From Acidobacteriaceae bacterium (GTDB lineage Bacteria > Acidobacteriota > Terriglobia > Terriglobales > Acidobacteriaceae), in assembly GCA_035944135.1 (NCBI GenBank), contig DASZBM010000002.1, positions 310,001 to 374,000 of the forward strand: 64,000 nucleotides of DNA, read 5' to 3'. Below the pieces are notes generated by a model, which saw nothing but the letters and a program-made list of their open reading frames with translations, did no database searches and was not told where the DNA came from. The translations under genes were made by a program, and so were the position numbers. Below, piece by piece: positions 1 to 64,000 of this stretch; the stretch's first letter is position 1, and each line of letters begins with the position of its first letter.

Positions 1-214
1 CGAGGTGTTGCGCCAACAGTTGGGCGATCGTTTGCTGCCGTTTGTGATTCGCCGCTCGCCGGCGGTGTCGGAGGCGCTGGCGGAGGGTATGACGGTGATG
101 GATTATGCGCCTGATACGGCTGTGGCGGGCGATGTGTTGAACCTGGCTTCGTGGCTGAGGACGCAGGCGGCGCCTGCCTCTGGCTTTAGAAAGGCGCGGT
201 GGAGCGAGCAATGA
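1..214 (+). CDS. BcsQ/ParA-like ATPase, C-terminal fragment
   Basis: The gene is cut by the left edge; about 70 C-terminal residues remain. The end of the protein (RRSPAVSEALAEGMTVMDYAP followed by an acidic AVAGDVLNLASWL helix) resembles the C-terminus of BcsQ (YhjQ)/MinD-ParA-type ATPases found next to cellulose synthase genes. The Walker motifs lie outside the window, so the assignment depends on this tail and on the bcsA gene that follows. The TGA stop at 212-214 overlaps the ATG of bcsA by four bases (ATGA), which indicates translational coupling. In the known family BcsQ localises the cellulose machinery to the cell pole; that role is only inferred here. Confidence 0.6.
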   Translation, partial: EVLRQQLGDRLLPFVIRRSPAVSEALAEGMTVMDYAPDTAVAGDVLNLASWLRTQAAPASGFRKARWSEQ

Positions 215-3141
215 CCCGATCGCCTCTGTGGCGGGAGTTCGAGTCGAGCGATGCGCTGCTTCCGCGGCTCCTGCGGTTTCTGATTGTCGCGGGCGGAACA
301 CTGTTCCTGCTCGCGTCGGCTGCTGTGCCGCTGCCGTGGCCGCAGCAGGCTGTGCTGGGCGGGTTGCTGGTGCTGAGCGCCCTTTGGCTGCACCGCGGCT
401 CGGGCTCGTATCTCACGACTCTGATGCTGGTGTTGCTGTCGTGTTTTGCGACAGTGCGGTATGGCATCTGGCGCGTTCATGCGGTCGAGCAGTACTTCCG
501 GTTCCGCGATTCGACGTGGAACCATCTCAACGCGTTCTTTGTCGTCGTTGTCTTAGGCGCTGAAGCCTATGCATTCGTGGCACTGATCCTGGGCTACTTC
601 CAGACATTGTGGCCGCTGCGCCGGACGCCGGTGCCGCTGCCGGACGATCCGGAGAAGTGGCCTGAGGTCGACCTGCTGATTACGACCTACAACGAACCGC
701 TGCGGCTGGTGAAGTATACGGCGCTTGCGGCGACGAACATCGACTGGCCTGAGGGCAAGCTGAACGTTTATCTGCTCGATGACGGCCGGCGCGAGGAGTT
801 TCGCGACTTCGCCGAGCAGGCGGGCATCGGCTACATGACCCGCCCCAACAACGAGAACGCGAAGGCGGGCAACATCAATGCAGCGCTGAAGCGGTTGAAT
901 GCGCCATTCGTTGCGGTGTTCGATGCGGACCATGTGCCGACGCGCAGCTTTCTGCAGCTCACGATGGGGTGGTTCGACCGCGACGTGAACCTGGCGTTGC
1001 TGCAAACACCGCAGCACTTCTACTCGCCTGATCCGTTTGAACGAAACCTCGAGCAGTTCCGGCATATTCCGGCCGAGAACGAACTGTTTTACGGCGTGGT
1101 GCAGGATGGCAACGATCTCTGGAACGCGACGTCATTTTGCGGATCCTGCGCGGTGCTGCGCCGCAGGGCGCTGGATGAGATTGGCGGAATTGCGACGGAG
1201 ACGGTAACCGAAGACGCGCACACGTCGATCCGGCTGCAGAAGGCTGGGTGGAGCACGGCGTACATCAATATTCCGCAGGCCGCGGGGCTCGCAACCGAAC
1301 GGTTGAGCGGGCACATTCGCCAGCGCGTTCGCTGGGCGCGCGGCATGACGCAGATCCTGCGGGTCGAGAATCCGTTGTTCGGGCGCGGGCTGAAGCTGGT
1401 GCAGCGGCTGTGCTACCTGAATTCTGCAGCGCATTTCCTGTTTGCCCTGCCGCGGCTGGTCTTCCTGATGGCGCCGCTGATTTACCTGATCTATGGCGGC
1501 ACCAACCTGCCGGGCACCTGGCAGTTGATTCTGGCGTACGCCGCGCCGCACCTGGTGATGCTGTACCTGACACATCTTCGCATTCAGGGAAGGCATCGGC
1601 ACTCGTTCTGGAACGAGATCTATGAAACGGTGCTGGCGCCGTACGTTCTGCTGCCGACGATCGGCGCGTTCCTGTGGCCGCGCAAGCCGAAGTTCAACGT
1701 CACGCCCAAGGGGCAGGTGCTCTACTCGAGCTTCTTCGACCGCCGCATTGCGCGGCCGTTTCTGCTGATGCTGTTTGTGAACTTCATCGGTCTGCTGTGC
1801 GCGATTCCGCGGCTGCATCTGTTTGCCGCATCGAACGCACCCGGATGGCAGGGGCGGCTGCTGAGCGTGCCGCACCAGATGTATGACCCGAATCACCTCG
1901 GCACAATCGTGGTCAACGTGGTGTGGACGCTCTTCAACATGATGCTGCTCAGCGTCGCGACGGCTGTGGCGTGGGAGAACCAGCAGCGGCGCCGTGCGGT
2001 GCGGGTGAACGTTGAGGTGCCGGCGGGCGTGGTCCTGCCGGACGGCAGCGTCGTGCAGGGGCTGACGGGCGATCTTTCGAGCACAGGCGTGCGGCTGTGG
2101 ACAGGGTCGCGCCTGAAGGTGCAGCCGGAAGACGCGGTGCGGATTGTTCTGCCGGTGCTGGATGGCGACGCGTCGCTGCCTGCAACTGTAGTGCGCGTGG
2201 AGGATGAGTCGCTGCGCGTGCAGTTCGACGCGCTCTCGCTGGCGGAGGACGAGGCGCTGACGATGGTGCTGTACTCGCGCGCCGACACGTGGCTCGGATG
2301 GGACGAGAGCCGTGAGCGCGATCATCCGGTGCGCAGCTTTGCGCGCATCGTTCGGCTTGCGTTCCGCGGGTTGCGGCAGACGATTCTACCGGGACGCCGT
2401 TCGCGCGATGCCGGCCTAGTGACGAGCATCGTGCCGCTGCTGATTGCGGCGGTGTTGCTGCCGAGTTGGGGCAGAGCGGCAGGGCAGGATGCGCAGACAA
2501 CGACTCCGCCTGTTGCGACCGTCGCCGAAACGAAGCAACCGGCCGAGCCGCCGAAACCGGAAGCCGTGAAGCCGGAGCCGTCGAAGGCCGGACAGGCAAG
2601 TTCGCCAAAAAAGGCCGACGCGGATGCAGGGACCGCTCAGGATCATCCGCCTGCGAAGGCTGTTACGGAAGCAAAGACTGCCGACAAGCCGGCGGATCCG
2701 GCGACGACTGCCAAGACAGATGCTTCGAAGACAACAGCGACCGGGGATCCTAAGACCTCTTCGCCGCAGAGCGGATCTGCGGCCGCCGCTCCGAAGCTGA
2801 CGAAGGCCGGCCATGCAACTGCAAAGACGATTGCGTCCGCTGTAAACGCACTGCCAGCCTCGGCAAAGTCCGTTCCATTTGCTCCCGCGGCGCCGACGCC
2901 CTCGCCCCCGCCCGCGGCGGTGTCTACGGTTCCGACGGCTCCTGTCATCAAGAGCGACCTGGCGGTCGTGAATTTCTATCAGTCTCGCGTTCTGCCAGGG
3001 TGGTGGCGCGCGAGCGTGCTCGCCGCACAGTATCCGTGGGCGCTGCTGATTATCGTGGTGCTGCAATCGTTTCTGATCGCCGTTCTGCTGCGGGCGTCGC
3101 TGCGGCGTCGTGCGCGCGAGCGGCTGCTCGGGCATATCTGA
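211..3141 (+). CDS. bcsA: Cellulose synthase catalytic subunit with PilZ domain and unusual tail
   Basis: Family 2 processive glycosyltransferase that polymerises UDP-glucose in the inner membrane. Catalytic features from the ATG at 211: DDG near residue 190, DAD at 238, TED at 333-335 and QRVRW (QxxRW) at 371, with transmembrane segments on both sides. A PilZ domain follows, with the arginine-rich RRRAVR near 593-598 and DLSSTG at 621-626, so c-di-GMP activation is expected. The start at 211 is preferred over GTG 199 because it overlaps the upstream stop and has GGAG just before it. At 976 residues it is longer than most BcsA proteins. After PilZ there is a hydrophobic signal-like segment (about 737-758), a Pro/Ala/Lys/Thr-rich linker (about 760-915) and a C-terminal membrane helix (about 941-960). 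No bcsB follows; the next gene is on the opposite strand. Confidence 0.93.
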   Translation: MTRSPLWREFESSDALLPRLLRFLIVAGGTLFLLASAAVPLPWPQQAVLGGLLVLSALWLHRGSGSYLTTLMLVLLSCFATVRYGIWRVHAVEQYFRFRDSTWNHLNAFFVVVVLGAEAYAFVALILGYFQTLWPLRRTPVPLPDDPEKWPEVDLLITTYNEPLRLVKYTALAATNIDWPEGKLNVYLLDDGRREEFRDFAEQAGIGYMTRPNNENAKAGNINAALKRLNAPFVAVFDADHVPTRSFLQLTMGWFDRDVNLALLQTPQHFYSPDPFERNLEQFRHIPAENELFYGVVQDGNDLWNATSFCGSCAVLRRRALDEIGGIATETVTEDAHTSIRLQKAGWSTAYINIPQAAGLATERLSGHIRQRVRWARGMTQILRVENPLFGRGLKLVQRLCYLNSAAHFLFALPRLVFLMAPLIYLIYGGTNLPGTWQLILAYAAPHLVMLYLTHLRIQGRHRHSFWNEIYETVLAPYVLLPTIGAFLWPRKPKFNVTPKGQVLYSSFFDRRIARPFLLMLFVNFIGLLCAIPRLHLFAASNAPGWQGRLLSVPHQMYDPNHLGTIVVNVVWTLFNMMLLSVATAVAWENQQRRRAVRVNVEVPAGVVLPDGSVVQGLTGDLSSTGVRLWTGSRLKVQPEDAVRIVLPVLDGDASLPATVVRVEDESLRVQFDALSLAEDEALTMVLYSRADTWLGWDESRERDHPVRSFARIVRLAFRGLRQTILPGRRSRDAGLVTSIVPLLIAAVLLPSWGRAAGQDAQTTTPPVATVAETKQPAEPPKPEAVKPEPSKAGQASSPKKADADAGTAQDHPPAKAVTEAKTADKPADPATTAKTDASKTTATGDPKTSSPQSGSAAAAPKLTKAGHATAKTIASAVNALPASAKSVPFAPAAPTPSPPPAAVSTVPTAPVIKSDLAVVNFYQSRVLPGWWRASVLAAQYPWALLIIVVLQSFLIAVLLRASLRRRARERLLGHI

Positions 3142-3159
3142 TCGCTGCGCCTGCGCCGG

Positions 3160-4719
3160 TCAACGCTGCAGGCGGCACACCCTGAGAATCGCGTTCTGGT
3201 AGGGGCAGTTCAGTGCAGCCGGCGAGTCAGTGCGCAGGATCACCCAGTCAACGCCGTATGGATCGAGGTGCTCGCGGAGTTCGGGCGTGGTCTGCTTGTC
3301 CAGATCGAGCTGTGCGGTGAACCCCGCGTCCCACTCATCTGCGAGCCGCGGCGTAATCGCAGCCTCACCGCCATCCTTGGAGAAATCAGGAAGGACGCTG
3401 CGCAGCGCGATGGCGCGGAAGGTTTGCGCGTCTTCGCCGGGCGTTGTGATGTAGTGCGCGTCGAGCGCGAAGAGCGCATCCTGAGGCGTGTTGTCGCGGC
3501 ACCACAGAAAAGCACGAACCCACTGGTTCTGATTCTGTTGCAACCGCCAGGGCAGTTCAACGTGCGGGGATGCGGCAAACTGGATACGCTGCGTGATGAA
3601 CATTGCGACGGCAGCAGCCATCAGAATCGGAACGATTGCGTATCGCGCGTATCGCCTCGCCGAAGCGGCTGCAGCACATCGCTCAAGAGATTCCTGCAGA
3701 TTTGCTCCGAGCAGTAAAAACATGACGAGGTAGATCACGAGGAAGGCGCGAAGGGGCTGCAGCCGCGCAATAACGTGAGCCCGATAGCTCTCGTGCGCGA
3801 AGGCCAAGGTGACTGTCGCGGCGAAGCATCCGTACAAAATTGCCGCGCTGCAGAGCGGTGCCCAGTTTGCATTCGACCGCGTCCGCCACAGTAGAAGCAG
3901 CAACAGCAGCGGCGCGATGATTCCGACCAGTTCGTACCAGTGCCACTGCGACAGGAACCAGTAGTAGCGGCTCTTTGTGGCGAGCACAATCGCGGCGGAG
4001 TCCGCCGGCGCGCGCGCCTGCAGAATCGCCGCCACTGCAAAGACGAGCACCGCCAGACTGAGGAGCACGAGAGTCCTGTGCCGGAAACGCAGAATGCGCA
4101 GCACGAGGATGAGGCCGAGCGCATACCCCGCCATCAGCGGGTGAAACGCTGCCGCAAGCGCGATGGTCACGACGCAGCCGGCGAGCGAGCGGCGATTGAC
4201 CTTCCAGTCATCGAGCGCGAACGCGAGGGCCCACAATGAGAGCGGCGTGGAGAGGCTTCGCGCCGTGACGTAGGGGTCCATCAGGAGCAGGGAAGTGCCT
4301 GCGATCGGCACCGTCCAGAGTGTCGCGAGCGTCGCAATTCCGGCGAGCTGTGCGCGCTCGTTCCCGGTTACGCGGCGGAGGACAGCGCGCGCGCCGGTCA
4401 GCATCAGCACGATGCTGAGCAGCTCGAGGAGCAGAAGCACGCTGAGCAGTGGAAGGTGCGTAAGACGCGTGAGCGAGGCGATCACCGGCGCGAAGATCGA
4501 GTAGTGCAGGTGCGCTGAGACGAACTCGGTGAAATGCGGGAAAAGCGAGCGGTTCAGCGTGAGCTCAACGCCAGCGACGTAAAGGCCGCCGTCTTCGGCA
4601 AGGGGATGGTATCCGTGCACGAGAAGAGTGGCGAGCGTGAGCGCGGCCAGCAGGGCGCTCCAGCGAACAGCGGACCAGCCTTCCAGTGCGCGCAGCGGCA
4701 TCGGTGGATTTTCAGCCAA
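3160..4719 (-). CDS. Polytopic membrane protein, unknown function
   Basis: A 519-residue protein with about ten hydrophobic segments. It has a signal-anchor-like first helix (WSALLAALTLATLLVHG) followed by an extracytoplasmic stretch, HPLAEDGGLYVAGVELTLNR. A C-terminal soluble part of about 150 residues begins after the last membrane helix. The architecture recalls GT-C type membrane glycosyltransferases, and an acidic ED pair follows the first helix, but no diagnostic motif was found, so no function is assigned. It converges with bcsA (18 bases between stops) and diverges from the next gene. Its ATG at 4719 follows an AGAAAGGAACAG stretch that can serve as ribosome binding site. Codon use and GC content look like the neighbours. 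Confidence 0.75.
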   Translation of the reverse strand: MAENPPMPLRALEGWSAVRWSALLAALTLATLLVHGYHPLAEDGGLYVAGVELTLNRSLFPHFTEFVSAHLHYSIFAPVIASLTRLTHLPLLSVLLLLELLSIVLMLTGARAVLRRVTGNERAQLAGIATLATLWTVPIAGTSLLLMDPYVTARSLSTPLSLWALAFALDDWKVNRRSLAGCVVTIALAAAFHPLMAGYALGLILVLRILRFRHRTLVLLSLAVLVFAVAAILQARAPADSAAIVLATKSRYYWFLSQWHWYELVGIIAPLLLLLLLWRTRSNANWAPLCSAAILYGCFAATVTLAFAHESYRAHVIARLQPLRAFLVIYLVMFLLLGANLQESLERCAAAASARRYARYAIVPILMAAAVAMFITQRIQFAASPHVELPWRLQQNQNQWVRAFLWCRDNTPQDALFALDAHYITTPGEDAQTFRAIALRSVLPDFSKDGGEAAITPRLADEWDAGFTAQLDLDKQTTPELREHLDPYGVDWVILRTDSPAALNCPYQNAILRVCRLQR

Positions 4720-4888
4720 ACTGTTCCTTTCTGCTTAATTTCATGGACGCGAATCCAGCCAACGTTTGCAACACCGCGCTGTGCCAAATCGTCTCAATGC
4801 AAACGGTACAATGAAGAAGCGTACCAATGTTCGATCTACCTACAACATCGCCGGGGAATCCTCGGCCCGCCGCCCTGAGGACCCCGCG

Positions 4889-5896
4889 ATGAGTCGTGAG
4901 CATCGCCTCAATCTGCTGAAGATGCTGCCTGGGCTGCTGATCAGCGCCTTCTTTCTGTGGTGGACCTTCCGCGGCTTCGACATGAAGGACCTTAGCGCTG
5001 TGCGCTTTGTCGCGCCCGCGTGGATCCTCGGCATCATCGTCTTCAGCGTGGCCGGATACACCTTGCGTTGCGTGCGCTGGTGGTGGATGCTGCGCAGTGT
5101 GAAGGCGCGCTTCAGCGACTGCGCGCGCATCTTCATGACTTCGCTTGCGGCGAACAACATCCTCCCGCTGCGCATCGGCGATGTGATGCGCATCTTTACC
5201 TACGCGCCGGACCTGAACGCGACACCGTCGACGGTGCTGAGCACGGTCATCCTGGAAAAGCTGCTGGATGTCTTCAGCCTCGCCGCGTTGTTTGTGATCA
5301 CCATGCATGGCGGCCGCAAAGTCTCGCCGAAGCTTGCCGGCGGCGCGGAGATCGGGCTTGCGATTTCGGCGGTTGCGCTGCTTGTTCTGGTCTTCGGCGC
5401 GCACACGCTGCAGGGACCACTACGCTCGCTCACGGCGAAGAGCCACAACAAGATTGTGAAGAAGATCGAGCACTGGCTGTTGCTCGCGATGGAATGCATC
5501 GAGCACATCGGCCTGGGGGGCACGTTGCTGCTCTTCGTGTTCAGCTTCGTCGCCTGGGGTCTTGAGGGCATGATCTATCTTTCGGCGGTGAAGCTGGTGG
5601 CCCTGAAGACAGATCTGCTGGGGCCATGGCAGGCGGTCTCGCAGGCGAACCTTTCGTTTTTGATTCCGAGCTCGCCGGGAGGCATTGGGCCGTTTGAGTG
5701 GGCTTGCAAGGACGCGCTGGTTCGCCACGGAGCGCCGCCTGCCGCCGCCGGACTCTTCGGGCTCCTGATTCACGCCTGGCTGTTCATTGCGATCACAGCA
5801 GTCGGCGGTGGACTCTTCCTCGTGCATCGTCTGCACCGTGCGCGGCGAGTGCCTCTGGTCGAGGAGCTGGACACGTTGCCCGCTGAGCTTCCGTAA
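4889..5896 (+). CDS. Lysylphosphatidylglycerol synthase transmembrane-domain/UPF0104 family protein
   Basis: A 335-residue integral membrane protein of the AglD/YbhN/LPG-synthase membrane-domain (flippase-like) family. The family signature region near the end is clear: SSPGGIGPFEWACKDALV, with the conserved P-G-G-x-G and a downstream helix pair. It has about eight helices and no soluble transferase domain. The ATG at 4889 is chosen because GAGG lies eight bases upstream; in-frame starts at 4766 and 4811 would add an unconserved arginine-rich leader. Such proteins are proposed to move or modify lipid-linked substrates; the substrate cannot be told from sequence. It is followed 38 bases later by argS, possibly in one transcript. 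Confidence 0.8.
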   Translation: MSREHRLNLLKMLPGLLISAFFLWWTFRGFDMKDLSAVRFVAPAWILGIIVFSVAGYTLRCVRWWWMLRSVKARFSDCARIFMTSLAANNILPLRIGDVMRIFTYAPDLNATPSTVLSTVILEKLLDVFSLAALFVITMHGGRKVSPKLAGGAEIGLAISAVALLVLVFGAHTLQGPLRSLTAKSHNKIVKKIEHWLLLAMECIEHIGLGGTLLLFVFSFVAWGLEGMIYLSAVKLVALKTDLLGPWQAVSQANLSFLIPSSPGGIGPFEWACKDALVRHGAPPAAAGLFGLLIHAWLFIAITAVGGGLFLVHRLHRARRVPLVEELDTLPAELP

Positions 5897-5934
5897 AACG
5901 ATCAGCGAACTGGGATCCGAGAAACGGTTTCGAT

Positions 5935-7950
5935 ATGTACAGAATTTTGCAGCAGACAATTCAGGCGCGTATCCAGGCGCTATTGAGCGAGCGCTACGGC
6001 GTGGAGCTTGCACAGCTCGCGGTCGAGCTGCCGCCGAAGCTCGAGTTCGGCGAGATGGCGCTTCCTGTTGCGTTTGAGCTTGCCAAGCGGCTCAAAAAGG
6101 CGCCGCGGGCTATCGCGCAGGAGTTGCAGCCGGAGCTGGCGAAGATCGACGGCGTGGCGAGCGTGGAGATCGCCGGCGCGGGCTATCTGAACGTGAAGCT
6201 CGATCGCGCCGCAACCGCGCGACGCATTGCGGCGGATGAGCACGCGAGGATCGGCGGCGAAGGCTTTCGGCTGATCGAACACACGAGTATCAATCCGAAC
6301 AAGGCGGCGCACGTCGGCCATTTGCGGAACGCGATCCTCGGCGACAGCTTCGCGCGGATGGTGCGCCCAGATGATTACAAGCCCGGATACGCGACCGGCG
6401 TGCAGAACTATATCGACAACACCGGCGTGCAGGTTGCGGACATCGTCGTTGCGGTGACTGCGCTTCAGGGCATGAACCTTGACGATGTGCGCGGGTGGAT
6501 GTCGGAGCTGCTGGAGACGAATACGCGGCTCGATTACGCGTGCTGGGATTTGTACGCGCAGGTGTCGCAGTGGTACGACGCGGACCCGGATCAGACTGCA
6601 GCGCGCAAGCAGCTCCGGCTGGACACGCTGCACGCGATCGAAGCGGGCGGCAATGAGACCGCGGAGATAGCCGAGATTATCGCAACCGGCGTTCTGCACC
6701 GGCATCTCGAAACGATGGAGCGGCTGGGGATCGAGTACGATTTTCTGCCGCGCGAGAGCGAGATCCTGCACCTGCACTTCTGGGAAGCCGCGCGCGCGCT
6801 GATGGTGGAGCGCGGCGTGCTCTACAAAGAGACAGCAGGAAAGAACGCCGGCTGCTGGGTGATGCGCCGGTCTTCAAATTCAGCCGCAGGCGCTGCGCCG
6901 CCGCTCGCTCCGGGCGAGGTTGACGAAGACGCGAAGATCATCATCCGCTCGAACGGCACGGTCACGTATGTTGGCAAGGACATCGCGTATCACCTCTGGA
7001 AGTTCGGCCTGCTCGGGCGCGACTTTGGGTACGCGCGGTTCCGTGAGTATCCGACGCACACCTGCTGGGTATCGACGATGCACGGCGAAGACCCGCACCC
7101 AAGTTTTGGGCACGCGGACGCAATCTACAACGTCATCGACTCGCGCCAGGACGACCCGCAGACCCAGGTGAAGGAGGCGCTGCGCGCGCTTGGATACGAG
7201 GCGCAGGCCGCGCACTATACGCACCTGAACTACGCGTTCGTCGGCCTCACCGCACGCACTGCGCAGGAGCTCGGATATGTGCTCAGCGATGAGGATAAGG
7301 ATCGTGCCTTCATCGAGGTGAGCGGGCGTAAGGGCTTCGGTGTGAAGGCGGATGATCTGATCGATCGCATGATCGCCGCTGCGCGCGTGGAGGTCGATGC
7401 CCGTCATCCGGCACTCGACGAAGCAGAACGTGCGCAGATTGCCAACGCAATCGGCGTCGGCGCTTTGCGGTACTTCATGCTGCGCTTCACACGCAACACG
7501 GTCATCGCGTTTGATTTCAAAGACGCGCTCAGCTTCGAAGGCGAAACCGGACCCTACGCGCAGTACGCTGCGGTGCGTGCGGCGAACATCTTCCGCAAAG
7601 GCGACGCGGAGGAGGGGCAAGTACTGCGCGATTTCGCAGAGCTCGATCCGAAGATTTTGGCGCCGCTGCTCGAAGGTGAAGAGGGCACGAGTATCTGGGA
7701 AGTGTGGCTGGCGGCGTCGCGTGTTTCGCTCGTGCTCGAGCAGGCGATTGCTGCTGCGGAGCCTGCCGTGCTCGCCAAGTATGCGTTTACGCTGGCGCAG
7801 ACATTCAGCAACTTCTATCACCGGCATCGCGTGCTTACAGAGAGCGATCCGGCGCGGAAGACTCTGCTCTTCGCGACGGCTGCCGTGGCGCGGCGGGAGA
7901 TTACGCGCGTGCTGGGCTGGCTCGGTATCAGCGTGCCGGCTGCGATGTAG
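5935..7950 (+). CDS. argS: Arginyl-tRNA synthetase
   Basis: Class I aminoacyl-tRNA synthetase that charges tRNA-Arg. The N-terminal Add-1 domain is followed by the HIGH-type motif HVGH at residues 126-129 within NKAAHVGHLRNAILGDS. The KMSKS position is occupied by the degenerate KGFGVK (about 466-471), which is normal for many ArgRS enzymes lacking a canonical KMSKS. The C-terminal anticodon-binding domain contains the usual ETGPYAQYAAVRAANI stretch. At 671 residues it is at the long end for ArgRS (often 550-600); an insertion around 300-320 (SNSAAGAAPPLAPG) contributes. The last 23 bases overlap the convergent lipid-kinase gene. Confidence 0.96.
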   Translation: MYRILQQTIQARIQALLSERYGVELAQLAVELPPKLEFGEMALPVAFELAKRLKKAPRAIAQELQPELAKIDGVASVEIAGAGYLNVKLDRAATARRIAADEHARIGGEGFRLIEHTSINPNKAAHVGHLRNAILGDSFARMVRPDDYKPGYATGVQNYIDNTGVQVADIVVAVTALQGMNLDDVRGWMSELLETNTRLDYACWDLYAQVSQWYDADPDQTAARKQLRLDTLHAIEAGGNETAEIAEIIATGVLHRHLETMERLGIEYDFLPRESEILHLHFWEAARALMVERGVLYKETAGKNAGCWVMRRSSNSAAGAAPPLAPGEVDEDAKIIIRSNGTVTYVGKDIAYHLWKFGLLGRDFGYARFREYPTHTCWVSTMHGEDPHPSFGHADAIYNVIDSRQDDPQTQVKEALRALGYEAQAAHYTHLNYAFVGLTARTAQELGYVLSDEDKDRAFIEVSGRKGFGVKADDLIDRMIAAARVEVDARHPALDEAERAQIANAIGVGALRYFMLRFTRNTVIAFDFKDALSFEGETGPYAQYAAVRAANIFRKGDAEEGQVLRDFAELDPKILAPLLEGEEGTSIWEVWLAASRVSLVLEQAIAAAEPAVLAKYAFTLAQTFSNFYHRHRVLTESDPARKTLLFATAAVARREITRVLGWLGISVPAAM

Positions 7951-8881
7951 CGCGTGGTGCAGGCATCAGGAGCCGCAGCGCGTTCGGCACGAGCTCGACG
8001 TGCATCGGTGTGGTGCCAATCCATTCACCGTCAGCCTGCACATGGATCCGGTGACCGGGCGCCGCGCATGCGAAGCTCGAGACGCGCAGGTGCTGCGTGT
8101 ATGGATTCCAATGGTGAGTGCGTGTCCAACTCGTCGCAAACCACACGGGCAGCGTGAACCGGTGAGGCGGTTGGGTAACGGTCAGTTGTAAGGTCTCATC
8201 CACCGGCGAGGCCCCGCGAATCAATGGACTGAACACTCCGCCGAGATCGCCCACGCGAATTGCCATCGCGCTGACGGCTTCCTGCTCGAACCCGTTGTTT
8301 TCATCGCCCGTCGCGGTCACGCGAAATGTGGGGAACTGAGAGCCGAGGAACAGACGCGCGGCGCGCACGTAGTACATCGCCCGTCCGAGGCGATGCTTGC
8401 CGGCAGCGAGCATGCGATAGACGAGCATGCCATCCGGCCCCGCGCCGGCCATCACCGCGAAGTAGCGCGAGCGCTGACCCTCCGGCGTCTCGCAGGTCAC
8501 GCGGCCCAGCGGGATCAAGCGCGGCTCAAAACGAAGCTGCTGGTGCACCGCCTCGGCAGCGTCAAATGACAGGCCCAGGTGACGAGCCAGCGCGTTCGCA
8601 CTTCCGAGCGGAACAACACCGACAACCGCGGAGGGGTGATGCGCGAGTCCCTGCACAACCTCGTGCAGCGTGCCATCGCCGCCGCACGCGAAGACAATCT
8701 CGGCGCCACTCGCGACTGCGCCAGCCGCTTGCACGGCTGCGGTGCCGGGGCCAAGCGTGGCCACAATCTCCGTGTCGATGCCTTCGCGGCGCAGCACATT
8801 GGCCGCGCGTGCGAGCGCAGTTATGCGCGAGCGGCCGCCCCGGCCGGCGTGGGGATTGAAGATCAGGACCGCGCGAGGCAT
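7928..8881 (-). CDS. Diacylglycerol/sphingosine kinase-like lipid kinase
   Basis: A 317-residue soluble protein of the DAGK catalytic-domain family (YegS/BmrU/DgkB-like). It shows NPHAGRGG at residues 9-16, the nucleotide-binding GGDGT at 67-71, and GSANALARHLG in the third conserved block. The product is predicted to phosphorylate a membrane lipid such as diacylglycerol or undecaprenol with ATP; the acceptor is not predictable. The C-terminal beta-sandwich ends with GHRIHVQADGEWIG, typical for the family (usually written xQxDGE). Its 3' end overlaps argS by 23 bases tail to tail, so the two transcripts must be antisense to each other there. Confidence 0.88.
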   Translation of the reverse strand: MPRAVLIFNPHAGRGGRSRITALARAANVLRREGIDTEIVATLGPGTAAVQAAGAVASGAEIVFACGGDGTLHEVVQGLAHHPSAVVGVVPLGSANALARHLGLSFDAAEAVHQQLRFEPRLIPLGRVTCETPEGQRSRYFAVMAGAGPDGMLVYRMLAAGKHRLGRAMYYVRAARLFLGSQFPTFRVTATGDENNGFEQEAVSAMAIRVGDLGGVFSPLIRGASPVDETLQLTVTQPPHRFTLPVWFATSWTRTHHWNPYTQHLRVSSFACAAPGHRIHVQADGEWIGTTPMHVELVPNALRLLMPAPRATSQPAR

Positions 8882-8926
8882 GAGCTTAGGCTACCGTGCG
8901 CATTAGAGCGGCAGCGGGTGCAGCCG

Positions 8927-9442
8927 TCAGCGTCCGTGCGGAGCTTCGCCGCCTGCAGCCGGTGGGGGCCCGCTCGGATGCTCATGCTCGTGCGGCTTCG
9001 GGACGAAGACAGGCGGCTCGGCCATACCCTGGTGGCAGGTGCCGCAGGTCACCGGGTGCTCTGGTTTCGGATCCGTCAACTGCGTCAGGTAGTCCGTGTT
9101 GATGGCGGTGGCCATCTTGATCATCACGCGAGCGCGGTCCTTCATCGGGTTCGCGTCGGAGGCGAAGTTCGGCCTGTTTGTCGCGGGATCCTTCGCATGG
9201 CAGTAGGTGCACTCGACGCCGAGATCGCCTTCGAAGTGCCGCATGATGGCGACGACCTGCTCGCCGGTCAGGTCCCTGGGCAACACCTTGAGGTTTGTAG
9301 GCGGTGGAATCGGCCGCCTCTGATGCTGCGCAGCCGCGGCCCCGGGCTGCTGGGTGGGTGCGGGTTCTGTCTGTTGCGCAAATACCACCGAACCGGCCAG
9401 AAAAGAACCGGCGATCAAGACAAATAGAGATCTACTGGCCAT
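8927..9442 (-). CDS. Secreted di-heme c-type cytochrome
   Basis: A 171-residue exported protein: signal peptide of about 22 residues (LFVLIAGSFLAGSVVFAQ), a proline-rich spacer, then two CXXCH heme c sites, CTYCH at 78-82 and CGTCH at 133-137. The conserved core around NLKVLPRDLTGEQVVAIMR and the first site resembles the photosynthetic-reaction-centre cytochrome subunit-like c-type cytochromes common in Acidobacteriota, which here would be generic periplasmic electron carriers. A His/Pro/Gly-rich tail ends the protein. No oxidase or dehydrogenase partner is nearby. It stands alone between the lipid kinase and pepA, all on the minus strand. Confidence 0.85.
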   Translation of the reverse strand: MASRSLFVLIAGSFLAGSVVFAQQTEPAPTQQPGAAAAQHQRRPIPPPTNLKVLPRDLTGEQVVAIMRHFEGDLGVECTYCHAKDPATNRPNFASDANPMKDRARVMIKMATAINTDYLTQLTDPKPEHPVTCGTCHQGMAEPPVFVPKPHEHEHPSGPPPAAGGEAPHGR

Positions 9443-9523
9443 GAACGTTCCTTACCTCGCAGCTGCAAATGACTTCGTTCTGCGCAGTCTAGCAGGGGCC
9501 GTGACAGTGATCGCGCGAGAGAG

Positions 9524-11068
9524 TTACTTCGCGTAACTCCGTGCCCACTCGGTGATGCTGCGCACGCCGATGCCGCTGGGCCCCTTGGACTGCCAGGGCT
9601 TCTGCTCGTCCACCCACGCTGTGCCCGCGATGTCGAGGTGAATCCACGGCGTATCGCCGGCAAACTCCTTGAGGAACATCGCGCCTGCGATCGCGCCGCC
9701 GTAGCGCGATCCGCCGGTGTTCATGATGTCGGCTATCGAGCTCTTGATCTGCTCGCGGTAATCGTCGGTGCAGGGCATCTGCCAGAATTTCTCGCCCGCC
9801 GTCGGATACACACTGAACAACCGCTGCGCGGTCTCGTCGTCGTTGGTGAACAGCCCGGCGTTGAGCTGGCCGAGCGCGATTCCGATTGCTCCGGTCAGTG
9901 TCGCTGCGTTGATCAGCCGCGTCGCACCGAGCGTCTTCGCGTAGTGCAGGCCATCGGCAAGTACCAGGCGCCCCTCGGCATCGGTGTTCAACACCTCGAT
10001 CGTCTTGCCGGACATCGCCGTGAGCACGTCGCCGGGCTTGTAGGCGCGGCCTGAGGGCATGTTCTCGCACGAGCAGATCACGCAGAGGACGCGCACGGCA
10101 GGCTTCAGCAGCGCAATCGCGCGCATCGCGCCCAGCATCGCAGCGGCGCCGGCCATGTCGTACTTCATCTTGTCCATGTTGTCGGCGGGCTTGATGGAAA
10201 TGCCGCCGGTGTCGAACGTGATGCCCTTGCCGACGAGGCCAAGCACAGGAGCGTCCGCTGCGGGCGAGTTCGCAGGCTCATAGCGCAGCACGATGAGTGC
10301 GGGCGGCTCGGGCGAACCCTGCGCGACGCCAAGGAAGGCGCCCATCTTCAGCTCCTTCAGCTTGTCGGTCGAGTGAACCTCGCACTCCAAGCCCAGCTCC
10401 TTGGCCATTGCCGCCGCGCGTCGGCCGAACTCCGTCGGCGTGAGCACATTCCCGGGCTCGTTCACCAGCGAGCGCGTGAAGTTCTGGCTTTCGCCGAGGA
10501 CTACGCCCTCGTCCCATCCGCGCTGCGTATCCTTGCGTGTCTCGTCGTCGGCGTTTGGGACCAGCACGGTCAGGCTGCTGATGCTCTGGTCCTTGCGGTC
10601 GCTGCGATAGGTGTCGATGTCGAAATCGGCGAGGATGGCGCCTTCGGCAATCGCGCGCGCCACGAGAAAGCAGGGCAGCGCGTCAATGTGTTCGTCGGCG
10701 ATCGCGCGATCCTCTGGAAAGGCGATGGCGACATCGCGAAGCCCTCTCGGGCGTGCCAGCCGGATGGCAGTTCCCGCGGCCTTGCGAATCTCATTCGCGG
10801 ACAGCGACTTCGGCTTGCCGAGACCGATGACCAGCAGGCGCTCTGCTTTCAGCCCATCGGGACGATGGAGCACCAGCGTCTCCGCGAGCGCAGCCTTGAA
10901 TTCACCGGAGGCGAACCAGGGCGCGACGCTGGCCGCGAGTGCATCCGAGGTCGTCAGCAGGGCAGGAGAGCCCGGCTCATCCTTTCCGGTTGCGATGTCG
11001 ACGGCAAAGGCAACGAGCAGAGGCGTAGCAAAGCCCGAGGGATCCTGGAAGAGCAGCTTGGAGGTCAT
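9524..11068 (-). CDS. pepA: Leucyl aminopeptidase (M17)
   Basis: Cytosolic two-metal aminopeptidase of family M17, 514 residues, the usual length. Metal and catalytic motifs are intact: KGITFDTGG at 281-289, the MKYDMAGAA block near 301-309, and the family signature NTDAEGRL at 361-368. The N-terminal macro-like domain is less conserved, as expected. The ATG at 11068 lies 37 bases downstream (in the direction of transcription) of the smpB stop on the same strand, so co-transcription with smpB is plausible. Both would fit a role in processing peptides from stalled or damaged translation products, although that link is inference. Confidence 0.95.
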   Translation of the reverse strand: MTSKLLFQDPSGFATPLLVAFAVDIATGKDEPGSPALLTTSDALAASVAPWFASGEFKAALAETLVLHRPDGLKAERLLVIGLGKPKSLSANEIRKAAGTAIRLARPRGLRDVAIAFPEDRAIADEHIDALPCFLVARAIAEGAILADFDIDTYRSDRKDQSISSLTVLVPNADDETRKDTQRGWDEGVVLGESQNFTRSLVNEPGNVLTPTEFGRRAAAMAKELGLECEVHSTDKLKELKMGAFLGVAQGSPEPPALIVLRYEPANSPAADAPVLGLVGKGITFDTGGISIKPADNMDKMKYDMAGAAAMLGAMRAIALLKPAVRVLCVICSCENMPSGRAYKPGDVLTAMSGKTIEVLNTDAEGRLVLADGLHYAKTLGATRLINAATLTGAIGIALGQLNAGLFTNDDETAQRLFSVYPTAGEKFWQMPCTDDYREQIKSSIADIMNTGGSRYGGAIAGAMFLKEFAGDTPWIHLDIAGTAWVDEQKPWQSKGPSGIGVRSITEWARSYAK

Positions 11069-11105
11069 GTGCTCTTAATCGTAACCTGAGCGACACAAGA
11101 GCCTG

Positions 11106-11648
11106 TCATCTGCGCTGGCTGCGAGCGATCGCCGCACGGGTTTCCTTGTCGGCCTCGCGCTTGCGTTCCGTCTCGCGCTTGTCCCACTGCTGTTTTCCGG
11201 TGGCGACGGCCAGCTCGCACTTCACGCGGCCGCGGCGGAAGTACAGTCTCACCGGGATCAGCGTTGTGCCTTTGCCCTGGGTGGCTGCCGTCAGCTTCTC
11301 AATCTCGCGCTTATGCAGCAGCAGCTTCCGGGTGCGCAGGCTTTCGTGATTCATCGCGTTGCCATGCGAGAACGGGCCGATGTGCGCGTTCAGCAGGAAG
11401 GCCTCGCCGTCCTTGAGCAGGCCGTAGGCGTCCTTCAGGTTCGCCTTGCCTTCGCGGATTGACTTCACCTCGGTCCCGCGCAGCGCCACACCACACTCGA
11501 AGCGGTCCCCCAGGAAGTAGTTGAAGCTCGCCGAGCGGTTGAACGCGGCGTCCCGCTGGCCCGCAGCGACGGGGTCGCGATCCTTCGGCTTGGCGGCGGG
11601 CTTGGCCGTCGTGGCCGGCGTGGTCGGGTTGGAGAGCGAGCGGGGCAT
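11106..11648 (-). CDS. smpB: SsrA-binding protein
   Basis: SmpB binds tmRNA and delivers it to stalled ribosomes for trans-translation. The core is well conserved: NYFLGDRFECGVALRGTEVK, then SIREGKANLKDAY and the LLHKREIEKL block. The basic C-terminal tail (KRETERKREADKETR) that mimics mRNA in the decoding centre is present. At 180 residues it is longer than the usual 150-160 because of an Ala/Pro/Thr/Lys-rich N-terminal extension of about 30 residues; a later in-frame ATG before the core does not exist, so the extension is probably real. No tmRNA gene was recognised in the window. Confidence 0.94.
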   Translation of the reverse strand: MPRSLSNPTTPATTAKPAAKPKDRDPVAAGQRDAAFNRSASFNYFLGDRFECGVALRGTEVKSIREGKANLKDAYGLLKDGEAFLLNAHIGPFSHGNAMNHESLRTRKLLLHKREIEKLTAATQGKGTTLIPVRLYFRRGRVKCELAVATGKQQWDKRETERKREADKETRAAIARSQRR

Positions 11649-12061
11649 CAGCGAAACGGAACCATCAGCGAAACTCTGATGCTAACAAAGCACGGAGGAT
11701 GCACCGAAGGCCGGCTACTGCCAAAGACGTACAACTGACGCAGATTGGTCAACACTTTGGCGGTGACTTCGCGGGTGACGACCCGTCCAATGCGATAAGG
11801 CAACTCTCACACGTGACGACTAACCATCCTGAAGAGCATTTTGAGGGCCTGGGGGCCGCAGGGGCGCAGGCCAGCACCTCGCCGTGCACCCGCCGGCGTG
11901 CGGGGTCCGCCGCGGGCCCGATGGTAGTATGTAGCGAGCCCGAACATCCGCTCGAAACCGCAGCAGACTCACCCCGGAAGCGCCGCGCGCGCCGCTCCGG
12001 AGGCTTCCTCCGGCGGGGTTCCGAGCCCATAGTGCGGGGTCCACGGGAGCGGGTTACAGGA
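11649..12061 (+). other. Long leader upstream of secretin, no gene recognised
   Basis: About 410 bases between smpB and the secretin. The secretin reading frame is open back to 11699, but the upstream part has no protein-like composition and no good ribosome binding site, so it is treated as promoter plus untranslated leader. A TAGTAT/TATGTA-like sequence near 11927-11933 could be a -10 element. GC-rich inverted repeats near 12000-12020 (GGAGGCTTCCTCC type) could fold. Confidence 0.4.
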
Positions 12062-14605
12062 ATGAAACAACGCGAGATCGGCCGGTTGCGCAACGCGCTT
12101 TCTGCCCGTATTTTGAGCAGGGCCGCCGGTGTGCTGTCGCTGTTTCTTGCTGGCCCGCTGCTTGCCGGCCTGCTGCTCCCGGCTCCGCTCCACGCACAGT
12201 CCGCCAGCACCTGGAACAAGCGTGGCGAGAACGCCGAGGCCCGCGAGGACTATGACGCCGCCTTTGAGGCCTATCGCCAGGCGTGGCTCAAGAAGCCCAA
12301 GGACCTGCGCTACAAGGAGCGCTACGACCGGCTCCGCTTTGAGGCTGCCAATCAGCACGTCGATCGCGGCCGTGTTCTCCGCCAGGCCGGCGATGCCGGC
12401 GGGGCGATCAACGAGTTCGCCCGCGCTCTCCAGATCGATCCCGGCAACCAGGCCGCGGCGCAGGAGCTCGCGCTGACCCAGAAGTCCGGTACAGCCGGCC
12501 AGCCCGCGACCTCCGGCCCGTCTGCATCCGGCGTGAATAACAAAGCGCTCTCCAACGCCGGTCCCGAGGCCCAGGTGCTCATTCCGGGCGTTGACGAGGA
12601 GACGCCCCACCAGCGCGCAGTGCGGCACGAGATCGAGTCTCTCGGCGGACCTCCGCAGTTGCAGCCCGTCTCGAACGATCCGATCACGCTGCACATGGTC
12701 GAGGACACGAAGAACATCTACCAGGCTATCGGCAAGGCCGCCGGCCTGAACGTCATCTTCGACCCCAAGTACAACTCCACCCGCATCCCGATCGACCTCA
12801 CCAACGTGTCGCTCTATGACGCGCTGCGCATGGTCGGCATTCTGAGCAAGACCTTCTGGAAGCCGGTTACGCCGAATACCATCTACGTTGCCGAAGACAA
12901 CACCACCAATCGCAACGAGGACACCGAGCAGGCGGTGCAGACGTTCTATCTCACGAACGCCTCGCAGCAGAACGACGCCAACGAAGTCCTGATCGCGCTG
13001 CGCAATCTGCTCGATCAGCGCGCGAAGCTCTTTCTCGTCGCCAGCCAGAACGCGATCATCATCAAGGCGACGCCGGATGAGCTCGTGCTCGCCGAAAAGA
13101 TCATCAATGACCTGGACCGCACGAAGTCGGAGGTCGTCATGGACGTCGCTGTGCTTGAGGTGAGCCGCCAGAAGGAGCGCAACCTCGGCATCACGCTGCC
13201 CACCAGCTTCGGCCTTACGCCGCAGGCCAGCAACGCGAGCTCGACATCAACCACAAGCACTACCGGCACGACCACGACGAATAGCACCGGAACGACCGGC
13301 ACCAACACGACCAACCTCACGCTGAACACGCTGGGCAACATCAACGCGACGAACTTCGCGGTTGCGGTTTCGGGCGGCACGGTGAACGCGCTGCTTTCGG
13401 ACAGCGATACCCGCGTTCTGCAGAACCCGCGGATTCGAGCCACGGACGGCCAGCGCGCGATCCTGAAGATCGGCTCGAAGTATCCGGTAGCGACGGGGTC
13501 CTACAACGCTGGTGTCTCCGCCGGCATTGCCAGCCTCGGCGTGCAGACGCAGTTCCAGTACATCGACGTCGGCGTGAACATCGACATTACGCCGACGGTG
13601 CACTATGACCGCGAGATCTCGCTCAAGCTGAAGGTGGAGGTCTCCAGCACGAACGGCAGCGTGAACCTCGAGGGCGGTGTCACCGAGCCGATCATCTCGC
13701 AGCGGTCCGCGGAGCAGACCATTGAGCTGAAGGACGGCGAACCGAGCTTGCTCGCCGGCATCCTGACGAACCAGGATTCCAAGAACGTCAGTGGCACACC
13801 GGGTCTCGGCGAGCTTCCCATCCTGAAGTACTTCTTTTCCAGCCAGGATAAGGTTCAGCAGTCGGACGAGATTGTCTTCCTGATCATCCCGCACATCGTT
13901 CGCGACTCGCTGCTTACGGACGAGAACACGCGTCCCGTCTACGCGGGCACCCAGAACAACGTGGAGCTGATCCGCCATGGCTCCGAGGCTCCGGCCGGCG
14001 CGCCGCCCACCGCTGAGTACAACCCGACTCCTGCCTCCACGACGACCGCAGCCAATGCAGCTTCGGCGATGATTCCGAGCATTGCGGCTGCGGGGCAGCC
14101 GTTGCCGCAGCCGGCAACCGGCGCAGCACTGGCCCCGGGGAACATTCCGTCGGCCACCGCCGTGACTCCGCTGAATCTCGCGATCGTCTCGCCCGGACAG
14201 GCCCAGATTGGTTCCACGTTCCAGGTGACGGTGCGCGCTTCCAATGCGCACGATCTGTTCAGCGTGCCGATCCAGATGCAGTTCGATCCCAGGGTGCTGT
14301 CGCTCGTCGGTGTCGATGCGGGTGATCTGCTCGGCCGTGACGGACAGGCGGTTGCACTCGTCCATAGGGATGAGGGCAATGGCGCTGTGACTATCTCGAC
14401 GAGCCGTCCACCGCATACCGTGGGGATCAGTGGTGACGGTCCGCTGTGCGTGCTGACCTTCAAGGCGGTTGCGCCGGGCAGCTCTTCGCTCGCGCTCGTC
14501 CGGATGGCCGCACGCGACAGCCACGACAACAGCCTGCCGGTTACGGGCGGCCAGGCGACGGTGCAGGTCACGGGCGGCGGCGCTGGCGCACCTCCGCGCC
14601 AGTGA
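12062..14605 (+). CDS. Secretin (GspD/PilQ-like) with TPR and cohesin domains
   Basis: An 847-residue outer-membrane secretin. Order: long signal peptide (about 1-46, ending APLHAQ), a TPR-like repeat region (about 48-125), a secretin N0/STN-like domain (HMVEDTKNIYQAIGKAAGLN), an N1/NHR domain (QTFYLTNASQQNDANEVL), a Ser/Thr-rich insert with many Thr repeats, the secretin core ending SGTPGLGELPILKYFF and EIVFLIIPHIVR (about 440-615), an Ala/Pro linker, and a C-terminal cohesin-type domain (about 705-845). The start at 12062 has AGGA immediately upstream and opens a proper signal peptide. Two pseudopilin genes follow directly. Cohesin domains bind dockerins or act as surface modules; why one is attached to a secretin is not known from this sequence. 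Confidence 0.88.
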   Translation: MKQREIGRLRNALSARILSRAAGVLSLFLAGPLLAGLLLPAPLHAQSASTWNKRGENAEAREDYDAAFEAYRQAWLKKPKDLRYKERYDRLRFEAANQHVDRGRVLRQAGDAGGAINEFARALQIDPGNQAAAQELALTQKSGTAGQPATSGPSASGVNNKALSNAGPEAQVLIPGVDEETPHQRAVRHEIESLGGPPQLQPVSNDPITLHMVEDTKNIYQAIGKAAGLNVIFDPKYNSTRIPIDLTNVSLYDALRMVGILSKTFWKPVTPNTIYVAEDNTTNRNEDTEQAVQTFYLTNASQQNDANEVLIALRNLLDQRAKLFLVASQNAIIIKATPDELVLAEKIINDLDRTKSEVVMDVAVLEVSRQKERNLGITLPTSFGLTPQASNASSTSTTSTTGTTTTNSTGTTGTNTTNLTLNTLGNINATNFAVAVSGGTVNALLSDSDTRVLQNPRIRATDGQRAILKIGSKYPVATGSYNAGVSAGIASLGVQTQFQYIDVGVNIDITPTVHYDREISLKLKVEVSSTNGSVNLEGGVTEPIISQRSAEQTIELKDGEPSLLAGILTNQDSKNVSGTPGLGELPILKYFFSSQDKVQQSDEIVFLIIPHIVRDSLLTDENTRPVYAGTQNNVELIRHGSEAPAGAPPTAEYNPTPASTTTAANAASAMIPSIAAAGQPLPQPATGAALAPGNIPSATAVTPLNLAIVSPGQAQIGSTFQVTVRASNAHDLFSVPIQMQFDPRVLSLVGVDAGDLLGRDGQAVALVHRDEGNGAVTISTSRPPHTVGISGDGPLCVLTFKAVAPGSSSLALVRMAARDSHDNSLPVTGGQATVQVTGGGAGAPPRQ

Positions 14606-14615
14606 GGGCTTGACG

Positions 14616-15146
14616 ATGGAAGGCCTGCAAGAACGCGTTCGACGAGCGAGAGAGCAGAGGCTGACCTCCGGTGAAGCTGGAGTCATGCGCGAAGCCGGCG
14701 TGACACGCGAAGCCGGTGTGACATTAGTCGAACTGATCATCGTTGTCGCTATCCTGGCGATCCTCGCAACCGCAGCGCTTCCGGTAGCGCGTTTCGAGGT
14801 GAAGCGCCGCAAGGAGAAAGAGTTGCGCCGTGACCTGTGGGAGATGCGCGCTGCCATCGACGCCTACAAGGACGCTGCCGATAAGGGCGGCATCCAGACG
14901 AAGGCGGACTCGAACAACTATCCGCCGGATCTGCAGACGCTGGTGGACGGCGTCGACATCCAGGATCACAAGGTGCGGTTCCTGCGGGCGATTCCGATCG
15001 ACCCGATGACGAACTCGACGGATTGGGGTCTGCGCTCGAACCAGGACGATCCTGATTCGGACAGCTTCGGCGGCCAGGACGTCTACGATGTGTATACGAA
15101 GAGCCAGGGAACGGCGATGGACGGGACGAAATACGACACATGGTGA
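14616..15146 (+). CDS. GspG-like pseudopilin with repeated leader
   Basis: A 176-residue type II secretion/type IV pilus-like pseudopilin. The prepilin-type segment is GVTLVELIIVVAILAILATAALP, with the expected Glu at +5 after the probable cleavage Gly34. The leader is unusually long (34 residues), and Val replaces the usual Phe at +1. An 18-base tandem repeat encodes (REAGVT)-like units right up to the cleavage site. The C-terminal half has the GspG-like pattern (LRRDLWEMRAAIDAYKDAA, PPDLQTLVDG, IPIDPMT), ending DGTKYDTW. ATG 14616 has GAGGG seven bases upstream and lies 10 bases after the secretin stop, indicating an operon. Confidence 0.85.
   Translation: MEGLQERVRRAREQRLTSGEAGVMREAGVTREAGVTLVELIIVVAILAILATAALPVARFEVKRRKEKELRRDLWEMRAAIDAYKDAADKGGIQTKADSNNYPPDLQTLVDGVDIQDHKVRFLRAIPIDPMTNSTDWGLRSNQDDPDSDSFGGQDVYDVYTKSQGTAMDGTKYDTW
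14671..14724 (+). repeat. Three tandem 18-bp units in the prepilin leader
   Basis: Three consecutive 18-base units at 14671-14688, 14689-14706 and 14707-14724, each close to GCGAAGCCGGCGTGACAC. They keep the reading frame and encode GEAGVM, REAGVT and REAGVT, so each ends in a potential G-V-T prepilin-like junction; only the last is followed by the hydrophobic helix. Confidence 0.85.
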
Positions 15147-15568
15147 GCATTGCCAAATCCGGGATGAACCATAGCGCGGCAAAGCGCGAACGCGGCTTCA
15201 CGCTCATCGAGCTGATGGTCGTGATGGCGGTTATTGCAATCCTTAGCTCGATCGCTATCCCCAGCTTTATCAACGCGGTAAAGCATGCCCGCGAGGCAGT
15301 GCTTCGGGAAGACCTGCACACCATGCGCCAGGCGATCGACAGCTACACGGTCGACAAAGAGAAGGCGCCGCAGTCCTTGGACGACCTTGTCCAGGCCGGA
15401 TACCTGAAGCAGATTCCCGTCGACCCGATGACCGGAACCTCCGATTCGTGGATGCCCGACACTTCGGACACCCTGATGGACATTGACCAGACCGACGGCG
15501 GGATCAATAACGTCCACTCGGGCTCGCAGGGAATCGCGACGGACGGGTCGAGCTACAACACCTGGTAG
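15140..15568 (+). CDS. GspG-like pseudopilin
   Basis: A 142-residue pseudopilin with a canonical prepilin peptidase site, RERGFTLIELMVVMAVIAIL, preceded by an 18-residue basic leader. The soluble domain carries the GspG pattern (LREDLHTMRQAIDSYTVDK, PQSLDDLVQAGYL, IPVDPMTG) and ends DGSSYNTW, nearly the same terminal motif as the preceding pseudopilin, so the two are likely ancient duplicates. The start at 15140 overlaps the upstream gene by seven bases; an in-frame ATG at 15164 is the alternative. No assembly ATPase, inner-membrane platform or prepilin peptidase gene is in this window, so those must be elsewhere. Confidence 0.87.
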   Translation: MVSIAKSGMNHSAAKRERGFTLIELMVVMAVIAILSSIAIPSFINAVKHAREAVLREDLHTMRQAIDSYTVDKEKAPQSLDDLVQAGYLKQIPVDPMTGTSDSWMPDTSDTLMDIDQTDGGINNVHSGSQGIATDGSSYNTW

Positions 15569-15579
15569 CGATAGTAGTT

Positions 15580-15657
15580 AGTGGTTAGTCGTTAGTAGTT
15601 AGTCAAAAGCGGCGCGGCGCTCCTCGCAGGAGCACTAACTACTAACAACTAACCACT
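15580..15657 (+). terminator. Long inverted repeat ending the pseudopilin operon
   Basis: A 24-base arm at 15580-15603 (AGTGGTTAGTCGTTAGTAGT...) is the reverse complement of 15634-15657 with one mismatch; the loop is 30 bases and GC-rich. It is made of TTAGT-type short units and starts 12 bases after the stop. There is no clear T-run, so it may be a repeat element or RNA-stabilising hairpin instead of a simple terminator. Confidence 0.6.
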
Positions 15658-15753
15658 CTCAATCGGCCTGCAACCCAGAATCCCCAAACACGTCTACAAT
15701 ATTGCAGAGTGCTGTGCCTTGAAGGCAGGGCCTCCGGCCTCCGGGAGTTTGCC

Positions 15754-17097
15754 ATGCGCGTCCCAATGCTTCTCGCCTTCGCGGGTCTTTCCGCGACCCT
15801 CGTCTTTGCACAGCAGCCCACACCGGCAACTCCCACAGGAGCCAACACACCATCGGTGACGGAGATTCCGCGCGCGCAGACGCCGGCGACACAGTCTCCA
15901 ACTTCGACAAGCACAACAGATCCGAGCAGCACGACCAGCGCGACACCGGCGCAGACGCAGCAGACTCCGGCGGCGACTGCAGGCACGACGGCGCCTGCAC
16001 AAGCCTCGACGAAGGACCAGACTGCCGACAGCAAAGATCAGACGGCCGACAACGGTAAGGCCGCAAAGCCCGGCAAGAAGGGCAAGGTCAAGGCCGACCA
16101 GGTACCCGAGGATGCGAAGGCCGACTCGATTCCGAATCCGGGCGAAGAGCTGGACCCGCACATCAAGAAGGGCAGTGAAGAGGATGTGAATGCGGTCGGG
16201 CAGCGGAACATCGGCGGTCGCGGCCTGGGCAACTGGTACTCGACGAACTGGGAGATCGGCACGGGCAAGCAGTACTCGATGGAGATTGAGAAGAGTTCGC
16301 ACCTGGTGACCGATCCGGTTGTGGTGGAGTACATCAATCGCATCGGCCAGAACATTGTGAAGAACTCGGATGCGAAGGTGCCGTTCACGATCAAGGTGCT
16401 GGACACGGATGAGATTAACGCGATGGCGCTGCCGGGCGGGTTCTTCTACGTGAACTCGGGCTTGATCCTCGCGTGCGACTCGGAAGACGAGCTCGCGGGC
16501 GTGATGGCGCACGAGATCTCGCACGTGGCGGCACATCATGCGGCGCGCGAGATGACCAAGCTGAACTACATGCAGCTCGGGCAGATTCCGCTGATCATTT
16601 TCACGCAGGGCACATGGACCGGGTACGGCATCTATGAGGCGTCGCAGCTGGCCATACCGCTGACGTTCCTGCAGTTCTCGCGCGAGTATGAGGCGGAGGC
16701 GGACTACCTTGGCATTCAGTACATGTACAAGGCTGGCTACGATCCGCAAGGCATGGTGAGCATCTTTGAGAAGCTGGCGGCGCTCGAGAAGCACAAGCCG
16801 GGAGCGCTGTCGAAGGCGTTCAGCGATCATCCGGCCACGCCGGACCGCATCGCGGCGGTGGAGAACGAGATTGCCACGATACTGCCTGCGGAGCCGCAGT
16901 ACATGGTGACGAGCTCGGAGTTTGACCAGGTGAAGGCGCGGTTGGCGAGGATCCAGAACAAGCGCGGCCTGAACGACAAGAAAGACAACTCCAAGCCGAC
17001 GCTGCGGCGCGTGGGCGGAAGCAACAACGATCCGAACGCACCAAACAATCCGAGCAGCTCGACGGATGATCGTCCGACGCTGGGACGGCGAGACTAG
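15754..17097 (+). CDS. Secreted M48-family metalloprotease
   Basis: A 447-residue exported protease. Signal peptide: MRVPMLLAFAGLSATLVFAQ. Next is a low-complexity Pro/Thr/Ala/Gln/Lys region of about 110 residues, then the peptidase domain with the zinc motif HEISH at 253-257 and the third ligand Glu at about 313 in EYEAEADYLG. The pattern resembles the periplasmic BepA/YfgC and LoiP group, but no TPR domain was recognised, and a basic/Asn-rich tail ends the protein. The start at 15754 follows GGGAG by six bases; the in-frame start at 15709 would put 15 residues before the signal peptide. Probable role: turnover of misfolded envelope proteins. Confidence 0.88.
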   Translation: MRVPMLLAFAGLSATLVFAQQPTPATPTGANTPSVTEIPRAQTPATQSPTSTSTTDPSSTTSATPAQTQQTPAATAGTTAPAQASTKDQTADSKDQTADNGKAAKPGKKGKVKADQVPEDAKADSIPNPGEELDPHIKKGSEEDVNAVGQRNIGGRGLGNWYSTNWEIGTGKQYSMEIEKSSHLVTDPVVVEYINRIGQNIVKNSDAKVPFTIKVLDTDEINAMALPGGFFYVNSGLILACDSEDELAGVMAHEISHVAAHHAAREMTKLNYMQLGQIPLIIFTQGTWTGYGIYEASQLAIPLTFLQFSREYEAEADYLGIQYMYKAGYDPQGMVSIFEKLAALEKHKPGALSKAFSDHPATPDRIAAVENEIATILPAEPQYMVTSSEFDQVKARLARIQNKRGLNDKKDNSKPTLRRVGGSNNDPNAPNNPSSSTDDRPTLGRRD

Positions 17098-17120
17098 CGA
17101 ACAGCAGGGTGTTCGATTAG

Positions 17121-17155
17121 CGGGGGGAGCTGAGGCTCCCCCCCCCGTACTTTTT
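17121..17155 (+). terminator. Rho-independent terminator after the M48 protease gene
   Basis: GGGGGGAGC (17122-17130), loop TGAG, then GCTCCCCCC (17135-17143), followed by a TTTTT run at 17151-17155. It lies 24 bases after the stop codon. Confidence 0.8.
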
Positions 17156-17304
17156 GTGCAAAGTCTTCGAACGAGAGACTTTAGGTCTGGACTTTTTGTT
17201 ACGGACTTTCGCGTGGATTTGCGGTGGTCCGAGGGCGTGGGGTGTCGTGAGCTGTGAGTTGTCAACTGCCGGCTTCGAGTTCTCCGGTTTGAGAGAATGG
17301 AGGG

Positions 17305-17715
17305 ATGGCAGAGAAGACCTATACGACTGGATATACCGACGACCACGCGAAGTCGGGATTGGATGTTGAGTTTCCCGCGATTGAGACCTGGCGGAATCAG
17401 TTTGCGAAGTATGAGATTTTGATCGACGACCCGGAGTTTACGAGCGTGTGCCCGAAGACGGGGCTGCCGGACTTCGGCACGCTGCTGATCCGTTACATGC
17501 CGCGCGAGAAGTGCCTGGAGCTGAAATCGCTGAAGGAATACCTGTTCACATATCGCAATCTGGGGATCTTCCAGGAGAACATTGTGAACCAGGTACTGGA
17601 CGACGTTGTGAAGGCGACGGACCCGGTTTGGGCGGAGGTGAAGGGTGATTTTCGGCCGCGAGGCGGGATCTCGACGATTGTGACGGCGCGGTATCCGCGG
17701 ACGGAGAAGCAGTGA
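17305..17715 (+). CDS. queF: NADPH-dependent 7-cyano-7-deazaguanine reductase
   Basis: QueF reduces preQ0 to preQ1 in queuosine biosynthesis. At 136 residues it is the short, unimodular type. The catalytic Cys49 sits in FTSVCPKTGLPDFG, with the general acid Asp56 in the same motif, and the substrate-binding Glu is in LELKSLKEYLFTYRNLGIFQE. The start at 17305 follows GGAGGG closely. No other queuosine gene is adjacent. I looked for a preQ1 riboswitch between 17156 and 17304 and could not support one. Confidence 0.95.
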   Translation: MAEKTYTTGYTDDHAKSGLDVEFPAIETWRNQFAKYEILIDDPEFTSVCPKTGLPDFGTLLIRYMPREKCLELKSLKEYLFTYRNLGIFQENIVNQVLDDVVKATDPVWAEVKGDFRPRGGISTIVTARYPRTEKQ

Positions 17716-17760
17716 GTAGTGAGTAGTGAGTAGTGAATAAGGCAAAGGCAAACGCAGATC
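17713..17760 (+). repeat. Short-unit tail after queF
   Basis: Immediately at the stop codon the sequence runs AGTAGTGAGTAGTGAGTAGT, then GAATAAGGC, then leads into a small palindrome, GATCCCCTTCGGGGATGAC. The same AGTGART-units plus GAATAAGGC are seen after gltB (34938) and the cystathionine synthase gene (36198). Confidence 0.75.
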
Positions 17761-17804
17761 CCCTTCGGGGATGACAAACAAGAAGGACGACCGCAAGGTG
17801 GCCG

Positions 17805-17830
17805 AGAGGAGCTCCGGCTCCTCTTGTTTT
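17805..17830 (+). terminator. Terminator hairpin downstream of queF
   Basis: AGAGGAGC (17805-17812), loop TCCG, GCTCCTCT (17817-17824), then TGTTTT. Confidence 0.7.
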
Positions 17831-18106
17831 GTTGCGAGGCGGGTGGTTCCCAGTCGTTCGTTGGCACCCGAGACAGCGGTTCGCGCTTTGCGCGAATGCC
17901 CACCTTAGCGACGATGAAGCCGTCGCGAAGATGGGGCACCCGGATTTGTGGCGCGGATGGGGTATGCGGCAGAGGTGATGGGTGAGTGCTGCCGCAATGG
18001 AGTGTAGTTCTGCGCTGCGGATGGTCAGTTCCGGCGCGGCGGAGTGGGATTTTTTGGAGGGTGACAGCTCGCTATTCTCGCACTGAAGTAACGGGGAAAA
18101 GCAGAG
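17831..18106. other. Non-coding interval with a repeat-C copy
   Basis: No gene is recognised. 17897-17943 is a diverged copy of the palindromic element ending GATGGGGCACCCGG that recurs at 19550, 21309, 27390, 29426 and 29498. The remainder is presumably promoter for the membrane protein at 18107. Confidence 0.5.
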
Positions 18107-19183
18107 TTGTCAGCCCAAAACTGCAGGAGAACAGCACGCTACGCAGACCTTGCGGCCCTGGCCGTAAGCGCGGTCGCAGCGGCGCTGGCACCGATGCAAG
18201 TGTTTCTGTTCTCGTTTGCAGTGCTGGGGCCACTGCACTATCTGACCGAGATTGCGTGGCTGCGCAAGAAGAATTTCTACCTTGGCAAGAGCGTGGTTCC
18301 GTCGCGCGGGTATTTGGTGGCCGCGGTTGTCGCGGTAGTGCTGAGCCTCTCGAGCGATCTAGTGAAGCACGATCTGTGGTTCTGGACCGTGGGAGCGATG
18401 CTGCTGATTTCGCTCTCGGTGCTGGTGCGGAACGTTTACGTGATTGCAGTGGTGGCGGTGGCGGCTCTGGTCACGTCGTTGTTCCTGCGGACGTGGGTGT
18501 TTTTTATTGCGGCGATGGTGCCGACGCTAGTGCATGTGTTCTTTTTCACCTGGACATTCATGGTGAGCGGAGCGCTGCGCGAGAAGCGAAAGACGCTGGC
18601 CAAGTGGGTGAACCCGGCGCTGGCGGTTGCGACGCCGGTGGTCCTGATGTTTCTGCCGATTCACTATGGGGTGCTGGGAGGATTCTGGCTGCGGGCGGAG
18701 TCGATGACCTTCTTCTCGATCCATACGAAGCTCGCGGCTGATCTGCACCAGACGATGATGCTGAACGGAACGCTGCTCAATAGCCCGCTGATTGCGGGTC
18801 TCATTAGAGTGTTTGCGTTTGCTTATCTGTTCCACTACCTGAACTGGTTCGCCAAGACCGAAGTGCTGGAGTGGCATAAGATTTCGCGGCGCGGATGGTT
18901 GGCGATTGCCGTGATCTATGCGGCGTGCCTGGGGAGCTTCGCGGTGAGCTTCCGGTTCGGGTTTATGTTGTCCTCGTCCCTGGGTTTGCTGCATGTGGTG
19001 CTCGAGTTCCCGCTGAACTGGCAGACGCTGCGGTTTGTGGCGGGCGAGCATGGAGTTGTGCCGGCGAGACGATGGGTGCTGGCGCGGCTTGGAACGGGTG
19101 CGCGGCCGGCATGGCCACATTTCAGGCCGGTCCGGCAGACCGTCCTCCCGGCTGGCTTGCAGCCCGTTGAGGATGCTGGGTAA
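18107..19183 (+). CDS. Conserved polytopic membrane protein, unknown function
   Basis: A 358-residue protein with about nine helices. An N-terminal motif, FAVLGPLHYLTEIAWLRKKNFY, is the most conserved-looking stretch, and HVFFFTWTFMVSGALREKRK and FAYLFHYLNWFAKTEVLEWHKI follow; I recall similar proteins from Bacteroidota and Acidobacteriota but no function. The start is TTG at 18107, with only a weak ribosome site; ATG at 18194 is an alternative that would lose the first helix. The natural end seems to be near residue 325 (VLEFPLNWQTLRF): the last 30 or so residues are low-complexity and run into the opposing gene, so the stop may have been lost. Confidence 0.7.
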   Translation: MSAQNCRRTARYADLAALAVSAVAAALAPMQVFLFSFAVLGPLHYLTEIAWLRKKNFYLGKSVVPSRGYLVAAVVAVVLSLSSDLVKHDLWFWTVGAMLLISLSVLVRNVYVIAVVAVAALVTSLFLRTWVFFIAAMVPTLVHVFFFTWTFMVSGALREKRKTLAKWVNPALAVATPVVLMFLPIHYGVLGGFWLRAESMTFFSIHTKLAADLHQTMMLNGTLLNSPLIAGLIRVFAFAYLFHYLNWFAKTEVLEWHKISRRGWLAIAVIYAACLGSFAVSFRFGFMLSSSLGLLHVVLEFPLNWQTLRFVAGEHGVVPARRWVLARLGTGARPAWPHFRPVRQTVLPAGLQPVEDAG

Positions 19184-19753
19184 AGGCTCGGCTGGAGTGG
19201 GCCGGGGTTGAACCCGGATGCGCTCCCAGTATGCCTTGTCGGCGGCCTCATCTTCCTCGTCGCCGCCGAGTTCCTCGAGCAGACGCTGGGCTGAGCCCAT
19301 GGGTTGATCATGGCCGAGTTCGGCCTCCGGGGCGATGGGGCCGTGGGTGGGGTCGTGGATGATTTCGGCTACCGGTTGGGCCTGGGCTTTGGGGTCCGGT
19401 TTGGGAAGGTTGTGGCTGGCGATCTGGAGGGCGTAGAGGACCAGGCCCGCGCGGCGCGGGTCGAGCTCTCCGGAGACGATCTGCTGGATGATGAGGCCGA
19501 CGGATAGCTGGATGGCGGAGCGGTCTTCGGGGAGCGGGAGGGAAAGCATCCCACTAGCCCGCTCCGCGTGTGAATGGGGCACCCGGCGATGGGGCGCCCG
19601 ACGGGAGCCGTAAGAGTTTATGGCGGCGCCGCGGGTGGTGTGGTGGTAGTAGCAGAAGTCCTGGCTGCGGAGGCATGGGCTGCCGCAGCGGCGACCGTCG
19701 GTGAAGATGTGGCGGCATTGGAGACGGGTCGGCTCTGGCGTGTGGATGCTCAT
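18527..19753 (-). CDS. Cys/His-cluster protein with run-on antisense C-terminus
   Basis: A 408-residue frame of two parts. The first 190 or so residues look like a real protein: CRHIFTDGRRCGSPCLRSQ followed by DFCYYHHTTR near the N-terminus gives a Cys3/Cys-His-His cluster that could bind a metal, then a helical region (LPEDRSAIQLSVGLIIQQIVSG) and an acidic stretch. From about residue 200 the frame runs antisense to the membrane-protein gene at 18107 and becomes His/Arg/Gln-rich, typical of a shadow. The original stop is therefore probably lost and the true domain likely ends near 19160. The ATG at 19753 has GAAAGG upstream, and a good promoter lies at 19815-19844. I recall short homologues in Acidobacteriota; function unknown. 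Confidence 0.65.
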   Translation of the reverse strand: MSIHTPEPTRLQCRHIFTDGRRCGSPCLRSQDFCYYHHTTRGAAINSYGSRRAPHRRVPHSHAERASGMLSLPLPEDRSAIQLSVGLIIQQIVSGELDPRRAGLVLYALQIASHNLPKPDPKAQAQPVAEIIHDPTHGPIAPEAELGHDQPMGSAQRLLEELGGDEEDEAADKAYWERIRVQPRPTPAEPLPSILNGLQASREDGLPDRPEMWPCRPRTRSKPRQHPSSRRHNSMLARHKPQRLPVQRELEHHMQQTQGRGQHKPEPEAHREAPQARRIDHGNRQPSAPRNLMPLQHFGLGEPVQVVEQISKRKHSNETRNQRAIEQRSVQHHRLVQISRELRMDREEGHRLRPQPESSQHPIVNRQKHQDHRRRNRQRRVHPLGQRLSLLAQRSAHHECPGEKEHMH

Positions 19754-19776
19754 TTTTTGGCCTTTCAGGTTAAATG

Positions 19777-19804
19777 CGAAAGCCCGGCGGGTGCCGGGCT
19801 TTCG
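19777..19804 (-). promoter_or_regulatory. Perfect hairpin in the leader of the Cys/His protein
   Basis: A 12-bp perfect stem, CGAAAGCCCGGC / GCCGGGCTTTCG, with a 4-base loop. It sits between the predicted promoter (19815-19844) and the start codon (19753), so it would be in the 5' untranslated RNA. There is no T-run, so attenuation is not obvious. Confidence 0.6.
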
Positions 19805-19814
19805 AGAACTTTAC

Positions 19815-19844
19815 TCTATAAGGTTAGTATAACAAGGCTGTCAA
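19815..19844 (-). promoter_or_regulatory. Sigma-70-type promoter for the Cys/His protein gene
   Basis: On the minus strand: consensus -35 TTGACA (19839-19844), 18-base spacer, -10 TATAGA (19815-19820). A second TATACT lies inside the spacer. Confidence 0.6.
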
Positions 19845-19968
19845 GGGGTTTTGATCCTAAAGCCTTTCGTTGATGCGATTTATAGGTGAAAGCAATTTCA
19901 GTGGTTTAGGTTTCAGGCTGCTGAATGAGGTGGAATCGAGCTCCTGCAGGGCGAGCCAGGAACTCGCT

Positions 19969-20448
19969 CTAGCCGACTGCTCCCACAAGTTCGGGCTCGA
20001 CCTCTTGCTGGCCTTGATGCTGGACCCTGGCGGCGGCAGGTTTCGATTCTTTGCGGATGTCGATGCTCCCGTTCAGGTGAGCTCCTTCTTCGATGGAGAT
20101 ACGGGAGGTGATGACGTCTCCGCAGAGCGAGCCGTCGCGACGGACGTAGACATGATCGGTTGCGGAGCAGGCGCCGGTGACTTCGCCCTGGAGGACGATG
20201 TCCTGGGCGGTGATGGTTGCGGAGACTCGACCGCTGGGGCCGACGGTGACGCGATCGTGCGGGAGGGCGATGGAGCCCTGGACGTGGCCTTCGATCAGGA
20301 TGGATTCTGCGCCGGTGATCTCACCTTTGATGGAGATGGTTTTGCCGATCATGCTGGGGGCGATCACGGCAGAGGCGGAGGAACCGGGGGGATTTCCGGG
20401 CCGGCGAACCGGCTCGGGCATTGAAGTATCGACGCGCTGCTCTGGCAT
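19969..20448 (-). CDS. Bactofilin (polymer-forming cytoskeletal protein)
   Basis: A 159-residue bactofilin. After a proline-rich N-terminus the right-handed beta-helix core runs from about residue 30 to 140: GKTISIKGEITGAESILIEG, then repeated hydrophobic/glycine turns (VTVGPSGRVSATITAQDIVL, HVYVRRDGSLCGDVITSRI, EEGAHLNGSIDI). Bactofilins polymerise without nucleotide at the membrane and organise cell shape or cell-wall enzymes; no LytM endopeptidase partner is next to it. ATG 20448 is preferred to TTG 20490 because GAGG precedes it by five bases. Confidence 0.9.
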   Translation of the reverse strand: MPEQRVDTSMPEPVRRPGNPPGSSASAVIAPSMIGKTISIKGEITGAESILIEGHVQGSIALPHDRVTVGPSGRVSATITAQDIVLQGEVTGACSATDHVYVRRDGSLCGDVITSRISIEEGAHLNGSIDIRKESKPAAARVQHQGQQEVEPELVGAVG

Positions 20449-20697
20449 GAGGACCTCGGTGGGACTTATGGGGGTGGGGGATGTGAACAACTGCTTAGAG
20501 CGCTACGTTAGGCGGGAGCGAGGGCGGTGGGATATAGCATTTTCGGGGGAGCGGCGTGGGTGGGATTGGCAAGCGAGGGTGCGGATCAGGGAGTGTGCTT
20601 CTCTGAGGCCGGCTGCCGCGGGTTCCGGGTTGCGCTACGAGCTTCGAGCTGCGAGCTTCGAGCTGCCAGTTTTAAGGTGCGGGTCAGCGGCATAAAA
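20449..20697. other. Intergenic region with short-unit repeats
   Basis: No gene is seen. 20632-20672 holds tandem units of the type GAGCTTCGAGCTGC, one of the gene-end short-unit tails. Confidence 0.5.
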
Positions 20698-20721
20698 GAG
20701 CCCGGCTCGTGGGCCGGGCTC
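20692..20721 (-). terminator. Terminator of the glycine-zipper protein gene
   Basis: Read on the minus strand: GAGCCCGGC, 6-base loop, GCCGGGCTC (20698-20721), then TTTTAT (20692-20697). It lies 31 bases after the stop of the gene at 20752. Confidence 0.8.
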
Positions 20722-20751
20722 GGGGGTTACTCGTGGTGGGCAGGGGTGCAA

Positions 20752-21159
20752 TTACTGCAAGGTGCGACGGCGCGCGGCGGTATTGGTGGAAGCTGCCCGG
20801 CGGCGCGCAACATAGCGGCGGTGAGCGATGGCGTTCCGCTTCTCCTGCTGCTTGATGTCGTGATGCTTCTTGATCATGTGGAAGCCCGTGCCGACGGTGT
20901 GGCCGGTTTTGAGGCCAACGAAAGCACCGGCAGGGCCGCCGACGACGCCTCCGGCGACGGCACCGGCGCCGGCTGGGATGGCCTCGGTCTTGAGCTTGTT
21001 GTGGTGCTGCTTGTCGCGGGCCTCTACCTGGGCCTTGGCGCGGGCCTGGGCGGCGTGGCGGGCCCGCTTTTGCGCGGGGGTCTGGCTAGCGGCGGCTGGC
21101 AGGGCTAGTGCGAGGGCGAGAAATGTGCCGGTGAGGCCTGCGATCCATCGGTTGAGCAT
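20752..21159 (-). CDS. Small secreted glycine-zipper protein, unknown function
   Basis: A 135-residue protein: signal peptide MLNRWIAGLTGTFLALALALPAAA; a basic Ala/Lys/Arg-rich helix; a glycine-zipper-like hydrophobic stretch, AGAGAVAGGVVGGPAGAFVG; and a second very basic helix ending in RRYVARRRAA. The composition suggests an exported protein that inserts in or binds to a membrane. The start at 21159 is chosen because GGAGTG lies just upstream; GTG 21180 would add seven residues. No relative could be named. Confidence 0.65.
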   Translation of the reverse strand: MLNRWIAGLTGTFLALALALPAAASQTPAQKRARHAAQARAKAQVEARDKQHHNKLKTEAIPAGAGAVAGGVVGGPAGAFVGLKTGHTVGTGFHMIKKHHDIKQQEKRNAIAHRRYVARRRAASTNTAARRRTLQ

Positions 21160-21308
21160 GCGATCACTCCGTGACACCAAGAGAATCGGATGGGGTTTTG
21201 ACTAGGGGTGGATGTCCAAGATTTCGGGAGGTTTGCGTGAAACTTTGGTCACTTGCGGGCAACCGTTGCGGGCCGGCGAGAAGCTATCGCGCGGCTTAGC
21301 GCGCGACC

Positions 21309-21346
21309 GCCCACTCATCCGCTGCGCGCATGAATGGGGCACCCGG
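21309..21346. repeat. Dispersed palindromic repeat C, GCCCACTCATCC...GGGGCACCCGG
   Basis: An imperfect palindrome: CCCACTCATCCGC, a short loop, then GCGCATGAATGGGG and the constant tail GCACCCGG. It lies directly downstream of the GNAT gene stop. Confidence 0.75.
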
Positions 21347-21370
21347 ATTGTGGGCGATCCAGCGCCGGCG

Positions 21371-22006
21371 CTAGCGGGTGCCGGTGGGGGCGAGGGGGTT
21401 GATCTGGACGAGCTCGGGGAGCTGGGGCTCGCGGGGGCCGAGGACGGCGATGTTGGGGAGCGGGCCGCGCACCATGGCGACTTCGTCGCAGGCGTAGAGA
21501 CGCGGGCAGGTCTGGCAGTCCTTGTAGATTTTGTCGGGCATGGCGTCGCGTTCGGCGGTGCGGAAGCCGAGGTGCTCGAAGTAGTCGGGGATGCGGGTGA
21601 AGAGGCAGACGGAGGCGACCTCGTGGTCGTCGGCTTCGGCGATGAGGGCTTCGAGGATGGCGTCGCCGGCGCCGAGGCCGCGGCGGTCTGCGCGGACGAC
21701 GATGGAGCGGACCTCGGCGAGGTGCGGGCCGTAGAGGTGGAGGGCGCCGCAGCCGAGGAACTCTTCTTCGGGTTCGTGGGTTTCGGGGTTTTCGATGGTG
21801 CGGTAGGCGACGGTGAAGTCGCGGATGTTCTCGCAGAGCTCGGCGTAGGAGCGGCGGAGGAGGGTGCCGTCGTGGGAGTGGGCGTTGACGAGGTCGAAGA
21901 TGTTGCGGGCGTCCTGGAGGCGGGCTTTGTGGACGCGGATGGGTGCGGCGCTGGCGGGCTGCGCTTCGTGGGGGCCGAGATCGAGAGTGATGAGGTCGCT
22001 GGACAT
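21371..22006 (-). CDS. GNAT acetyltransferase, putative short N-acetylglutamate synthase
   Basis: A 211-residue single-domain GNAT protein. The acetyl-CoA motif A is AEVRSIVVRADRRGLGAGDAI, and the C-terminal signature is YFEHLGFRTAERDAMPDKIYKDC followed by QTCPRLYACDE, with three clustered cysteines. This pattern matches the short ArgA-type synthases that make N-acetylglutamate, the first step of arginine biosynthesis, without the amino-acid-kinase domain of classical ArgA. Its start is 5 bases after the argH stop on the same strand, which strongly supports the pathway. It probably supplies N-acetylglutamate to ArgB in this locus. Confidence 0.83.
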   Translation of the reverse strand: MSSDLITLDLGPHEAQPASAAPIRVHKARLQDARNIFDLVNAHSHDGTLLRRSYAELCENIRDFTVAYRTIENPETHEPEEEFLGCGALHLYGPHLAEVRSIVVRADRRGLGAGDAILEALIAEADDHEVASVCLFTRIPDYFEHLGFRTAERDAMPDKIYKDCQTCPRLYACDEVAMVRGPLPNIAVLGPREPQLPELVQINPLAPTGTR

Positions 22007-22010
22007 TTCT

Positions 22011-23492
22011 TTAGGGGGTAGAGGGTAGGGGATAGAGGGTAGAGAGGCGAGTGCGCGCGGCGGCGAGGGCTTCGCGGACGCGGTGGGTGGCGGTGCCGCC
22101 GGGGACGTCGTGGCAGTCGAGGGTGGCGGTGAGTGAGATGGCTTCGTAGAAGTCTTCGGCGAACTCGGGCGAGAGGGTGCGGAGGTCTTCGAGTGGGATG
22201 GCGTTGAGTTCGAGGTTGCGGTCGAGGCCGAGGCGGACGGCGTTGCCGACGATTTCGTGGGCTTTCCGGAAGGGGACGCCTTTGTTGGAGAGATAAGTGG
22301 CGGCGGCCATGGCGTTGAGGTAGCCGGTTTCGGCGGCGGATTTGAGGCGTGGGGTGCGGAAATTCAGGGCGCGGGTGAAGTTGGGGAGGACGCTGAGCAG
22401 GCCGGCGAGGGTGTCGGCGATGTCGAAGATCTGCTCCTGGCCTTCCTGGAGGTCTTTGTTATAGGCGAGCGGCAGGCCTTTGATGAGCGTGGCGAGCGCG
22501 GTGGCGGCGCCGAGGAGGCGGGCGGATTTGCCGCGGGCGAGCTCGGTGAGGTCGGGGTTTTTCTTTTGCGGCATCGCGGAAGAGCCGGTGGAGAAGGCTT
22601 CGGGGAGGTCGACGAAGGCGAACTCGGCCGTGGCGTAGAGGGTGAGCTCTTCGGCGAAGCGCGAGATGTGCAGGCCGAGGGTGGAGGCTGCTTGCGCGAA
22701 GTCGAGCATGAAATCGCGGTCGGATGTGGCGTCGATGGAGTTGGGTGTGGGGGCGCTGAAGGCGAGGGCGTCCGCGGCGATGGTGCGGTCGAGTGCGAGG
22801 GTGGCGCCGGCGATGGCTCCGCTGCCGAGCGGGCAGAGGTTCATGCGGGCGCGTGCGTCGGCGAAGCGGGAGAGGTCGCGCTCGAGCATGGAGACGTAGG
22901 CGAGGAGCCAGTGGGCGAGGAGGACGGGCTCGGCGCGCTGGAGGTGCGTGTAGCCGGGCATGACGTCGTCGATGTGGGCTTCGGCTTGCGTGAGGAGTGC
23001 GTTTGCCCAGTCGAGGAGGCCGTGAGTTGTCGCGTCGATCGCGTCGCGGACGAAGAGGCGCATGTCGGTGGCGATCTGTTCGTTGCGCGAGCGGCCGGTG
23101 TGGAGCTTGAGGGCGAGGGCGCCGATCTCTTTGGTGAGCTCGAGCTCGACGAAGTGGTGGATGTCTTCGGCCTGTGGGGCGCTGGCGACGATGGCGGCGC
23201 CGATCTGAGCGTTGGATGTTTCGTAATCGATTTGGCCTGAAGTTGCGCTGATGCGGTGCGACCAGTTGAGGAGGCGTTCGCCGACGCGGGTGAGGCCGGC
23301 GAGCATAGTGTCGAGTTCGTCTGGCGTGAGGATGCCGGCGGCGGCGAGGGCGCGGGCGTGCGCCTGCGAGGCGGCTACTTCGTGAGGCAGGAGGCGCCAG
23401 TCGAAGGGGAAGCTGCGCTGCCACTGCTCGAAGGTGCGGTCGAGGGGCTCGCGGAAGCGGCCGGACCACATCTTGGTTGGTTCACTAGGCAT
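22011..23492 (-). CDS. argH: Argininosuccinate lyase
   Basis: Last enzyme of arginine biosynthesis: splits argininosuccinate to arginine and fumarate. A fumarase/aspartase-superfamily protein of 493 residues with the signature GSSAMPQKKNPD (about residues 301-312), the N-terminal MWSGRF block, and TSDRDFMLDF in the active-site region. The last ten residues (STLYPLPSTP) are encoded by a tandem run of CCCTCTA-like units and look like an accretion from a gene-end repeat tail; the enzyme's natural end is probably AAARTRL. argG, which makes its substrate, is not in the window. Confidence 0.95.
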   Translation of the reverse strand: MPSEPTKMWSGRFREPLDRTFEQWQRSFPFDWRLLPHEVAASQAHARALAAAGILTPDELDTMLAGLTRVGERLLNWSHRISATSGQIDYETSNAQIGAAIVASAPQAEDIHHFVELELTKEIGALALKLHTGRSRNEQIATDMRLFVRDAIDATTHGLLDWANALLTQAEAHIDDVMPGYTHLQRAEPVLLAHWLLAYVSMLERDLSRFADARARMNLCPLGSGAIAGATLALDRTIAADALAFSAPTPNSIDATSDRDFMLDFAQAASTLGLHISRFAEELTLYATAEFAFVDLPEAFSTGSSAMPQKKNPDLTELARGKSARLLGAATALATLIKGLPLAYNKDLQEGQEQIFDIADTLAGLLSVLPNFTRALNFRTPRLKSAAETGYLNAMAAATYLSNKGVPFRKAHEIVGNAVRLGLDRNLELNAIPLEDLRTLSPEFAEDFYEAISLTATLDCHDVPGGTATHRVREALAAARTRLSTLYPLPSTP

Positions 23493-23554
23493 CTGCGATC
23501 GAATCCTTCTGTTTCTATTTCTATTTGTGTTTCATTTGCCGAGCGACTTGTATT

Positions 23555-23983
23555 TCAATCGCCAACGAAAATCCAGTGAAGCTGCTCTGCCAATGTGCGT
23601 TTTCGAAACTTCATCGTAGCTTCAGCAGGAAAGCTCTTAGGTTGAACGTCACAGCACGTCATGCCATAAGTGATTGGCAATGAATAGACGTCATCTATGT
23701 TCGGCAGCGACGGGGCTTCGGGAAACGATGCGATTCCTGCCTTATCGGTTCGCCGCTGGATCCATTTGCAGCCATGCCACTTCAACTTGAGGCCCGAGTC
23801 CACTGGCGTGCAGTTGTAACGCAGAGTGATTGGAATGTCCCGTAATGGTTTGTTCGTGCCGTCTTCAACTGCGTGGATCGTGAGTCCTTGCGCTTCAGCA
23901 CTCTTGGATAAGGGGAGCACGCAGGCGAAGCACACGACGATTATGCCGAGCCATTTCGATTCGGACTGTGCGAACACCGTCAT
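23555..23983 (-). CDS. Small secreted protein, unknown function
   Basis: A 142-residue exported protein. The signal peptide is about 31 residues (WLGIIVVCFACVLPLSKSAEAQ). The mature part starts GLTIHAVEDGTNKPLRDIPI, which looks like the first strand of a CarboxypepD_reg/CNA-B-like beta-sandwich (an 'accessory property' domain with G-x-P-x-x-x-V). Four cysteines (NCTPVD, GCKWI, CCDV) could form disulphides. It interrupts the arg cluster between argH and argF on the same strand and has lower GC than its neighbours (for example TTCATCG and AATTTGA-rich flanks), so it may be a later insertion. Confidence 0.65.
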   Translation of the reverse strand: MTVFAQSESKWLGIIVVCFACVLPLSKSAEAQGLTIHAVEDGTNKPLRDIPITLRYNCTPVDSGLKLKWHGCKWIQRRTDKAGIASFPEAPSLPNIDDVYSLPITYGMTCCDVQPKSFPAEATMKFRKRTLAEQLHWIFVGD

Positions 23984-23984
23984 G

Positions 23985-24206
23985 CGTACCCCAGGGGCTG
24001 AAGCCCGTTTTGTGGTGAATTGTTATGGCACGGCTGAAGCCGTGCCCCTTCAAAAACTTTTGCGCTTTCAGTTTTCAGTTGCCAGTTTTCAGTTGCCAGT
24101 TTGTTTGCAGTTGAAAAGGGTTGAGCGGTTGTGGTGAGGCGGAGAGCGTCGGGGTCCTTCGACTTCGCTGCGCTCCGCTCAGGATGACGGCTTGTGGTGG
24201 TTCATT
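23985..24206. repeat. Composite repeat copy 1 (REP pair plus TTCGAC...GGATGAC)
   Basis: Contains a GGGGCTGAAGCCC palindrome, the palindrome GGCACGGCTGAAGCCGTGCC (about 24026-24045), CAGTTTTCAGTTGC short units, and the element TCCTTCGACTTCGCTGCGCT...AGGATGACGG (24155-24190). Two further copies follow in tandem. Confidence 0.85.
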
Positions 24207-24411
24207 TACCTCAGGGGCTAAAGCCCCGTTTCTGCTGAACTGTTATGGCACGGCTGAAGCCGTGCCCCTTCAAAACTTTTGCGCTATCAGTTTTCAGTTG
24301 CCAGTTTGTTTGTAGTTGAAAAGGGTTGAGCGGTTGTGGTGAGGCGGAGAGCGTCGGGGTCCTTCGACTTCGCTTCGCTTCGCTCAGGATGACGGCTTGT
24401 GGTGGTTCATT
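24207..24411. repeat. Composite repeat copy 2
   Basis: Same order of modules as copy 1 with about 90% visible identity; the GGCACGGCT palindrome starts near 24246 and the TTCGAC...GGATGACGG element covers 24360-24395. Period relative to copy 1 is about 220 bases. Confidence 0.85.
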
Positions 24412-24680
24412 TACCTCAGGGGCGAAAGCCCCGTTTCTGCTGAACTGTTATGGCACGGCTGAAGCCGTGCCCCTTCAAAACTTCTTTCCTCTTTCGCTTC
24501 TTCAGCACCTTTCGGAGTTGGGCTGCTGTGGGCTCCGGGTTTGCGCTATCAGTTTCGAGTTGCGAGTTTCGAGTCGCGAGTTAGTTCGTGGCTGAAAAGG
24601 GTTGAGGGGCTGTGGTGAGTCGGAGAGCGTCGGGGTCCTTCGACTTCGCTGCGCTCTGCTCAGGATGACCGGTTCTAACA
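24412..24680. repeat. Composite repeat copy 3, diverged
   Basis: Third copy; palindrome near 24451, then an extra CTTCTTTCCTCTTTCGC stretch, a different short-unit run (GAGTTGCGAGTTTCGAGTCG) and TTCGAC...GGATGACC at 24636-24670, ending 12 bases before the argF stop. 23984-24692 holds no gene. Confidence 0.8.
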
Positions 24681-24692
24681 ACTACCGCGAAG

Positions 24693-25739
24693 CTATCTGC
24701 GGCGGTTGGGGGTTTTGGGGAGGCGCTTGGCGCCGCCGAGGAGCATGAGGGTGATGGCCTTTTGGGCGTGCATGCGGTTTTCGGCCTGGTCGAAGACGAT
24801 GGAGTGCGGGCCGTCGAGGACCGAGTCGGTGACTTCAGCGTTGCGGTGCGCGGGCAGGCAGTGCATGAAGACTGCGCCCGATTGTGCGTGCGACATCAGG
24901 GCGTCGTTGACCTGGAAGGGGATGAAGATGGGGCCGCGGCGGGCGGAGTCGTGCTCCTGGCCCATGGAGACGCAGACGTCGGTGTAGATGGCGTCGGCGC
25001 CGGTGGCGGCCTTGACGGGGTCGTGGGTGAAGGTGAGCGAGCCGCCGGTGGTCTCGGCGATCTCGATGGCCTTGTGGATGATGTCGAGCTTGGGCTCGAA
25101 GCCTTTGGGTGTGGCGATGGTGACGTGCGAGCCGAGCAACGCGCCGGCGAGCATGAGCGAGTGGCAGACGTTGTTGCCGTCGCCGACGTAGGTGAACTTG
25201 AGGCCGTCGACGGCACCGAAGTGCTCTTCGAGGGTCATGAAGTCGGCAATGGCCTGGCAGGGATGCTCGAGGTCAGAGAGTGCGTTGATGACGGGGACCT
25301 TCGCGTTGGCGGCCATCTCGGTGATGGTGGAGTGCGCGAAGGTGCGGAGGACGATGATCTGCATCCAGCGCTCGAGATTGTGAGCGACGTCGGGGATGGA
25401 CTCGCGCTCGCCGAGCGGCTGCTTGGTCTGGTCGTAGAAGATGGCGTTGCCGCCTGACGTGTTCATGGCGGCTTCGAAGGTGAGGCGCGTGCGGAGGGAC
25501 GCCTTCTCGAAGATGAGGATCATCTGCTTCGCGTCGAGGGCGTGGCGGAAGTCGTCGGGGTTGGCTTTGACGGCGTGCGCGAGCTCGAGGATGGCGGTGA
25601 GCTCCTGCGGCGAGAGGTCGGCCATGGAGACGAGGTCGCGGCCGTTGAGACCCTTGGCGAGCTCGGTGAAGGCGGTGTCGGACTGGATGCCGGAGGGCTT
25701 CCGTGATTTCGGGTTCATGACGATGGTTTTCGTGTCCAT
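24693..25739 (-). CDS. argF: Ornithine carbamoyltransferase
   Basis: Transfers the carbamoyl group to ornithine to give citrulline. 348 residues. Carbamoyl-phosphate motif SLRTR at 81-85 (within FEKASLRTR), HPCQ at 159-162, the ornithine-specific DVCVSMG loop, and the HCLPAH motif near the C-terminus. DxxxSMG supports ornithine as substrate over N-acetylornithine. An extra N-terminal stretch of about 25 residues precedes the usual start of the fold; ATG 25739 is used, with an in-frame ATG at residue 8 as alternative. Part of the minus-strand arg series, separated from argD by a 229-base repeat-filled spacer. Confidence 0.94.
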   Translation of the reverse strand: MDTKTIVMNPKSRKPSGIQSDTAFTELAKGLNGRDLVSMADLSPQELTAILELAHAVKANPDDFRHALDAKQMILIFEKASLRTRLTFEAAMNTSGGNAIFYDQTKQPLGERESIPDVAHNLERWMQIIVLRTFAHSTITEMAANAKVPVINALSDLEHPCQAIADFMTLEEHFGAVDGLKFTYVGDGNNVCHSLMLAGALLGSHVTIATPKGFEPKLDIIHKAIEIAETTGGSLTFTHDPVKAATGADAIYTDVCVSMGQEHDSARRGPIFIPFQVNDALMSHAQSGAVFMHCLPAHRNAEVTDSVLDGPHSIVFDQAENRMHAQKAITLMLLGGAKRLPKTPNRRR

Positions 25740-25968
25740 GGGGTTCCTGGGTGGTGCGAGGTTCTAGGTACTAGGTACTAGGAACGAGATGCGAGTTAGA
25801 TCCGTGGTTGAAAATGGTTCGACGCTATTCGTAAGGCCGGCATTTTCGGGGTCCTTCGACTTCGCGCTGCGCGCTTCGCTCAGGATGACGGCCTATTTTT
25901 CCTTTGCTCAGGATGACGGCCTATTTTTCCTTTGCTCCGGATGACGGCGCTAATTGACCTCCCCTACA
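25740..25968. repeat. Repeat-filled argD-argF spacer
   Basis: Contains tandem TAGGTACTAGGTACTAGGAA units (about 25765-25785), the TCCTTCGACTTCGCGCTGCG...AGGATGACGG element (25852-25891), and two further partial copies with CTATTTTTCCTTTGCTCAGG spacing up to 25947. No gene. Confidence 0.8.
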
Positions 25969-27234
25969 TTATTTTGCGGTGGCCTCGGCGGTTTGGGGCT
26001 CGGGGGTGAGGTGTTGGGTGAGGAGTTGGTCGAGCGCGGCGATGGTTTGGTCGACGTGCTCGCGGGTGATGATGTACGGCGGAAGGAAGCGCAGAACGGT
26101 GTCGTGCGTGCGGTTGAGGAGGATGTGATGTGTGTTCATCATTGCCTCGTGAACGGACTTGGCGAGGTCTGGCGAGTGGAGCTCGAGGCCGACCATGAGG
26201 CCGAGACCGCGTGCCTGCTTAATAGATGAGTGCTTTGCGGCGAGGTTGCGGAGCTGGGCGAGGAAGTAGTTGCCGAGCTCGGTGTTGTGGGCGAGGAGGT
26301 TGTCGCGCTTGATGGTGTCGATGGCCGCGATGGCGACGGCGCAGGCGAACGGGTTCCCGCCGAATGTAGTGCCGTGCATGCCGGGCGTGAAGGCGCGCGC
26401 GGCTTCTTCGGTGGCGATCATGGCGCCCATGGGGATGCCGCCGGCGATGGGCTTCGCGAGCGTGGTGATGTCGGGCATGACGTCAGTGTGCTGGTAGGCG
26501 GTCCACTTGCCGGTGCGGCCCATGCCGGATTGGATCTCGTCGAAGAGGAGCAATGCGCCGGTGGAGTCGCAGAGTGCGCGCGCGGTGCGGAGGAACTCTG
26601 CGGAGACGGGGTTGATGCCGCCTTCGCCCTGGAGGACCTCGATGCAGATGCCGCAGACGTCGGTGCTGAAGGCGGCCTTGAGTGCGGCGACGTCGTTGAA
26701 GGGAATGAATCCGACGTCGGGCATGACGGGTTGGAAGGGCTCGCGGTAGGCGGACTTGTGGGTGGTGGCGACGGCGCCCATGGTGCGGCCGTGGAAGCTG
26801 TGCTCGAGCGCGAGGAACTTTGTGCCGATGCGTTTGCCTTCGGAGCGCAGCAGGCCGGCGTGGGCGCGGGCGAGCTTGAGTGCGGCCTCCCAGGCTTCGG
26901 TGCCGGAGTTGGTGAGGAAGACGCGGTCGAGCCCGGTGATCTCGGTGAGGCGGAGGGCGAGCTCGGCGGTGTGGGGGTGGTAGAAGAGGTTGCTGGTGTG
27001 GACGAGGGTCTTCGCCTGCTCGGTGATGGCGGCGGTGATGGCGGGGTGGTTGTAGCCGAGAGCGCAGACGCCGATGCCGGAGAGGAGATCGAGGTACTCG
27101 GTGTTGTTCTCGTCGTAGAGGTGCACGCCTTCGCCGCGCGTGATGAGGATGGGGTAGCGCGCGTAGGTGTTGAGGACGAGTTTGGATTCGGCGGCTTGTG
27201 CGTCGGCGAGTGTGAGATGTGTCTGATTTGGCAT
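25969..27234 (-). CDS. argD: Acetylornithine aminotransferase
   Basis: PLP-dependent class III aminotransferase, 421 residues; converts N-acetylglutamate semialdehyde to N-acetylornithine. Features: DLLSGIGVCALGYNHPAI near the N-terminus, the FLTNSGTEAWEAALKLAR phosphate-binding block, LLLFDEIQSGMGRTGKW with the PLP-contacting Asp, and the Schiff-base lysine in TTLAKPIAGGIPMGAM. Length and motif order match ArgD. It lies between argB and argF, each separated by about 230 bases of repeat sequence. The enzyme can also serve lysine biosynthesis (DapC activity) in other bacteria; that is not testable here. Confidence 0.94.
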   Translation of the reverse strand: MPNQTHLTLADAQAAESKLVLNTYARYPILITRGEGVHLYDENNTEYLDLLSGIGVCALGYNHPAITAAITEQAKTLVHTSNLFYHPHTAELALRLTEITGLDRVFLTNSGTEAWEAALKLARAHAGLLRSEGKRIGTKFLALEHSFHGRTMGAVATTHKSAYREPFQPVMPDVGFIPFNDVAALKAAFSTDVCGICIEVLQGEGGINPVSAEFLRTARALCDSTGALLLFDEIQSGMGRTGKWTAYQHTDVMPDITTLAKPIAGGIPMGAMIATEEAARAFTPGMHGTTFGGNPFACAVAIAAIDTIKRDNLLAHNTELGNYFLAQLRNLAAKHSSIKQARGLGLMVGLELHSPDLAKSVHEAMMNTHHILLNRTHDTVLRFLPPYIITREHVDQTIAALDQLLTQHLTPEPQTAEATAK

Positions 27235-27466
27235 CGTTCGGTCCGTGGTTGAAAAAGGTTCGAACAGCTTTCGTGATGTGAGAGCGTCGGGGTTCTTCGA
27301 CTACCCCTTCGCTGTGCTCAGGGTTCGCTCAGAATGACGGTGCTGTGATGGTTCGGAAGCAAAGGCAAAGGCATCGAGCGTCGCTCGATTGCCCACTCAT
27401 CCGCTACGCGTATGAATGGGGCACCCAGATTCGGCTCAGGATGACAGAAAGAAAAACAAGAACGGG
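27235..27466. repeat. Repeat-filled argB-argD spacer
   Basis: Contains a diverged TTCTTCGACTACCCCTTCGC...AGAATGACGG element (27293-27340), the repeat-C palindrome GCCCACTCATCC...GGGGCACCCAG (27390-27426), and a third GGCTCAGGATGACAG end (about 27431-27445). No gene. Confidence 0.8.
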
Positions 27467-28249
27467 TCATGCGACCATGACCTCCGTTCCGTCGTTGATG
27501 CGGGTGCTGGAGAAGTCGGGGAGGACGGCGGCGGATTCGGCGGGGAGGATGCGCACGCGCTTGACGCCGTGGGTGAGGGCTTCCTTGCAGGCGTTGAGCT
27601 TGGGCAGCATGCCGCCGGAGACGACTGCAGCTTTTTCGAGCGCGGGGACTTCTTTGAGGGAGAGCCAGCGCATGACGGAGCCGTCGGCGCCTTTGACGCC
27701 GGGGACGTCGGTGAGGAAGACGAGGGCGTCGGCCTTGGTGGAGATGGCGGCGGCGGCGGCCATTTCGTCGGCGTTGATGTTGTAGTATTCGCCGTCGAAG
27801 CCGAGGGCGATGGAGGAGATGACGGGGACGGCGCCCATCTTCCAGATGGCGTCGAGCCAGCGGGGGTCGGTGGAGGCGATCTCGCCGACGAAGCCGAGGT
27901 CGTGCTCGGTCTTTTTCTTGCGCGCGCGGAAGACCTGGGCGTCGCCGCCAGTGAGGCCGACGGCGGAGACGCCGTGCTGGGTGAGTGCGGCGACGAGAGA
28001 CTTGTTGACGCGGCCGCCGAGGACCATGAGGGCGGCGTCGCGGGTTTCGGCGTCGGTGATGCGGAGGCCGGCGACGAACTCCGATTTCTTGCCCATCTGG
28101 GCGAGGAGCCTGGTGAGCTGGACGCCGCCGCCGTGGACGAGCGCGACGAGGTGACCGTCGCGGGTGAGGTCGGCGACGGCTTGCGCGCAGGTGGCGAGGA
28201 GCGAGGGGTTTTCAAGGGCGGCTCCGCCGAGCTTGAGGACGAATTTCAT
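27467..28249 (-). CDS. argB: Acetylglutamate kinase
   Basis: Phosphorylates N-acetylglutamate, the committed step. 260 residues of the amino-acid kinase fold: MKFVLKLGGAAL at the N-terminus (phosphate-binding Lys and GG), LVALVHGGGVQLTRLL (substrate-binding GGG), YNINADEMAAAAAI (the N-A-D motif), and VVSGGMLPKLNACKEAL near the end. The ATG at 28249 follows GGAG by seven bases; an in-frame ORF upstream to 28342 is out of the fold. The arginine-sensing N-terminal helix of hexameric, feedback-inhibited ArgB enzymes is absent, so it may be the insensitive type. Confidence 0.93.
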   Translation of the reverse strand: MKFVLKLGGAALENPSLLATCAQAVADLTRDGHLVALVHGGGVQLTRLLAQMGKKSEFVAGLRITDAETRDAALMVLGGRVNKSLVAALTQHGVSAVGLTGGDAQVFRARKKKTEHDLGFVGEIASTDPRWLDAIWKMGAVPVISSIALGFDGEYYNINADEMAAAAAISTKADALVFLTDVPGVKGADGSVMRWLSLKEVPALEKAAVVSGGMLPKLNACKEALTHGVKRVRILPAESAAVLPDFSSTRINDGTEVMVA

Positions 28250-28370
28250 GGGTGGACTCCAGGTGCGAGAAGCAGATCCCCTGCGGGGATGACAGAAGGA
28301 AAGGCGAGAGCAAAAGCAAAAGCTTTGACGCAAAGAGCGCAAAGGGCGCGAAGGAACGCAAAGGAAGACG
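28250..28370. repeat. Repeat-bearing argC-argB spacer
   Basis: Contains CAGATCCCCTGCGGGGATGAC (28272-28292), a palindrome similar to one after queF (17755), followed by GCAAAAGCAAAAGC and CGCAAAGAGCGCAAAGGGCG direct units. Confidence 0.7.
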
Positions 28371-29444
28371 TCATAGGAGGCCCTCCTGTTGATGGAACCC
28401 GGCCATGAGGTTCATGTTTTCGATGGCTTGCGAGGCGGCGCCTTTGAGCAGGTTGTCGAGGCAGGAGACGACGATGAGGCGGCGAGCGTCGCGGTCGAGA
28501 TGGAAGCCGAGGTCGCAGAAGTTGGTGCGCGCGACGTGCTGGATCTGCGGGAGGGTAGGCGAACGGCGCACGCGGACGAGTGGGGCGTTTGAGTAGAAGT
28601 CGTCGAAGCAGGATTGGATCTCGTCGACGGCGCACTCTTTGTTTAGACGCACGTAGATGGTGGAGAGAATTCCGCGGGGGATGGGGAGCAGATGCGGCGT
28701 GAAGATGATTTGCTCGCGGGTGAGTTGGAGTTGTTCGAGGAGCTCGCCGGTGTGGCGGTGGCCGAAGACGGCGTAAGCAGAGAGGTTGTCGGCCGCGTGC
28801 ATGAAGTGCGTGGTCGCGGTGGGCAGCTTGCCCGCGCCGGAGACGCCGGATTTGGAGTCGGCGACGATGCCGTGGCCGAGGTCGACGATGTTGGCACGTA
28901 CCAGGGGAGCGAGCGCGAGGATGACAGAGGTGGCGTAGCAGCCGGGGTTGGCGACGAGGCGTGCGCTGCGGATGGCGGGTGCGTGCAGCTCGGGCGAGCC
29001 GTAGACGGCTTCGGACTGGAGCTTGGCGGCGCAGTCGGGGTTGGCGTCGTGGAGTTTGTAGATGGCGCGGTTGGTGTCGTGCTGGAGGCGCCAGGCGGCG
29101 GAGAGATCGACGACGCGGATGTTGTTCTGGAGTGCGATGGGCGCGAGGTCGCGGGACTGCTCGTGAGGCAGCGCGAGGAAAAGGAGGTTAACGCCTTCTT
29201 TGGTGAGGGTGTCGAAGGAGAAGGGGATGACCTGGGCGGCGTCGGCGTTGGGGGCGCCGGTGAGTGCGGGGTGAATGTCGGTGAGGCGCAGGGTCTCTTC
29301 GGCGCCTTCGCGGCCGAGGAAGACGGGCGGAGTGGTGAGGCGCGGGTGGTGGAGGAGGAGGCGCGCGAGCTCGGCGCCGGCGTAGCCGGTGACGCCGGCG
29401 ACAGCGACGCGGAGATTGGTGGAATCCCACTCGTCCGCTTGCAC
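28371..29444 (-). CDS. argC: N-acetyl-gamma-glutamyl-phosphate reductase
   Basis: NADPH-dependent reduction of N-acetylglutamyl phosphate. About 357 residues: Rossmann motif VAVAGVTGYAGAELARLLL, the catalytic-cysteine motif VANPGCYATSVIL, and HFMHAADNLSAYAVFGHRHTGEL. The start is uncertain: no ATG precedes the Rossmann motif; GTG 29444 and TTG 29456 are the candidates. Both lie inside a copy of the dispersed repeat C that fills the argR-argC spacer (29426-29534), so the repeat contributes the N-terminal residues. The frame stays open to 29996 but overlaps argR there and is not coding. Confidence 0.9.
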   Translation of the reverse strand: MQADEWDSTNLRVAVAGVTGYAGAELARLLLHHPRLTTPPVFLGREGAEETLRLTDIHPALTGAPNADAAQVIPFSFDTLTKEGVNLLFLALPHEQSRDLAPIALQNNIRVVDLSAAWRLQHDTNRAIYKLHDANPDCAAKLQSEAVYGSPELHAPAIRSARLVANPGCYATSVILALAPLVRANIVDLGHGIVADSKSGVSGAGKLPTATTHFMHAADNLSAYAVFGHRHTGELLEQLQLTREQIIFTPHLLPIPRGILSTIYVRLNKECAVDEIQSCFDDFYSNAPLVRVRRSPTLPQIQHVARTNFCDLGFHLDRDARRLIVVSCLDNLLKGAASQAIENMNLMAGFHQQEGLL

Positions 29445-29534
29445 CCCAGCGAGCAAGCTCGCCGGGGACCCCGCTGCGCGTACGAATGGGGCACCCGCCG
29501 GGGACCCCGCCGCGCGTATGAACGGGGCACCCGG
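29426..29534. repeat. Two repeat-C copies at the 5' end of argC
   Basis: 29426-29497 and 29498-29534. Both end in GCGTA(C/T)GAA(T/C)GGGGCACCCG and share GCCGGGGACCCCGC. The first copy overlaps the argC start. Confidence 0.8.
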
Positions 29535-29601
29535 AGTTGTGGTGGTCCGTGAAGTGCCCGGAGTTGTGGTCATCCCCGCAGTACTCGGATTGGAGGTGGT
29601 A

Positions 29602-30057
29602 TTAGGCAATGAAGGTCTCGATGCGGGTGCGCAGGGTTTCGGCGCGGCGGTTGTCGGGGCAAATGACGAGGACGGTGTTGTCGCCGGCGATGGTGCCGAC
29701 AACCTCGGGCCATTCTTCGTAGTCGAGCGAGGCGGCGACGGGCTGAGCACCGCCCATGGTGGTGAGGACGATGAGAAGATTCTGGGCCTGGCGGACTTCG
29801 AGGCCGAAGTTCTGGAGAACGTCGCCGATCTCGGGGAGTTCCTCTGCTTCTTCGTCGACGGCGGGGAGCTCGTAGCCGGCGGGGCCTTTGAGGAGCTTGA
29901 GCTCGCGGATGTCGCGCGAGAGCGTGGCCTGCGTGACGTGAATGCCACGGGCGGCGAGCTTGCGGCGGAGGTCATCCTGGTTATTGATGGCCGCACCGTT
30001 GGATTCGGCGGCCTTGGCCAGGAGGTCTCGGATCGCGTTTTGGCGTTGATGCTTCAT
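29602..30057 (-). CDS. argR: Arginine repressor
   Basis: A 151-residue ArgR/AhrC-type regulator. The N-terminal winged helix contains INNQDDLRRKLAARGIHVTQ and ATLSRDIRELKLLK, the DNA-recognition helix with the SR motif. The C-terminal oligomerisation/arginine-binding domain has VVGTIAGDNTVLVICPD, with the conserved GTIAGDxT loop. The gene heads the minus-strand arg series. Two ARG boxes (30182-30220) overlap its promoter, so autorepression with arginine as co-repressor is expected. Confidence 0.95.
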   Translation of the reverse strand: MKHQRQNAIRDLLAKAAESNGAAINNQDDLRRKLAARGIHVTQATLSRDIRELKLLKGPAGYELPAVDEEAEELPEIGDVLQNFGLEVRQAQNLLIVLTTMGGAQPVAASLDYEEWPEVVGTIAGDNTVLVICPDNRRAETLRTRIETFIA

Positions 30058-30181
30058 AAGGCGTCAGGGAGTGAGGAAGTTAGGGAACGCTCCGGATTCT
30101 TTTTCACTCCTTCTGGATGTTTGACCTGCTGAATGGGCTTTTAAGCACAGGAAAAAGCGTGACGCAGAGGGCGCCACGCCT

Positions 30182-30220
30182 GATGCATAAAAATCCACAA
30201 TTCATGTATAAATATACATA
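30182..30220 (-). promoter_or_regulatory. Tandem ARG boxes (ArgR operator)
   Basis: Two 18-base boxes, 30182-30199 (GATGCATAAAAATCCACA) and 30203-30220 (CATGTATAAATATACATA), separated by 3 bases. Both fit the known Bacillus-type ARG box CATGAATAAAAATKCAAK, and 3-base spacing is the classic hexameric-ArgR arrangement. Box 2 covers the -10 of the argR promoter. Confidence 0.85.
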
Positions 30221-30233
30221 CCGCGAATGTCAA
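30205..30233 (-). promoter_or_regulatory. argR promoter
   Basis: Minus-strand -35 TTGACA (30228-30233), 17-base spacer, -10 TATACA (30205-30210). The -10 lies within ARG box 2. Confidence 0.7.
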
Positions 30234-30310
30234 GGCGAGGGAACGGGTTTAGCTCAAGATTTCCTAGGAAGATTCACTCCCTCGATCGTGCGCTAGTCAA
30301 ACAATGGAAG

Positions 30311-30316
30311 TATAGT
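30311..30316 (+). promoter_or_regulatory. Possible -10 element before gltB
   Basis: TATAGT lies only 5 bases before ATG 30322; no good -35 is visible. If used, transcription would begin inside the annotated start region, favouring a later start codon. Confidence 0.35.
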
Positions 30317-30321
30317 GAAGC

Positions 30322-33300
30322 ATGCCCCTTCTTTTTCCTCAGCGGCCGAAGTGTCTGTCGACGGGCGATGTTCAGCCTGGCGGCGGAAGTTTGAGTGAAG
30401 TTGCATTGCCGGAAGGCCGGGCGAGCCTTCCCGAGGGCCTTGCTGAAGGCCCGAAAAGCTTGATCGATCCGCGTTTTGACCAGGATTCGTGTGGCGTGGG
30501 CTTTGTGGCGTCGGCACTGGCGAAGGCGAACCACAAGATTCTGGAAGATGCGCTGACGGCGCTGGCGCGGCTGGAACATCGTGGTGCGGTGGCGGCGGAC
30601 GGTGCCTCGAGCGACGGCGTGGGCCTGATGACGAATGTGCCGCGGGCGCTGCTGCTGAAGTCGGCTGGGATTGAATTGGCTGACGATGCGACGCTGGGCG
30701 TGGGCATGGTGTTTTTGCCGCAGGGAGAGACGCGCGCCGAGGCGGTGATTGAGCGCGCGCTGAAGGCGCAGGAGCTGAAGGTGCTGGCGTGGCGGGATGT
30801 GCCGACGCGGCCGGAGATCTTGGGCGAAATTGCTCGCTCGACGATGCCGACGGTCCGGCAGGTGCTGGTGGGCGATGCGGCGGTGCATGCGAACCTCGAC
30901 CCGATGGAGCGCAGGCTGTACCTGGCGCGCAAGCAATTTGAGCGCGCGGTCGAACTGAACGAGGTTACGGGCTATATTTGCTCGCTCTCGGCGCAGACGA
31001 TTGTGTACAAGGCGATGTGCCTGGGGAGATTGCTGCCCGAGTTCTATCCGGATCTGGCGTCGCCGGAGTTTGTGACGCAGTTCGCGATCTTCCATCAGCG
31101 GTATGCGACGAACACGCTGCCGACGTGGCATCGCGCGCAGCCGTCGCGCAAGCTGGCGCATAACGGCGAGATCAATACGGTGTGGGGCAATCGCTCGAGG
31201 ATGCGGGCGCGCGGGTCGACGCTGCCGGTGGAGTGCAAGCCGGTGTTGACGGAAGGTGGAACGGATTCGGCGTCGCTGGATGAGGCGATTGAGCTGCTGA
31301 GCCACAACGGGCGGACGATTGCGGAGAGCGTGCGCATGCTGCTGCCGCCGGCAATTACGAAGCGCGTGCATCCGTTCCTGGAGTACCACCGGGAGTGCGC
31401 TGAGCCGTGGGATGGGCCGGCGGCGATTGCGTTCAGCGATGGCATTGTTGTGGGTGCGGCTCTGGACAGGAATGGGTTGCGGCCTTGCCGGTATGCGATC
31501 ACGAGCGAGGGGATTGTGGTCGCGGGGTCCGAGGCTGGACTGGTGGACCTGGATCCGGGAACGGTGATTGAGAGCGGACGGTTGGGGCCGGGCGAGATGC
31601 TCGGTGTGGATATGTCCGAGCGGAAGGTGTACCACAACGAAGACATGATGGACGTCTTCGACTCGCGCGAGGAGTTTTTGGCGCTGACGCGGATGGAGCC
31701 GCTGGTGCCATTGCAGGCATCGGACCTTGGCTTACCGGTTGAGGAACTCTCGCGGGTGCAGAAGGGCTTCGGGTACACGAAGGAAGACGTCAACATGATT
31801 TTGAAGCCCATGGCGAGCACCGGGAAGGACGCGGTGTGGTCGATGGGTGATGACACGCCGCTGGCGTTTCTGGCGAAGAGTCCGCGACCGCTGTATGCGT
31901 TCTTCCGGCAGCGGTTTGCGCAGGTGACGAATCCGCCGATTGATTCGCTGCGCGAATCGGTGGTGGTGAGTCTGCACACGCGGCTGGGACCGTGGCCGCA
32001 TTTGCTGGAGAAGAACGCGCCGCTGCCTGGCATTGCGCTGGATTCGCCGTTCTTGTCGCTGGGACAGATGGCGGCGTTGCGGAGCGGACAGTATCCGCAT
32101 AAGGAAGAGCTGTGCGTGGAGGAGCTGGCGTGCGTATTTTCGCCGGAGAAGACTCTCGAACAGGCGATTGAAGAGCTGAGCCTGCGTGCGGTGGAGATGG
32201 TGCGCAAGGGAGCGCGGGTGGTGGTGCTGACGGATCGCAGCGCTTCGGCGGAGCGGATTCCGGTGCCGATGGCGATGGCAACGGGCGCGGTGCATGAGGC
32301 GCTGGTGGACGCGGGGCTGCGTACGCTGTGCGGGCTGGCGGTGGAGGCCGGCGATTGCCGCGATGTGCATCATGCGGCGGTGCTGATCGGGTATGGCGCG
32401 GGCGCGGTGTGCCCGTGGCTGGCGCTGGAGACGGCGCGGACGTACGTGGGTGAAAAGGGATTTCCGGAGGGCGTGGACGCAGAGAAGTATCTGCTGAAGT
32501 CGCTGGATGCGGGGCTGGCCAAGGTGATGTCGAAGATGGGCATCAGCGTGGTGAACAGCTATCGCATGGCGCACCTGTTCGACATTCTTGGTCTGCATAA
32601 GAGCGTGGTGGACCGGTGTTTTCCGGATACGCCGGCGCCGCTGTCAGGGATTGGGTTTTCTGAGCTGGAGCGGAGGCTGCGGGCGGCGTGGATTGGCGAG
32701 AGTGTTGAGCCGGCGGCGGCGAAGGCTGACCTGCCGGATTATGGATGGGTTCGGTTCCGCAAGGCGGATACGGCGGAGCCTCATCAATGGCAGCCGCCGA
32801 ATGTGAAGGCGCTGCAGACGGTGGTGGGAAGCGCAAGAGGCGTGCCGCCCGCGAGTGATGCGGCGCAGGCGTTTCAGATTTTCACGCGCAATGTGGATAC
32901 GGCGGAGCCGCGATCGCTGAGAGATTTGCTGGAGGTTCGACCGGCGGGGCCGGAGCTGGCGATTGACGATGTTGAGGCGCCGGAGAGTTTGTGCCATCAC
33001 TTCATTGCGAGCGCGATGTCGCTGGGCTCGCTGAGCCCGGAGGCCCACTCGACGATCACGCAGGCGATGAACATGCTGGGCGCGAGGTCGAATACGGGTG
33101 AGGGTGGCGAAGATCGCGCGGTGTACAGTTTGCAGGGTCAGGGGCCGAGAGCTGGTGGACCGGAGGGTGAGTTCGCTGCGGCTGCGCGTGAGAGCAATGG
33201 AGGCGCGGCGGTGGCGGAGATGGTGAGTGCGCCGGCGGTGCATGCGAGCCTGAATAACAAGATTAAGCAGATTGCTTCGGGGCGTTTTGGCGTGACGGCG

Positions 33301-34935
33301 GAGTACCTGGCGCACGCGGAGGAGATCGAGATCAAGGTGGCGCAGGGAGCGAAGCCCGGTGAGGGTGGACAGCTTCCGGGACACAAGGTTTCGGGGTTGA
33401 TCGCGAGACTGCGGCATGCGCAGCCGGGAGTGGCGCTGATCTCGCCGCCACCGCATCATGACATCTACTCGATTGAAGATCTGGCGCAGTTGATCTATGA
33501 CCTGAAGCGCGTGAACAAGCGCGCGGCGGTGGGTGTGAAGCTGGTGTCGAGCTTTGGCGTGGGCACGGTGGCTGCGGGCGTGGCGAAGGCTTACGCGGAT
33601 TACGTGGTGATTGCCGGCAACACGGGAGGCACGGGGGCGGCGGCCCTTTCGAGCATCAAGTATGCGGGGAATCCGTGGGAGCTTGGGCTGAGCGAAGCGC
33701 AGCAGGTGCTGCGGGCGAATGGCATGCGCGAGCGCGTGCGGCTGCGCACGGATGGCGGAATTGCGACGGCGCGGGATGTGCTGATGGCAGCGCTGCTGGG
33801 TGCGGACGAATATGCGTTCGGCACGGCGGTGTTGGTGGCCCTGGGCTGCGACATGGCGCGGCAGTGCCACCTGAACACCTGCCCGACGGGCATTGCGACG
33901 CAGAAGCCGGAGCTGCGGGCCAAGTTCCGCGGCAAGCCGGAGCACGTGGTGACGTTCTTCAAGCAGCTTGCGGGCGATCTGCAGCGGCTGCTGGCGAAGT
34001 TCGGGCTGCCGAGTCTGGAGGCGGCGATTGGGCGTGTGGATCTGCTGGAGCAGGTGCGGTTCGACGGCAACCTGAATTTGACGCCGCTGCTGGCGGATGG
34101 CGATGACGGACCGCGGCGTTGGGGCGGCGGACGGAATGACAGACCTGAGGCGAAGGAACCTTTGGACGAGCAGTGGACGCGGCAGGCCGTGGCCGCGGCG
34201 CAGAAGGGCAAGAGCTTCGAGGTGGGCGCGGAGATCTGCAACGAGGACCGTTCGGTGGGCGCGCGGCTGTCCGGTGAGCTTGCGCTGCTGCGGGCGAAGG
34301 GCGAGATCGAGTGCGTGGATGTGACGTTCGATCTGCATGGGACGGCTGGGCAAAGCTTCGGCGCGTTTGCGGCGGAGGGGATCAAGCTGATCCTGACGGG
34401 GCAGGCGAATGACTTTGTGGGCAAGGGACTGTCGGGCGCGGAGCTGGTGCTGCGGCCGGTGGGACGAGCGGTGGAGCGGAGCGGCGATCACGTGCTGTTG
34501 GGCAATGTCGCGCTGTACGGGGCAACCGCTGGGAAATTGTTCGCTGCGGGAAGAGCGGGCGAGCGGTTTGCGGTGAGAAACTCGGGTGCGATTGCGGTCA
34601 TCGAGGGTATCGGCGACCACGGCTGCGAGTACATGACGGGCGGCGTTGTGGTGATTCTCGGCGAGATTGGGATCAACTTCGGCGCGGGCATGACGGGCGG
34701 ACTGGCGTGGGTGCTGGATCGCGATGGCGAGATCGTTGAAAAGACGCGCTATCACGATGAGTTTCTGGAGGCGGTCGCGTTTGAGGCGTGCACGGAAGAG
34801 GAGCAGGCGCAGTTGCGCGGGCTGCTGGATGAGCATGTGCGGTTGACGGATAGTGTGCTGGCCAGTGGGATGCTGAACGACTGGGAGAGCGCGGCGAAGG
34901 AGTTTGTGTTGTTCCGGCCGAAGCCGCAGGCGTGA
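30322..34935 (+). CDS. gltB: Glutamate synthase, large subunit
   Basis: GOGAT alpha subunit/ferredoxin-type, 1537 residues: transfers glutamine amide nitrogen to 2-oxoglutarate. Order: class II glutaminase domain with the nucleophile Cys57 in DQDSCGVGF; central domain; FMN-binding synthase domain with VKLVSSFGVGTVAAGVAKAY and DGGIATARDVLMAALLGAD; a 3Fe-4S cluster with Cys1176, Cys1182 and Cys1187 (C-x5-C-x4-C); and the C-terminal beta-helix GXGXG domain. Mature GltB begins at the Cys, so about 56 residues would be a propeptide, longer than usual; later TTG starts exist. No gltD follows, so the electron donor is ferredoxin or a subunit encoded elsewhere. It is divergent from argR, with the ARG boxes between. 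Confidence 0.94.
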   Translation: MPLLFPQRPKCLSTGDVQPGGGSLSEVALPEGRASLPEGLAEGPKSLIDPRFDQDSCGVGFVASALAKANHKILEDALTALARLEHRGAVAADGASSDGVGLMTNVPRALLLKSAGIELADDATLGVGMVFLPQGETRAEAVIERALKAQELKVLAWRDVPTRPEILGEIARSTMPTVRQVLVGDAAVHANLDPMERRLYLARKQFERAVELNEVTGYICSLSAQTIVYKAMCLGRLLPEFYPDLASPEFVTQFAIFHQRYATNTLPTWHRAQPSRKLAHNGEINTVWGNRSRMRARGSTLPVECKPVLTEGGTDSASLDEAIELLSHNGRTIAESVRMLLPPAITKRVHPFLEYHRECAEPWDGPAAIAFSDGIVVGAALDRNGLRPCRYAITSEGIVVAGSEAGLVDLDPGTVIESGRLGPGEMLGVDMSERKVYHNEDMMDVFDSREEFLALTRMEPLVPLQASDLGLPVEELSRVQKGFGYTKEDVNMILKPMASTGKDAVWSMGDDTPLAFLAKSPRPLYAFFRQRFAQVTNPPIDSLRESVVVSLHTRLGPWPHLLEKNAPLPGIALDSPFLSLGQMAALRSGQYPHKEELCVEELACVFSPEKTLEQAIEELSLRAVEMVRKGARVVVLTDRSASAERIPVPMAMATGAVHEALVDAGLRTLCGLAVEAGDCRDVHHAAVLIGYGAGAVCPWLALETARTYVGEKGFPEGVDAEKYLLKSLDAGLAKVMSKMGISVVNSYRMAHLFDILGLHKSVVDRCFPDTPAPLSGIGFSELERRLRAAWIGESVEPAAAKADLPDYGWVRFRKADTAEPHQWQPPNVKALQTVVGSARGVPPASDAAQAFQIFTRNVDTAEPRSLRDLLEVRPAGPELAIDDVEAPESLCHHFIASAMSLGSLSPEAHSTITQAMNMLGARSNTGEGGEDRAVYSLQGQGPRAGGPEGEFAAAARESNGGAAVAEMVSAPAVHASLNNKIKQIASGRFGVTAEYLAHAEEIEIKVAQGAKPGEGGQLPGHKVSGLIARLRHAQPGVALISPPPHHDIYSIEDLAQLIYDLKRVNKRAAVGVKLVSSFGVGTVAAGVAKAYADYVVIAGNTGGTGAAALSSIKYAGNPWELGLSEAQQVLRANGMRERVRLRTDGGIATARDVLMAALLGADEYAFGTAVLVALGCDMARQCHLNTCPTGIATQKPELRAKFRGKPEHVVTFFKQLAGDLQRLLAKFGLPSLEAAIGRVDLLEQVRFDGNLNLTPLLADGDDGPRRWGGGRNDRPEAKEPLDEQWTRQAVAAAQKGKSFEVGAEICNEDRSVGARLSGELALLRAKGEIECVDVTFDLHGTAGQSFGAFAAEGIKLILTGQANDFVGKGLSGAELVLRPVGRAVERSGDHVLLGNVALYGATAGKLFAAGRAGERFAVRNSGAIAVIEGIGDHGCEYMTGGVVVILGEIGINFGAGMTGGLAWVLDRDGEIVEKTRYHDEFLEAVAFEACTEEEQAQLRGLLDEHVRLTDSVLASGMLNDWESAAKEFVLFRPKPQA

Positions 34936-34976
34936 TGCTAGTGAATAGTGAAAAGTGAATAGTGAATAAGGCGAGA
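34936..34976 (+). repeat. Short-unit tail after gltB
   Basis: Starting at the stop codon: CTAGTGAATAGTGAAAAGTG then AATAGTGAATAAGGCGAGA. Same units and order as after queF and the gene at 35045. Confidence 0.75.
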
Positions 34977-35006
34977 GCGGTGGTCGCGTGAGCGGCTGCC
35001 GCTTTT
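34977..35006 (+). terminator. Terminator of gltB
   Basis: GCGG-TG-GTCGC, loop GTGA, GCGGC-TG-CCGC, followed by TTTT (35003-35006). One internal mismatch pair. Confidence 0.7.
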
Positions 35007-35044
35007 GCTTTCGGTTCGGTAGGATGGCGAGTGGAGTGTGGTGA

Positions 35045-36199
35045 ATGAGTGAGAAGAATTTGGGGTTTGCGACGCGGGCGATTCATGAGGGGCAGGAGCC
35101 GGATGAGCTGACGGGTGCGGTGAATGTGCCGATCTATCTGACGTCCACGTACAAGCAGGATGGCATTGGGAAGATGCGGCGCGGCTATGAGTATGCGCGG
35201 CTGACCAATCCGACACGCGATGCGCTGGAAGAGAGTTTGTGCGCGCTGGAAGGTGGAACGAGTGCGCATTGTTTTGGGTCGGGAATGGCGGCGATTACGG
35301 CGCTGTGCACGATGATGAAGGCCGGCGATCATGTGGTGTGCACGGACAACGTGTACGGTGGGACGTCGCGGCTGTTCAACCAGGTGCTGGTGAACTATGG
35401 GCTGACGTTCACCTATGTGGACACGCGTGATGTGGATGCGGTTAAGGCTGCGCTGCGGCCGGAGACGAAGCTGGTGCACCTGGAGACGCCGACGAATCCG
35501 ATGATGTCGGTGACGGATATTCGCGCGGTGGCGGAGGTGTGTCACGCGAAGGGCGTCGAGGTCAGCGTAGACAACACGTTCCTGTCGCCTTATCTGCAGC
35601 GGCCGATTGAGCTGGGCGCGGATATCGTGATGCATTCGACGACGAAGTTTTTGAATGGGCACTCGGATGGACTGGGCGGTGTTCTGGTGGGGACGAAACC
35701 GGAGCATGCGGAGCGGTTCCGGTTTGTGCAGAAGTGCACGGGTGGAATTCTGTCGCCGTTTGATTCGTATTTGTTGCTGCGGGGCGTGAAGACGCTGGCG
35801 GTGCGAATGAAGCAGCATGATGCGAACGGGAGGGTTGTCGCGGATTGGTTGGTGGAGCGGTTCGGGCCGGAGAAGGTGTTTTATCCGGGACTGAAGACGC
35901 ATCCGCAGCATGAGCTGGCGAAGCGGCAGCAGAAGGGGTTTGGGTCGATGTTGGCTTTTGAACTCGGTTCGCTCGAAGCAGCGAATGCGTTTGTTTCGAA
36001 GCTGGAGCTTTGTTACTTCGCGGAGTCGCTGGGTGGAGTGGAGACGCTGGTGTGTCATCCGGCGACGATGACGCATGCCGCGGTGGGAGCAGAGGGACGA
36101 AAGAAGCTGGGGATCACCGATGGGCTGATTCGAATCTCGGTGGGTATCGAAGATGTGGAGGACATCATCGCGGATTTGGAGCAGGCATTGGAGAAGTGA
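35045..36199 (+). CDS. Cys/Met metabolism PLP enzyme (cystathionine gamma-synthase/lyase type)
   Basis: A 384-residue trans-sulfuration enzyme. Features: TRAIHEGQEPDELTGAVNVP at the N-terminus, YEYARLTNPTRDALEE, the PLP-phosphate-binding CFGSGMAAITAL, VSVDNTFLSPYLQRPIELGAD (Asp contacting the pyridine nitrogen), and the Schiff-base lysine in MHSTTKFLNGHSD. This family includes MetB, MetC and gamma-lyases, and specificity cannot be settled by eye, so no symbol is given. Follows gltB on the same strand but behind a terminator, so it is probably an independent transcript. Confidence 0.9.
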   Translation: MSEKNLGFATRAIHEGQEPDELTGAVNVPIYLTSTYKQDGIGKMRRGYEYARLTNPTRDALEESLCALEGGTSAHCFGSGMAAITALCTMMKAGDHVVCTDNVYGGTSRLFNQVLVNYGLTFTYVDTRDVDAVKAALRPETKLVHLETPTNPMMSVTDIRAVAEVCHAKGVEVSVDNTFLSPYLQRPIELGADIVMHSTTKFLNGHSDGLGGVLVGTKPEHAERFRFVQKCTGGILSPFDSYLLLRGVKTLAVRMKQHDANGRVVADWLVERFGPEKVFYPGLKTHPQHELAKRQQKGFGSMLAFELGSLEAANAFVSKLELCYFAESLGGVETLVCHPATMTHAAVGAEGRKKLGITDGLIRISVGIEDVEDIIADLEQALEK

Positions 36200-36233
36200 A
36201 GAGTGAATAGTGAGTAGTGAATAAAGCAGAGGT
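36198..36233 (+). repeat. Short-unit tail after the PLP enzyme gene
   Basis: AGAGTGAATAGTGAGTAGTG then AATAAAGCAGAGGT directly at the stop codon; feeds into the terminator stem. Confidence 0.75.
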
Positions 36234-36262
36234 GGCGGCCGCGAGAGTGGCCGCCGCTTTTT
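36234..36262 (+). terminator. Terminator of the PLP enzyme gene
   Basis: GGCGGCC (36234-36240), 8-base loop, GGCCGCC (36249-36255), GC, then TTTTT. Confidence 0.8.
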
Positions 36263-36545
36263 GTTGTGTGTTGTCGCGGACTGAGACATTACAGTACCGA
36301 TGGCGGTGAAGCGGGGTTACTAACTCCTTCGCATTGAATTACCGTCGCAATCTTCACGCAAGCATCATTCGGCCGTAACTTCACAGAAGCAAGGACAAGT
36401 GTAGATCTCCTGTGACGGGAGCTTGTGAACGGCGCGGAAATCGCGGCGACAGTGAGCGTGTGTCCGAAGCAGGCGTTATGTAGAGCAAAGTGTGGGAGCT
36501 CAATCCCGCCTCAACAGCCGGGCTATGCGCCGGCAGGAGATGATT
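36263..36545 (+). promoter_or_regulatory. Long structured leader of the PEP-CTERM gene
   Basis: About 280 bases without an ORF of note. Several short hairpins are visible: CTCC/GGGAG-type (about 36409-36422), GGGA/TCCC (36493-36507), and GCCGG/CCGGC (36519-36536) immediately before GGAG, the ribosome site of the next gene. GCAAAG near 36485 and AGCCGGGC near 36518 recall the 3' half of c-di-GMP-I riboswitches, but the 5' half is missing. No convincing -24/-12 element was found. Confidence 0.4.
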
Positions 36546-37223
36546 ATGCGTGTTTCGAAGTGGTATGCCCTGGCGGGTGCGGTGTTTCTTGTTGCATCGT
36601 CGCAGGTAAGTCGTGCAGACACCTTGAAGTTTATTAACTCGACGGGTCAGATCCAGGATGCCGGCAGCAAGACTGTCGGGCCGGAGGATGTGTATCTGTA
36701 TCCGTATAACTTCAGCGTGAATGGGTCGTCGACGACCACGCAGCTTATGTGTGTGAGCTTTGACAACGAGATCACTGCGGGCGAGAGCTGGGATGTGAAG
36801 ATCGAATCGATCGCGCAGGCGTCGGCCAATGCTACGCAGTTGATGAATTACGAGGCGGATGCGTGGCTGTTCTCGCAGATTACGCCGAGCAGCACGTCGA
36901 CGCAGATTGCGAACGTCCAGTTTGCAGCGTGGGCGGTTGGCGATCCGACGGTTGCGAACGCTACGTACGATCCGTACTACGCGGCGAATGAAACGGCAAT
37001 CAACCAACTGCTGAGCGATGCTTTCGCCAACGCGACCCCTGCGGATCTGAGCAACTACAACAACTATGAGCTGTACGTGCCAACGAGCTGGGACTCTTCG
37101 AATGGCGAGCCGCAGACGTTCATCGGGCCGGCGCCGGCGCCGGAACCGGGGACCCTTGCGCTGCTTGGAAGCGGACTGCTGGGCATGGGTGGCATCTTCC
37201 GTCGCAGAATGCGGAAGGCGTAG
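36546..37223 (+). CDS. PEP-CTERM sorted extracellular protein
   Basis: A 225-residue exported protein. Signal peptide MRVSKWYALAGAVFLVASSQ...; Ser/Thr/Asn-rich beta-type body; and a C-terminal PEP-CTERM signal: PAPEPGTLALLGSGLLGMGG followed by IFRRRMRKA (motif, helix, basic tail). In known systems exosortase EpsH/XrtA cleaves at PEP and such proteins enter the matrix or outer surface, often with exopolysaccharide genes; no exosortase is in this window. ATG 36546 has GGAG seven bases upstream; 36540 and 36492 are in-frame alternatives. Ends in a strong terminator. Confidence 0.88.
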   Translation: MRVSKWYALAGAVFLVASSQVSRADTLKFINSTGQIQDAGSKTVGPEDVYLYPYNFSVNGSSTTTQLMCVSFDNEITAGESWDVKIESIAQASANATQLMNYEADAWLFSQITPSSTSTQIANVQFAAWAVGDPTVANATYDPYYAANETAINQLLSDAFANATPADLSNYNNYELYVPTSWDSSNGEPQTFIGPAPAPEPGTLALLGSGLLGMGGIFRRRMRKA

Positions 37224-37243
37224 ACAAGACGAATTTTGAAGAA

Positions 37244-37277
37244 GCCCGCGCCTCGGTTTGGCGCGGGCATTTTTTTT
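37244..37277 (+). terminator. Terminator of the PEP-CTERM gene
   Basis: GCCCGCGCC (37244-37252), loop TCGGTTT, GGCGCGGGC (37260-37268), A, then eight T. Confidence 0.92.
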
Positions 37278-37327
37278 CTGAGATGAGAGGTCGGCGCTGC
37301 AGCGCGGAGTTGCGGTAGACTTCGCGC

Positions 37328-37816
37328 ATGAAGGCGGTTGTGCTGCTCGCGTGTGTGATGTTGCTGGCCTCGTGCAATGCGGGGCCGAAGATTGTGATTC
37401 ATGAGGAGGACGAGCCGGAGCCTGTTGCGAAGGCTGCGGCGCCGGTCTCGAGCTGGGAGTACAAGACGGAGGGCGGTGACTCATGGGCGTGCGCGCGGTC
37501 TGTGGACGACGCAGCGGAGCTCTGTTTCCGGCGGTCGAGGGGGCATCTGGATAGCTATCTGCACCTGCCGTGGAGGGAGGGTAATCCGTTCTTCTGCTCG
37601 CGTGGACGCTGCGAGACGAAGCTGCAGGTGGATGGAGTGCAGCAGACGGTGCAGGGCACGGATGATTCTGGCGGAGGAACGCGCATTTTATTTTTGCCTG
37701 ATCCGCAGCGAGTGCTGCACGAGGTGGAACAGGCGAAAGAGGTGCGGGTGACGCCGCCGATGTTCGGCGTGGACCAGCAGTTTGTGTTTCATGTCGCCGG
37801 GCTGAAGTGGCCGTGA
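37328..37816 (+). CDS. Putative lipoprotein, unknown function
   Basis: A 162-residue protein with a lipoprotein signal: MKAVVLLACVMLLASCNAG, lipobox L-A-S-C, lipidated Cys at 16. Mature part has an acidic/proline stretch, then WEYKTEGGDSWACARSVDDA, with four further cysteines (ACAR, LCFRR, FCSR, RCET) that could make two disulphides. No family recognised. Preceded by the PEP-CTERM terminator and convergent with the membrane protein at 37820, with 3 bases between stops. Confidence 0.65.
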   Translation: MKAVVLLACVMLLASCNAGPKIVIHEEDEPEPVAKAAAPVSSWEYKTEGGDSWACARSVDDAAELCFRRSRGHLDSYLHLPWREGNPFFCSRGRCETKLQVDGVQQTVQGTDDSGGGTRILFLPDPQRVLHEVEQAKEVRVTPPMFGVDQQFVFHVAGLKWP

Positions 37817-37819
37817 GCG

Positions 37820-38362
37820 CTATTTGGGATTGTGAGGGTCGATCTCGCCGCGCTTCTCGAAGATGAGGAAGGTTGCGTTGTCCCAGGCATCGTGGATGCC
37901 GATGAAGAGGAGCAGAAGGACGACGGCTGCGACCTCAAAGAGCGCGCCTGTGGGATGGAAGCGAGCCACGAAAGCGGCTGCGAAGAGACAGGAGTAGCCG
38001 AGGAACGGAAAAATGATGCGGTAGAGCCAGTCTTCCAGCACAGGATGGTAGGCCTGCTGGGTCTGAAAGCGGCGGACGGTGATTGCGGTGTAGATGATGC
38101 CGAGGATACCGGCGAGTGCCCAGAGGATCGATACGGGCGCGAGGCGGTGCCAGGGCATGACCTCGACTGCAGCGAGTGCGAGGACGACGCCGAAGTTGAC
38201 GATGCTGGGAGTCGAGAAGGCGGAGACTGCCTGGGATTCGTTCTCCATTACGGGCATGTTTGCCATCAAGGCCATCACCACGAATTGCAGACCGGTAAGG
38301 GCGCCGGCGGCGGAGCCGACGATAACGTAAAAATTCTGCCAGCGGGTGAGAAGAGGGTTCAT
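37820..38362 (-). CDS. Small integral membrane protein, unknown function
   Basis: A 180-residue protein with four predicted helices: WQNFYVIVGSAAGALTGLQF; the IVNFGVVLALAAVEVMPW segment; SILWALAGILGIIYTAI; and FLGYSCLFAAAFVA with VAAVVLLLLFIGIH. The conserved-looking motifs are NFYVIVGSAAGALTGLQFVV and HDAWDN. I recall similar unnamed proteins in Acidobacteriota. ATG 38362 follows GGAG closely; the frame extends to 38752 but the upstream part is Arg/Ser-rich and not coding-like. Confidence 0.7.
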   Translation of the reverse strand: MNPLLTRWQNFYVIVGSAAGALTGLQFVVMALMANMPVMENESQAVSAFSTPSIVNFGVVLALAAVEVMPWHRLAPVSILWALAGILGIIYTAITVRRFQTQQAYHPVLEDWLYRIIFPFLGYSCLFAAAFVARFHPTGALFEVAAVVLLLLFIGIHDAWDNATFLIFEKRGEIDPHNPK

Positions 38363-38676
38363 CGGTTCTCCGGGATTTTGAGCCATGGTAGCGCAGGCAG
38401 GATTTAGAGCTCCGCAGTCGGGTGAGTTGCGGCGGGTGTTCTTGCGAATCAATGGCATCCGCGGAGCGTCTCGGATTTGGAAACGCACAAATCGGTCGTC
38501 TTCCGAAAATCTTTGACAAATTTCCAGGTCGGGGCCAGACTTTTCGCTGCTCGCACGAGCTTCCGGGCGAGCCAATCCAGCATGCAACAGAAGGAGCGAT
38601 CGAACAGGATCAGCTCTTTGTGATTGATCCCCATTCGATCGCTTTCGCGGCAATGAAGTCTGAATGGAGGATTTCC

Positions 38677-40410
38677 ATGCACGCTCGCACACGTCGCGCA
38701 CTCCGGCTGTTTTTCGTCTTCGCGATTGCCTCCGCTCTGCTTTCAAGTGCATCCGCGCAAAGCACCACGCCGACGATCAGGACTCTCTTCGACTTCTGCC
38801 GGCTGGTTGTTCCTGCAGCGAATGCGGCGGTGTTCGAGCCGCCAGACCCGTGCATTGCGGCCACGCTGCAGAACGAGCAACTGGCGCTGGAAGATATCCA
38901 GCACCTGCTTGTAATTGCCGATTACCTTATCAAGAATCCGAACCCGCAACTGCTGAAGCTGCTGCTTTCGAATCCGACGCCCGGTGCGAACGTACAGCCT
39001 GTGGGCGACGGGAATTGGAAGGTGACGGTGGCATTCACGGTGCCGCCTGACTGCGTGACCGGCGCCGCGGCTGTGGGGAACTGTCCTCCGCCGAGCACAA
39101 TGGTTGAGACGCAAGGAATCTCCGGCAAGATCAGCGGGGTCTATGACTCGGTTGTTTTCGCGGAGAGCGCCGGTGCTCAATTGAACCTGTATACCAACGC
39201 TTACGTCAACGCGTTGCAGAGCTGCAGCAATCCGGGGACGATCGCGCCGAGCGCGGTTGGGCCGGCGTGCAATTTAGGTAATCTCCCGCTGCCGTCCAGC
39301 CTCACGGGAGCGCCGGTTTCAACCGTCGTCTCTGCGCTTGGTTCGCTGGCGGTCAACTGGCCTGTCATCCTGCGCAATCCGCTGCCATCGTTGATGCCGC
39401 CTTCGCCGGCTGACTGCGATGGAGAGACTGGCGGCACGGCGCAGAACGGGAACTACGGCGATCGCTCGGGGAACAATAACGCGTGCACGCCATCGTCAAC
39501 GGGGCTGTACGCGACGCTGCCGACTGCGAACTTTCCGCTGCGGCCGTATCTCACGTGCGTGAAAGACCAGGGGAATCGGGAGACGTGTCATACATTTGCG
39601 GCGACTTCGGCGATGGAGTTGATGGTGTCGCAGAATCATGGGGTGAAGGTGAATCTCGCTGAAGAAGACCTGATGGAGCACTACCGGCTGACCTGGAGCC
39701 CGGGTTACATGCACGAGACGGGAGACTCGTTTGAAGAACTCAGCGACGCGATCAGCAACAACTACTTTTTCCCCTACGAAAAATCGTGGGACTACAACCC
39801 TTCGCACTCGCGGACGTTTTCGGATGCGGTGTACCACAACTCCTGCGCGAACTATCCTGGCAGCGAACCTGGCTGTTCAGATTCGGCGCCGCAGGCTCCG
39901 GGCTTCTGTACAAGCATCGATATCTTCGGGATCTACCTTCCGATTTGTGCATTGCACGATGCCGGAGTGTCGGGGTCGCCGTATCATCCAACGTCGGTGA
40001 CGTCGTTCTGGAATCCGAATGACACCGAATTGTCTGTGGAGTATCTGGTACTGAATCTGGCTTTTAATCAGGCTGTGGTGTGGAGCTTCAACGTGAGTCC
40101 GAACTTTGGCGCCGGCGGGAACACTACGGTCAACAGCAAGGGACAGACGGTCGTGACCACGCCGGGATACATCACCTATAACGCCAGCGATGTGCAGGCT
40201 AAGCCGCTCGGCGGGCATGTTGTTCATGTGGTGGGATTCGCAGGGAATGACGAGCTGCCTGCAGGTATTCCGCCTGCTGTTGGGCCTGGCTACTTCATCA
40301 TCAAGAATAGTTGGGATAACTGCTTTGCGGACGCCGGCTATATTTATCTGGATTGGGAGTACATGAAGGCCACGGGCTATCAGGCCTATGCGCTTTCCAG
40401 CATCAATTGA
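38677..40410 (+). CDS. Secreted papain-family (C1) cysteine protease
   Basis: A 577-residue exported protease. Signal peptide about 1-28 (LRLFFVFAIASALLSSASAQ). A 260-residue N-terminal region of unknown fold precedes the C1A-like domain: KDQGNRETCHTFAATSAMEL with the putative nucleophile Cys304 and oxyanion Gln298; GGHVVHVVGF with His514; and IIKNSWDNC with Asn544. The Cys is followed by His rather than the usual Trp, and the Gly after NSW is Asp, so substrate preference may differ. Many Ser/Thr/Pro and several extra cysteines (SPADCD, CSDSA, FCTSID). The start at 38677 has GGAGG six bases upstream. Adjacent to the toxin gene, with consecutive stops. Confidence 0.84.
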   Translation: MHARTRRALRLFFVFAIASALLSSASAQSTTPTIRTLFDFCRLVVPAANAAVFEPPDPCIAATLQNEQLALEDIQHLLVIADYLIKNPNPQLLKLLLSNPTPGANVQPVGDGNWKVTVAFTVPPDCVTGAAAVGNCPPPSTMVETQGISGKISGVYDSVVFAESAGAQLNLYTNAYVNALQSCSNPGTIAPSAVGPACNLGNLPLPSSLTGAPVSTVVSALGSLAVNWPVILRNPLPSLMPPSPADCDGETGGTAQNGNYGDRSGNNNACTPSSTGLYATLPTANFPLRPYLTCVKDQGNRETCHTFAATSAMELMVSQNHGVKVNLAEEDLMEHYRLTWSPGYMHETGDSFEELSDAISNNYFFPYEKSWDYNPSHSRTFSDAVYHNSCANYPGSEPGCSDSAPQAPGFCTSIDIFGIYLPICALHDAGVSGSPYHPTSVTSFWNPNDTELSVEYLVLNLAFNQAVVWSFNVSPNFGAGGNTTVNSKGQTVVTTPGYITYNASDVQAKPLGGHVVHVVGFAGNDELPAGIPPAVGPGYFIIKNSWDNCFADAGYIYLDWEYMKATGYQAYALSSIN

Positions 40411-40746
40411 CTATGCGGAGGGATCGCAGCCGAGGGCGAAGCGTAGAGCGTTGCAGACCTCGTTCATACGAGCAGGGCCGAGTTGGGTCACTCGCTTGCC
40501 TAGTCGATCCTGGCGGACAGTGACGGCATTGTGCAGATTGACGGCGCAGGTCGTCTTCAGTCCGTCGGCTTCATGCAGGACAACCTCGGATGGCACGCCG
40601 CGGATTGTGGACGTGATCGGTGCAACCGTGACGCTCGGAAGATATTCCAAGGCACTGTCGCGGGTGAGCACGAGGACTGGCCTCTTCTTATCAGGTGCAG
40701 CGAATTGATAAAGACGGACGTCGCCACGAACTATTCTGCCGGCCAC
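40411..40746 (-). CDS. mazF: MazF/PemK-type toxin
   Basis: A 111-residue type II toxin, predicted sequence-specific endoribonuclease. N-terminal RIVRGDVRLYQF and DKKRPVLVLTR match the MazF signature, followed by VTVAPITSTIRGVPSEVVL and KTTCAVNLHNAVTVRQ. Start is GTG 40746, and the frame overlaps the antitoxin gene by 16 bases, the usual arrangement for coupled synthesis. Tail-to-tail with the cysteine protease gene (adjacent stop codons). Confidence 0.9.
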   Translation of the reverse strand: MAGRIVRGDVRLYQFAAPDKKRPVLVLTRDSALEYLPSVTVAPITSTIRGVPSEVVLHEADGLKTTCAVNLHNAVTVRQDRLGKRVTQLGPARMNEVCNALRFALGCDPSA

Positions 40747-40964
40747 TCTGCCTCCGACTCCCAGATTTGCAAATCATTATCGATGTTGTGCTGACTCAGA
40801 TAACCCTGGCGATCGCGCAGCTCGAGCTCTCCGATGGCGAGTTGGCGAAGGTGCGCCCGCAGGGCATCGCGGACCAGGGCGGAACGGTTACGCTTCAAAC
40901 GGCGTGCTGCACGGTCGGCGGCCTGCAGGAGCTTCTTATCAAGAACGATCTGCACGGTTTCCAT
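40731..40964 (-). CDS. Ribbon-helix-helix antitoxin
   Basis: A 77-residue antitoxin upstream of mazF. METVQIVLDKKLLQAADRAA and RRLKRNRSALVRDALRAHL is a ribbon-helix-helix DNA-binding fold (strand, then helix-turn-helix with NRSALVR); the acidic C-terminus (NDLQIWESEAEWP) would wrap the toxin. ATG 40964 is chosen; GTG 40979 would add five residues and cover the operator. Autoregulation is supported by the palindrome directly upstream. Confidence 0.86.
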   Translation of the reverse strand: METVQIVLDKKLLQAADRAARRLKRNRSALVRDALRAHLRQLAIGELELRDRQGYLSQHNIDNDLQIWESEAEWPAE

Positions 40965-41000
40965 GACTGTGGACCTCACTCCACAGTCTACTCCACAGTC
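40965..41000 (-). promoter_or_regulatory. Operator of the toxin-antitoxin operon
   Basis: Perfect palindrome GACTGTGGA (40965-40973), 6 bases, TCCACAGTC (40980-40988), plus a third half-site TCCACAGTC at 40992-41000. It adjoins the antitoxin start codon. Confidence 0.7.
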
Positions 41001-41021
41001 CGGTTTACGCGTGAATGAGCC

Positions 41022-41183
41022 ATGCAGAGCGTGATTCGATCAGATGTGGTGTGATGGTGGCCCTGGCAGGAGTCCTGATGCAGAGCGTGATTCGGACCGG
41101 TGGATACTGGTGGCCCCGGCAGGAGTCCTGATGCAGAGCGTGATCCGGAGACCGGTGGATACTGGTGGCCCGGGCAGGAGTCC
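41022..41183. repeat. Three tandem 53-56 bp units carrying tRNA 3'-end sequence
   Basis: 41022-41077, 41078-41130 and 41131-41183. Each begins ATGCAGAGCGTGAT and ends GGTGGCCC(T/C/G)GGCAGGAGTCC, which, read on the minus strand, is the T-stem 3' side, acceptor 3' side and CCA of the neighbouring tRNA-Arg. The third unit is the tRNA itself. Confidence 0.85.
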
Positions 41184-41239
41184 AACCTGCGACCTTCGCG
41201 TTAGGAGTGCGCTGCTCTATGCATCTGAGCTACCGGGCC
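41163..41239 (-). tRNA. tRNA-Arg (anticodon CCT)
   Basis: 77 nt including encoded CCA. Acceptor GGCCCGG pairs perfectly with CCGGGCC; D stem GCTC/GAGC; anticodon loop CTCCTAA; variable loop AGGTC; T stem GCAGG/CCTGC. Oddities: D loop AGATGCATA and T loop TTGGACT have C19 and G56 in place of the near-universal G19 and C56, and the anticodon stem GCGCA/CGCGA has only three Watson-Crick pairs. Still likely functional because the tertiary pair is kept by a double swap. Confidence 0.85.
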
Positions 41240-41327
41240 ATTGTTTTCAGTGTATCGTGAGGCGGCTTTGAACCCGGGAGGGCACGGCTTGGGAAGGCTG
41301 AGGGAGTTGAGGGGGTATCATCTTATC

Positions 41328-42302
41328 GTGCCGAAATATTCCATCGTCGTTCCTTTTCACAATGAAGAGGAGAACGTCACGCGACTTTACGACCGCGTGA
41401 AGGGCGTGATGGAGCATGTCGAGGCGAGCTTTGAGCTGGTGTTTGTGGATGATGGCTCGCGCGACCGCACGTACAGGCTGCTGGAGGAGATTGCGGCGGT
41501 CGACTCTCGTGTGCTGGTGGTGAAGCTGCGGCGGAACTTTGGGCAGACGTCGGCGCTGGCGGCCGGGTTTGATCATGCGTCGGGCGAGTTCATCGTGGCG
41601 ATGGATGGTGACCTGCAGCATGACCCGAATGAGATTCCGCGGTTTCTGGCGAAGCTGGAAGAGGGTTACGACGTGGTGAGCGGATGGCGCTCGCAGCGCG
41701 CGGACAACTTCGTGCGCAGGGTGCCTTCGCGGGTGGCCAACTGGATGATGGCCGGGCTTTCCGGGGTGGACATTCACGACTTTGGAACGACGTTCAAGGC
41801 GTACCGCCGCGAGTTGATCCAGAACATTCCGCTTTACGGCGAGATGCACCGCTTCATTCCGGCGCTGGCGAGCTGGTACGGGGCGACGATCTGCGAGGTG
41901 CCGATCTCCAACCCGGCGCGCGAGAACGGGCAGAGTCATTACGGGCTGGGGCGCACGTTCCGTGTGTTCTTCGATCTGGTGACGATTCGCTTCCTGCTGA
42001 AGTACATGACGCGGCCGCTGCATTTCTTCGGGGGGCTGGGGTCGGTTGGTGTGCTGAGCGGCGGCGGGATTGCGCTGTGGCTGCTGATTCATAAGCTGTT
42101 GTCGGGGCACGATGTCGCGGGCGAGCATGCGCCATTGTTCATCATTGCGAGTGTGTTGATTGTGGCGGGTATGCAGTTGATCGGCGTGGGGCTGCTGGGT
42201 GAGCTGCAGGTGCGGCACTTCTTCACGCAGTCGCACAGGTCGCCGTATGCGGTGGAGCGCGTGGTGCGGATGCGGTCGTCGGAAGAGAGTCTGCTGCGGT
42301 AA
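41328..42302 (+). CDS. GT2 glycosyltransferase, dolichol/polyprenyl-phosphate sugar synthase type
   Basis: A 324-residue DPM1/ArnC-like family 2 enzyme. GT-A motifs: YSIVVPFHNEEENV, VFVDDGSRDRTY, and VAMDGDLQHDPNEIP (DxD equivalent D-G-D); then two C-terminal membrane helices (residues about 230-255 and 268-290), as in ArnC/GtrB. It likely transfers a sugar from a nucleotide to polyprenyl phosphate for use by a GT-C enzyme; the gene at 47279 is a possible partner. The start is GTG 41328 with GAGGGGG about 12 bases upstream; the frame reaches back to 41241 over tRNA-proximal sequence. Confidence 0.87.
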   Translation: MPKYSIVVPFHNEEENVTRLYDRVKGVMEHVEASFELVFVDDGSRDRTYRLLEEIAAVDSRVLVVKLRRNFGQTSALAAGFDHASGEFIVAMDGDLQHDPNEIPRFLAKLEEGYDVVSGWRSQRADNFVRRVPSRVANWMMAGLSGVDIHDFGTTFKAYRRELIQNIPLYGEMHRFIPALASWYGATICEVPISNPARENGQSHYGLGRTFRVFFDLVTIRFLLKYMTRPLHFFGGLGSVGVLSGGGIALWLLIHKLLSGHDVAGEHAPLFIIASVLIVAGMQLIGVGLLGELQVRHFFTQSHRSPYAVERVVRMRSSEESLLR

Positions 42303-42305
42303 GGC

Positions 42306-42350
42306 AGAGATCAGAGATCAGAGATCAGAGAACAGAAATCAGAGATCAGT
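42306..42350 (+). repeat. AGATCAG-unit tail after the GT2 gene
   Basis: Tandem runs of GAGATCAGAGATCAGAGATC with later variants (AACAGAAATCAGAGATC), starting 4 bases after the stop. Confidence 0.75.
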
Positions 42351-42382
42351 AGAACCGCGGCGATGGACCGCAGGGCCGCAGT

Positions 42383-43360
42383 ATGCTTTCAACTATGCGA
42401 GCGATTCAGGTAAAGAAGACGGGTGGCCCGGAGGTTCTGGAGCTGGTGGAGGTTCCGCGGCCCGAGCCGAAGGCCGGCGAGGTGCTGGTGCGCATTGCGG
42501 CGTCCGGCGTGAACTTTATCGATACATATTTTCGCGAGGGGCGCTATCCGGAGAAACTGCCGTTTATTCCGGGGCAGGAGGCGGCGGGGGTCGTTGAAAA
42601 GCTTGGTGAGGGCGTAACGGGGTTTGCGGTTGGGGACCACGTTGCGTGGAATGGGACGCGCGGGACGTATGCGGAGTATGCGTGCGCGCAGGCGAAGGAT
42701 CTGCTGCATGTGCCGGCGGGGATGAATCTCGATAATGCTGCGGCGGTGTTGCTGCAGGGGATGACGGCGCACTACCTGATCTATGACACGTACCCTGTGC
42801 AGCGAGGGGATACGGTGCTGGTACATGCGGGCGCGGGCGGAGTGGGGCTGCTGATTACGCAGATGCTGAAGATGATTGGCGCGCGGGTGATCACGACGGT
42901 GTCGACCGACGAGAAGGCGGAGCTGTCGCGGGGGGCGGGAGCGGACGATGTGATCCTGTACACGAAGGAGAACTTCGCGGAAGCGGTGAAGAGGATGGTG
43001 CCGGAGGGGTTGCCGGTGGTGTATGACTCGGTGGGGAAGACGACGTTTGAGGACTCGCTGAAGTGTTTGCGGCCGAGAGGGTTGATGGCGCTGTATGGAG
43101 GGTCGAGCGGGGCGGTGCCTCCGTTCGATCTGATACGGCTGTCGACGATGGGGTCTCTGTACGTGACGCGGCCGACACTGAAGGATTATGTGCGGACGCG
43201 CGAGGAGCTGGAGCGGCGAGCGAAGGATGTGTTCGACTGGGTCGCCGAAGGGAAGCTGAAGGTGCGGATCGGGAAGAGGTATTCGCTGGACGAGGCGCAG
43301 CAGGCGCAGATCGATCTGCAGGCGCGGAAGACGACGGGGAAGGTGCTGATCGTTCCGTGA
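42383..43360 (+). CDS. Quinone oxidoreductase (zeta-crystallin-like)
   Basis: A 325-residue zinc-free MDR-family NADPH:quinone reductase. MRAIQVKKTGGPEVLELVEV, the GVNFIDTYFREGRYP substrate region, LPFIPGQEAAGVVEKLGEGV, and the Rossmann nucleotide motif VLVHAGAGGVGLLITQ. The catalytic zinc ligands of alcohol dehydrogenases are absent, as expected for QOR. The in-frame ATG at 42395 is an equally good start. It is followed by the cobalamin riboswitch, so it lies in a separate unit. Confidence 0.9.
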   Translation: MLSTMRAIQVKKTGGPEVLELVEVPRPEPKAGEVLVRIAASGVNFIDTYFREGRYPEKLPFIPGQEAAGVVEKLGEGVTGFAVGDHVAWNGTRGTYAEYACAQAKDLLHVPAGMNLDNAAAVLLQGMTAHYLIYDTYPVQRGDTVLVHAGAGGVGLLITQMLKMIGARVITTVSTDEKAELSRGAGADDVILYTKENFAEAVKRMVPEGLPVVYDSVGKTTFEDSLKCLRPRGLMALYGGSSGAVPPFDLIRLSTMGSLYVTRPTLKDYVRTREELERRAKDVFDWVAEGKLKVRIGKRYSLDEAQQAQIDLQARKTTGKVLIVP

Positions 43361-43424
43361 GGCCGTGTACACTGAGTCTCTGATTTCTGCGTCGCTGCTC
43401 GCGGCGATGTGTGACTGATAACTG

Positions 43425-43612
43425 CTATCGCTCGGGAATGTTCGGGAAGCGCGGTGAAACTCCGCCACTGCCCCGCAACTGTGAAGCGCGCACCATGTTG
43501 GTGATGCAACGTGGTGAGGTTGTTCCGGCAGCGTCCACTGATGTCATGCATCGGGAAGGAGCTGCTAAGGTGAACGGCTTTGAAATCGCGCCAGTCAGGA
43601 GACCGGTTCTCT
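43425..43612 (+). ncRNA. Cobalamin riboswitch
   Basis: Conserved elements in order: GGGAAGCGCGGTGAAACTCC (about 43443-43462), CGCCACTGCCCCGCAACTGT, the variable arm, and the B12 box GCCAGTCAGGAGACCGG (about 43590-43606). The downstream gene is a TonB-dependent receptor, matching a role in vitamin B12 uptake; ligand binding would shut off translation or transcription. Confidence 0.93.
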
Positions 43613-43657
43613 GAGTATTGCCTCTGCCACGCTTCCGAAGGGGAAGCGAGGAGACAT

Positions 43658-46165
43658 ATGATGACTCTTCTGAATCGGCGCCTGCAGGCGCACGGTCGGC
43701 CGTCTCGCACCTGGTTTGCGGGCGTTCTTCTTTCGACAATCCTGGCGGGTTTTTTGGCGCTGCAGGCGCATGCGGTGGTCATTCGCGGGCGGGTGACGGA
43801 CGCGTTGGGCAAGGCTGTGCCCGGAGCGCGCGTGCAGCTCATTAAGCAGGGCCAGGTTACGGCGATCGGGTATGCACTTGCGGATGGGTCTTATGAGATC
43901 CGCTCGGCAGATGCGGGACGCTTTACGCTGCTGGGGTCGTCGGTGGGATTTCTGCCGGCGATCGGGCAGGAGTTTTACGGCGGTGCGACGGATGTTGTGG
44001 AGCGCGATGTCGTGCTCTCTGCGGTGACGGTGCAGCAGGCGATGAGCGTGAGCGCGACGGAGATTCCAACGCCGGTTCCGCAGTTGACTGCGCCAGTGAC
44101 GGTGATTCCGGGCGGGCAGCTGGCAACGCATGTGGGTGTGGTGGATACGCTGGAGCAGTCGCCGGGAGTGTTCCTGGCGCAGAGCGGGCAGGCGGGTGGT
44201 GTGACGTCGCTGTTTTTGCGAGGCGGGAACTCGACTGCCAACCTGGTGCTAGTGGATGGGATCCCGGCGGAGGATGTGGGCGGCACGTTTGATTACGGCA
44301 CGGTGAGCTCGACGGCGATTGATCGGATTGAGGTGTATCGCGGGCCGGACTCTGGCATCTACGGAACGGATGCGGGTGCGGGCGTGGTTACGATCGAGAC
44401 GCCGCGCGGGTACACGCTGAAGCCGGTGCTCAACTACTCGGGCGATGCGGGAACGCTGCATGAGTATCGCAATGAGGCGACGGGCGGCGGAACGTATAAG
44501 AAGCTCGACTACTTTGGCGCGTTCTCGCGATTCGACACGCGCAATGCGCTGCCGAACGACAAGTTTCACGCGGCGACGGCTGCGGCGAACATTGGCTACT
44601 CGTTCAGCGGGAATGCAGATGTGCGGTTCACAATTCGCAATACGGACGCGGCGCAGGGGCTGCCGGGGCCGTATGACTTTTACAACATCACGAACACGGC
44701 GAAAGAGGGCGATCAGGATTTGTACTCGGGCCTGACGGCGGAGTACCGCACGGCCGGGAACTGGCACAACCTGGTGCGCTATGGGGTTGCGCGGAAGCGC
44801 GAGCAGCAGACGCAGTTCGGGAATGTGGGGAATCCGATCACGTTTGATGCGGGGACTCCGTATGAGTTTACGGAGTACTTCGGCAACAATGTTTTCTTCC
44901 GCGGCGCGAATGGATATTCGGCGACAGGGCAGGCGGCGTTTTTGACGGGGACGGACGATCAGTCGTCGAATCGCGATCAGCTTTACTACCAGAGCGACTG
45001 GACGCGGAGCCCGCTGTTCAATGTGCTGGTCGGGTTCAGGTATGACAACGAGCGTGGGAGCTACAACAACGCCGAGTACTTTGAGCACGAGCGAATTCAA
45101 CGGACGAACTATGAGTACAACCTGCAGTTTCAGGGCGAGGTGAAGGGGCGGTTTTCGTATTCGCTGGGCGGCGCGGTTGAGAAGAACCATCTGTATGGGA
45201 CTGCAGGCACGCCGCGGATTGGGTTTACGTATGTGCCGGTGAGGCCGTCGGCGAAGTGGTTTCATGGAACGCGGCTGCGCGCGAATGCGGCGACGGGTGT
45301 GCAGGAGCCGACGCTGGCACTGGAGTTCAACAGCCTGTATACGCAGCTTCTGCAGAACGGGGATACTGCGGACATCGCGACGTATCACATCGGGCCGCAG
45401 GGAGCGGAGCGCTCGCGCACGTACGACGTTGGAGTGGACCAGAACATCAAGGGCGAGAAGCTGGTGCTTCGCGCGGGATACTTCCACAACATCTTTGACC
45501 ATCAGCTGGAGGGCGTGGGCAGCGGGGCGCTGGCGCAGTACTTCGGCATTGGGATGGTGTGCGGCAACAGTGTGTGTCCGTTTTCGTCGATCTATGAGGC
45601 GTATGTGAACTCGCTGGCGTACCGCGCGCAGGGAGCGGAGCTCGAGTTGCAGTGGCAGCCGACGGCGCATTGGATGGTGCGCGGCGGGTATACGTATCTC
45701 GACACGGTGGTGCTGCAGTCGTTTGCGTCAGACGCTGTGGCGGCGAACCAGGGAGCGCCGACGGAGAACCCGGATATTCCGGGCGTGGCGATTGGGGCGG
45801 AGAGCCCGCTGGTGGGTGCGCGGGTGTTTCGTCGGCCACCGCACACAGGGTTTACGACGGTGGAGTATGCGAAGTCAAAGTTCAGTGTGCTGTTTCAGGG
45901 AGCGTATGTGAGCCGCAGCGACGACTCGACGTTTCTGGACGGGCTGACCCCGAACTTTGATAACACGCTGCTGCTGCCGAATCGGAACCTCGATTTTGGG
46001 TATGCGAAGCTCGACCTGGGTGGAACGTATGCGATCGGCAGCAGAATCACTGTTTTCGTGCAGGCCCAGAACCTGATGAACAATCAGCACATCGGGCCGA
46101 TCGGATATCCATCGCTGCCGCTGACGGCTCGCGGAGGCCTGAAGATACGGATTGGCGGCGACTGA
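43658..46165 (+). CDS. TonB-dependent receptor, probably cobalamin/cobamide uptake
   Basis: An 835-residue outer-membrane receptor. Signal peptide about 1-40, then a CarboxypepD_reg-like domain (VVIRGRVTDALGKAVPGARV) typical of Acidobacteriota receptors, the plug (TPVPQLTAPVTVIPGGQLAT through the SLFLRGGNSTANLVLVDG and TAIDRIEVYRGPDSGIYG motifs), and a 22-strand barrel. It ends GGLKIRIGGD without an aromatic terminal residue. The riboswitch upstream supports BtuB function. ATG 43658 with GAGGAGA just upstream; 43661 is an alternative. Confidence 0.92.
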   Translation: MMTLLNRRLQAHGRPSRTWFAGVLLSTILAGFLALQAHAVVIRGRVTDALGKAVPGARVQLIKQGQVTAIGYALADGSYEIRSADAGRFTLLGSSVGFLPAIGQEFYGGATDVVERDVVLSAVTVQQAMSVSATEIPTPVPQLTAPVTVIPGGQLATHVGVVDTLEQSPGVFLAQSGQAGGVTSLFLRGGNSTANLVLVDGIPAEDVGGTFDYGTVSSTAIDRIEVYRGPDSGIYGTDAGAGVVTIETPRGYTLKPVLNYSGDAGTLHEYRNEATGGGTYKKLDYFGAFSRFDTRNALPNDKFHAATAAANIGYSFSGNADVRFTIRNTDAAQGLPGPYDFYNITNTAKEGDQDLYSGLTAEYRTAGNWHNLVRYGVARKREQQTQFGNVGNPITFDAGTPYEFTEYFGNNVFFRGANGYSATGQAAFLTGTDDQSSNRDQLYYQSDWTRSPLFNVLVGFRYDNERGSYNNAEYFEHERIQRTNYEYNLQFQGEVKGRFSYSLGGAVEKNHLYGTAGTPRIGFTYVPVRPSAKWFHGTRLRANAATGVQEPTLALEFNSLYTQLLQNGDTADIATYHIGPQGAERSRTYDVGVDQNIKGEKLVLRAGYFHNIFDHQLEGVGSGALAQYFGIGMVCGNSVCPFSSIYEAYVNSLAYRAQGAELELQWQPTAHWMVRGGYTYLDTVVLQSFASDAVAANQGAPTENPDIPGVAIGAESPLVGARVFRRPPHTGFTTVEYAKSKFSVLFQGAYVSRSDDSTFLDGLTPNFDNTLLLPNRNLDFGYAKLDLGGTYAIGSRITVFVQAQNLMNNQHIGPIGYPSLPLTARGGLKIRIGGD

Positions 46166-46260
46166 GAACGGGGCGGTTGTGGCCGTCCGAATAGCGGTAA
46201 CCGCAACTCCATCGTTTGTGCAACGTCTTCATCTAATAGAGAGATGGAAGGAGAAGCACG

Positions 46261-47211
46261 ATGTTAAGAGGAATTCGTTCAGGCTTTATGTTGGCCGCGT
46301 TGGCAGCCGGAGTTGCGGCGCCAGCGCTCGCCCAGGAGCTTCCGCAGGAGGGCCCGGTTCCGACGACCGCACTGATTAATGTGGAATCGAAGAATCCTGT
46401 TCAGATTGACGCGCGGGGGCTGACTTTGCAGGTGAATGGCCATGACACGCCGATCACCTCGCTGAGAGCAGCGTCGTCGGGAAACGAGGAGATCGCGATT
46501 CTGATCGACGATGGACTGCGGACGAACTTCGGGCTGCAGTTGAAGGAAATCAGCACTTTTGTGAACAGCCTGCCGCGCAATGCCGGCGTGCTGGTGGGCT
46601 ACATGGAGAATGGCACGGTGAAATCGTCGGGCCACTTCACGGCAGACCACCAGGAGCTTGCGAACCAGATTCGGGTTCCGCTGGGAGTGCCTGGACAGAG
46701 TGCGAGTCCGTACTTCTGCCTGTCGGATCTTGTGAAGCACTGGCCTTCGCAGGAGCCGGCGGCGCGTTTTGTGCTGATGATCACGAATGGCGTTGACCCT
46801 TACAACGGCAGCACGTCGATGATGAACCAGGACAGTCCGTATGTGCAGACGGCGCAGGATGATGCTGTGCGTGCGGGCGTGGCCGTGTACTCGATCTACT
46901 TCCAGGACTCCGGGTTCCGCGGTGGACGCGGCAGCTTCAGCGGGCAGAGCTACCTGCAACAGGTGGGCGATGCGACGGGCGGAATGCTGTTCAACAACGG
47001 GACTATTACGCCGGTGTCGATCATGCCTTATCTGAATCAGTTCGAGCGCGCCATCAATTCGAGTTATGAGCTTGGATTCAGGGCGAACGCACAGAACAAG
47101 CGCGATGCGCTGGTGCGGATCAAGGTGAAGTCGAACCTGTCCGGCGTGAAGGTGCGTGCGCCGGAGGCGGTGCGTCCGGGGCTGACGGAAGAGACGATCG
47201 CTACAAGGTAG
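46261..47211 (+). CDS. VWFA-related secreted protein, acidobacterial family
   Basis: A 316-residue exported protein: signal peptide about 1-24 (LAAGVAAPALAQ), a strand-rich N-terminal part, then a degenerate von Willebrand A fold (EEIAILIDDGLRTNFGLQLK; later AVYSIYFQDSGFRGGRGSF). The MIDAS motif is not the canonical DxSxS: here DDG, so metal binding may be altered. It matches a large family that I recall as 'VWFA-related Acidobacterial domain'. Good ribosome site GAAGGAGAAG before ATG. Ends in a terminator. Confidence 0.85.
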   Translation: MLRGIRSGFMLAALAAGVAAPALAQELPQEGPVPTTALINVESKNPVQIDARGLTLQVNGHDTPITSLRAASSGNEEIAILIDDGLRTNFGLQLKEISTFVNSLPRNAGVLVGYMENGTVKSSGHFTADHQELANQIRVPLGVPGQSASPYFCLSDLVKHWPSQEPAARFVLMITNGVDPYNGSTSMMNQDSPYVQTAQDDAVRAGVAVYSIYFQDSGFRGGRGSFSGQSYLQQVGDATGGMLFNNGTITPVSIMPYLNQFERAINSSYELGFRANAQNKRDALVRIKVKSNLSGVKVRAPEAVRPGLTEETIATR

Positions 47212-47230
47212 GTGTTTCGCTGGAAAGCAA

Positions 47231-47262
47231 AGAGGCTCCGCATCGCGGAGCCTCTGTTTTTT
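47231..47262 (+). terminator. Terminator after the VWFA-related gene
   Basis: AGAGGCTCCG (47231-47240), loop CATCG, CGGAGCCTCT (47246-47255), G, then six T. Confidence 0.92.
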
Positions 47263-47278
47263 GGGTCGCAGGCAAGCT

Positions 47279-48646
47279 TTAGGAGGGAACGAGATCGAGG
47301 TCGGACGCGGGCATCTCGATGGGCTCGGTGGCGTGTGCTTTCACGCGGTCGCGAACGGCGAGCATGCCGGCAGTGACAAGAATGGCGAGCTCCGGCTCGA
47401 TGGGCTGACGGTAGTCCATGGAAGCGTGGGTGAGGTAGTAGGGAATCGGAAACGTGATGAGGAGAAGCGCGAAGGGAAGCAGCGTGCTGCTCTGATTGCG
47501 ACGCCAGGTGATGAGGCCGGCGATGAGGAAGAGCGACAGCGTGGTGCAGAAGGGAACGTTGGGAATGTCGAACGGCTCCTTCTGGAGATAGCCGGGATTG
47601 AAGCTCCAGTAGCCAGTCCAGTAACGGAAGAAGCGGCGAACGCTGGCTTCGACGAAGCGGCGTTTGTGCTGGCGAATGGCGGCAATGGCGAGGTCGTGCT
47701 TCTGAGCCATGTAGGCGGGCTCGCCCATTTGTGCGTAGAGCGCCAGCTCGTCGGGATTGCTGGCGGGGTGCGCGTAAGGCGAGTTACTGTCCGCGGGGTC
47801 GCCGATGTTGCCTGCGTAGAGCTCGAGCCAGAAACCGTCACGCAGGGGCGTGGTCATGTGCAGCACGCGCTGATTGCGGATGGTCCAGGGAAGGATGACG
47901 ACCGCGAAGGCGGCGAAGGCGATCATGGCGCGCTTGAAGGATGGCACACCGATTTGCCGGGCTCGGTGAACGGCGATTAGCAAGAGGAACGGAAGGATAG
48001 ACGCGACGGAGGGGTTCGAAAGGGCGGTGATGCCGAAGACGAGACCGAAGAGCAGCCAGGAGCCCACGCCGACGGTGCGATGCAGACGCATGGCCCACCA
48101 GAACAGGCAGGCGAAGAGGAATGAGGTGAGCGCGTAGTCCCAGACGCGGCCTGCGGAGAAGTAAATCGCGAAGGGGTAGATGGCCCAGCCGATCGCTGCC
48201 CAGCGCGCCAGGCGCTCGCCGGAGGACTCCCGCGCCGCGCCGTAAATAGGGATGCATGTGAGCGAGGAGAGGACGGCGTTGAGGAAAAGCGCGACAAAGG
48301 AGGAGAGCGGCGTGTAGAGGCCGAAGAGCTTGAAAATGCCTGCGAGAAGGTAGGGGTAGAGCGGGGGGACGATGGCGGTGGGGCCGGTGATGGTTTGGAA
48401 GGGGCCGCTGAATCCGTGGCCGAGGAAGATGCAGCGCGCCGTCCAGCCCATTTCGTAGCCGAAATCAGCGTGGGCGTTGAGGGGACTGGCGATATCGCGA
48501 AAGACGCAGCAGACGACGATGAAGCGGATGAGGAATGCCAGAAGAGTTGCGCCGGTAACCCAAACCGCGGCGGGCTGGCTGTAGACAAATTCGCCAATGC
48601 GTCGAGAGATTGAGGGTTTTCTCTCGACTCCTTCCAGGACGATCAA
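47279..48646 (-). CDS. Polytopic glycosyltransferase-like membrane protein (GT39/ArnT type)
   Basis: A 455-residue protein with about ten helices. After the first helix comes ADFGYEMGWTARCIFLGHGF, which fits the ExD-containing first periplasmic loop of PMT/ArnT-type enzymes. Downstream soluble loops carry DGFWLELYAGNIGDPADSNS. The start is uncertain: TTG 48646 has GGAGG four bases upstream; the frame extends to TTG 48808 with a short extra helix. The substrate is unknown; a polyprenyl-phosphate sugar donor from a DPM1-like enzyme such as the gene at 41328 is plausible. Confidence 0.78.
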   Translation of the reverse strand: MIVLEGVERKPSISRRIGEFVYSQPAAVWVTGATLLAFLIRFIVVCCVFRDIASPLNAHADFGYEMGWTARCIFLGHGFSGPFQTITGPTAIVPPLYPYLLAGIFKLFGLYTPLSSFVALFLNAVLSSLTCIPIYGAARESSGERLARWAAIGWAIYPFAIYFSAGRVWDYALTSFLFACLFWWAMRLHRTVGVGSWLLFGLVFGITALSNPSVASILPFLLLIAVHRARQIGVPSFKRAMIAFAAFAVVILPWTIRNQRVLHMTTPLRDGFWLELYAGNIGDPADSNSPYAHPASNPDELALYAQMGEPAYMAQKHDLAIAAIRQHKRRFVEASVRRFFRYWTGYWSFNPGYLQKEPFDIPNVPFCTTLSLFLIAGLITWRRNQSSTLLPFALLLITFPIPYYLTHASMDYRQPIEPELAILVTAGMLAVRDRVKAHATEPIEMPASDLDLVPS

Positions 48647-48860
48647 ACAACCTCCAAAAGCCCTAGCGCGAGTTCTCCAACCAGCATATTCGTAGACGAC
48701 TGACGAACGACCTCCGTCTACAGTGGGACAGCGAATTTCACTGTGGGAAAGGTAGCAGAGGAGACTGGCGCAAAAAAAGAGCCACAGAAGGTTCCTGCGG
48801 CTGAGCAACTAGTTGCTCTCAACAGTATAAACAAGGATCGGCCCGCGGTCATAGCTGGGC
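48647..48860. other. Intergenic region, nothing recognised
   Basis: Between the GT39-like gene and the groEL terminator. The GT39 frame stays open through part of it but has no good start. Presumed promoter. Confidence 0.35.
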
Positions 48861-48864
48861 ACAA

Positions 48865-48893
48865 AAGCGAAGGCCCTGGATTTCTCCAGGGCC
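48865..48893 (-). terminator. Terminator of groEL
   Basis: Minus strand: GGCCCTGGA, 4-base loop, TCCAGGGCC (48872-48893), followed after four bases by CTTTTGT. Confidence 0.65.
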
Positions 48894-48939
48894 ATTGCAT
48901 GGAGCCGATGCGCCTTCGCGCAAAGGCAAGAACAACAGA

Positions 48940-50735
<1,796 letters not shown>

Positions 50736-50789
50736 TCGTTGGGGTTTAGCGATTCTGCGGCGGAGCCGCGTCTCGCCGTCCGCGCAGGA

Positions 50790-51086
50790 CTACTTGAGGA
50801 TTCCGAGGACTTCTTCCTCGCGCATGATGAGGAAGTCCTCGCCATCGAGCTTGATCTCGGTGCCTGAGTACTTGCCGAAGAGCACGGTGTCGCCGGCCTT
50901 GACGTCGAGCGGGAAGACCTTGCCTTCGTCGTTCGACTTGCCCTTGCCAACCGAGATGACCTTGCCCTGCTGGGGCTTTTCCTTGGCGGAATCGGGGATG
51001 ATGATACCGCCGCGGACGGTTTCGCTCTCCTCGAGGCGCTGGACCAGAATGCGGTCGTGCAACGGCGTGAATTTATTAGCTGCCAT
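50790..51086 (-). CDS. groES: Co-chaperonin GroES
   Basis: A 98-residue Hsp10 lid for GroEL. Characteristic [20 protein letters not shown], followed by the [19 protein letters not shown] mobile-loop region, and [23 protein letters not shown] 51086 has GAGG upstream; the frame continuing to 51272 is leader. Transcribed from the promoter/CIRCE region at 51158-51212. Confidence 0.97.
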
Positions 51087-51157
51087 GTTCCTCTTTGTCT
51101 CCTTGATTGCGGTTTGCAGGGAAGCCGGGAGGCCGCTTTGGGGTCGGCCCGGGGGTT

Positions 51158-51184
51158 CTGGCACTCTCTGCTGCCGAGTGCTAA
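51158..51184 (-). promoter_or_regulatory. CIRCE operator
   Basis: Minus strand: TTAGCACTC, 9 bases, GAGTGCCAG. Seven of nine bases of the right arm and nine of nine of the left match the HrcA-binding CIRCE consensus TTAGCACTC-N9-GAGTGCTAA. Confidence 0.93.
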
Positions 51185-51212
51185 TGTAGTCCTCCGGATT
51201 GAGGGTCGTCAA
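51183..51212 (-). promoter_or_regulatory. groES promoter
   Basis: Minus strand: -35 TTGACG (51207-51212), 18-base spacer, -10 TACATT (51183-51188), abutting and overlapping CIRCE by two bases. Confidence 0.6.
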
Positions 51213-51329
51213 GCGGTCAACCGTAAAATGTGAGTGAAAGACGCGCATAGTTATGGCTAAGAGGGGGCGCAACTTGGACGGGAAGCTGGGCCGGGCCAGC
51301 GCTGTCTCAGGCGCGGTAGAATGCAGGGC

Positions 51330-51818
51330 ATGAGATTCAGCAGTTTCGCGCTCTCGGCGGTCTTTCTGACCGCGACGATGGCCGGTACAGACGCTTCAGC
51401 CCAGGAACATGGCCGGAAATGGCAGCCGCCACCACCCACCGCGACGGTGGTTGTGAAGGTGGTGAAAGCTTTCAATGGCAAGCCTTATGAGAACGCCGGC
51501 GTGGTATTTCATGCCACCCGTAACGGCAAAGACGATGGCAACCTGGAGGTCAAGACCGACCCGGATGGCAACGCCAAAATTGACGTCCTTGAGGTGGGCA
51601 GCCACGTGACGGTGCAGGTGATCGCCAGCGGGTATGCGACGGCGGCGACGGAGTTCGACCTGCCGGCGGACGGGAAGGAGATGACCCTGAAACTGGAACG
51701 GCCGAAGGCGCAGGTTTCGACGTACGTGGACAACGACGGGAAGACTTCGCAGACGCAGCCGGGGGTGCAGGAGCGGGTAATTCCAAAACCGGTGCCACAG
51801 CAGAGTAATCCTCAGTGA
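51330..51818 (+). CDS. Secreted CarboxypepD_reg-like protein
   Basis: A 162-residue exported protein: signal peptide about 1-23 ([19 protein letters not shown]), a beta-sandwich beginning [20 protein letters not shown], with [15 protein letters not shown] and a GYATA motif typical of carboxypeptidase-regulatory-like folds, and a proline-rich tail. ATG 51330 is preferred to 51321, which would add three residues. Its stop overlaps the GTG start of the SDR gene (GTGA), so the two genes are probably co-expressed. Function unknown. Confidence 0.75.
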
Positions 51819-52555
51819 GTGCTGACGCGCGTCCGCTGCGGGGCAAGCGGGCGCTGGTGACGGGAGGCGCGCGGCGGATTGGCCGTGCACTGGCTACGGC
51901 GCTGGCGCGCGCGGGGGCAGACGTTGCGATTACTTATCGTGGCTCGGTCGATGAGGCGGAGCAGACGGCGATCGATCTTGGTGGGCTTGGGGTGAGGGCG
52001 CTCGCGGTGGGCATGGATGTGCATCATGAGTGGAGCGTCGAACGGGCTCTGGACGACGCTGCGCTGGCTCTTGGCGGGATCGATATTCTCGTGAACAACG
52101 CCGGGCGGTTCGAGACGGAGACGCTGGAGAAGATCACCATTGGGCAATGGGACGAGATGTTCGCGACGAACACGCGCGGTCCCTTCCTGGTGGCGAAACA
52201 CGCATATCCGCATCTGAAGCGCGCGCGGGGGCGGATCATCAATATCGGGTCGCTGGGCGGTTTGCACCCGTGGTCGACGCACGCGCACTACTGCACGTCG
52301 AAGGCGGCGGTGCACATGCTTTCGCAGACGATGGCGAAGGCGTGGGCGCCGGAGATAAGCGTCAACTGTGTGGCGCCCGGCATGATTGTGACGACGGGAG
52401 AGATCAGCTCAGGCTACGAGCACTTTGCGCAGAAGACACCGATGAAGCGCAATGGGACGGTCGAGGATGTTGCGGCGGCGGTGCTGTTCTTTGCGACCTG
52501 CCCCAACTTCATCACCGGGCAGTTGCTGGCGGTGGATGGCGGGTTAGGGCTGTAG
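51815..52555 (+). CDS. SDR-family oxidoreductase
   Basis: A 246-residue short-chain dehydrogenase. NAD(P)-binding TGGARRIGRALA, VNNAG at the fourth strand, the catalytic triad region with IINIGSLGGLH and YCTSKAAVHML (Tyr/Lys), and NCVAPGMI. Resembles pteridine reductase/3-oxoacyl reductase members; the substrate is not predictable. Starts at GTG 51815 within the previous gene's stop codon. Confidence 0.88.
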   Translation: MSADARPLRGKRALVTGGARRIGRALATALARAGADVAITYRGSVDEAEQTAIDLGGLGVRALAVGMDVHHEWSVERALDDAALALGGIDILVNNAGRFETETLEKITIGQWDEMFATNTRGPFLVAKHAYPHLKRARGRIINIGSLGGLHPWSTHAHYCTSKAAVHMLSQTMAKAWAPEISVNCVAPGMIVTTGEISSGYEHFAQKTPMKRNGTVEDVAAAVLFFATCPNFITGQLLAVDGGLGL

Positions 52556-52586
52556 GGAGGTCGCCGCCTCTTCTATTCCTGGCATC

Positions 52587-52608
52587 TCACGATGTCCCTT
52601 TTTGTCCC
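52587..52608 (+). promoter_or_regulatory. Candidate operator upstream of the GlxA-type regulator
   Basis: TCACGATGTCCCTTTTTGTC, with the direct repeat TGTCCC (52593-52598) and TGTCCC (52603-52608) at exactly 10-base period. A 20/21 match occurs at 54135-54155. Confidence 0.6.
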
Positions 52609-52678
52609 TTTCATGGCCGCTGCGCTCCTTTTGGCGCGGCATCGCCGGGCGTACAGTAGGAGACGAGAGGGCGTCGAA

Positions 52679-53755
52679 ATGGTTCGGCATCAGCGCGTCC
52701 GGAACGGCTCCGGGCCTCATGCAATCACACAGCTTCCTTCGGCGAGACGCGAAATTCAGGTTATCGCCGTCCTTCCTCCACGCGTCTCGCTTCTCGATCT
52801 CGGTGGCCCGCTCGATGTGCTCCGCCGCGCCAACATCGAGCAAAAGGCGGTCTACTTCCGCGTACGCTGCGTCGGTGTCACGCGCTCCATCAGTACGTCT
52901 ATTGGCCTCGACCTGCATACGATTGAGCCGCTGCCCGAATCTCTTCCTGACGACGCCATCGTGATGGTGTTTGGCAGTGTCGACAACCCGACCAATTGGG
53001 GGCGCCCGAAAGACCACGGAGGCGACGGCGAAGACCAGGCCGTCATCGTTCGTTGGCTGGAGAACAACATTCGTCCAACCCACACGCTGGTCGGAATTTG
53101 CTCTGGGACGCTATTCTTCGGCCACGCTGGTTTGCTCGATGGTCGTAGCTGCACGACTCATCACGCGGACTGCGCGGGCCTCGCGCGCATCGCACCCAAG
53201 GCGAGAGTGCTCGAAGATCGCCTCTTTGTGCAGGATGGCAACATCTACACCTCGGCCGGTATCACTGCCGGTGTCGATCTCATGCTCTACTTCGTCGGCC
53301 GTCTTCTGGGCCCAGCCTGCACCGTAGCAATCGCGCGTCACCTCGTGGTCTACATCCGCCGCACCGGCTCGGATCCGCAAGTTTCGCCATGGCTGGAGGG
53401 CCGTAACCACATTCACCCTGCCGTGCATCGAGTGCAGGATGCCATCGCGGCAAATCCCTCGCGGGCCTGGAACAGAGTTCAGCTCGCCCAAATCGCGGGT
53501 GCGAGCATCAGGCACCTCTCAAGGCTGTTCCATAAGCAGGTAGGCATGTCGATCGTCGACTATCGCAATCGGCTGCGCGTGGCTCTCGCGCGTGAGTTCC
53601 TGTTGCAAAGCGAACTCGATATGGAGAACATCGCCGAGCGGGCAGGATTCTCTTCCACGCGGCAATTGCGCAGGGCGTGGCAACGTGTTTATCCCGGCAG
53701 CCCCAGCGAGGCAAGAACGGCGGCCGCTGAACTTTCCTCCGCTTCGGCCGCATGA
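52679..53755 (+). CDS. GlxA-family AraC-type transcriptional regulator
   Basis: A 358-residue protein. N-terminal DJ-1/PfpI-like domain: IQVIAVLPPRVSLLDLGGPL and the ICSGTLFFGHAGLLDG elbow with the Cys position. C-terminal AraC/XylS double HTH (about 250-345): VQLAQIAGASIRHLSRLFHK and ENIAERAGFSSTRQLRRAWQ. Such regulators sense small nitrogenous metabolites via the DJ-1-like domain; the ligand is unknown here. The start at 52679 is chosen because the alternative at 52592 lies inside the candidate operator. Confidence 0.88.
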   Translation: MVRHQRVRNGSGPHAITQLPSARREIQVIAVLPPRVSLLDLGGPLDVLRRANIEQKAVYFRVRCVGVTRSISTSIGLDLHTIEPLPESLPDDAIVMVFGSVDNPTNWGRPKDHGGDGEDQAVIVRWLENNIRPTHTLVGICSGTLFFGHAGLLDGRSCTTHHADCAGLARIAPKARVLEDRLFVQDGNIYTSAGITAGVDLMLYFVGRLLGPACTVAIARHLVVYIRRTGSDPQVSPWLEGRNHIHPAVHRVQDAIAANPSRAWNRVQLAQIAGASIRHLSRLFHKQVGMSIVDYRNRLRVALAREFLLQSELDMENIAERAGFSSTRQLRRAWQRVYPGSPSEARTAAAELSSASAA

Positions 53756-54134
53756 TCGCATCGCCTGTGCCATGAGAACATCGTTGGCAGCAACTCTCCG
53801 TTCCTTCTTCGTTGACAGCCCAACCACGTGTTGCGATGGTGAAGCGCGCACAAATTTGATTTGAGTGCACACGTCGGAGTGTCACGACCCCGATTTCTGT
53901 TCAAGATTGCGGCATGGCAACGATGAACGCAGTTCCCAGGTCATCCCGCTCACTGCAGGGTTCCGTTCGTTCGCTGCTGGTTACAAAGCGCAGACACTTC
54001 ACTGACAAGTACACAACCCCGCTGATCTATCCGTGAAGTCGCGGCCAAAGCCGCGCGGCCAAAAGGGACGACGGCCGGCGAGGGCTAATCGCCTTACGAA
54101 GAGCACCGTTTCGTCACGGCTCAGCTGCATATTG
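53756..54134. other. Non-coding interval, no gene recognised
   Basis: About 380 bases without a supportable ORF; only a possible GCGGC/GCCGC hairpin near 54045-54058. Lower GC at 53870-53920 than the surroundings. Confidence 0.35.
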
Positions 54135-54155
54135 TCACGATGTCCTTTTTTGTCC
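54135..54155 (+). promoter_or_regulatory. Second copy of the candidate operator, upstream of the retropepsin-like gene
   Basis: TCACGATGTCCTTTTTTGTC; direct repeat TGTCC at 54141-54145 and 54151-54155, 10-base period. One mismatch to 52587-52607. Confidence 0.6.
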
Positions 54156-54256
54156 GCACATCGTCCGTGCCGATGCTTTCGCGGTTGCCTTCGCAAACCT
54201 AACGTGGGTCATGCCGGACAGCAGAAGACGTCCCTCCGGCTGACAGGAGCAGCTAG

Positions 54257-55243
54257 ATGTTGCACACTCCGCACACAGAAAACTCTCGGTCCTCGGCCAC
54301 AGCTTCTCTCACCTTCAGAATCGCAATGCTACTCAGCGTTCTCTTTCTTCGGCTCGTCAGCGTTGCGGAAAGGACGAACAACAACATCGTTCCGTTCGAG
54401 TCCCCGCATCGCTCGATGATCGTCGTCAAGGTACGCGTGAACGGCGAGGGACCTTTTCCATTCCTCTTCGACACGGGCGCAACCTCGTCCATTGTCGACG
54501 CGAAGCTTTCTGCGGCGCTTCATCTGCCGGCCGCGCAGAGCGTCCAGGTTGCCAGTTGGGAAGCTACCACCGACGCTCGCCGAGTTCTCGTCGAGAGCCT
54601 TTCGTTCGGTCCCATCAACTCCGGTCGTCTGCCTGTGCTCGTTCAACCCCTCTTAGAGTTCAAGGCCATCGATCCAGACTTGCGCGGGGTCCTTGGGCAG
54701 GACGTGCTCCTCCGCTCCAATTACCTGATCGACAACCGCAAGCACCGCATCGAGTTTGACGACGACTCGTCCATTCTGTCGGAACTCACCGGTGACCGCA
54801 TCGCCATCGAACCTGTGCGCACCCGCGCCGGCGATCTGGAGCCGCGGCTGATTTCAGTTCCCGTGCAGACGAACGGGCATGCGGAGCCGCTTCACCTTCT
54901 TCTGGACAGCGGGGCGGACATGGTCGTTCTTCAGCCATCCTTCTCGGATCAGCCGACTGTGCTGAGGGGCAGCAAGTGGATGACCGACGAAAACGGCAGG
55001 CTCTCCTCCGCTGTCACGTTCCATACCCGACTGTCTGTGGGGTCAGAAGTGTTCAGCGCGGAGGCCTGGATCGGGGATGCGGGGCTGAAGCATATCGTGA
55101 TCGACGGTCTGCTGCCGACTGGAAGTTTCAGTCAGCTGTATATCGCCAATCAGGGTGCGTTTGTCATCTTTGAGCCCCGGCGAAAAGCGCGTAAAGCCGC
55201 GAACATCCCGGAGACGGCGGCCGCTTCCATCCAGCAGCCTTGA
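54257..55243 (+). CDS. Retropepsin-like aspartic protease family protein
   Basis: A 328-residue protein with a signal/anchor segment (about 19-38) and two pepsin-like halves: FLFDTGATSSIVD (catalytic Asp72) with GVLGQDVLL; then LLLDSGADMVVLQ (Asp217). Two D-T/S-G-A motifs in one chain fit a single-chain retropepsin fold, but a fully active enzyme is not proven. The mature part is probably periplasmic. The candidate operator at 54135 suggests control by the upstream regulator. Confidence 0.82.
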   Translation: MLHTPHTENSRSSATASLTFRIAMLLSVLFLRLVSVAERTNNNIVPFESPHRSMIVVKVRVNGEGPFPFLFDTGATSSIVDAKLSAALHLPAAQSVQVASWEATTDARRVLVESLSFGPINSGRLPVLVQPLLEFKAIDPDLRGVLGQDVLLRSNYLIDNRKHRIEFDDDSSILSELTGDRIAIEPVRTRAGDLEPRLISVPVQTNGHAEPLHLLLDSGADMVVLQPSFSDQPTVLRGSKWMTDENGRLSSAVTFHTRLSVGSEVFSAEAWIGDAGLKHIVIDGLLPTGSFSQLYIANQGAFVIFEPRRKARKAANIPETAAASIQQP

Positions 55244-55258
55244 GCCGCGTGTGGCCTG

Positions 55259-56080
55259 CTACCGCCGGAGGATCCGACGGAGCAGGCCGCGCGGCTTTTC
55301 ATCGTCGAGCTCGATGTCCTCGTATTCGTCGTGGCCTTCGATGCGTAATGGCGGTTCCTGCGGCGGAAGCCGGCGGTTGTCGAAGACGGCCTGTGGATTT
55401 TCGGTGCAAAGCCTCTGGGCGTAGGCGTCGCCGTGCCGGGAGGCGATGTGGTCAAAGGCGGGGCGCATCTGGGGCGGACGGGAGCTAATGTTGTGAGCGT
55501 CGGTGGCGATGAAATGTACCCAGCGGTCGGCGAGCAGGCGTTCGGCAAGTTTCTGCGCCTTGCGTCCCATAAGGCCGGTCACGGAGGCTGCGGTGACCTG
55601 GGTGAGCATGCCGTCGCGAACCCAGGTGGCGAGGCGTGAGGTGTCCTGCTGGAGGGTGGGATTGCGCTCGGGGTGGGTCAGGATCGGGGTCATGCCTCCC
55701 AGGCGGAGACTGTAGAAGGTCTCTTCGAGGGTGGGCGGAAGGCCGTAATCGGGCAGCTCGATGAGGAGATATTCGCCGCTATTGATGGTGTAACGATGCG
55801 GGTTTTCAATAGCCTCGCGCACATTGTCGTAGCTGAGATGGAAGTCGCAGCCGGTGCCGAGGATGAGCCGGATGCCGGCGTCGGCGATGGCCTGGCGGAG
55901 TTGGCCGAGCAGTGCCTGGATGCGTTGCGGGTCGAAATGGTAGCGGCTGCTGGCGTGGGGCGTGCAGACGACGTGGGTGATGCCGTCGTCGGCGGCCATG
56001 CGCGCCATCTTGAGGGAGGTGGCGAGGTCGGGGGCGCCGTCGTCGAGGGCGGGAAGAAGATGGTGGTGCAGATCAACCAC
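55259..56080 (-). CDS. PHP-domain tyrosine-protein phosphatase (CpsB/YwqE type)
   Basis: A 273-residue Mn-dependent phosphatase of the PHP superfamily. Metal motifs: VDLHHHLLPALDDGAP, VVCTPHAS, ILTHPERN and FIATDAHN. CpsB/YwqE/Wzb-like enzymes dephosphorylate the tyrosine kinase of exopolysaccharide synthesis, matching the Wzc-like kinase at 61769. The basic Arg tail (EKPRGLLRRILRR) could hold it to the membrane. Confidence 0.9.
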   Translation of the reverse strand: MVDLHHHLLPALDDGAPDLATSLKMARMAADDGITHVVCTPHASSRYHFDPQRIQALLGQLRQAIADAGIRLILGTGCDFHLSYDNVREAIENPHRYTINSGEYLLIELPDYGLPPTLEETFYSLRLGGMTPILTHPERNPTLQQDTSRLATWVRDGMLTQVTAASVTGLMGRKAQKLAERLLADRWVHFIATDAHNISSRPPQMRPAFDHIASRHGDAYAQRLCTENPQAVFDNRRLPPQEPPLRIEGHDEYEDIELDDEKPRGLLRRILRR

Positions 56081-56295
56081 GGTTTGAGGGTAGCATCGAC
56101 TAACTCTTAGTGCCGCTGGACGTTGAACCCCACAAGCGGAGCAGCGTTGCTGTGGAATATCGCATCAGACTGGACTAGGATAAGCTGCGTTCCGGGGCCC
56201 GGCCTCCCGTATGATGACGAGAGAGGGTTGTGCTGCGGCTACTTGAGCGGCTACCGACAGGCACCCACGGAAGGAAATCTTTTTCAGGGACCCAC

Positions 56296-56676
56296 ATGGC
56301 AGAAACCAACACGAACAGCTCGAAGCCCCGCGTTCTCGTCGCCGACGACGAGCAGGTGATTGCAAACACGCTCGCTATCATTCTGAACCAGGCAGGCTTT
56401 GAAGCGCGTGCAGTCTATAGCGGCGAGAAGGCGATTGAGGCGCTGGACACCTTCAAGCCCGACATGCTGATCAGCGACGTCATTATGACGGGAATGACCG
56501 GCATCGAGGCGGCGATTCAAACGCGCGCCAAACTTCCAAATTGCAAGGTACTATTGTTCTCCGGGCAGGCGGCAACCGCCGACCTGCTGGAGCGGGCAAG
56601 GGCTCAGGGACATGAGTTCGAGATCCTGGCCAAGCCCGTTCACCCGACAGATCTGCTCGCCAAATTGCGCGGGTAG
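56296..56676 (+). CDS. Stand-alone response regulator receiver domain
   Basis: A 126-residue CheY-like receiver without an output domain. Acidic pair D17/D18, phospho-acceptor Asp61 in DMLISDVIM, a Ser/Thr near 91 (FSGQA), and Lys in ILAKPVHP. It sits alone on the plus strand inside the minus-strand exopolysaccharide locus; no histidine kinase is adjacent. It could act by protein-protein contact on the synthesis machinery. ATG 56296 has AGGGA upstream. Confidence 0.9.
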   Translation: MAETNTNSSKPRVLVADDEQVIANTLAIILNQAGFEARAVYSGEKAIEALDTFKPDMLISDVIMTGMTGIEAAIQTRAKLPNCKVLLFSGQAATADLLERARAQGHEFEILAKPVHPTDLLAKLRG

Positions 56677-56681
56677 AGAGG

Positions 56682-56771
56682 CGAGAGCGAGATACGTGCG
56701 GGTGGCCCCGACGCTCCCTGAGCGCCCATCGGCAATGACACCTGGTATCTCGCTCTCGTCCTTCTCTTTTA
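56682..56771. terminator. Large inverted repeat between convergent genes
   Basis: Arm CGAGAGCGAGATAC (56682-56695) and GTATCTCGCTCTCG (56745-56758), 14-bp perfect, 49 bases apart, then CCTTCTCTTTT. Placed where both the plus-strand receiver gene and the minus-strand glycosyltransferase gene end, so it may be a bidirectional terminator, and it is built of the same short-unit style as 15580-15657. Confidence 0.6.
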
Positions 56772-56788
56772 ACGAGAGACTTGCGCGA

Positions 56789-57646
56789 TCAGATTGAAAG
56801 CCCTTTGCGGCGGCGCAGAATCTCGCGGAATTTCACTTCGATCAGGTACTCGTAGAAGCTCTGGAGCGTGGCGTACATAACGCCGGCTGCGCCATCGAGC
56901 ACCGCGCCGCGTACAAACATCATGTATATCCATTTGAGCAGCGGACGCGCGGGCATGCGGTAGAAGATGGCCTTCTGCGCAGCGCGGCGATCGTGGAAGT
57001 TGCGCGCGAAGAGGGCGTCTTTTAGCGAGGCGTCACGGACTGCATCTCCGCTGGCAAGAAGTTCAGCTTCTGCGGTGGAGTACTGGTTGTGCTTCGCAAC
57101 CCAGTGGGCGAGACCCTTGGAGAACGCCATATGGTCGAGTGGCGCTGAGAGCTGGCCGGTATCTCCATCCACTTCGACAAATTCGTTGATGTCGCGCGTG
57201 TAGTGGACGCGGCCGACGCGGAGCAGGCGCACATAGTAAGGCGTGAGCTGCGCGTGCTTGAGCCACGTGCCCCAGAGGAAGTCACGACGCCGGATTCGGA
57301 AGGCGCCGATGTTTGCCGGCGCTGCGGCTGCGGCGCGTGGGATTTCGATCGAGAGCTCGGGGGTAGCGCGCTCGTCGGCGTCGAGGACGAGAACCCATGG
57401 ATGGCGGAAGGGGAGCTGCATCGCAGCGTTGCGCTGGGCCGCGTAGGTGTCAAAGGCGCGCCTGGTGACGGTCGCGCCACGGGAGCGCGCGATCTCGGCG
57501 GTGCGATCCGTGGAATTGGAGTCGAAGATGTGAATGTCGTCGGACCAGGCGACGGAGTCGAGGCAGCCGGGCAGGTCCAGTTCCTCGTTGAGCGTGAGGA
57601 TGAGGACGGAGACGTTCGGCGATGTGGAGATCACGGGGCTGCTCAC
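56789..57646 (-). CDS. GT2 glycosyltransferase
   Basis: A 285-residue family 2 transferase (WaaE/KdtX-like): VSVLILTLNEELDLPGCLDS, DIHIFDSNSTDRTAEIAR, and VLVLDADERATPELSIEI (DxD as D-A-D-E). The C-terminal part has RRRDFLWGTWLKH, GRVHYTRDINEFVEVDG and a membrane-associated helical tail. Starts at GTG 57646 within the preceding gene's stop (4-base overlap). Probably adds a sugar in the exopolysaccharide unit. Confidence 0.88.
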   Translation of the reverse strand: MSSPVISTSPNVSVLILTLNEELDLPGCLDSVAWSDDIHIFDSNSTDRTAEIARSRGATVTRRAFDTYAAQRNAAMQLPFRHPWVLVLDADERATPELSIEIPRAAAAAPANIGAFRIRRRDFLWGTWLKHAQLTPYYVRLLRVGRVHYTRDINEFVEVDGDTGQLSAPLDHMAFSKGLAHWVAKHNQYSTAEAELLASGDAVRDASLKDALFARNFHDRRAAQKAIFYRMPARPLLKWIYMMFVRGAVLDGAAGVMYATLQSFYEYLIEVKFREILRRRKGLSI

Positions 57647-58260
57647 AGTGCAGCGGTCTCCACGGATGGAGTGGCGGCTTCCGTGCGCTGACGCTGGCGG
57701 ATGGGTTGCGCGGGATGGCCGGAGTAGACGGTCCAGGGCTCGAGGTCGCGAGTGGCGACGGAGCCGAGGCCAAGCACGGCACCTTCACCGACGCGAATGC
57801 CTGGCGCAACCGAGGCGCGCGCGCAGATCCAAGCGTAGGGCTCGATCGTCATGGTGTAAGCGAGCAGAGGGAAGGCGGGGTCGTTGTAATCGTGCGTCGC
57901 GCCGCAGAGGTAACAGTCCTGCGAGAGGATGACGTGCGAGCCGAAGTGCATTGGTGACGGATTGTAGATCTCGACGCCATCGCCGGCAGCGACGTGATCG
58001 GCGCAGCGGAGATTCCATGGTGCCCAGACGCGCGAGGCCGGATAGAAGTGGCAGTCAGGGCCGAGCTCCGCGCCGAAAAGACGGAGCAGCATGGCGCGCC
58101 AGGCGTGGAGGGGACGCGGCGAAGGGCGATAGAGCAGGAGCCACGTGATGTTCCAGAGCAGGCGAGCCACGCGGTTGCTGAAGGAAAACGCCGGGCGGGT
58201 ATAGGGATCGGCGCCGGTGGTGATGTGATCGTCGGCGCGGTAGTCGGGCTGGCGCGGCAT
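57643..58260 (-). CDS. WcaF-like acetyltransferase
   Basis: A 205-residue left-handed beta-helix acetyltransferase of the colanic-acid WcaF group. RAMLLRLFGAELGPDCHFYP, then HFGSHVILSQDCYLCGATHD, IEPYAWICARASVAPGIRVG, with the catalytic His region and hexapeptide repeats (V-x-x-G-x-x-x). It likely O-acetylates an exopolysaccharide sugar. Overlaps neighbours on both sides (4 bases and 1 base), consistent with one operon. Confidence 0.88.
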   Translation of the reverse strand: MPRQPDYRADDHITTGADPYTRPAFSFSNRVARLLWNITWLLLYRPSPRPLHAWRAMLLRLFGAELGPDCHFYPASRVWAPWNLRCADHVAAGDGVEIYNPSPMHFGSHVILSQDCYLCGATHDYNDPAFPLLAYTMTIEPYAWICARASVAPGIRVGEGAVLGLGSVATRDLEPWTVYSGHPAQPIRQRQRTEAATPSVETAAL

Positions 58261-59441
58261 CAGCGGGCCTCCCGAACAGCCGCGTGTGCATTGACGGCGC
58301 CCTGCGGGTTCTCAAAGACGCGCAGGATGGTTTCGGCATTGCGGCGCATGTCGTAGCGGCGCACAAAGCTCTCGCAAGCGCGCACGGACATCTGCGCCTT
58401 CTGTTCAGGTGTGAGGGCGAGCCAGCGCGTGAGGAGGTGGGTGATCCCTTCTGGTGTGTCGTGCTCGACCAGAGCGCAGCCGTCGGCTTCGAGGTCCTGC
58501 GCGATGTTGACTGGATGCGTCAGAAGCACGGGGCGGCCGGAGGCGAGGGCTTCGACGACCGCTACGCCGAAGTTCTCTTGATGCGAAGGCAGGATGAAGG
58601 CCTCAGACGCGGCGAACGCACCCCACTTGGCATCGCCGAGGAGCAGGCCGGGCCAGTGGATGCGGTCTGCGCAGTTGCAGTCTGCGGCCAGGGTCTCGAG
58701 GCGCTCGCGCCAGTGGCTGGGATCGGGGCCGGCCATTACGAGGTGAAGATCAGGGTGGGCGGAGGCGAGTTTGGCGAATGCACTGACGAGGAGGTCGCAC
58801 CCTTTTTTCTCGTTGATGCGGCCAAGGAAGAGAAGAAAGCGGCGGCCGGCGATCTCCGGACAGGCAGCGTTGAACGCGGCGAGCAGTGCGGCGGTGTCTG
58901 TTGGCGGTGCCTCTGCGCCGAGCGGCACGACCATCGGCTTCCAGCGGTGCAGCCAGAAGCTTTGGGCGGCAAGGTCGCGTTCAGCGGCCGTCGTGAAAAG
59001 GACCCGGCGAGCGCCGCGGAGGACCCAATACTCGGCCGGAAGCCAGTAAAGCCACTTCTTAGCGTGCTTCGCGGGGAACGCGTGCTTGAAGTAAGGGTCG
59101 AGCATTCCATGGGTAAATACAACATAACCTGGACGCTTGGCGACGCTAAGAAGGGCTGCAAGCCCAGTGAATTCCCACAGGCCATGCACAATGACTCCAT
59201 CGAAACGGGCACGGTTTTTCCTCAGCCAGCGGAGGAGCTCCGGGCGGAACCAGCGCTTTTGCGGGCTGCCAAGTGCGTGGACCGGAAATGGGAGGTCGCG
59301 GAGGAAAGGGGCTGCGGGGTCGTCGAGGGTGGCAAGCTCGCTGGTGTATCCGGGCGGAGCATAGCGCGCGAGCATGCGGATGACCTCGGTCGGGCCGCCT
59401 GCCGCGGGGCTGACGGTTCCGACGATGTGGAGGATTCTCAT
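58260..59441 (-). CDS. Family 4 glycosyltransferase
   Basis: A 393-residue GT-B enzyme (GT4 type). N-terminal MRILHIVGTVSPAAGGPTEV; VVFTHGMLDPYF; the C-terminal nucleotide-sugar domain with FLLFLGRINEKKGCDLLVSA, and the E-x7-E motif in EAFILPSHQENFGVAVVEAL. The upstream frame to 59597 is not conserved-looking. Substrate unknown; the gene belongs to the exopolysaccharide operon. Confidence 0.88.
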   Translation of the reverse strand: MRILHIVGTVSPAAGGPTEVIRMLARYAPPGYTSELATLDDPAAPFLRDLPFPVHALGSPQKRWFRPELLRWLRKNRARFDGVIVHGLWEFTGLAALLSVAKRPGYVVFTHGMLDPYFKHAFPAKHAKKWLYWLPAEYWVLRGARRVLFTTAAERDLAAQSFWLHRWKPMVVPLGAEAPPTDTAALLAAFNAACPEIAGRRFLLFLGRINEKKGCDLLVSAFAKLASAHPDLHLVMAGPDPSHWRERLETLAADCNCADRIHWPGLLLGDAKWGAFAASEAFILPSHQENFGVAVVEALASGRPVLLTHPVNIAQDLEADGCALVEHDTPEGITHLLTRWLALTPEQKAQMSVRACESFVRRYDMRRNAETILRVFENPQGAVNAHAAVREAR

Positions 59442-59524
59442 TCGCTCGAGGAGTGGGCTCTTGAGGGTAAGGATATCAAGCGCGGCTGCGGACGAGGGTG
59501 GCGGGATAGTGAACGTTCCGGGTT

Positions 59525-60760
59525 TCAGGCGTGCAGCTTTCCGGTCACGGCGGCCAATGCCTGGCGAAGCCCGCAGACGTCGGCCTCGAAGTCCCAAGAG
59601 GCGATTCGAGCCTTTGCGGCGTCGCCCATGCGCTGGGATTGTTCCGGGCTGGAGAGAACGCGGCTGAGGGCCGTTGCGAGGGCGGTGATGTCGCCGACGG
59701 GAAAGACGAAGCCCTCGACGCCATCGGTGATGAGGTCGGCGTGCGCACCGACTTCATCGGAGACGATGACGGCGCAACCCGCAGCCATAGCCTCGTTCAC
59801 GATGAGCCCCCAGGGTTCGTGGCGTGAGGGGAGAACGAAGACGTCGGCCAGGGCGAAGAACCCGGGGAGCTCGGATTGATTGCGGAATCCGAGGAAGCGG
59901 ACGCCTTCGAGGGCGAGTTCGTGTGCCCGGGTTTCGAGGCTGGCGCGCTCCTCTCCGTCGCCGACGATGAGGAGGTAGGGGAGTGGGGAGTCGGACGCGG
60001 AGCAGAGGCGGGAGTAGGCCTCGATCAGGTGGTCAGCGTGCTTGCGCGGCTGGAGCTTGGAGGCGAACAAAATGATCGGCCGCCCCGGAGCGAGCTGCAG
60101 GTCCCGGCGGAGCTGTTCGGTGTTGGCAGTGGCGGCAAGCTGGGCGAACCAGGCGTTGTCGACGGCGTAAGGCATCGGGAACTGGGGCATGTCGTCGCCG
60201 AAGTAGTGGGCCCAGTAGTCGCGGTTGCGCGAGCCGATGGGAAGCGTGGCTGCAATAGCAGGGCGCAGCAGCCGGAAGAAAAGGTGCTTGGCGGCTAGCG
60301 TCGCGAGGCTGCGCGCACGGTCGGCCAGCCAGGATTCTGCACGCAGGAGAACGGGAATTCCAAGGGCGTTGGCGGCGAGAATGGCGTGCAGCGCGTTGGC
60401 GCTGGCATAGCCGTGCACCCAGAGGGCGTCAAAGGCGGGCGAGCCGTCCGAGTTGCGGAGGCGGCGGAGAATGCCGCGGCTGATGGGGCTCAGCGGCGAG
60501 ACGGTGCCGGTGTCGCGCAGGCGTGGAAGGAACTCGCTGCGGTAGCCATCGAGCAGCGGAACGTCCCAGGCGACCTGCACACCGAACCCTTCGTCCTTGT
60601 AGCCGCGGAGGGAGAAGTCTGCGCCGAAGAAGACTGTGAGGTCGATGCCGGGTTCGCGGGCGATGCGGCGAAGCAGAGGCGCCTGATACTGGATCGGGTG
60701 CGAGACAACGTAGGCTAGCCGCACCGGCGCGCGGCGTGAAGAGCTTCCTGGGATGGCCAT
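59525..60760 (-). CDS. Family 4 glycosyltransferase
   Basis: A 411-residue GT-B enzyme. RLAYVVSHPIQYQAPLLRRI at the N-terminus is typical of a subgroup of exopolysaccharide GT4 enzymes; the C-terminal domain has PIILFASKLQPRKHADHLIE and VFVLPSRHEPWGLIVNEAMA (E-x7-E). Start at 60760, with GAGG about nine bases upstream. Part of the same operon as the Wza- and Wzc-like genes. Confidence 0.9.
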   Translation of the reverse strand: MAIPGSSSRRAPVRLAYVVSHPIQYQAPLLRRIAREPGIDLTVFFGADFSLRGYKDEGFGVQVAWDVPLLDGYRSEFLPRLRDTGTVSPLSPISRGILRRLRNSDGSPAFDALWVHGYASANALHAILAANALGIPVLLRAESWLADRARSLATLAAKHLFFRLLRPAIAATLPIGSRNRDYWAHYFGDDMPQFPMPYAVDNAWFAQLAATANTEQLRRDLQLAPGRPIILFASKLQPRKHADHLIEAYSRLCSASDSPLPYLLIVGDGEERASLETRAHELALEGVRFLGFRNQSELPGFFALADVFVLPSRHEPWGLIVNEAMAAGCAVIVSDEVGAHADLITDGVEGFVFPVGDITALATALSRVLSSPEQSQRMGDAAKARIASWDFEADVCGLRQALAAVTGKLHA

Positions 60761-60773
60761 GGTGCCAGGCTCC

Positions 60774-61772
60774 TCACAAGTTCTTGACTGTGATGAGCAG
60801 CGACACGACGCCGAATAGCGTGCCCAGGTTGCCGTTGGCAATAAACGACTTCAGGAAGTCGTCGGGCAGGAAGACGATGTCGTTGGGTTGCAGGATCGGG
60901 TCGGGGTCTTTGCCATGGAGAATTCGCTGGATGTCGACCTTCACCACGGTCCGGTGGTCGCCGACGGTGCGGATCAGGCGCACGTCATTGTACTTACCCT
61001 GGTAGGCCAGGCCTCCGGTGAGTGCGGTCGCCTGCATCAGGGTGAGCGGCGAGTATTGCGTGAGCGGTATTGTTCCCGGAGCTTTGAAGTCTCCAACCAT
61101 GTAGACCACGCCTATGCGGCTGACGATGATTGTGTCGCCAGGAAAGATGGGGATATTGGCGAGACTGCTGCGGAGCGGATCTGTGCCGAGGTCGACAACG
61201 AGGGGTTGTGCCACGCCCGGGCGGCTGATGGTGATGACATGACTTGCCGTGGCTGGCAGGCCGCCGGCGACCGAAAGCACGTCAAGCAGGCGCCGCGAAC
61301 CAACGATGGGAACGACCGCATGCACTTCGCCGGCGACGGTCGCCTCCTGGTTGGGCCCTTGAGTAAGCTGAATCGTTACCTGGGGATTGCGGTAAATGCC
61401 TGCGTCCTTCAGGCGCTCTTCGACCAGTTGCTCGGCCTGCGTGAGGGTGAGGCCGCTCAACTGAACCGTCCCGATGAGCGGCAGAACAACAGTGCCCTGG
61501 GCGGACAGCCTTACGTCGGGGCTGTAGTCGCTTTGCTCAAAGACGTGAATCGAGATGAGATCGCCGGGGGAGAGCAGTGGCTCCCGGATGGCGGGAAACA
61601 GCAAAGTCTGGTCGGTAGTGACTGTCGCGGTTGTAGGCGCCTCGACGGCCGGGCCCGGACCGCTGAACTGGGCGAAGGCTACGGGACTGCAAAGGAGTGC
61701 GAGCGCCGAGAGCAAGGGGATGCCGTTCAGGCGCGAGCCTCCGCGAGACGGTGGTGAGATGCGCGCACTCAC
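60774..61772 (-). CDS. Polysaccharide export protein (Wza/OPX-like)
   Basis: A 332-residue outer-membrane/periplasmic OPX protein. Signal peptide about 1-35; Poly_export domain (PLLSPGDLISIHVFEQSDYS ... GTVVLPLIGTVQLSGLTLTQ), two SLBB domains (VAGEVHAVVPIVGSRRLLDV; YMVGDFKAPGTIPLTQYSPL), and a hydrophobic C-terminus (FGVVSLLITV). The signal peptide has a Cys (LLCSP) but not a clean lipobox, so it may not be a lipoprotein as E. coli Wza is. The 3' end of the Wzc-like gene overlaps its start by four bases. Confidence 0.92.
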   Translation of the reverse strand: MSARISPPSRGGSRLNGIPLLSALALLCSPVAFAQFSGPGPAVEAPTTATVTTDQTLLFPAIREPLLSPGDLISIHVFEQSDYSPDVRLSAQGTVVLPLIGTVQLSGLTLTQAEQLVEERLKDAGIYRNPQVTIQLTQGPNQEATVAGEVHAVVPIVGSRRLLDVLSVAGGLPATASHVITISRPGVAQPLVVDLGTDPLRSSLANIPIFPGDTIIVSRIGVVYMVGDFKAPGTIPLTQYSPLTLMQATALTGGLAYQGKYNDVRLIRTVGDHRTVVKVDIQRILHGKDPDPILQPNDIVFLPDDFLKSFIANGNLGTLFGVVSLLITVKNL

Positions 61773-64000
61773 TTGGGGCCTCCGTTGCGTGATTTCTTAC
61801 TGCCGCGCGACTCCCAGCCTTTGCTGTCGACACCGCCCGAAGCGTAGCCGGAGTATCCCGAGTAACCATAGTAGGCGTAGTACTCGGGCGAGCTGAGATC
61901 GACGGCGTTGAGCACGGTACCTGTGATTTTTGTTCCGGCGCGCAACAGGAGATCGCGCGCGCGGCGGACGGCGTGCTTGTTGGCTTTGCCTTGCCGAACG
62001 ACCAGGACCACGGCGTCGGCATCGTGTGCCAGGACCACGCTGTCCGTGATGGAAAGCAGCGGAGGCGAATCGAGGACGATGTGCGTGTAGATGCCGCGGC
62101 ACTCGGCCAGCAGACGGTTCATGGCATCCGATGCAAGCATCTCGGTGGGGAAGGGAGGTACCGGACCACTGACCAGGATATCGAGCTTTGCAACCTCGGG
62201 AACCTGCTGGACGGCCTCGTGCAAAGACACGCTTCCTGTAAGGACGGAAGTGAGGCCGACCTTTCCATTGATGCTGAAGCGGTGGTGAACGGTAGGGCGG
62301 CGCAGATCGGCATCGATCAAGAGGACGCGCACGTCGCGCTGGGCAAGGACGCAGGCGAGATTCATGGCGACAGTCGTCTTGCCCTCGCTGGGCGTGGCAC
62401 TGGTCAGGAGAATGACCTGCGGCTCGCGGCCGGCAACGGAAAGCAGCAACGAAGTTCGTAGAGCGCGGAAGGCCTCTGAGAACTGGGACATGGGTGCCCC
62501 GACCACGCCGAGATTTCGTTGCACAGATGTCTGGCCGGCAAGTTCGGCCGCACTTCGGCGGATGCGGGGAATGAGAGCGAGTGAGGGCAGCCCGGAGATC
62601 GATTCGATCTGCGCTACGGTGCGGATTCCGGTGTCCAGGCTCTCGAGGACGAAGGCGATGACGATGCCAAGCGTAAGCATCAGGATGCCGTCGACAATCA
62701 TCATGCTGGACCTCGATTGCAGCGTGGGTCCGGTCGGCGGCACGGCGTTGTCGATGATGTCTATCTCGGTGGACTCCAGGCCGGCTTCGATACCTGCGGT
62801 GCGCAACCGCTGCGACAGGCCTTCGTAGAGAGTGCGGTTCGACTCGAAGTCGCGCTGCCGGAGCGTGTACTCGACGAGGTCGTCGCGGAGCTTGTAAGCC
62901 TCTTCTTTTTCCGTTTCCAGGGCGGCGCGTGTCTGCTGCTCGTTGACGTTTGCGGCAACGTACGCCTCGTGAGCCTGATCCACGAGCCGCTTCTCCTCGT
63001 CGGCGGTCTGTTTGTCAATTTGCGAGATCTGGTCCTGTAGCGCCAAGACCTGGGGATGTTTCGGCCCCAGAGCTGCATTCAGCTCAGCGTAGCGAACCAT
63101 CAACTGTTGCTTGGTGGATCGCAGACCGGCGAGGTTGCTGGACAATGCACCTGCCACCCCTGCGCCGATCGTCCCGTCTAGCGCGTCGGGGTTCATCCCG
63201 GAGAGCGTCTTGTAGCGGGCCTGCTGCTGAATTCGGGCAATCTGCGCCGTGCTCACGGCGCGCGTCAGGTCGTCGAGGGTGGATTGAATCTGGTTGTGCT
63301 GCGGATCGAAGCCCAGGACACCGATTCGCTTCTGGAGATCGATGAGTTGCTCCTGCTGGGTCTCGACCTGCTGCTTCAAGTCGCGGAGCTGCAGGGAGAG
63401 GAAGTCCGAGACGCGCTGGGTTGCTTCGAAGCTGGACTGCAGATCGCGCTGGATGAATTCGCGAATAAGCCGGTTGACGATATCGGCTGAGAGCTTGGGA
63501 TCAAGAGTCCGGCAACTGATCACGACGAGATCAGTCTTTGGGACGACCTCCACGCCGATATCGCCGTTCAGCCCATTCAACGTGCCTTGGCGGACATTAA
63601 GGTCGTCCAGGCTGAGGTGAAGGTTCGGACCAGTGTAGCCGGTGAAGGCGGCGTTGTTGGGCAGATCCAGATCGCGCGCAACGGTCAGGAGAACGGTGTC
63701 GCTTTTGATGATGGCGACTTGTGTCGACAGCGAGGAACTTGCGGATCCGTAGCCCGGGCCGCCGCCGACGCGAAATTGCTGGGATGAGCCGGTGCGAATC
63801 TCAATGGTGCCCGCTGCTTGATACATCCGCGGCTGCGTGGTGCCCTTATAAAAGCCCCAGGCGAGCCCCAGCGCCGTGATGGCTGCGATGAGGTATTTGC
63901 GCTTCCTGACTGTGAGGAGCGCCTCCGACAAGGTCGTATCAGCTGGATTCTGCGCGGCCCCAGCAGGCGAGTTCGCATCTGCTGGCAGTGGAGACACTTC
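61769..64000 (-). CDS. Polysaccharide co-polymerase/tyrosine kinase (Wzc-like), N-terminus at window edge
   Basis: About 743 residues visible. N-terminal Wzz domain with helix at about 32-50 (YLIAAITALGLAWGFYKGTT), a long coiled-coil (about 190-400), a second helix (MMIVDGILMLTLGIVIAFVL), then the BY-kinase: Walker A SATPSEGKTTVAMNLA (Lys about 540), Walker A' VLLIDADLRRPTV, Walker B HIVLDSPPLLSITDS. The C-terminus has the autophosphorylation tyrosine cluster (about 703-716: YYAYYGYSGYSGY). GTG 63997 could be the start, but the gene may extend past the right edge. Partner phosphatase at 55259. Confidence 0.92.
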   Translation of the reverse strand, partial: EVSPLPADANSPAGAAQNPADTTLSEALLTVRKRKYLIAAITALGLAWGFYKGTTQPRMYQAAGTIEIRTGSSQQFRVGGGPGYGSASSSLSTQVAIIKSDTVLLTVARDLDLPNNAAFTGYTGPNLHLSLDDLNVRQGTLNGLNGDIGVEVVPKTDLVVISCRTLDPKLSADIVNRLIREFIQRDLQSSFEATQRVSDFLSLQLRDLKQQVETQQEQLIDLQKRIGVLGFDPQHNQIQSTLDDLTRAVSTAQIARIQQQARYKTLSGMNPDALDGTIGAGVAGALSSNLAGLRSTKQQLMVRYAELNAALGPKHPQVLALQDQISQIDKQTADEEKRLVDQAHEAYVAANVNEQQTRAALETEKEEAYKLRDDLVEYTLRQRDFESNRTLYEGLSQRLRTAGIEAGLESTEIDIIDNAVPPTGPTLQSRSSMMIVDGILMLTLGIVIAFVLESLDTGIRTVAQIESISGLPSLALIPRIRRSAAELAGQTSVQRNLGVVGAPMSQFSEAFRALRTSLLLSVAGREPQVILLTSATPSEGKTTVAMNLACVLAQRDVRVLLIDADLRRPTVHHRFSINGKVGLTSVLTGSVSLHEAVQQVPEVAKLDILVSGPVPPFPTEMLASDAMNRLLAECRGIYTHIVLDSPPLLSITDSVVLAHDADAVVLVVRQGKANKHAVRRARDLLLRAGTKITGTVLNAVDLSSPEYYAYYGYSGYSGYASGGVDSKGWESRGSKKSRNGGPK

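Follow-up and report, generated by a model that had tools for sequence, protein, structure and literature searches.

The window, by which we mean the whole analysed stretch of 64,000 nucleotides, contains a gene for a GlxA/GATase1-like regulator of the AraC family (REG), which is followed by a gene for a bilobed retropepsin-like aspartic protease (RPEP). The two genes lie between a gene for an SDR oxidoreductase and a CpsB/CapC-family gene, and each of them is preceded by a predicted operator and a -10-like hexamer. The coordinates of these features are summarized in Table 1.

Table 1. Genes and predicted regulatory elements of the regulator-retropepsin locus (positions within the window).
Feature	Position	Strand	Description
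SDR oxidoreductase gene, left flank	51815..52555	+	conserved in genus mates
Stretch with REG and RPEP	52556..55258		2.7 kb, between the SDR gene and the CpsB/CapC-family gene
Predicted operator 1, before the regulator	52593..52629	+	37 bp, TGTCC-N5-TGTCC-N6-TGGCC-N6-CTCCT; 20.0 bits, rank 2 in the window
-10-like hexamer TACAGT	52652..52657	+	22 bp past block 4 of operator 1
REG	52679..53755	+	GlxA/GATase1-like AraC-family regulator; start codon inferred, ORF open from 52592
REG, DJ-1/PfpI domain	about 52766-53293	+	Pfam
REG, HTH_18 domain	about 53483-53719	+	Pfam
Predicted operator 2, before the retropepsin gene	54141..54177	+	37 bp, TGTCC-N5-TGTCC-N6-CGTCC-N6-ATGCT; 22.7 bits, rank 1 in the window
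-10-like hexamer TAACGT	54200..54205	+	22 bp past block 4 of operator 2
RPEP	54257..55243	+	bilobed retropepsin-like aspartic protease, 328 aa; D72 (DTGA), D217 (DSGA), N-terminal hydrophobic stretch
CpsB/CapC-family gene, right flank	55259..56080	-	PF19567

REG is matched by the Pfam families PF01965 (1.9e-10) and PF12833 (3.1e-19) and is by this domain content a GATase1-like regulator of the AraC family. The cutoffs of the NCBIfam equivalogs FtrA (138.7 of 425) and GbdR (104 of 480) were not reached. Among the relatives of its sensor part with solved structures are ThiJ-family proteins and the isonitrile hydratase InhA. REG might sense a metabolite or another small molecule, a guess that is implied only by its DJ-1/PfpI domain. 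Residue 141 is the cysteine of an ICSG motif; residue 158 is a further cysteine, that of a CTTH motif, and is kept in all 21 aligned clade members and in none of the six distant regulators.

The best relatives of REG in named records are alphaproteobacterial (53-58% identical). Relatives from the phylum of the window, found in isochorismatase-type genomes, are 38-59% identical, and the genus mate G188 encodes a 59% identical regulator of the isochorismatase form. At E <= 1e-50, 8 of the 398 genomes of the family, the window's own counted, contain a match. A search in the genus of G586, a family genome described below, revealed a relative in 6 of 62 genomes and added two genomes, while the search of the phylum (8 of 396) added six genomes with seven loci. 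In a tree of 25 regulators, which was rooted with five distant regulators and L033 and from which G670, G664 and the genomes of the phylum search were left out, the regulators of the window and G586 are sisters (support 100/99). According to the tree and the weight matrix described below, REG falls within the clade of isochorismatase-associated regulators and has the 37-bp operator.

RPEP is matched in two stretches by the Pfam family Asp_protease_2 and also by gag-asp_proteas, not by pepsin. All 12 aligned relatives keep aspartate at both active-site positions, and D-T-G at the first position is found in 11 of them, as is D-S-G at the second in 11 of the 12. The first lobe shows the retropepsin motif, with DTGA at 72 and a subsequent hydrophobic-hydrophobic-Gly (VLG at 145-147); in the second lobe, with DSGA at 217, no hydrophobic-hydrophobic-Gly was found by the pattern used. 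Because both the Asp_protease_2 stretch and the D-[TS]-G motif occur twice in its chain, as in a bilobed enzyme, RPEP does not conform to family A2, whose single-lobe members act as homodimers. A comparison with PDB sequences gave no convincing match, only brief stretches resembling ankyrin designs and one weak hit to PE-PGRS, and a single-sequence AlphaFold model was poor (mean pLDDT 40). The N-terminal hydrophobic stretch makes it likely that the protein is exported or membrane-anchored. By analogy to known bacterial retropepsins and given this N-terminus, one may guess at an envelope protein as its substrate.

The locus of the flanking SDR gene could be obtained from 25 of the 27 genus mates. 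In 20 of these loci the stop-to-stop distance between the SDR gene and the CpsB/CapC-family gene is -4 to 446 bp, compared to 2703 bp in the window; the remaining five have no CpsB/CapC-family gene within the 1.5 kb covered. With flanks no more than 446 bp from each other in these 20 loci, the pair of REG and RPEP constitutes a 2.7-kb insert. A gain of this cassette in the genome of the window is more likely than its repeated loss, and RPEP itself is absent from all 27 genus mates at E <= 1e-10. The G+C content of the insert (60.1%, window 62.4%) is uninformative. The 446-bp gap of one genus mate (L049) was considered as a relic of the cassette, which is ruled out by the position of the 15.0-bit site of that locus outside the gap. 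Concerning the wider neighbourhood (50790-56676 in the window), groES, a carboxypeptidase-regulatory-like gene and the SDR gene occur in the same order in all 25 genus-mate loci; the CpsB/CapC-family gene comes next in 20 of them, and 20 contain a response regulator. Among the matches listed, GroEL of this genome is at most 69% identical to plasmid copies, while 268 of 2036 records show short or long matches at 80-90%; the model acidobact_VWFA matches a neighbour below its cutoff, so that by these comparisons the assignment to the acidobacteria is tentative.

The preliminary description of this DNA had reported a 21-mer which occurs with one mismatch before both genes of the insert. A search of the window with up to three mismatches allowed finds TCACGATGTCCYTTTTTGTCC solely at 52587-52607 and 54135-54155 on the forward strand, and 100 dinucleotide shuffles gave no match. 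The copies differ by a single base (C/T) and begin 92 bases before the regulator start (52587 to 52679) and 122 bases before the retropepsin start (54135 to 54257), which confirms the positions and distances given there. The genome search that had been proposed as a check was run with the 17-mer core GATGTCCNTTTTTGTCC. In the whole 4.43-Mb genome this core matches exactly at the two window sites and nowhere else within one mismatch; four further matches have two mismatches. The 26-bp pattern TGKCBNNNNNYGTCCNNNNNNNGKCY likewise matches this genome exactly twice, at the window sites, and its reversed control not at all. The 21-mer is therefore not a common element of the genome. In seven other regulator-bearing genomes the pattern has 4-7 matches versus 1-5 in the control and is thus by itself not diagnostic there. 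The core ATGTCCNTTTTTGTCC is found in none of 199 other sampled genomes of the family, which rules out a family-wide element; the sample excluded G590 and G593, which both carry the core before isochorismatase genes. Near-matches to TGKCCRTTCTTGTCC were seen in three genomes of one genus (G586:C6:390989-391014, G414:C1:1713624-1713649 and G593:C4:432363-432388).

When nine promoters of proteobacterial isochorismatase genes were aligned, an ungapped site of 37 bp emerged, TGKCC-N5-TGTCC-N6-NGTCC-N6-NGCMT. Compared with this site, both 21-mers are most likely the upstream halves of two full predicted operators. The direct repeat of TGTCC at a 10-base period, which had been noticed in each 21-mer, is indeed present; what had been taken for the operator is, however, its first half, and the whole site consists of four blocks. 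Blocks 1 and 3 form a direct repeat at a distance of 21 bp. In block 3, block 4 and the -10 element the two window copies keep the pattern and differ in sequence, and block 4 of operator 1 (CTCCT) is a poor fit to the consensus.

The distance between operator and -10 element is nearly constant. For its determination 21 sites were aligned (two of the window, ten of the family and nine proteobacterial ones, several of them, as the four from Rhizobium, near relatives); G670 and G664 as well as the genomes from the phylum search were left out. A -10-like.A...T starts at offset 22 after block 4 in 16 sites and at offset 21 in four, hence in 20 of 21 sites; the site of G593 is the only one without it. 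The mean over all 50 offsets, offsets 21 and 22 included, is 1.3 of 21. At the -10 position 14 of the 21 sites have the stricter TA...T. With a -10 element that begins 21-22 bp after block 4, this block abuts the -35 position, which among AraC-type activators is the place of a class II activator.

The nine proteobacterial sites were used for a weight matrix to which the window contributed no data and in which each of the four Rhizobium sites counted with a weight of 0.25. Seven of these sites come from plasmid records and two from L030 and L031, which are two of four further loci; eight of the 206 plasmid records with a match were used, and the eighth, L068, is without an isochorismatase match. 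Among about 128,000 window positions the matrix ranks 54141 first and 52593 second, and the third-best site (15102-15138) reaches about 13 bits (13.2 / 12.9) and lies inside an ORF read on the opposite strand. In a leave-one-out analysis, with the four Rhizobium sites removed together, the true site came first in its own locus in nine of nine cases. We also scanned 16 held-out loci from the phylum of the window (G586, G414, G188, G590, G593, G108, G015, G670, G664, two of G244, G484, G329, G281, G455 and G695). In 14 of them the site with the highest score, or in G108 and G281 the one with the second-highest, is found 43-113 bp ahead of the first aligned codon, either that of the regulator or that of its isochorismatase. 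For G455 and G695 the scan gives no site before the regulator. Three of the 14 sites score below 15 bits (14.2 in one locus of G244, 12.6 in G281 and 11.6 in G484). The top scores in 44 control loci (165 kb) are 15.4, 15.0 and 11.0, for which reason scores under about 15 count only in combination with position. Among three more distant proteobacterial regulators, L032 has only a weak site of 10.8 bits, and the scan gave no clear operator for L068 and L033. The top-scoring site of G281 (22.4 bits, L142 3194-3230, reverse strand) is not located before the regulator.

Two copies that are nearly identical over 21 bp could also have arisen by a recent duplication of intergenic DNA or by chance, and would then have no regulatory meaning. 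We regard this as extremely improbable, because the operator precedes the operon of the same regulator in Proteobacteria and in the phylum of the window, and because the pattern continues through blocks 3 and 4 as far as the -10 element, exactly where the window copies diverge. Together with the empty shuffles, the matrix scan and the -10 alignment led us to reject it. Since a linked gene need not be the binder, the sites might alternatively belong to another, unlinked regulator, with REG being merely one of its targets. The occurrence of the site with the REG clade in most held-out loci argues against such a regulator, as does the restriction of the 26-bp pattern in the genome of the window to the two window sites; this explanation is accordingly very unlikely.

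Pairs of regulator and retropepsin were identified twice in all, in the window and in G586, which belongs to another genus and encodes a regulator 65% identical to REG and then a retropepsin 44% identical to RPEP. Relatives of RPEP at E <= 1e-20 are encoded in 19 of the 398 family genomes; apart from RPEP itself the only close one is that of G586, the next best being 30% identical, and both close genes adjoin this type of regulator. The chance that two independent retropepsin carriers both fall among the 8 of 398 regulator genomes is about 0.0004, a value that ignores shared descent and direct adjacency. In G586 a site of 20.0 bits precedes the regulator and one of 13.9 bits the retropepsin gene. 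The latter is weak, scoring below the best controls, and is marked only by its place and a -10 element at offset 22.

The suggestion of the preliminary description, a two-gene unit in which the regulator governs its own gene as well as the retropepsin gene, is thus well supported by comparison, namely by the operator found throughout the clade, the pair in G586 with its weak retropepsin site, and the insert between conserved flanks. Very probably, as far as can be judged from the sequences, REG activates its own promoter and that of RPEP via the two operators, as a small inserted two-gene unit. A dimer of REG would occupy four successive major-groove blocks spaced at periods of 10, 11 and 11 bp. 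Its fourth block would abut the -35 region, with the -10 hexamer following at about 22 bp, as in class II geometry. It is from this geometry alone that activation of both promoters is considered most likely. In the wider clade the operator would usually drive an isochorismatase-regulator operon, whereas in the window and one other genus the unit lacks the isochorismatase, and the retropepsin gene comes after the regulator and has a predicted operator of its own.

Autorepression is common, and REG could bind both sites and repress both genes until a ligand frees it. The location of the operators near the promoter would suit such a mechanism, and in the excerpts of PMC5806209 it is proposed that the regulator CdhR of Pseudomonas inhibits its own expression when carnitine is absent. 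However, the blocks lie upstream of the -35 region and abut it and do not cover the -10 element or the start, and the spacing of 21-22 bp to the -10 element in nearly all aligned sites is that expected of an activator touching polymerase. Repression is for these reasons unlikely compared with activation by REG.

CdhR, GbdR, SouR and ArgR of Pseudomonas combine, like REG, a DJ-1/PfpI-like domain with an AraC HTH (excerpts of PMC5806209). CdhR is described there as a class I activator which regulates its own expression and contacts 34 bp, with two GGTCGC half-sites separated by a 15-bp spacer, i.e. with a 21-bp period. A direct repeat with the same period is formed by blocks 1 and 3 of the window operators, where it is known from sequence. 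Unlike those of CdhR, the predicted half-sites are of the TGTCC type, and block 4 abuts the -35 region as in class II activators. The genes linked to the REG clade, a protease or an isochorismatase, also differ from those of the Pseudomonas GATase1-like regulators as presented in these excerpts.

The closest counterparts are isochorismatase-regulator operons of Rhizobium, Mesorhizobium, Sinorhizobium, Methylobacterium and Niveispirillum (regulators 53-58% identical) and of Paraburkholderia (43%), which share the 37-bp operator and the -10 spacing with the window. In the seven plasmid records that gave a site as well as in L030 and L031 an isochorismatase-family gene is followed by the regulator; L068, with a 36% identical regulator, has no isochorismatase-family gene. 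While one operator precedes the isochorismatase-regulator operon there, regulator and retropepsin gene have separate operators in the window. Operator and -10 spacing are common to such operons of Proteobacteria and of the phylum of the window. Within the family, an isochorismatase is present at the loci of G188, G590, G593, G015, G670 and G664, and among the loci of the phylum search at both loci of G244 and in G484; none was found by tblastn at those of G329, G281, G455 and G695. In the window no isochorismatase lies directly upstream of REG, where the SDR gene is the neighbour, and the only match to isochorismatase in this genome is 30% identical and encoded elsewhere. Searches of open PubMed Central papers gave no account of an isochorismatase being paired with a regulator of the GlxA type.

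Further genes are found behind these operators. G414 has a second operator (L079 7631-7667, 25.5 bits) before the gene of a 115-aa protein (7729-8076) with a hydrophobic N-terminus and without a Pfam or NCBIfam match. In G108 the top-scoring site of the locus (L083 7990-8026, 29.9 bits) is a divergent operator beside the isochorismatase-regulator operon and precedes an outer-membrane TonB-receptor-like gene (8118-11576). The variety of these genes suggests that the output gene is exchangeable. Tentatively, and with somewhat less than even confidence, we propose that the regulator lineage travels with its operator as a promoter-plus-sensor module and is re-paired with exchangeable effectors, mostly with isochorismatase, in two cases with the retropepsin, in G414 with the 115-aa protein and in G108, beside the isochorismatase, with the TonB-receptor-like gene. 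Two other loci contain further sequences of the DJ-1/PfpI type. In G281 (L142 5036-6175) a DJ-1/PfpI protein with TPR repeats follows the regulator, and in G329 (L141 about 7051-7704) a second stretch matches the DJ-1/PfpI part of REG, for which the tested frame has no Pfam match.

Among known bacterial aspartic proteases, APRc (PMC4140852), RimB (PMC11957791) as well as PerP and SpoIIGA (cited in PMC4140852) share the D-[TS]-G motif with RPEP, and the possible membrane anchor of RPEP resembles that of APRc; RPEP differs from them by its two D-[TS]-G lobes per chain. A single chain with two lobes that each carry an active-site Asp motif is known from bacterial pepsin homologues of family A1, which are described in the excerpts of PMC2761423 as intracellular and without signal peptides, in contrast to the hydrophobic stretch with which RPEP begins. 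Unlike these homologues, RPEP is placed by Pfam with Asp_protease_2 and gag-asp_proteas.

The analysis provides an operator model at base level for a clade of GATase1-like regulators of which no characterised member was found, and the model is testable in laboratory rhizobia as well as in the organism of the window. In addition, a bilobed retropepsin of bacteria is identified for which a dedicated regulator is predicted, and this offers a route to the condition under which the protease is produced. If the proposed exchange of effectors is true, the same intracellular signal would be answered by a cell-surface protease instead of a small-molecule hydrolase.
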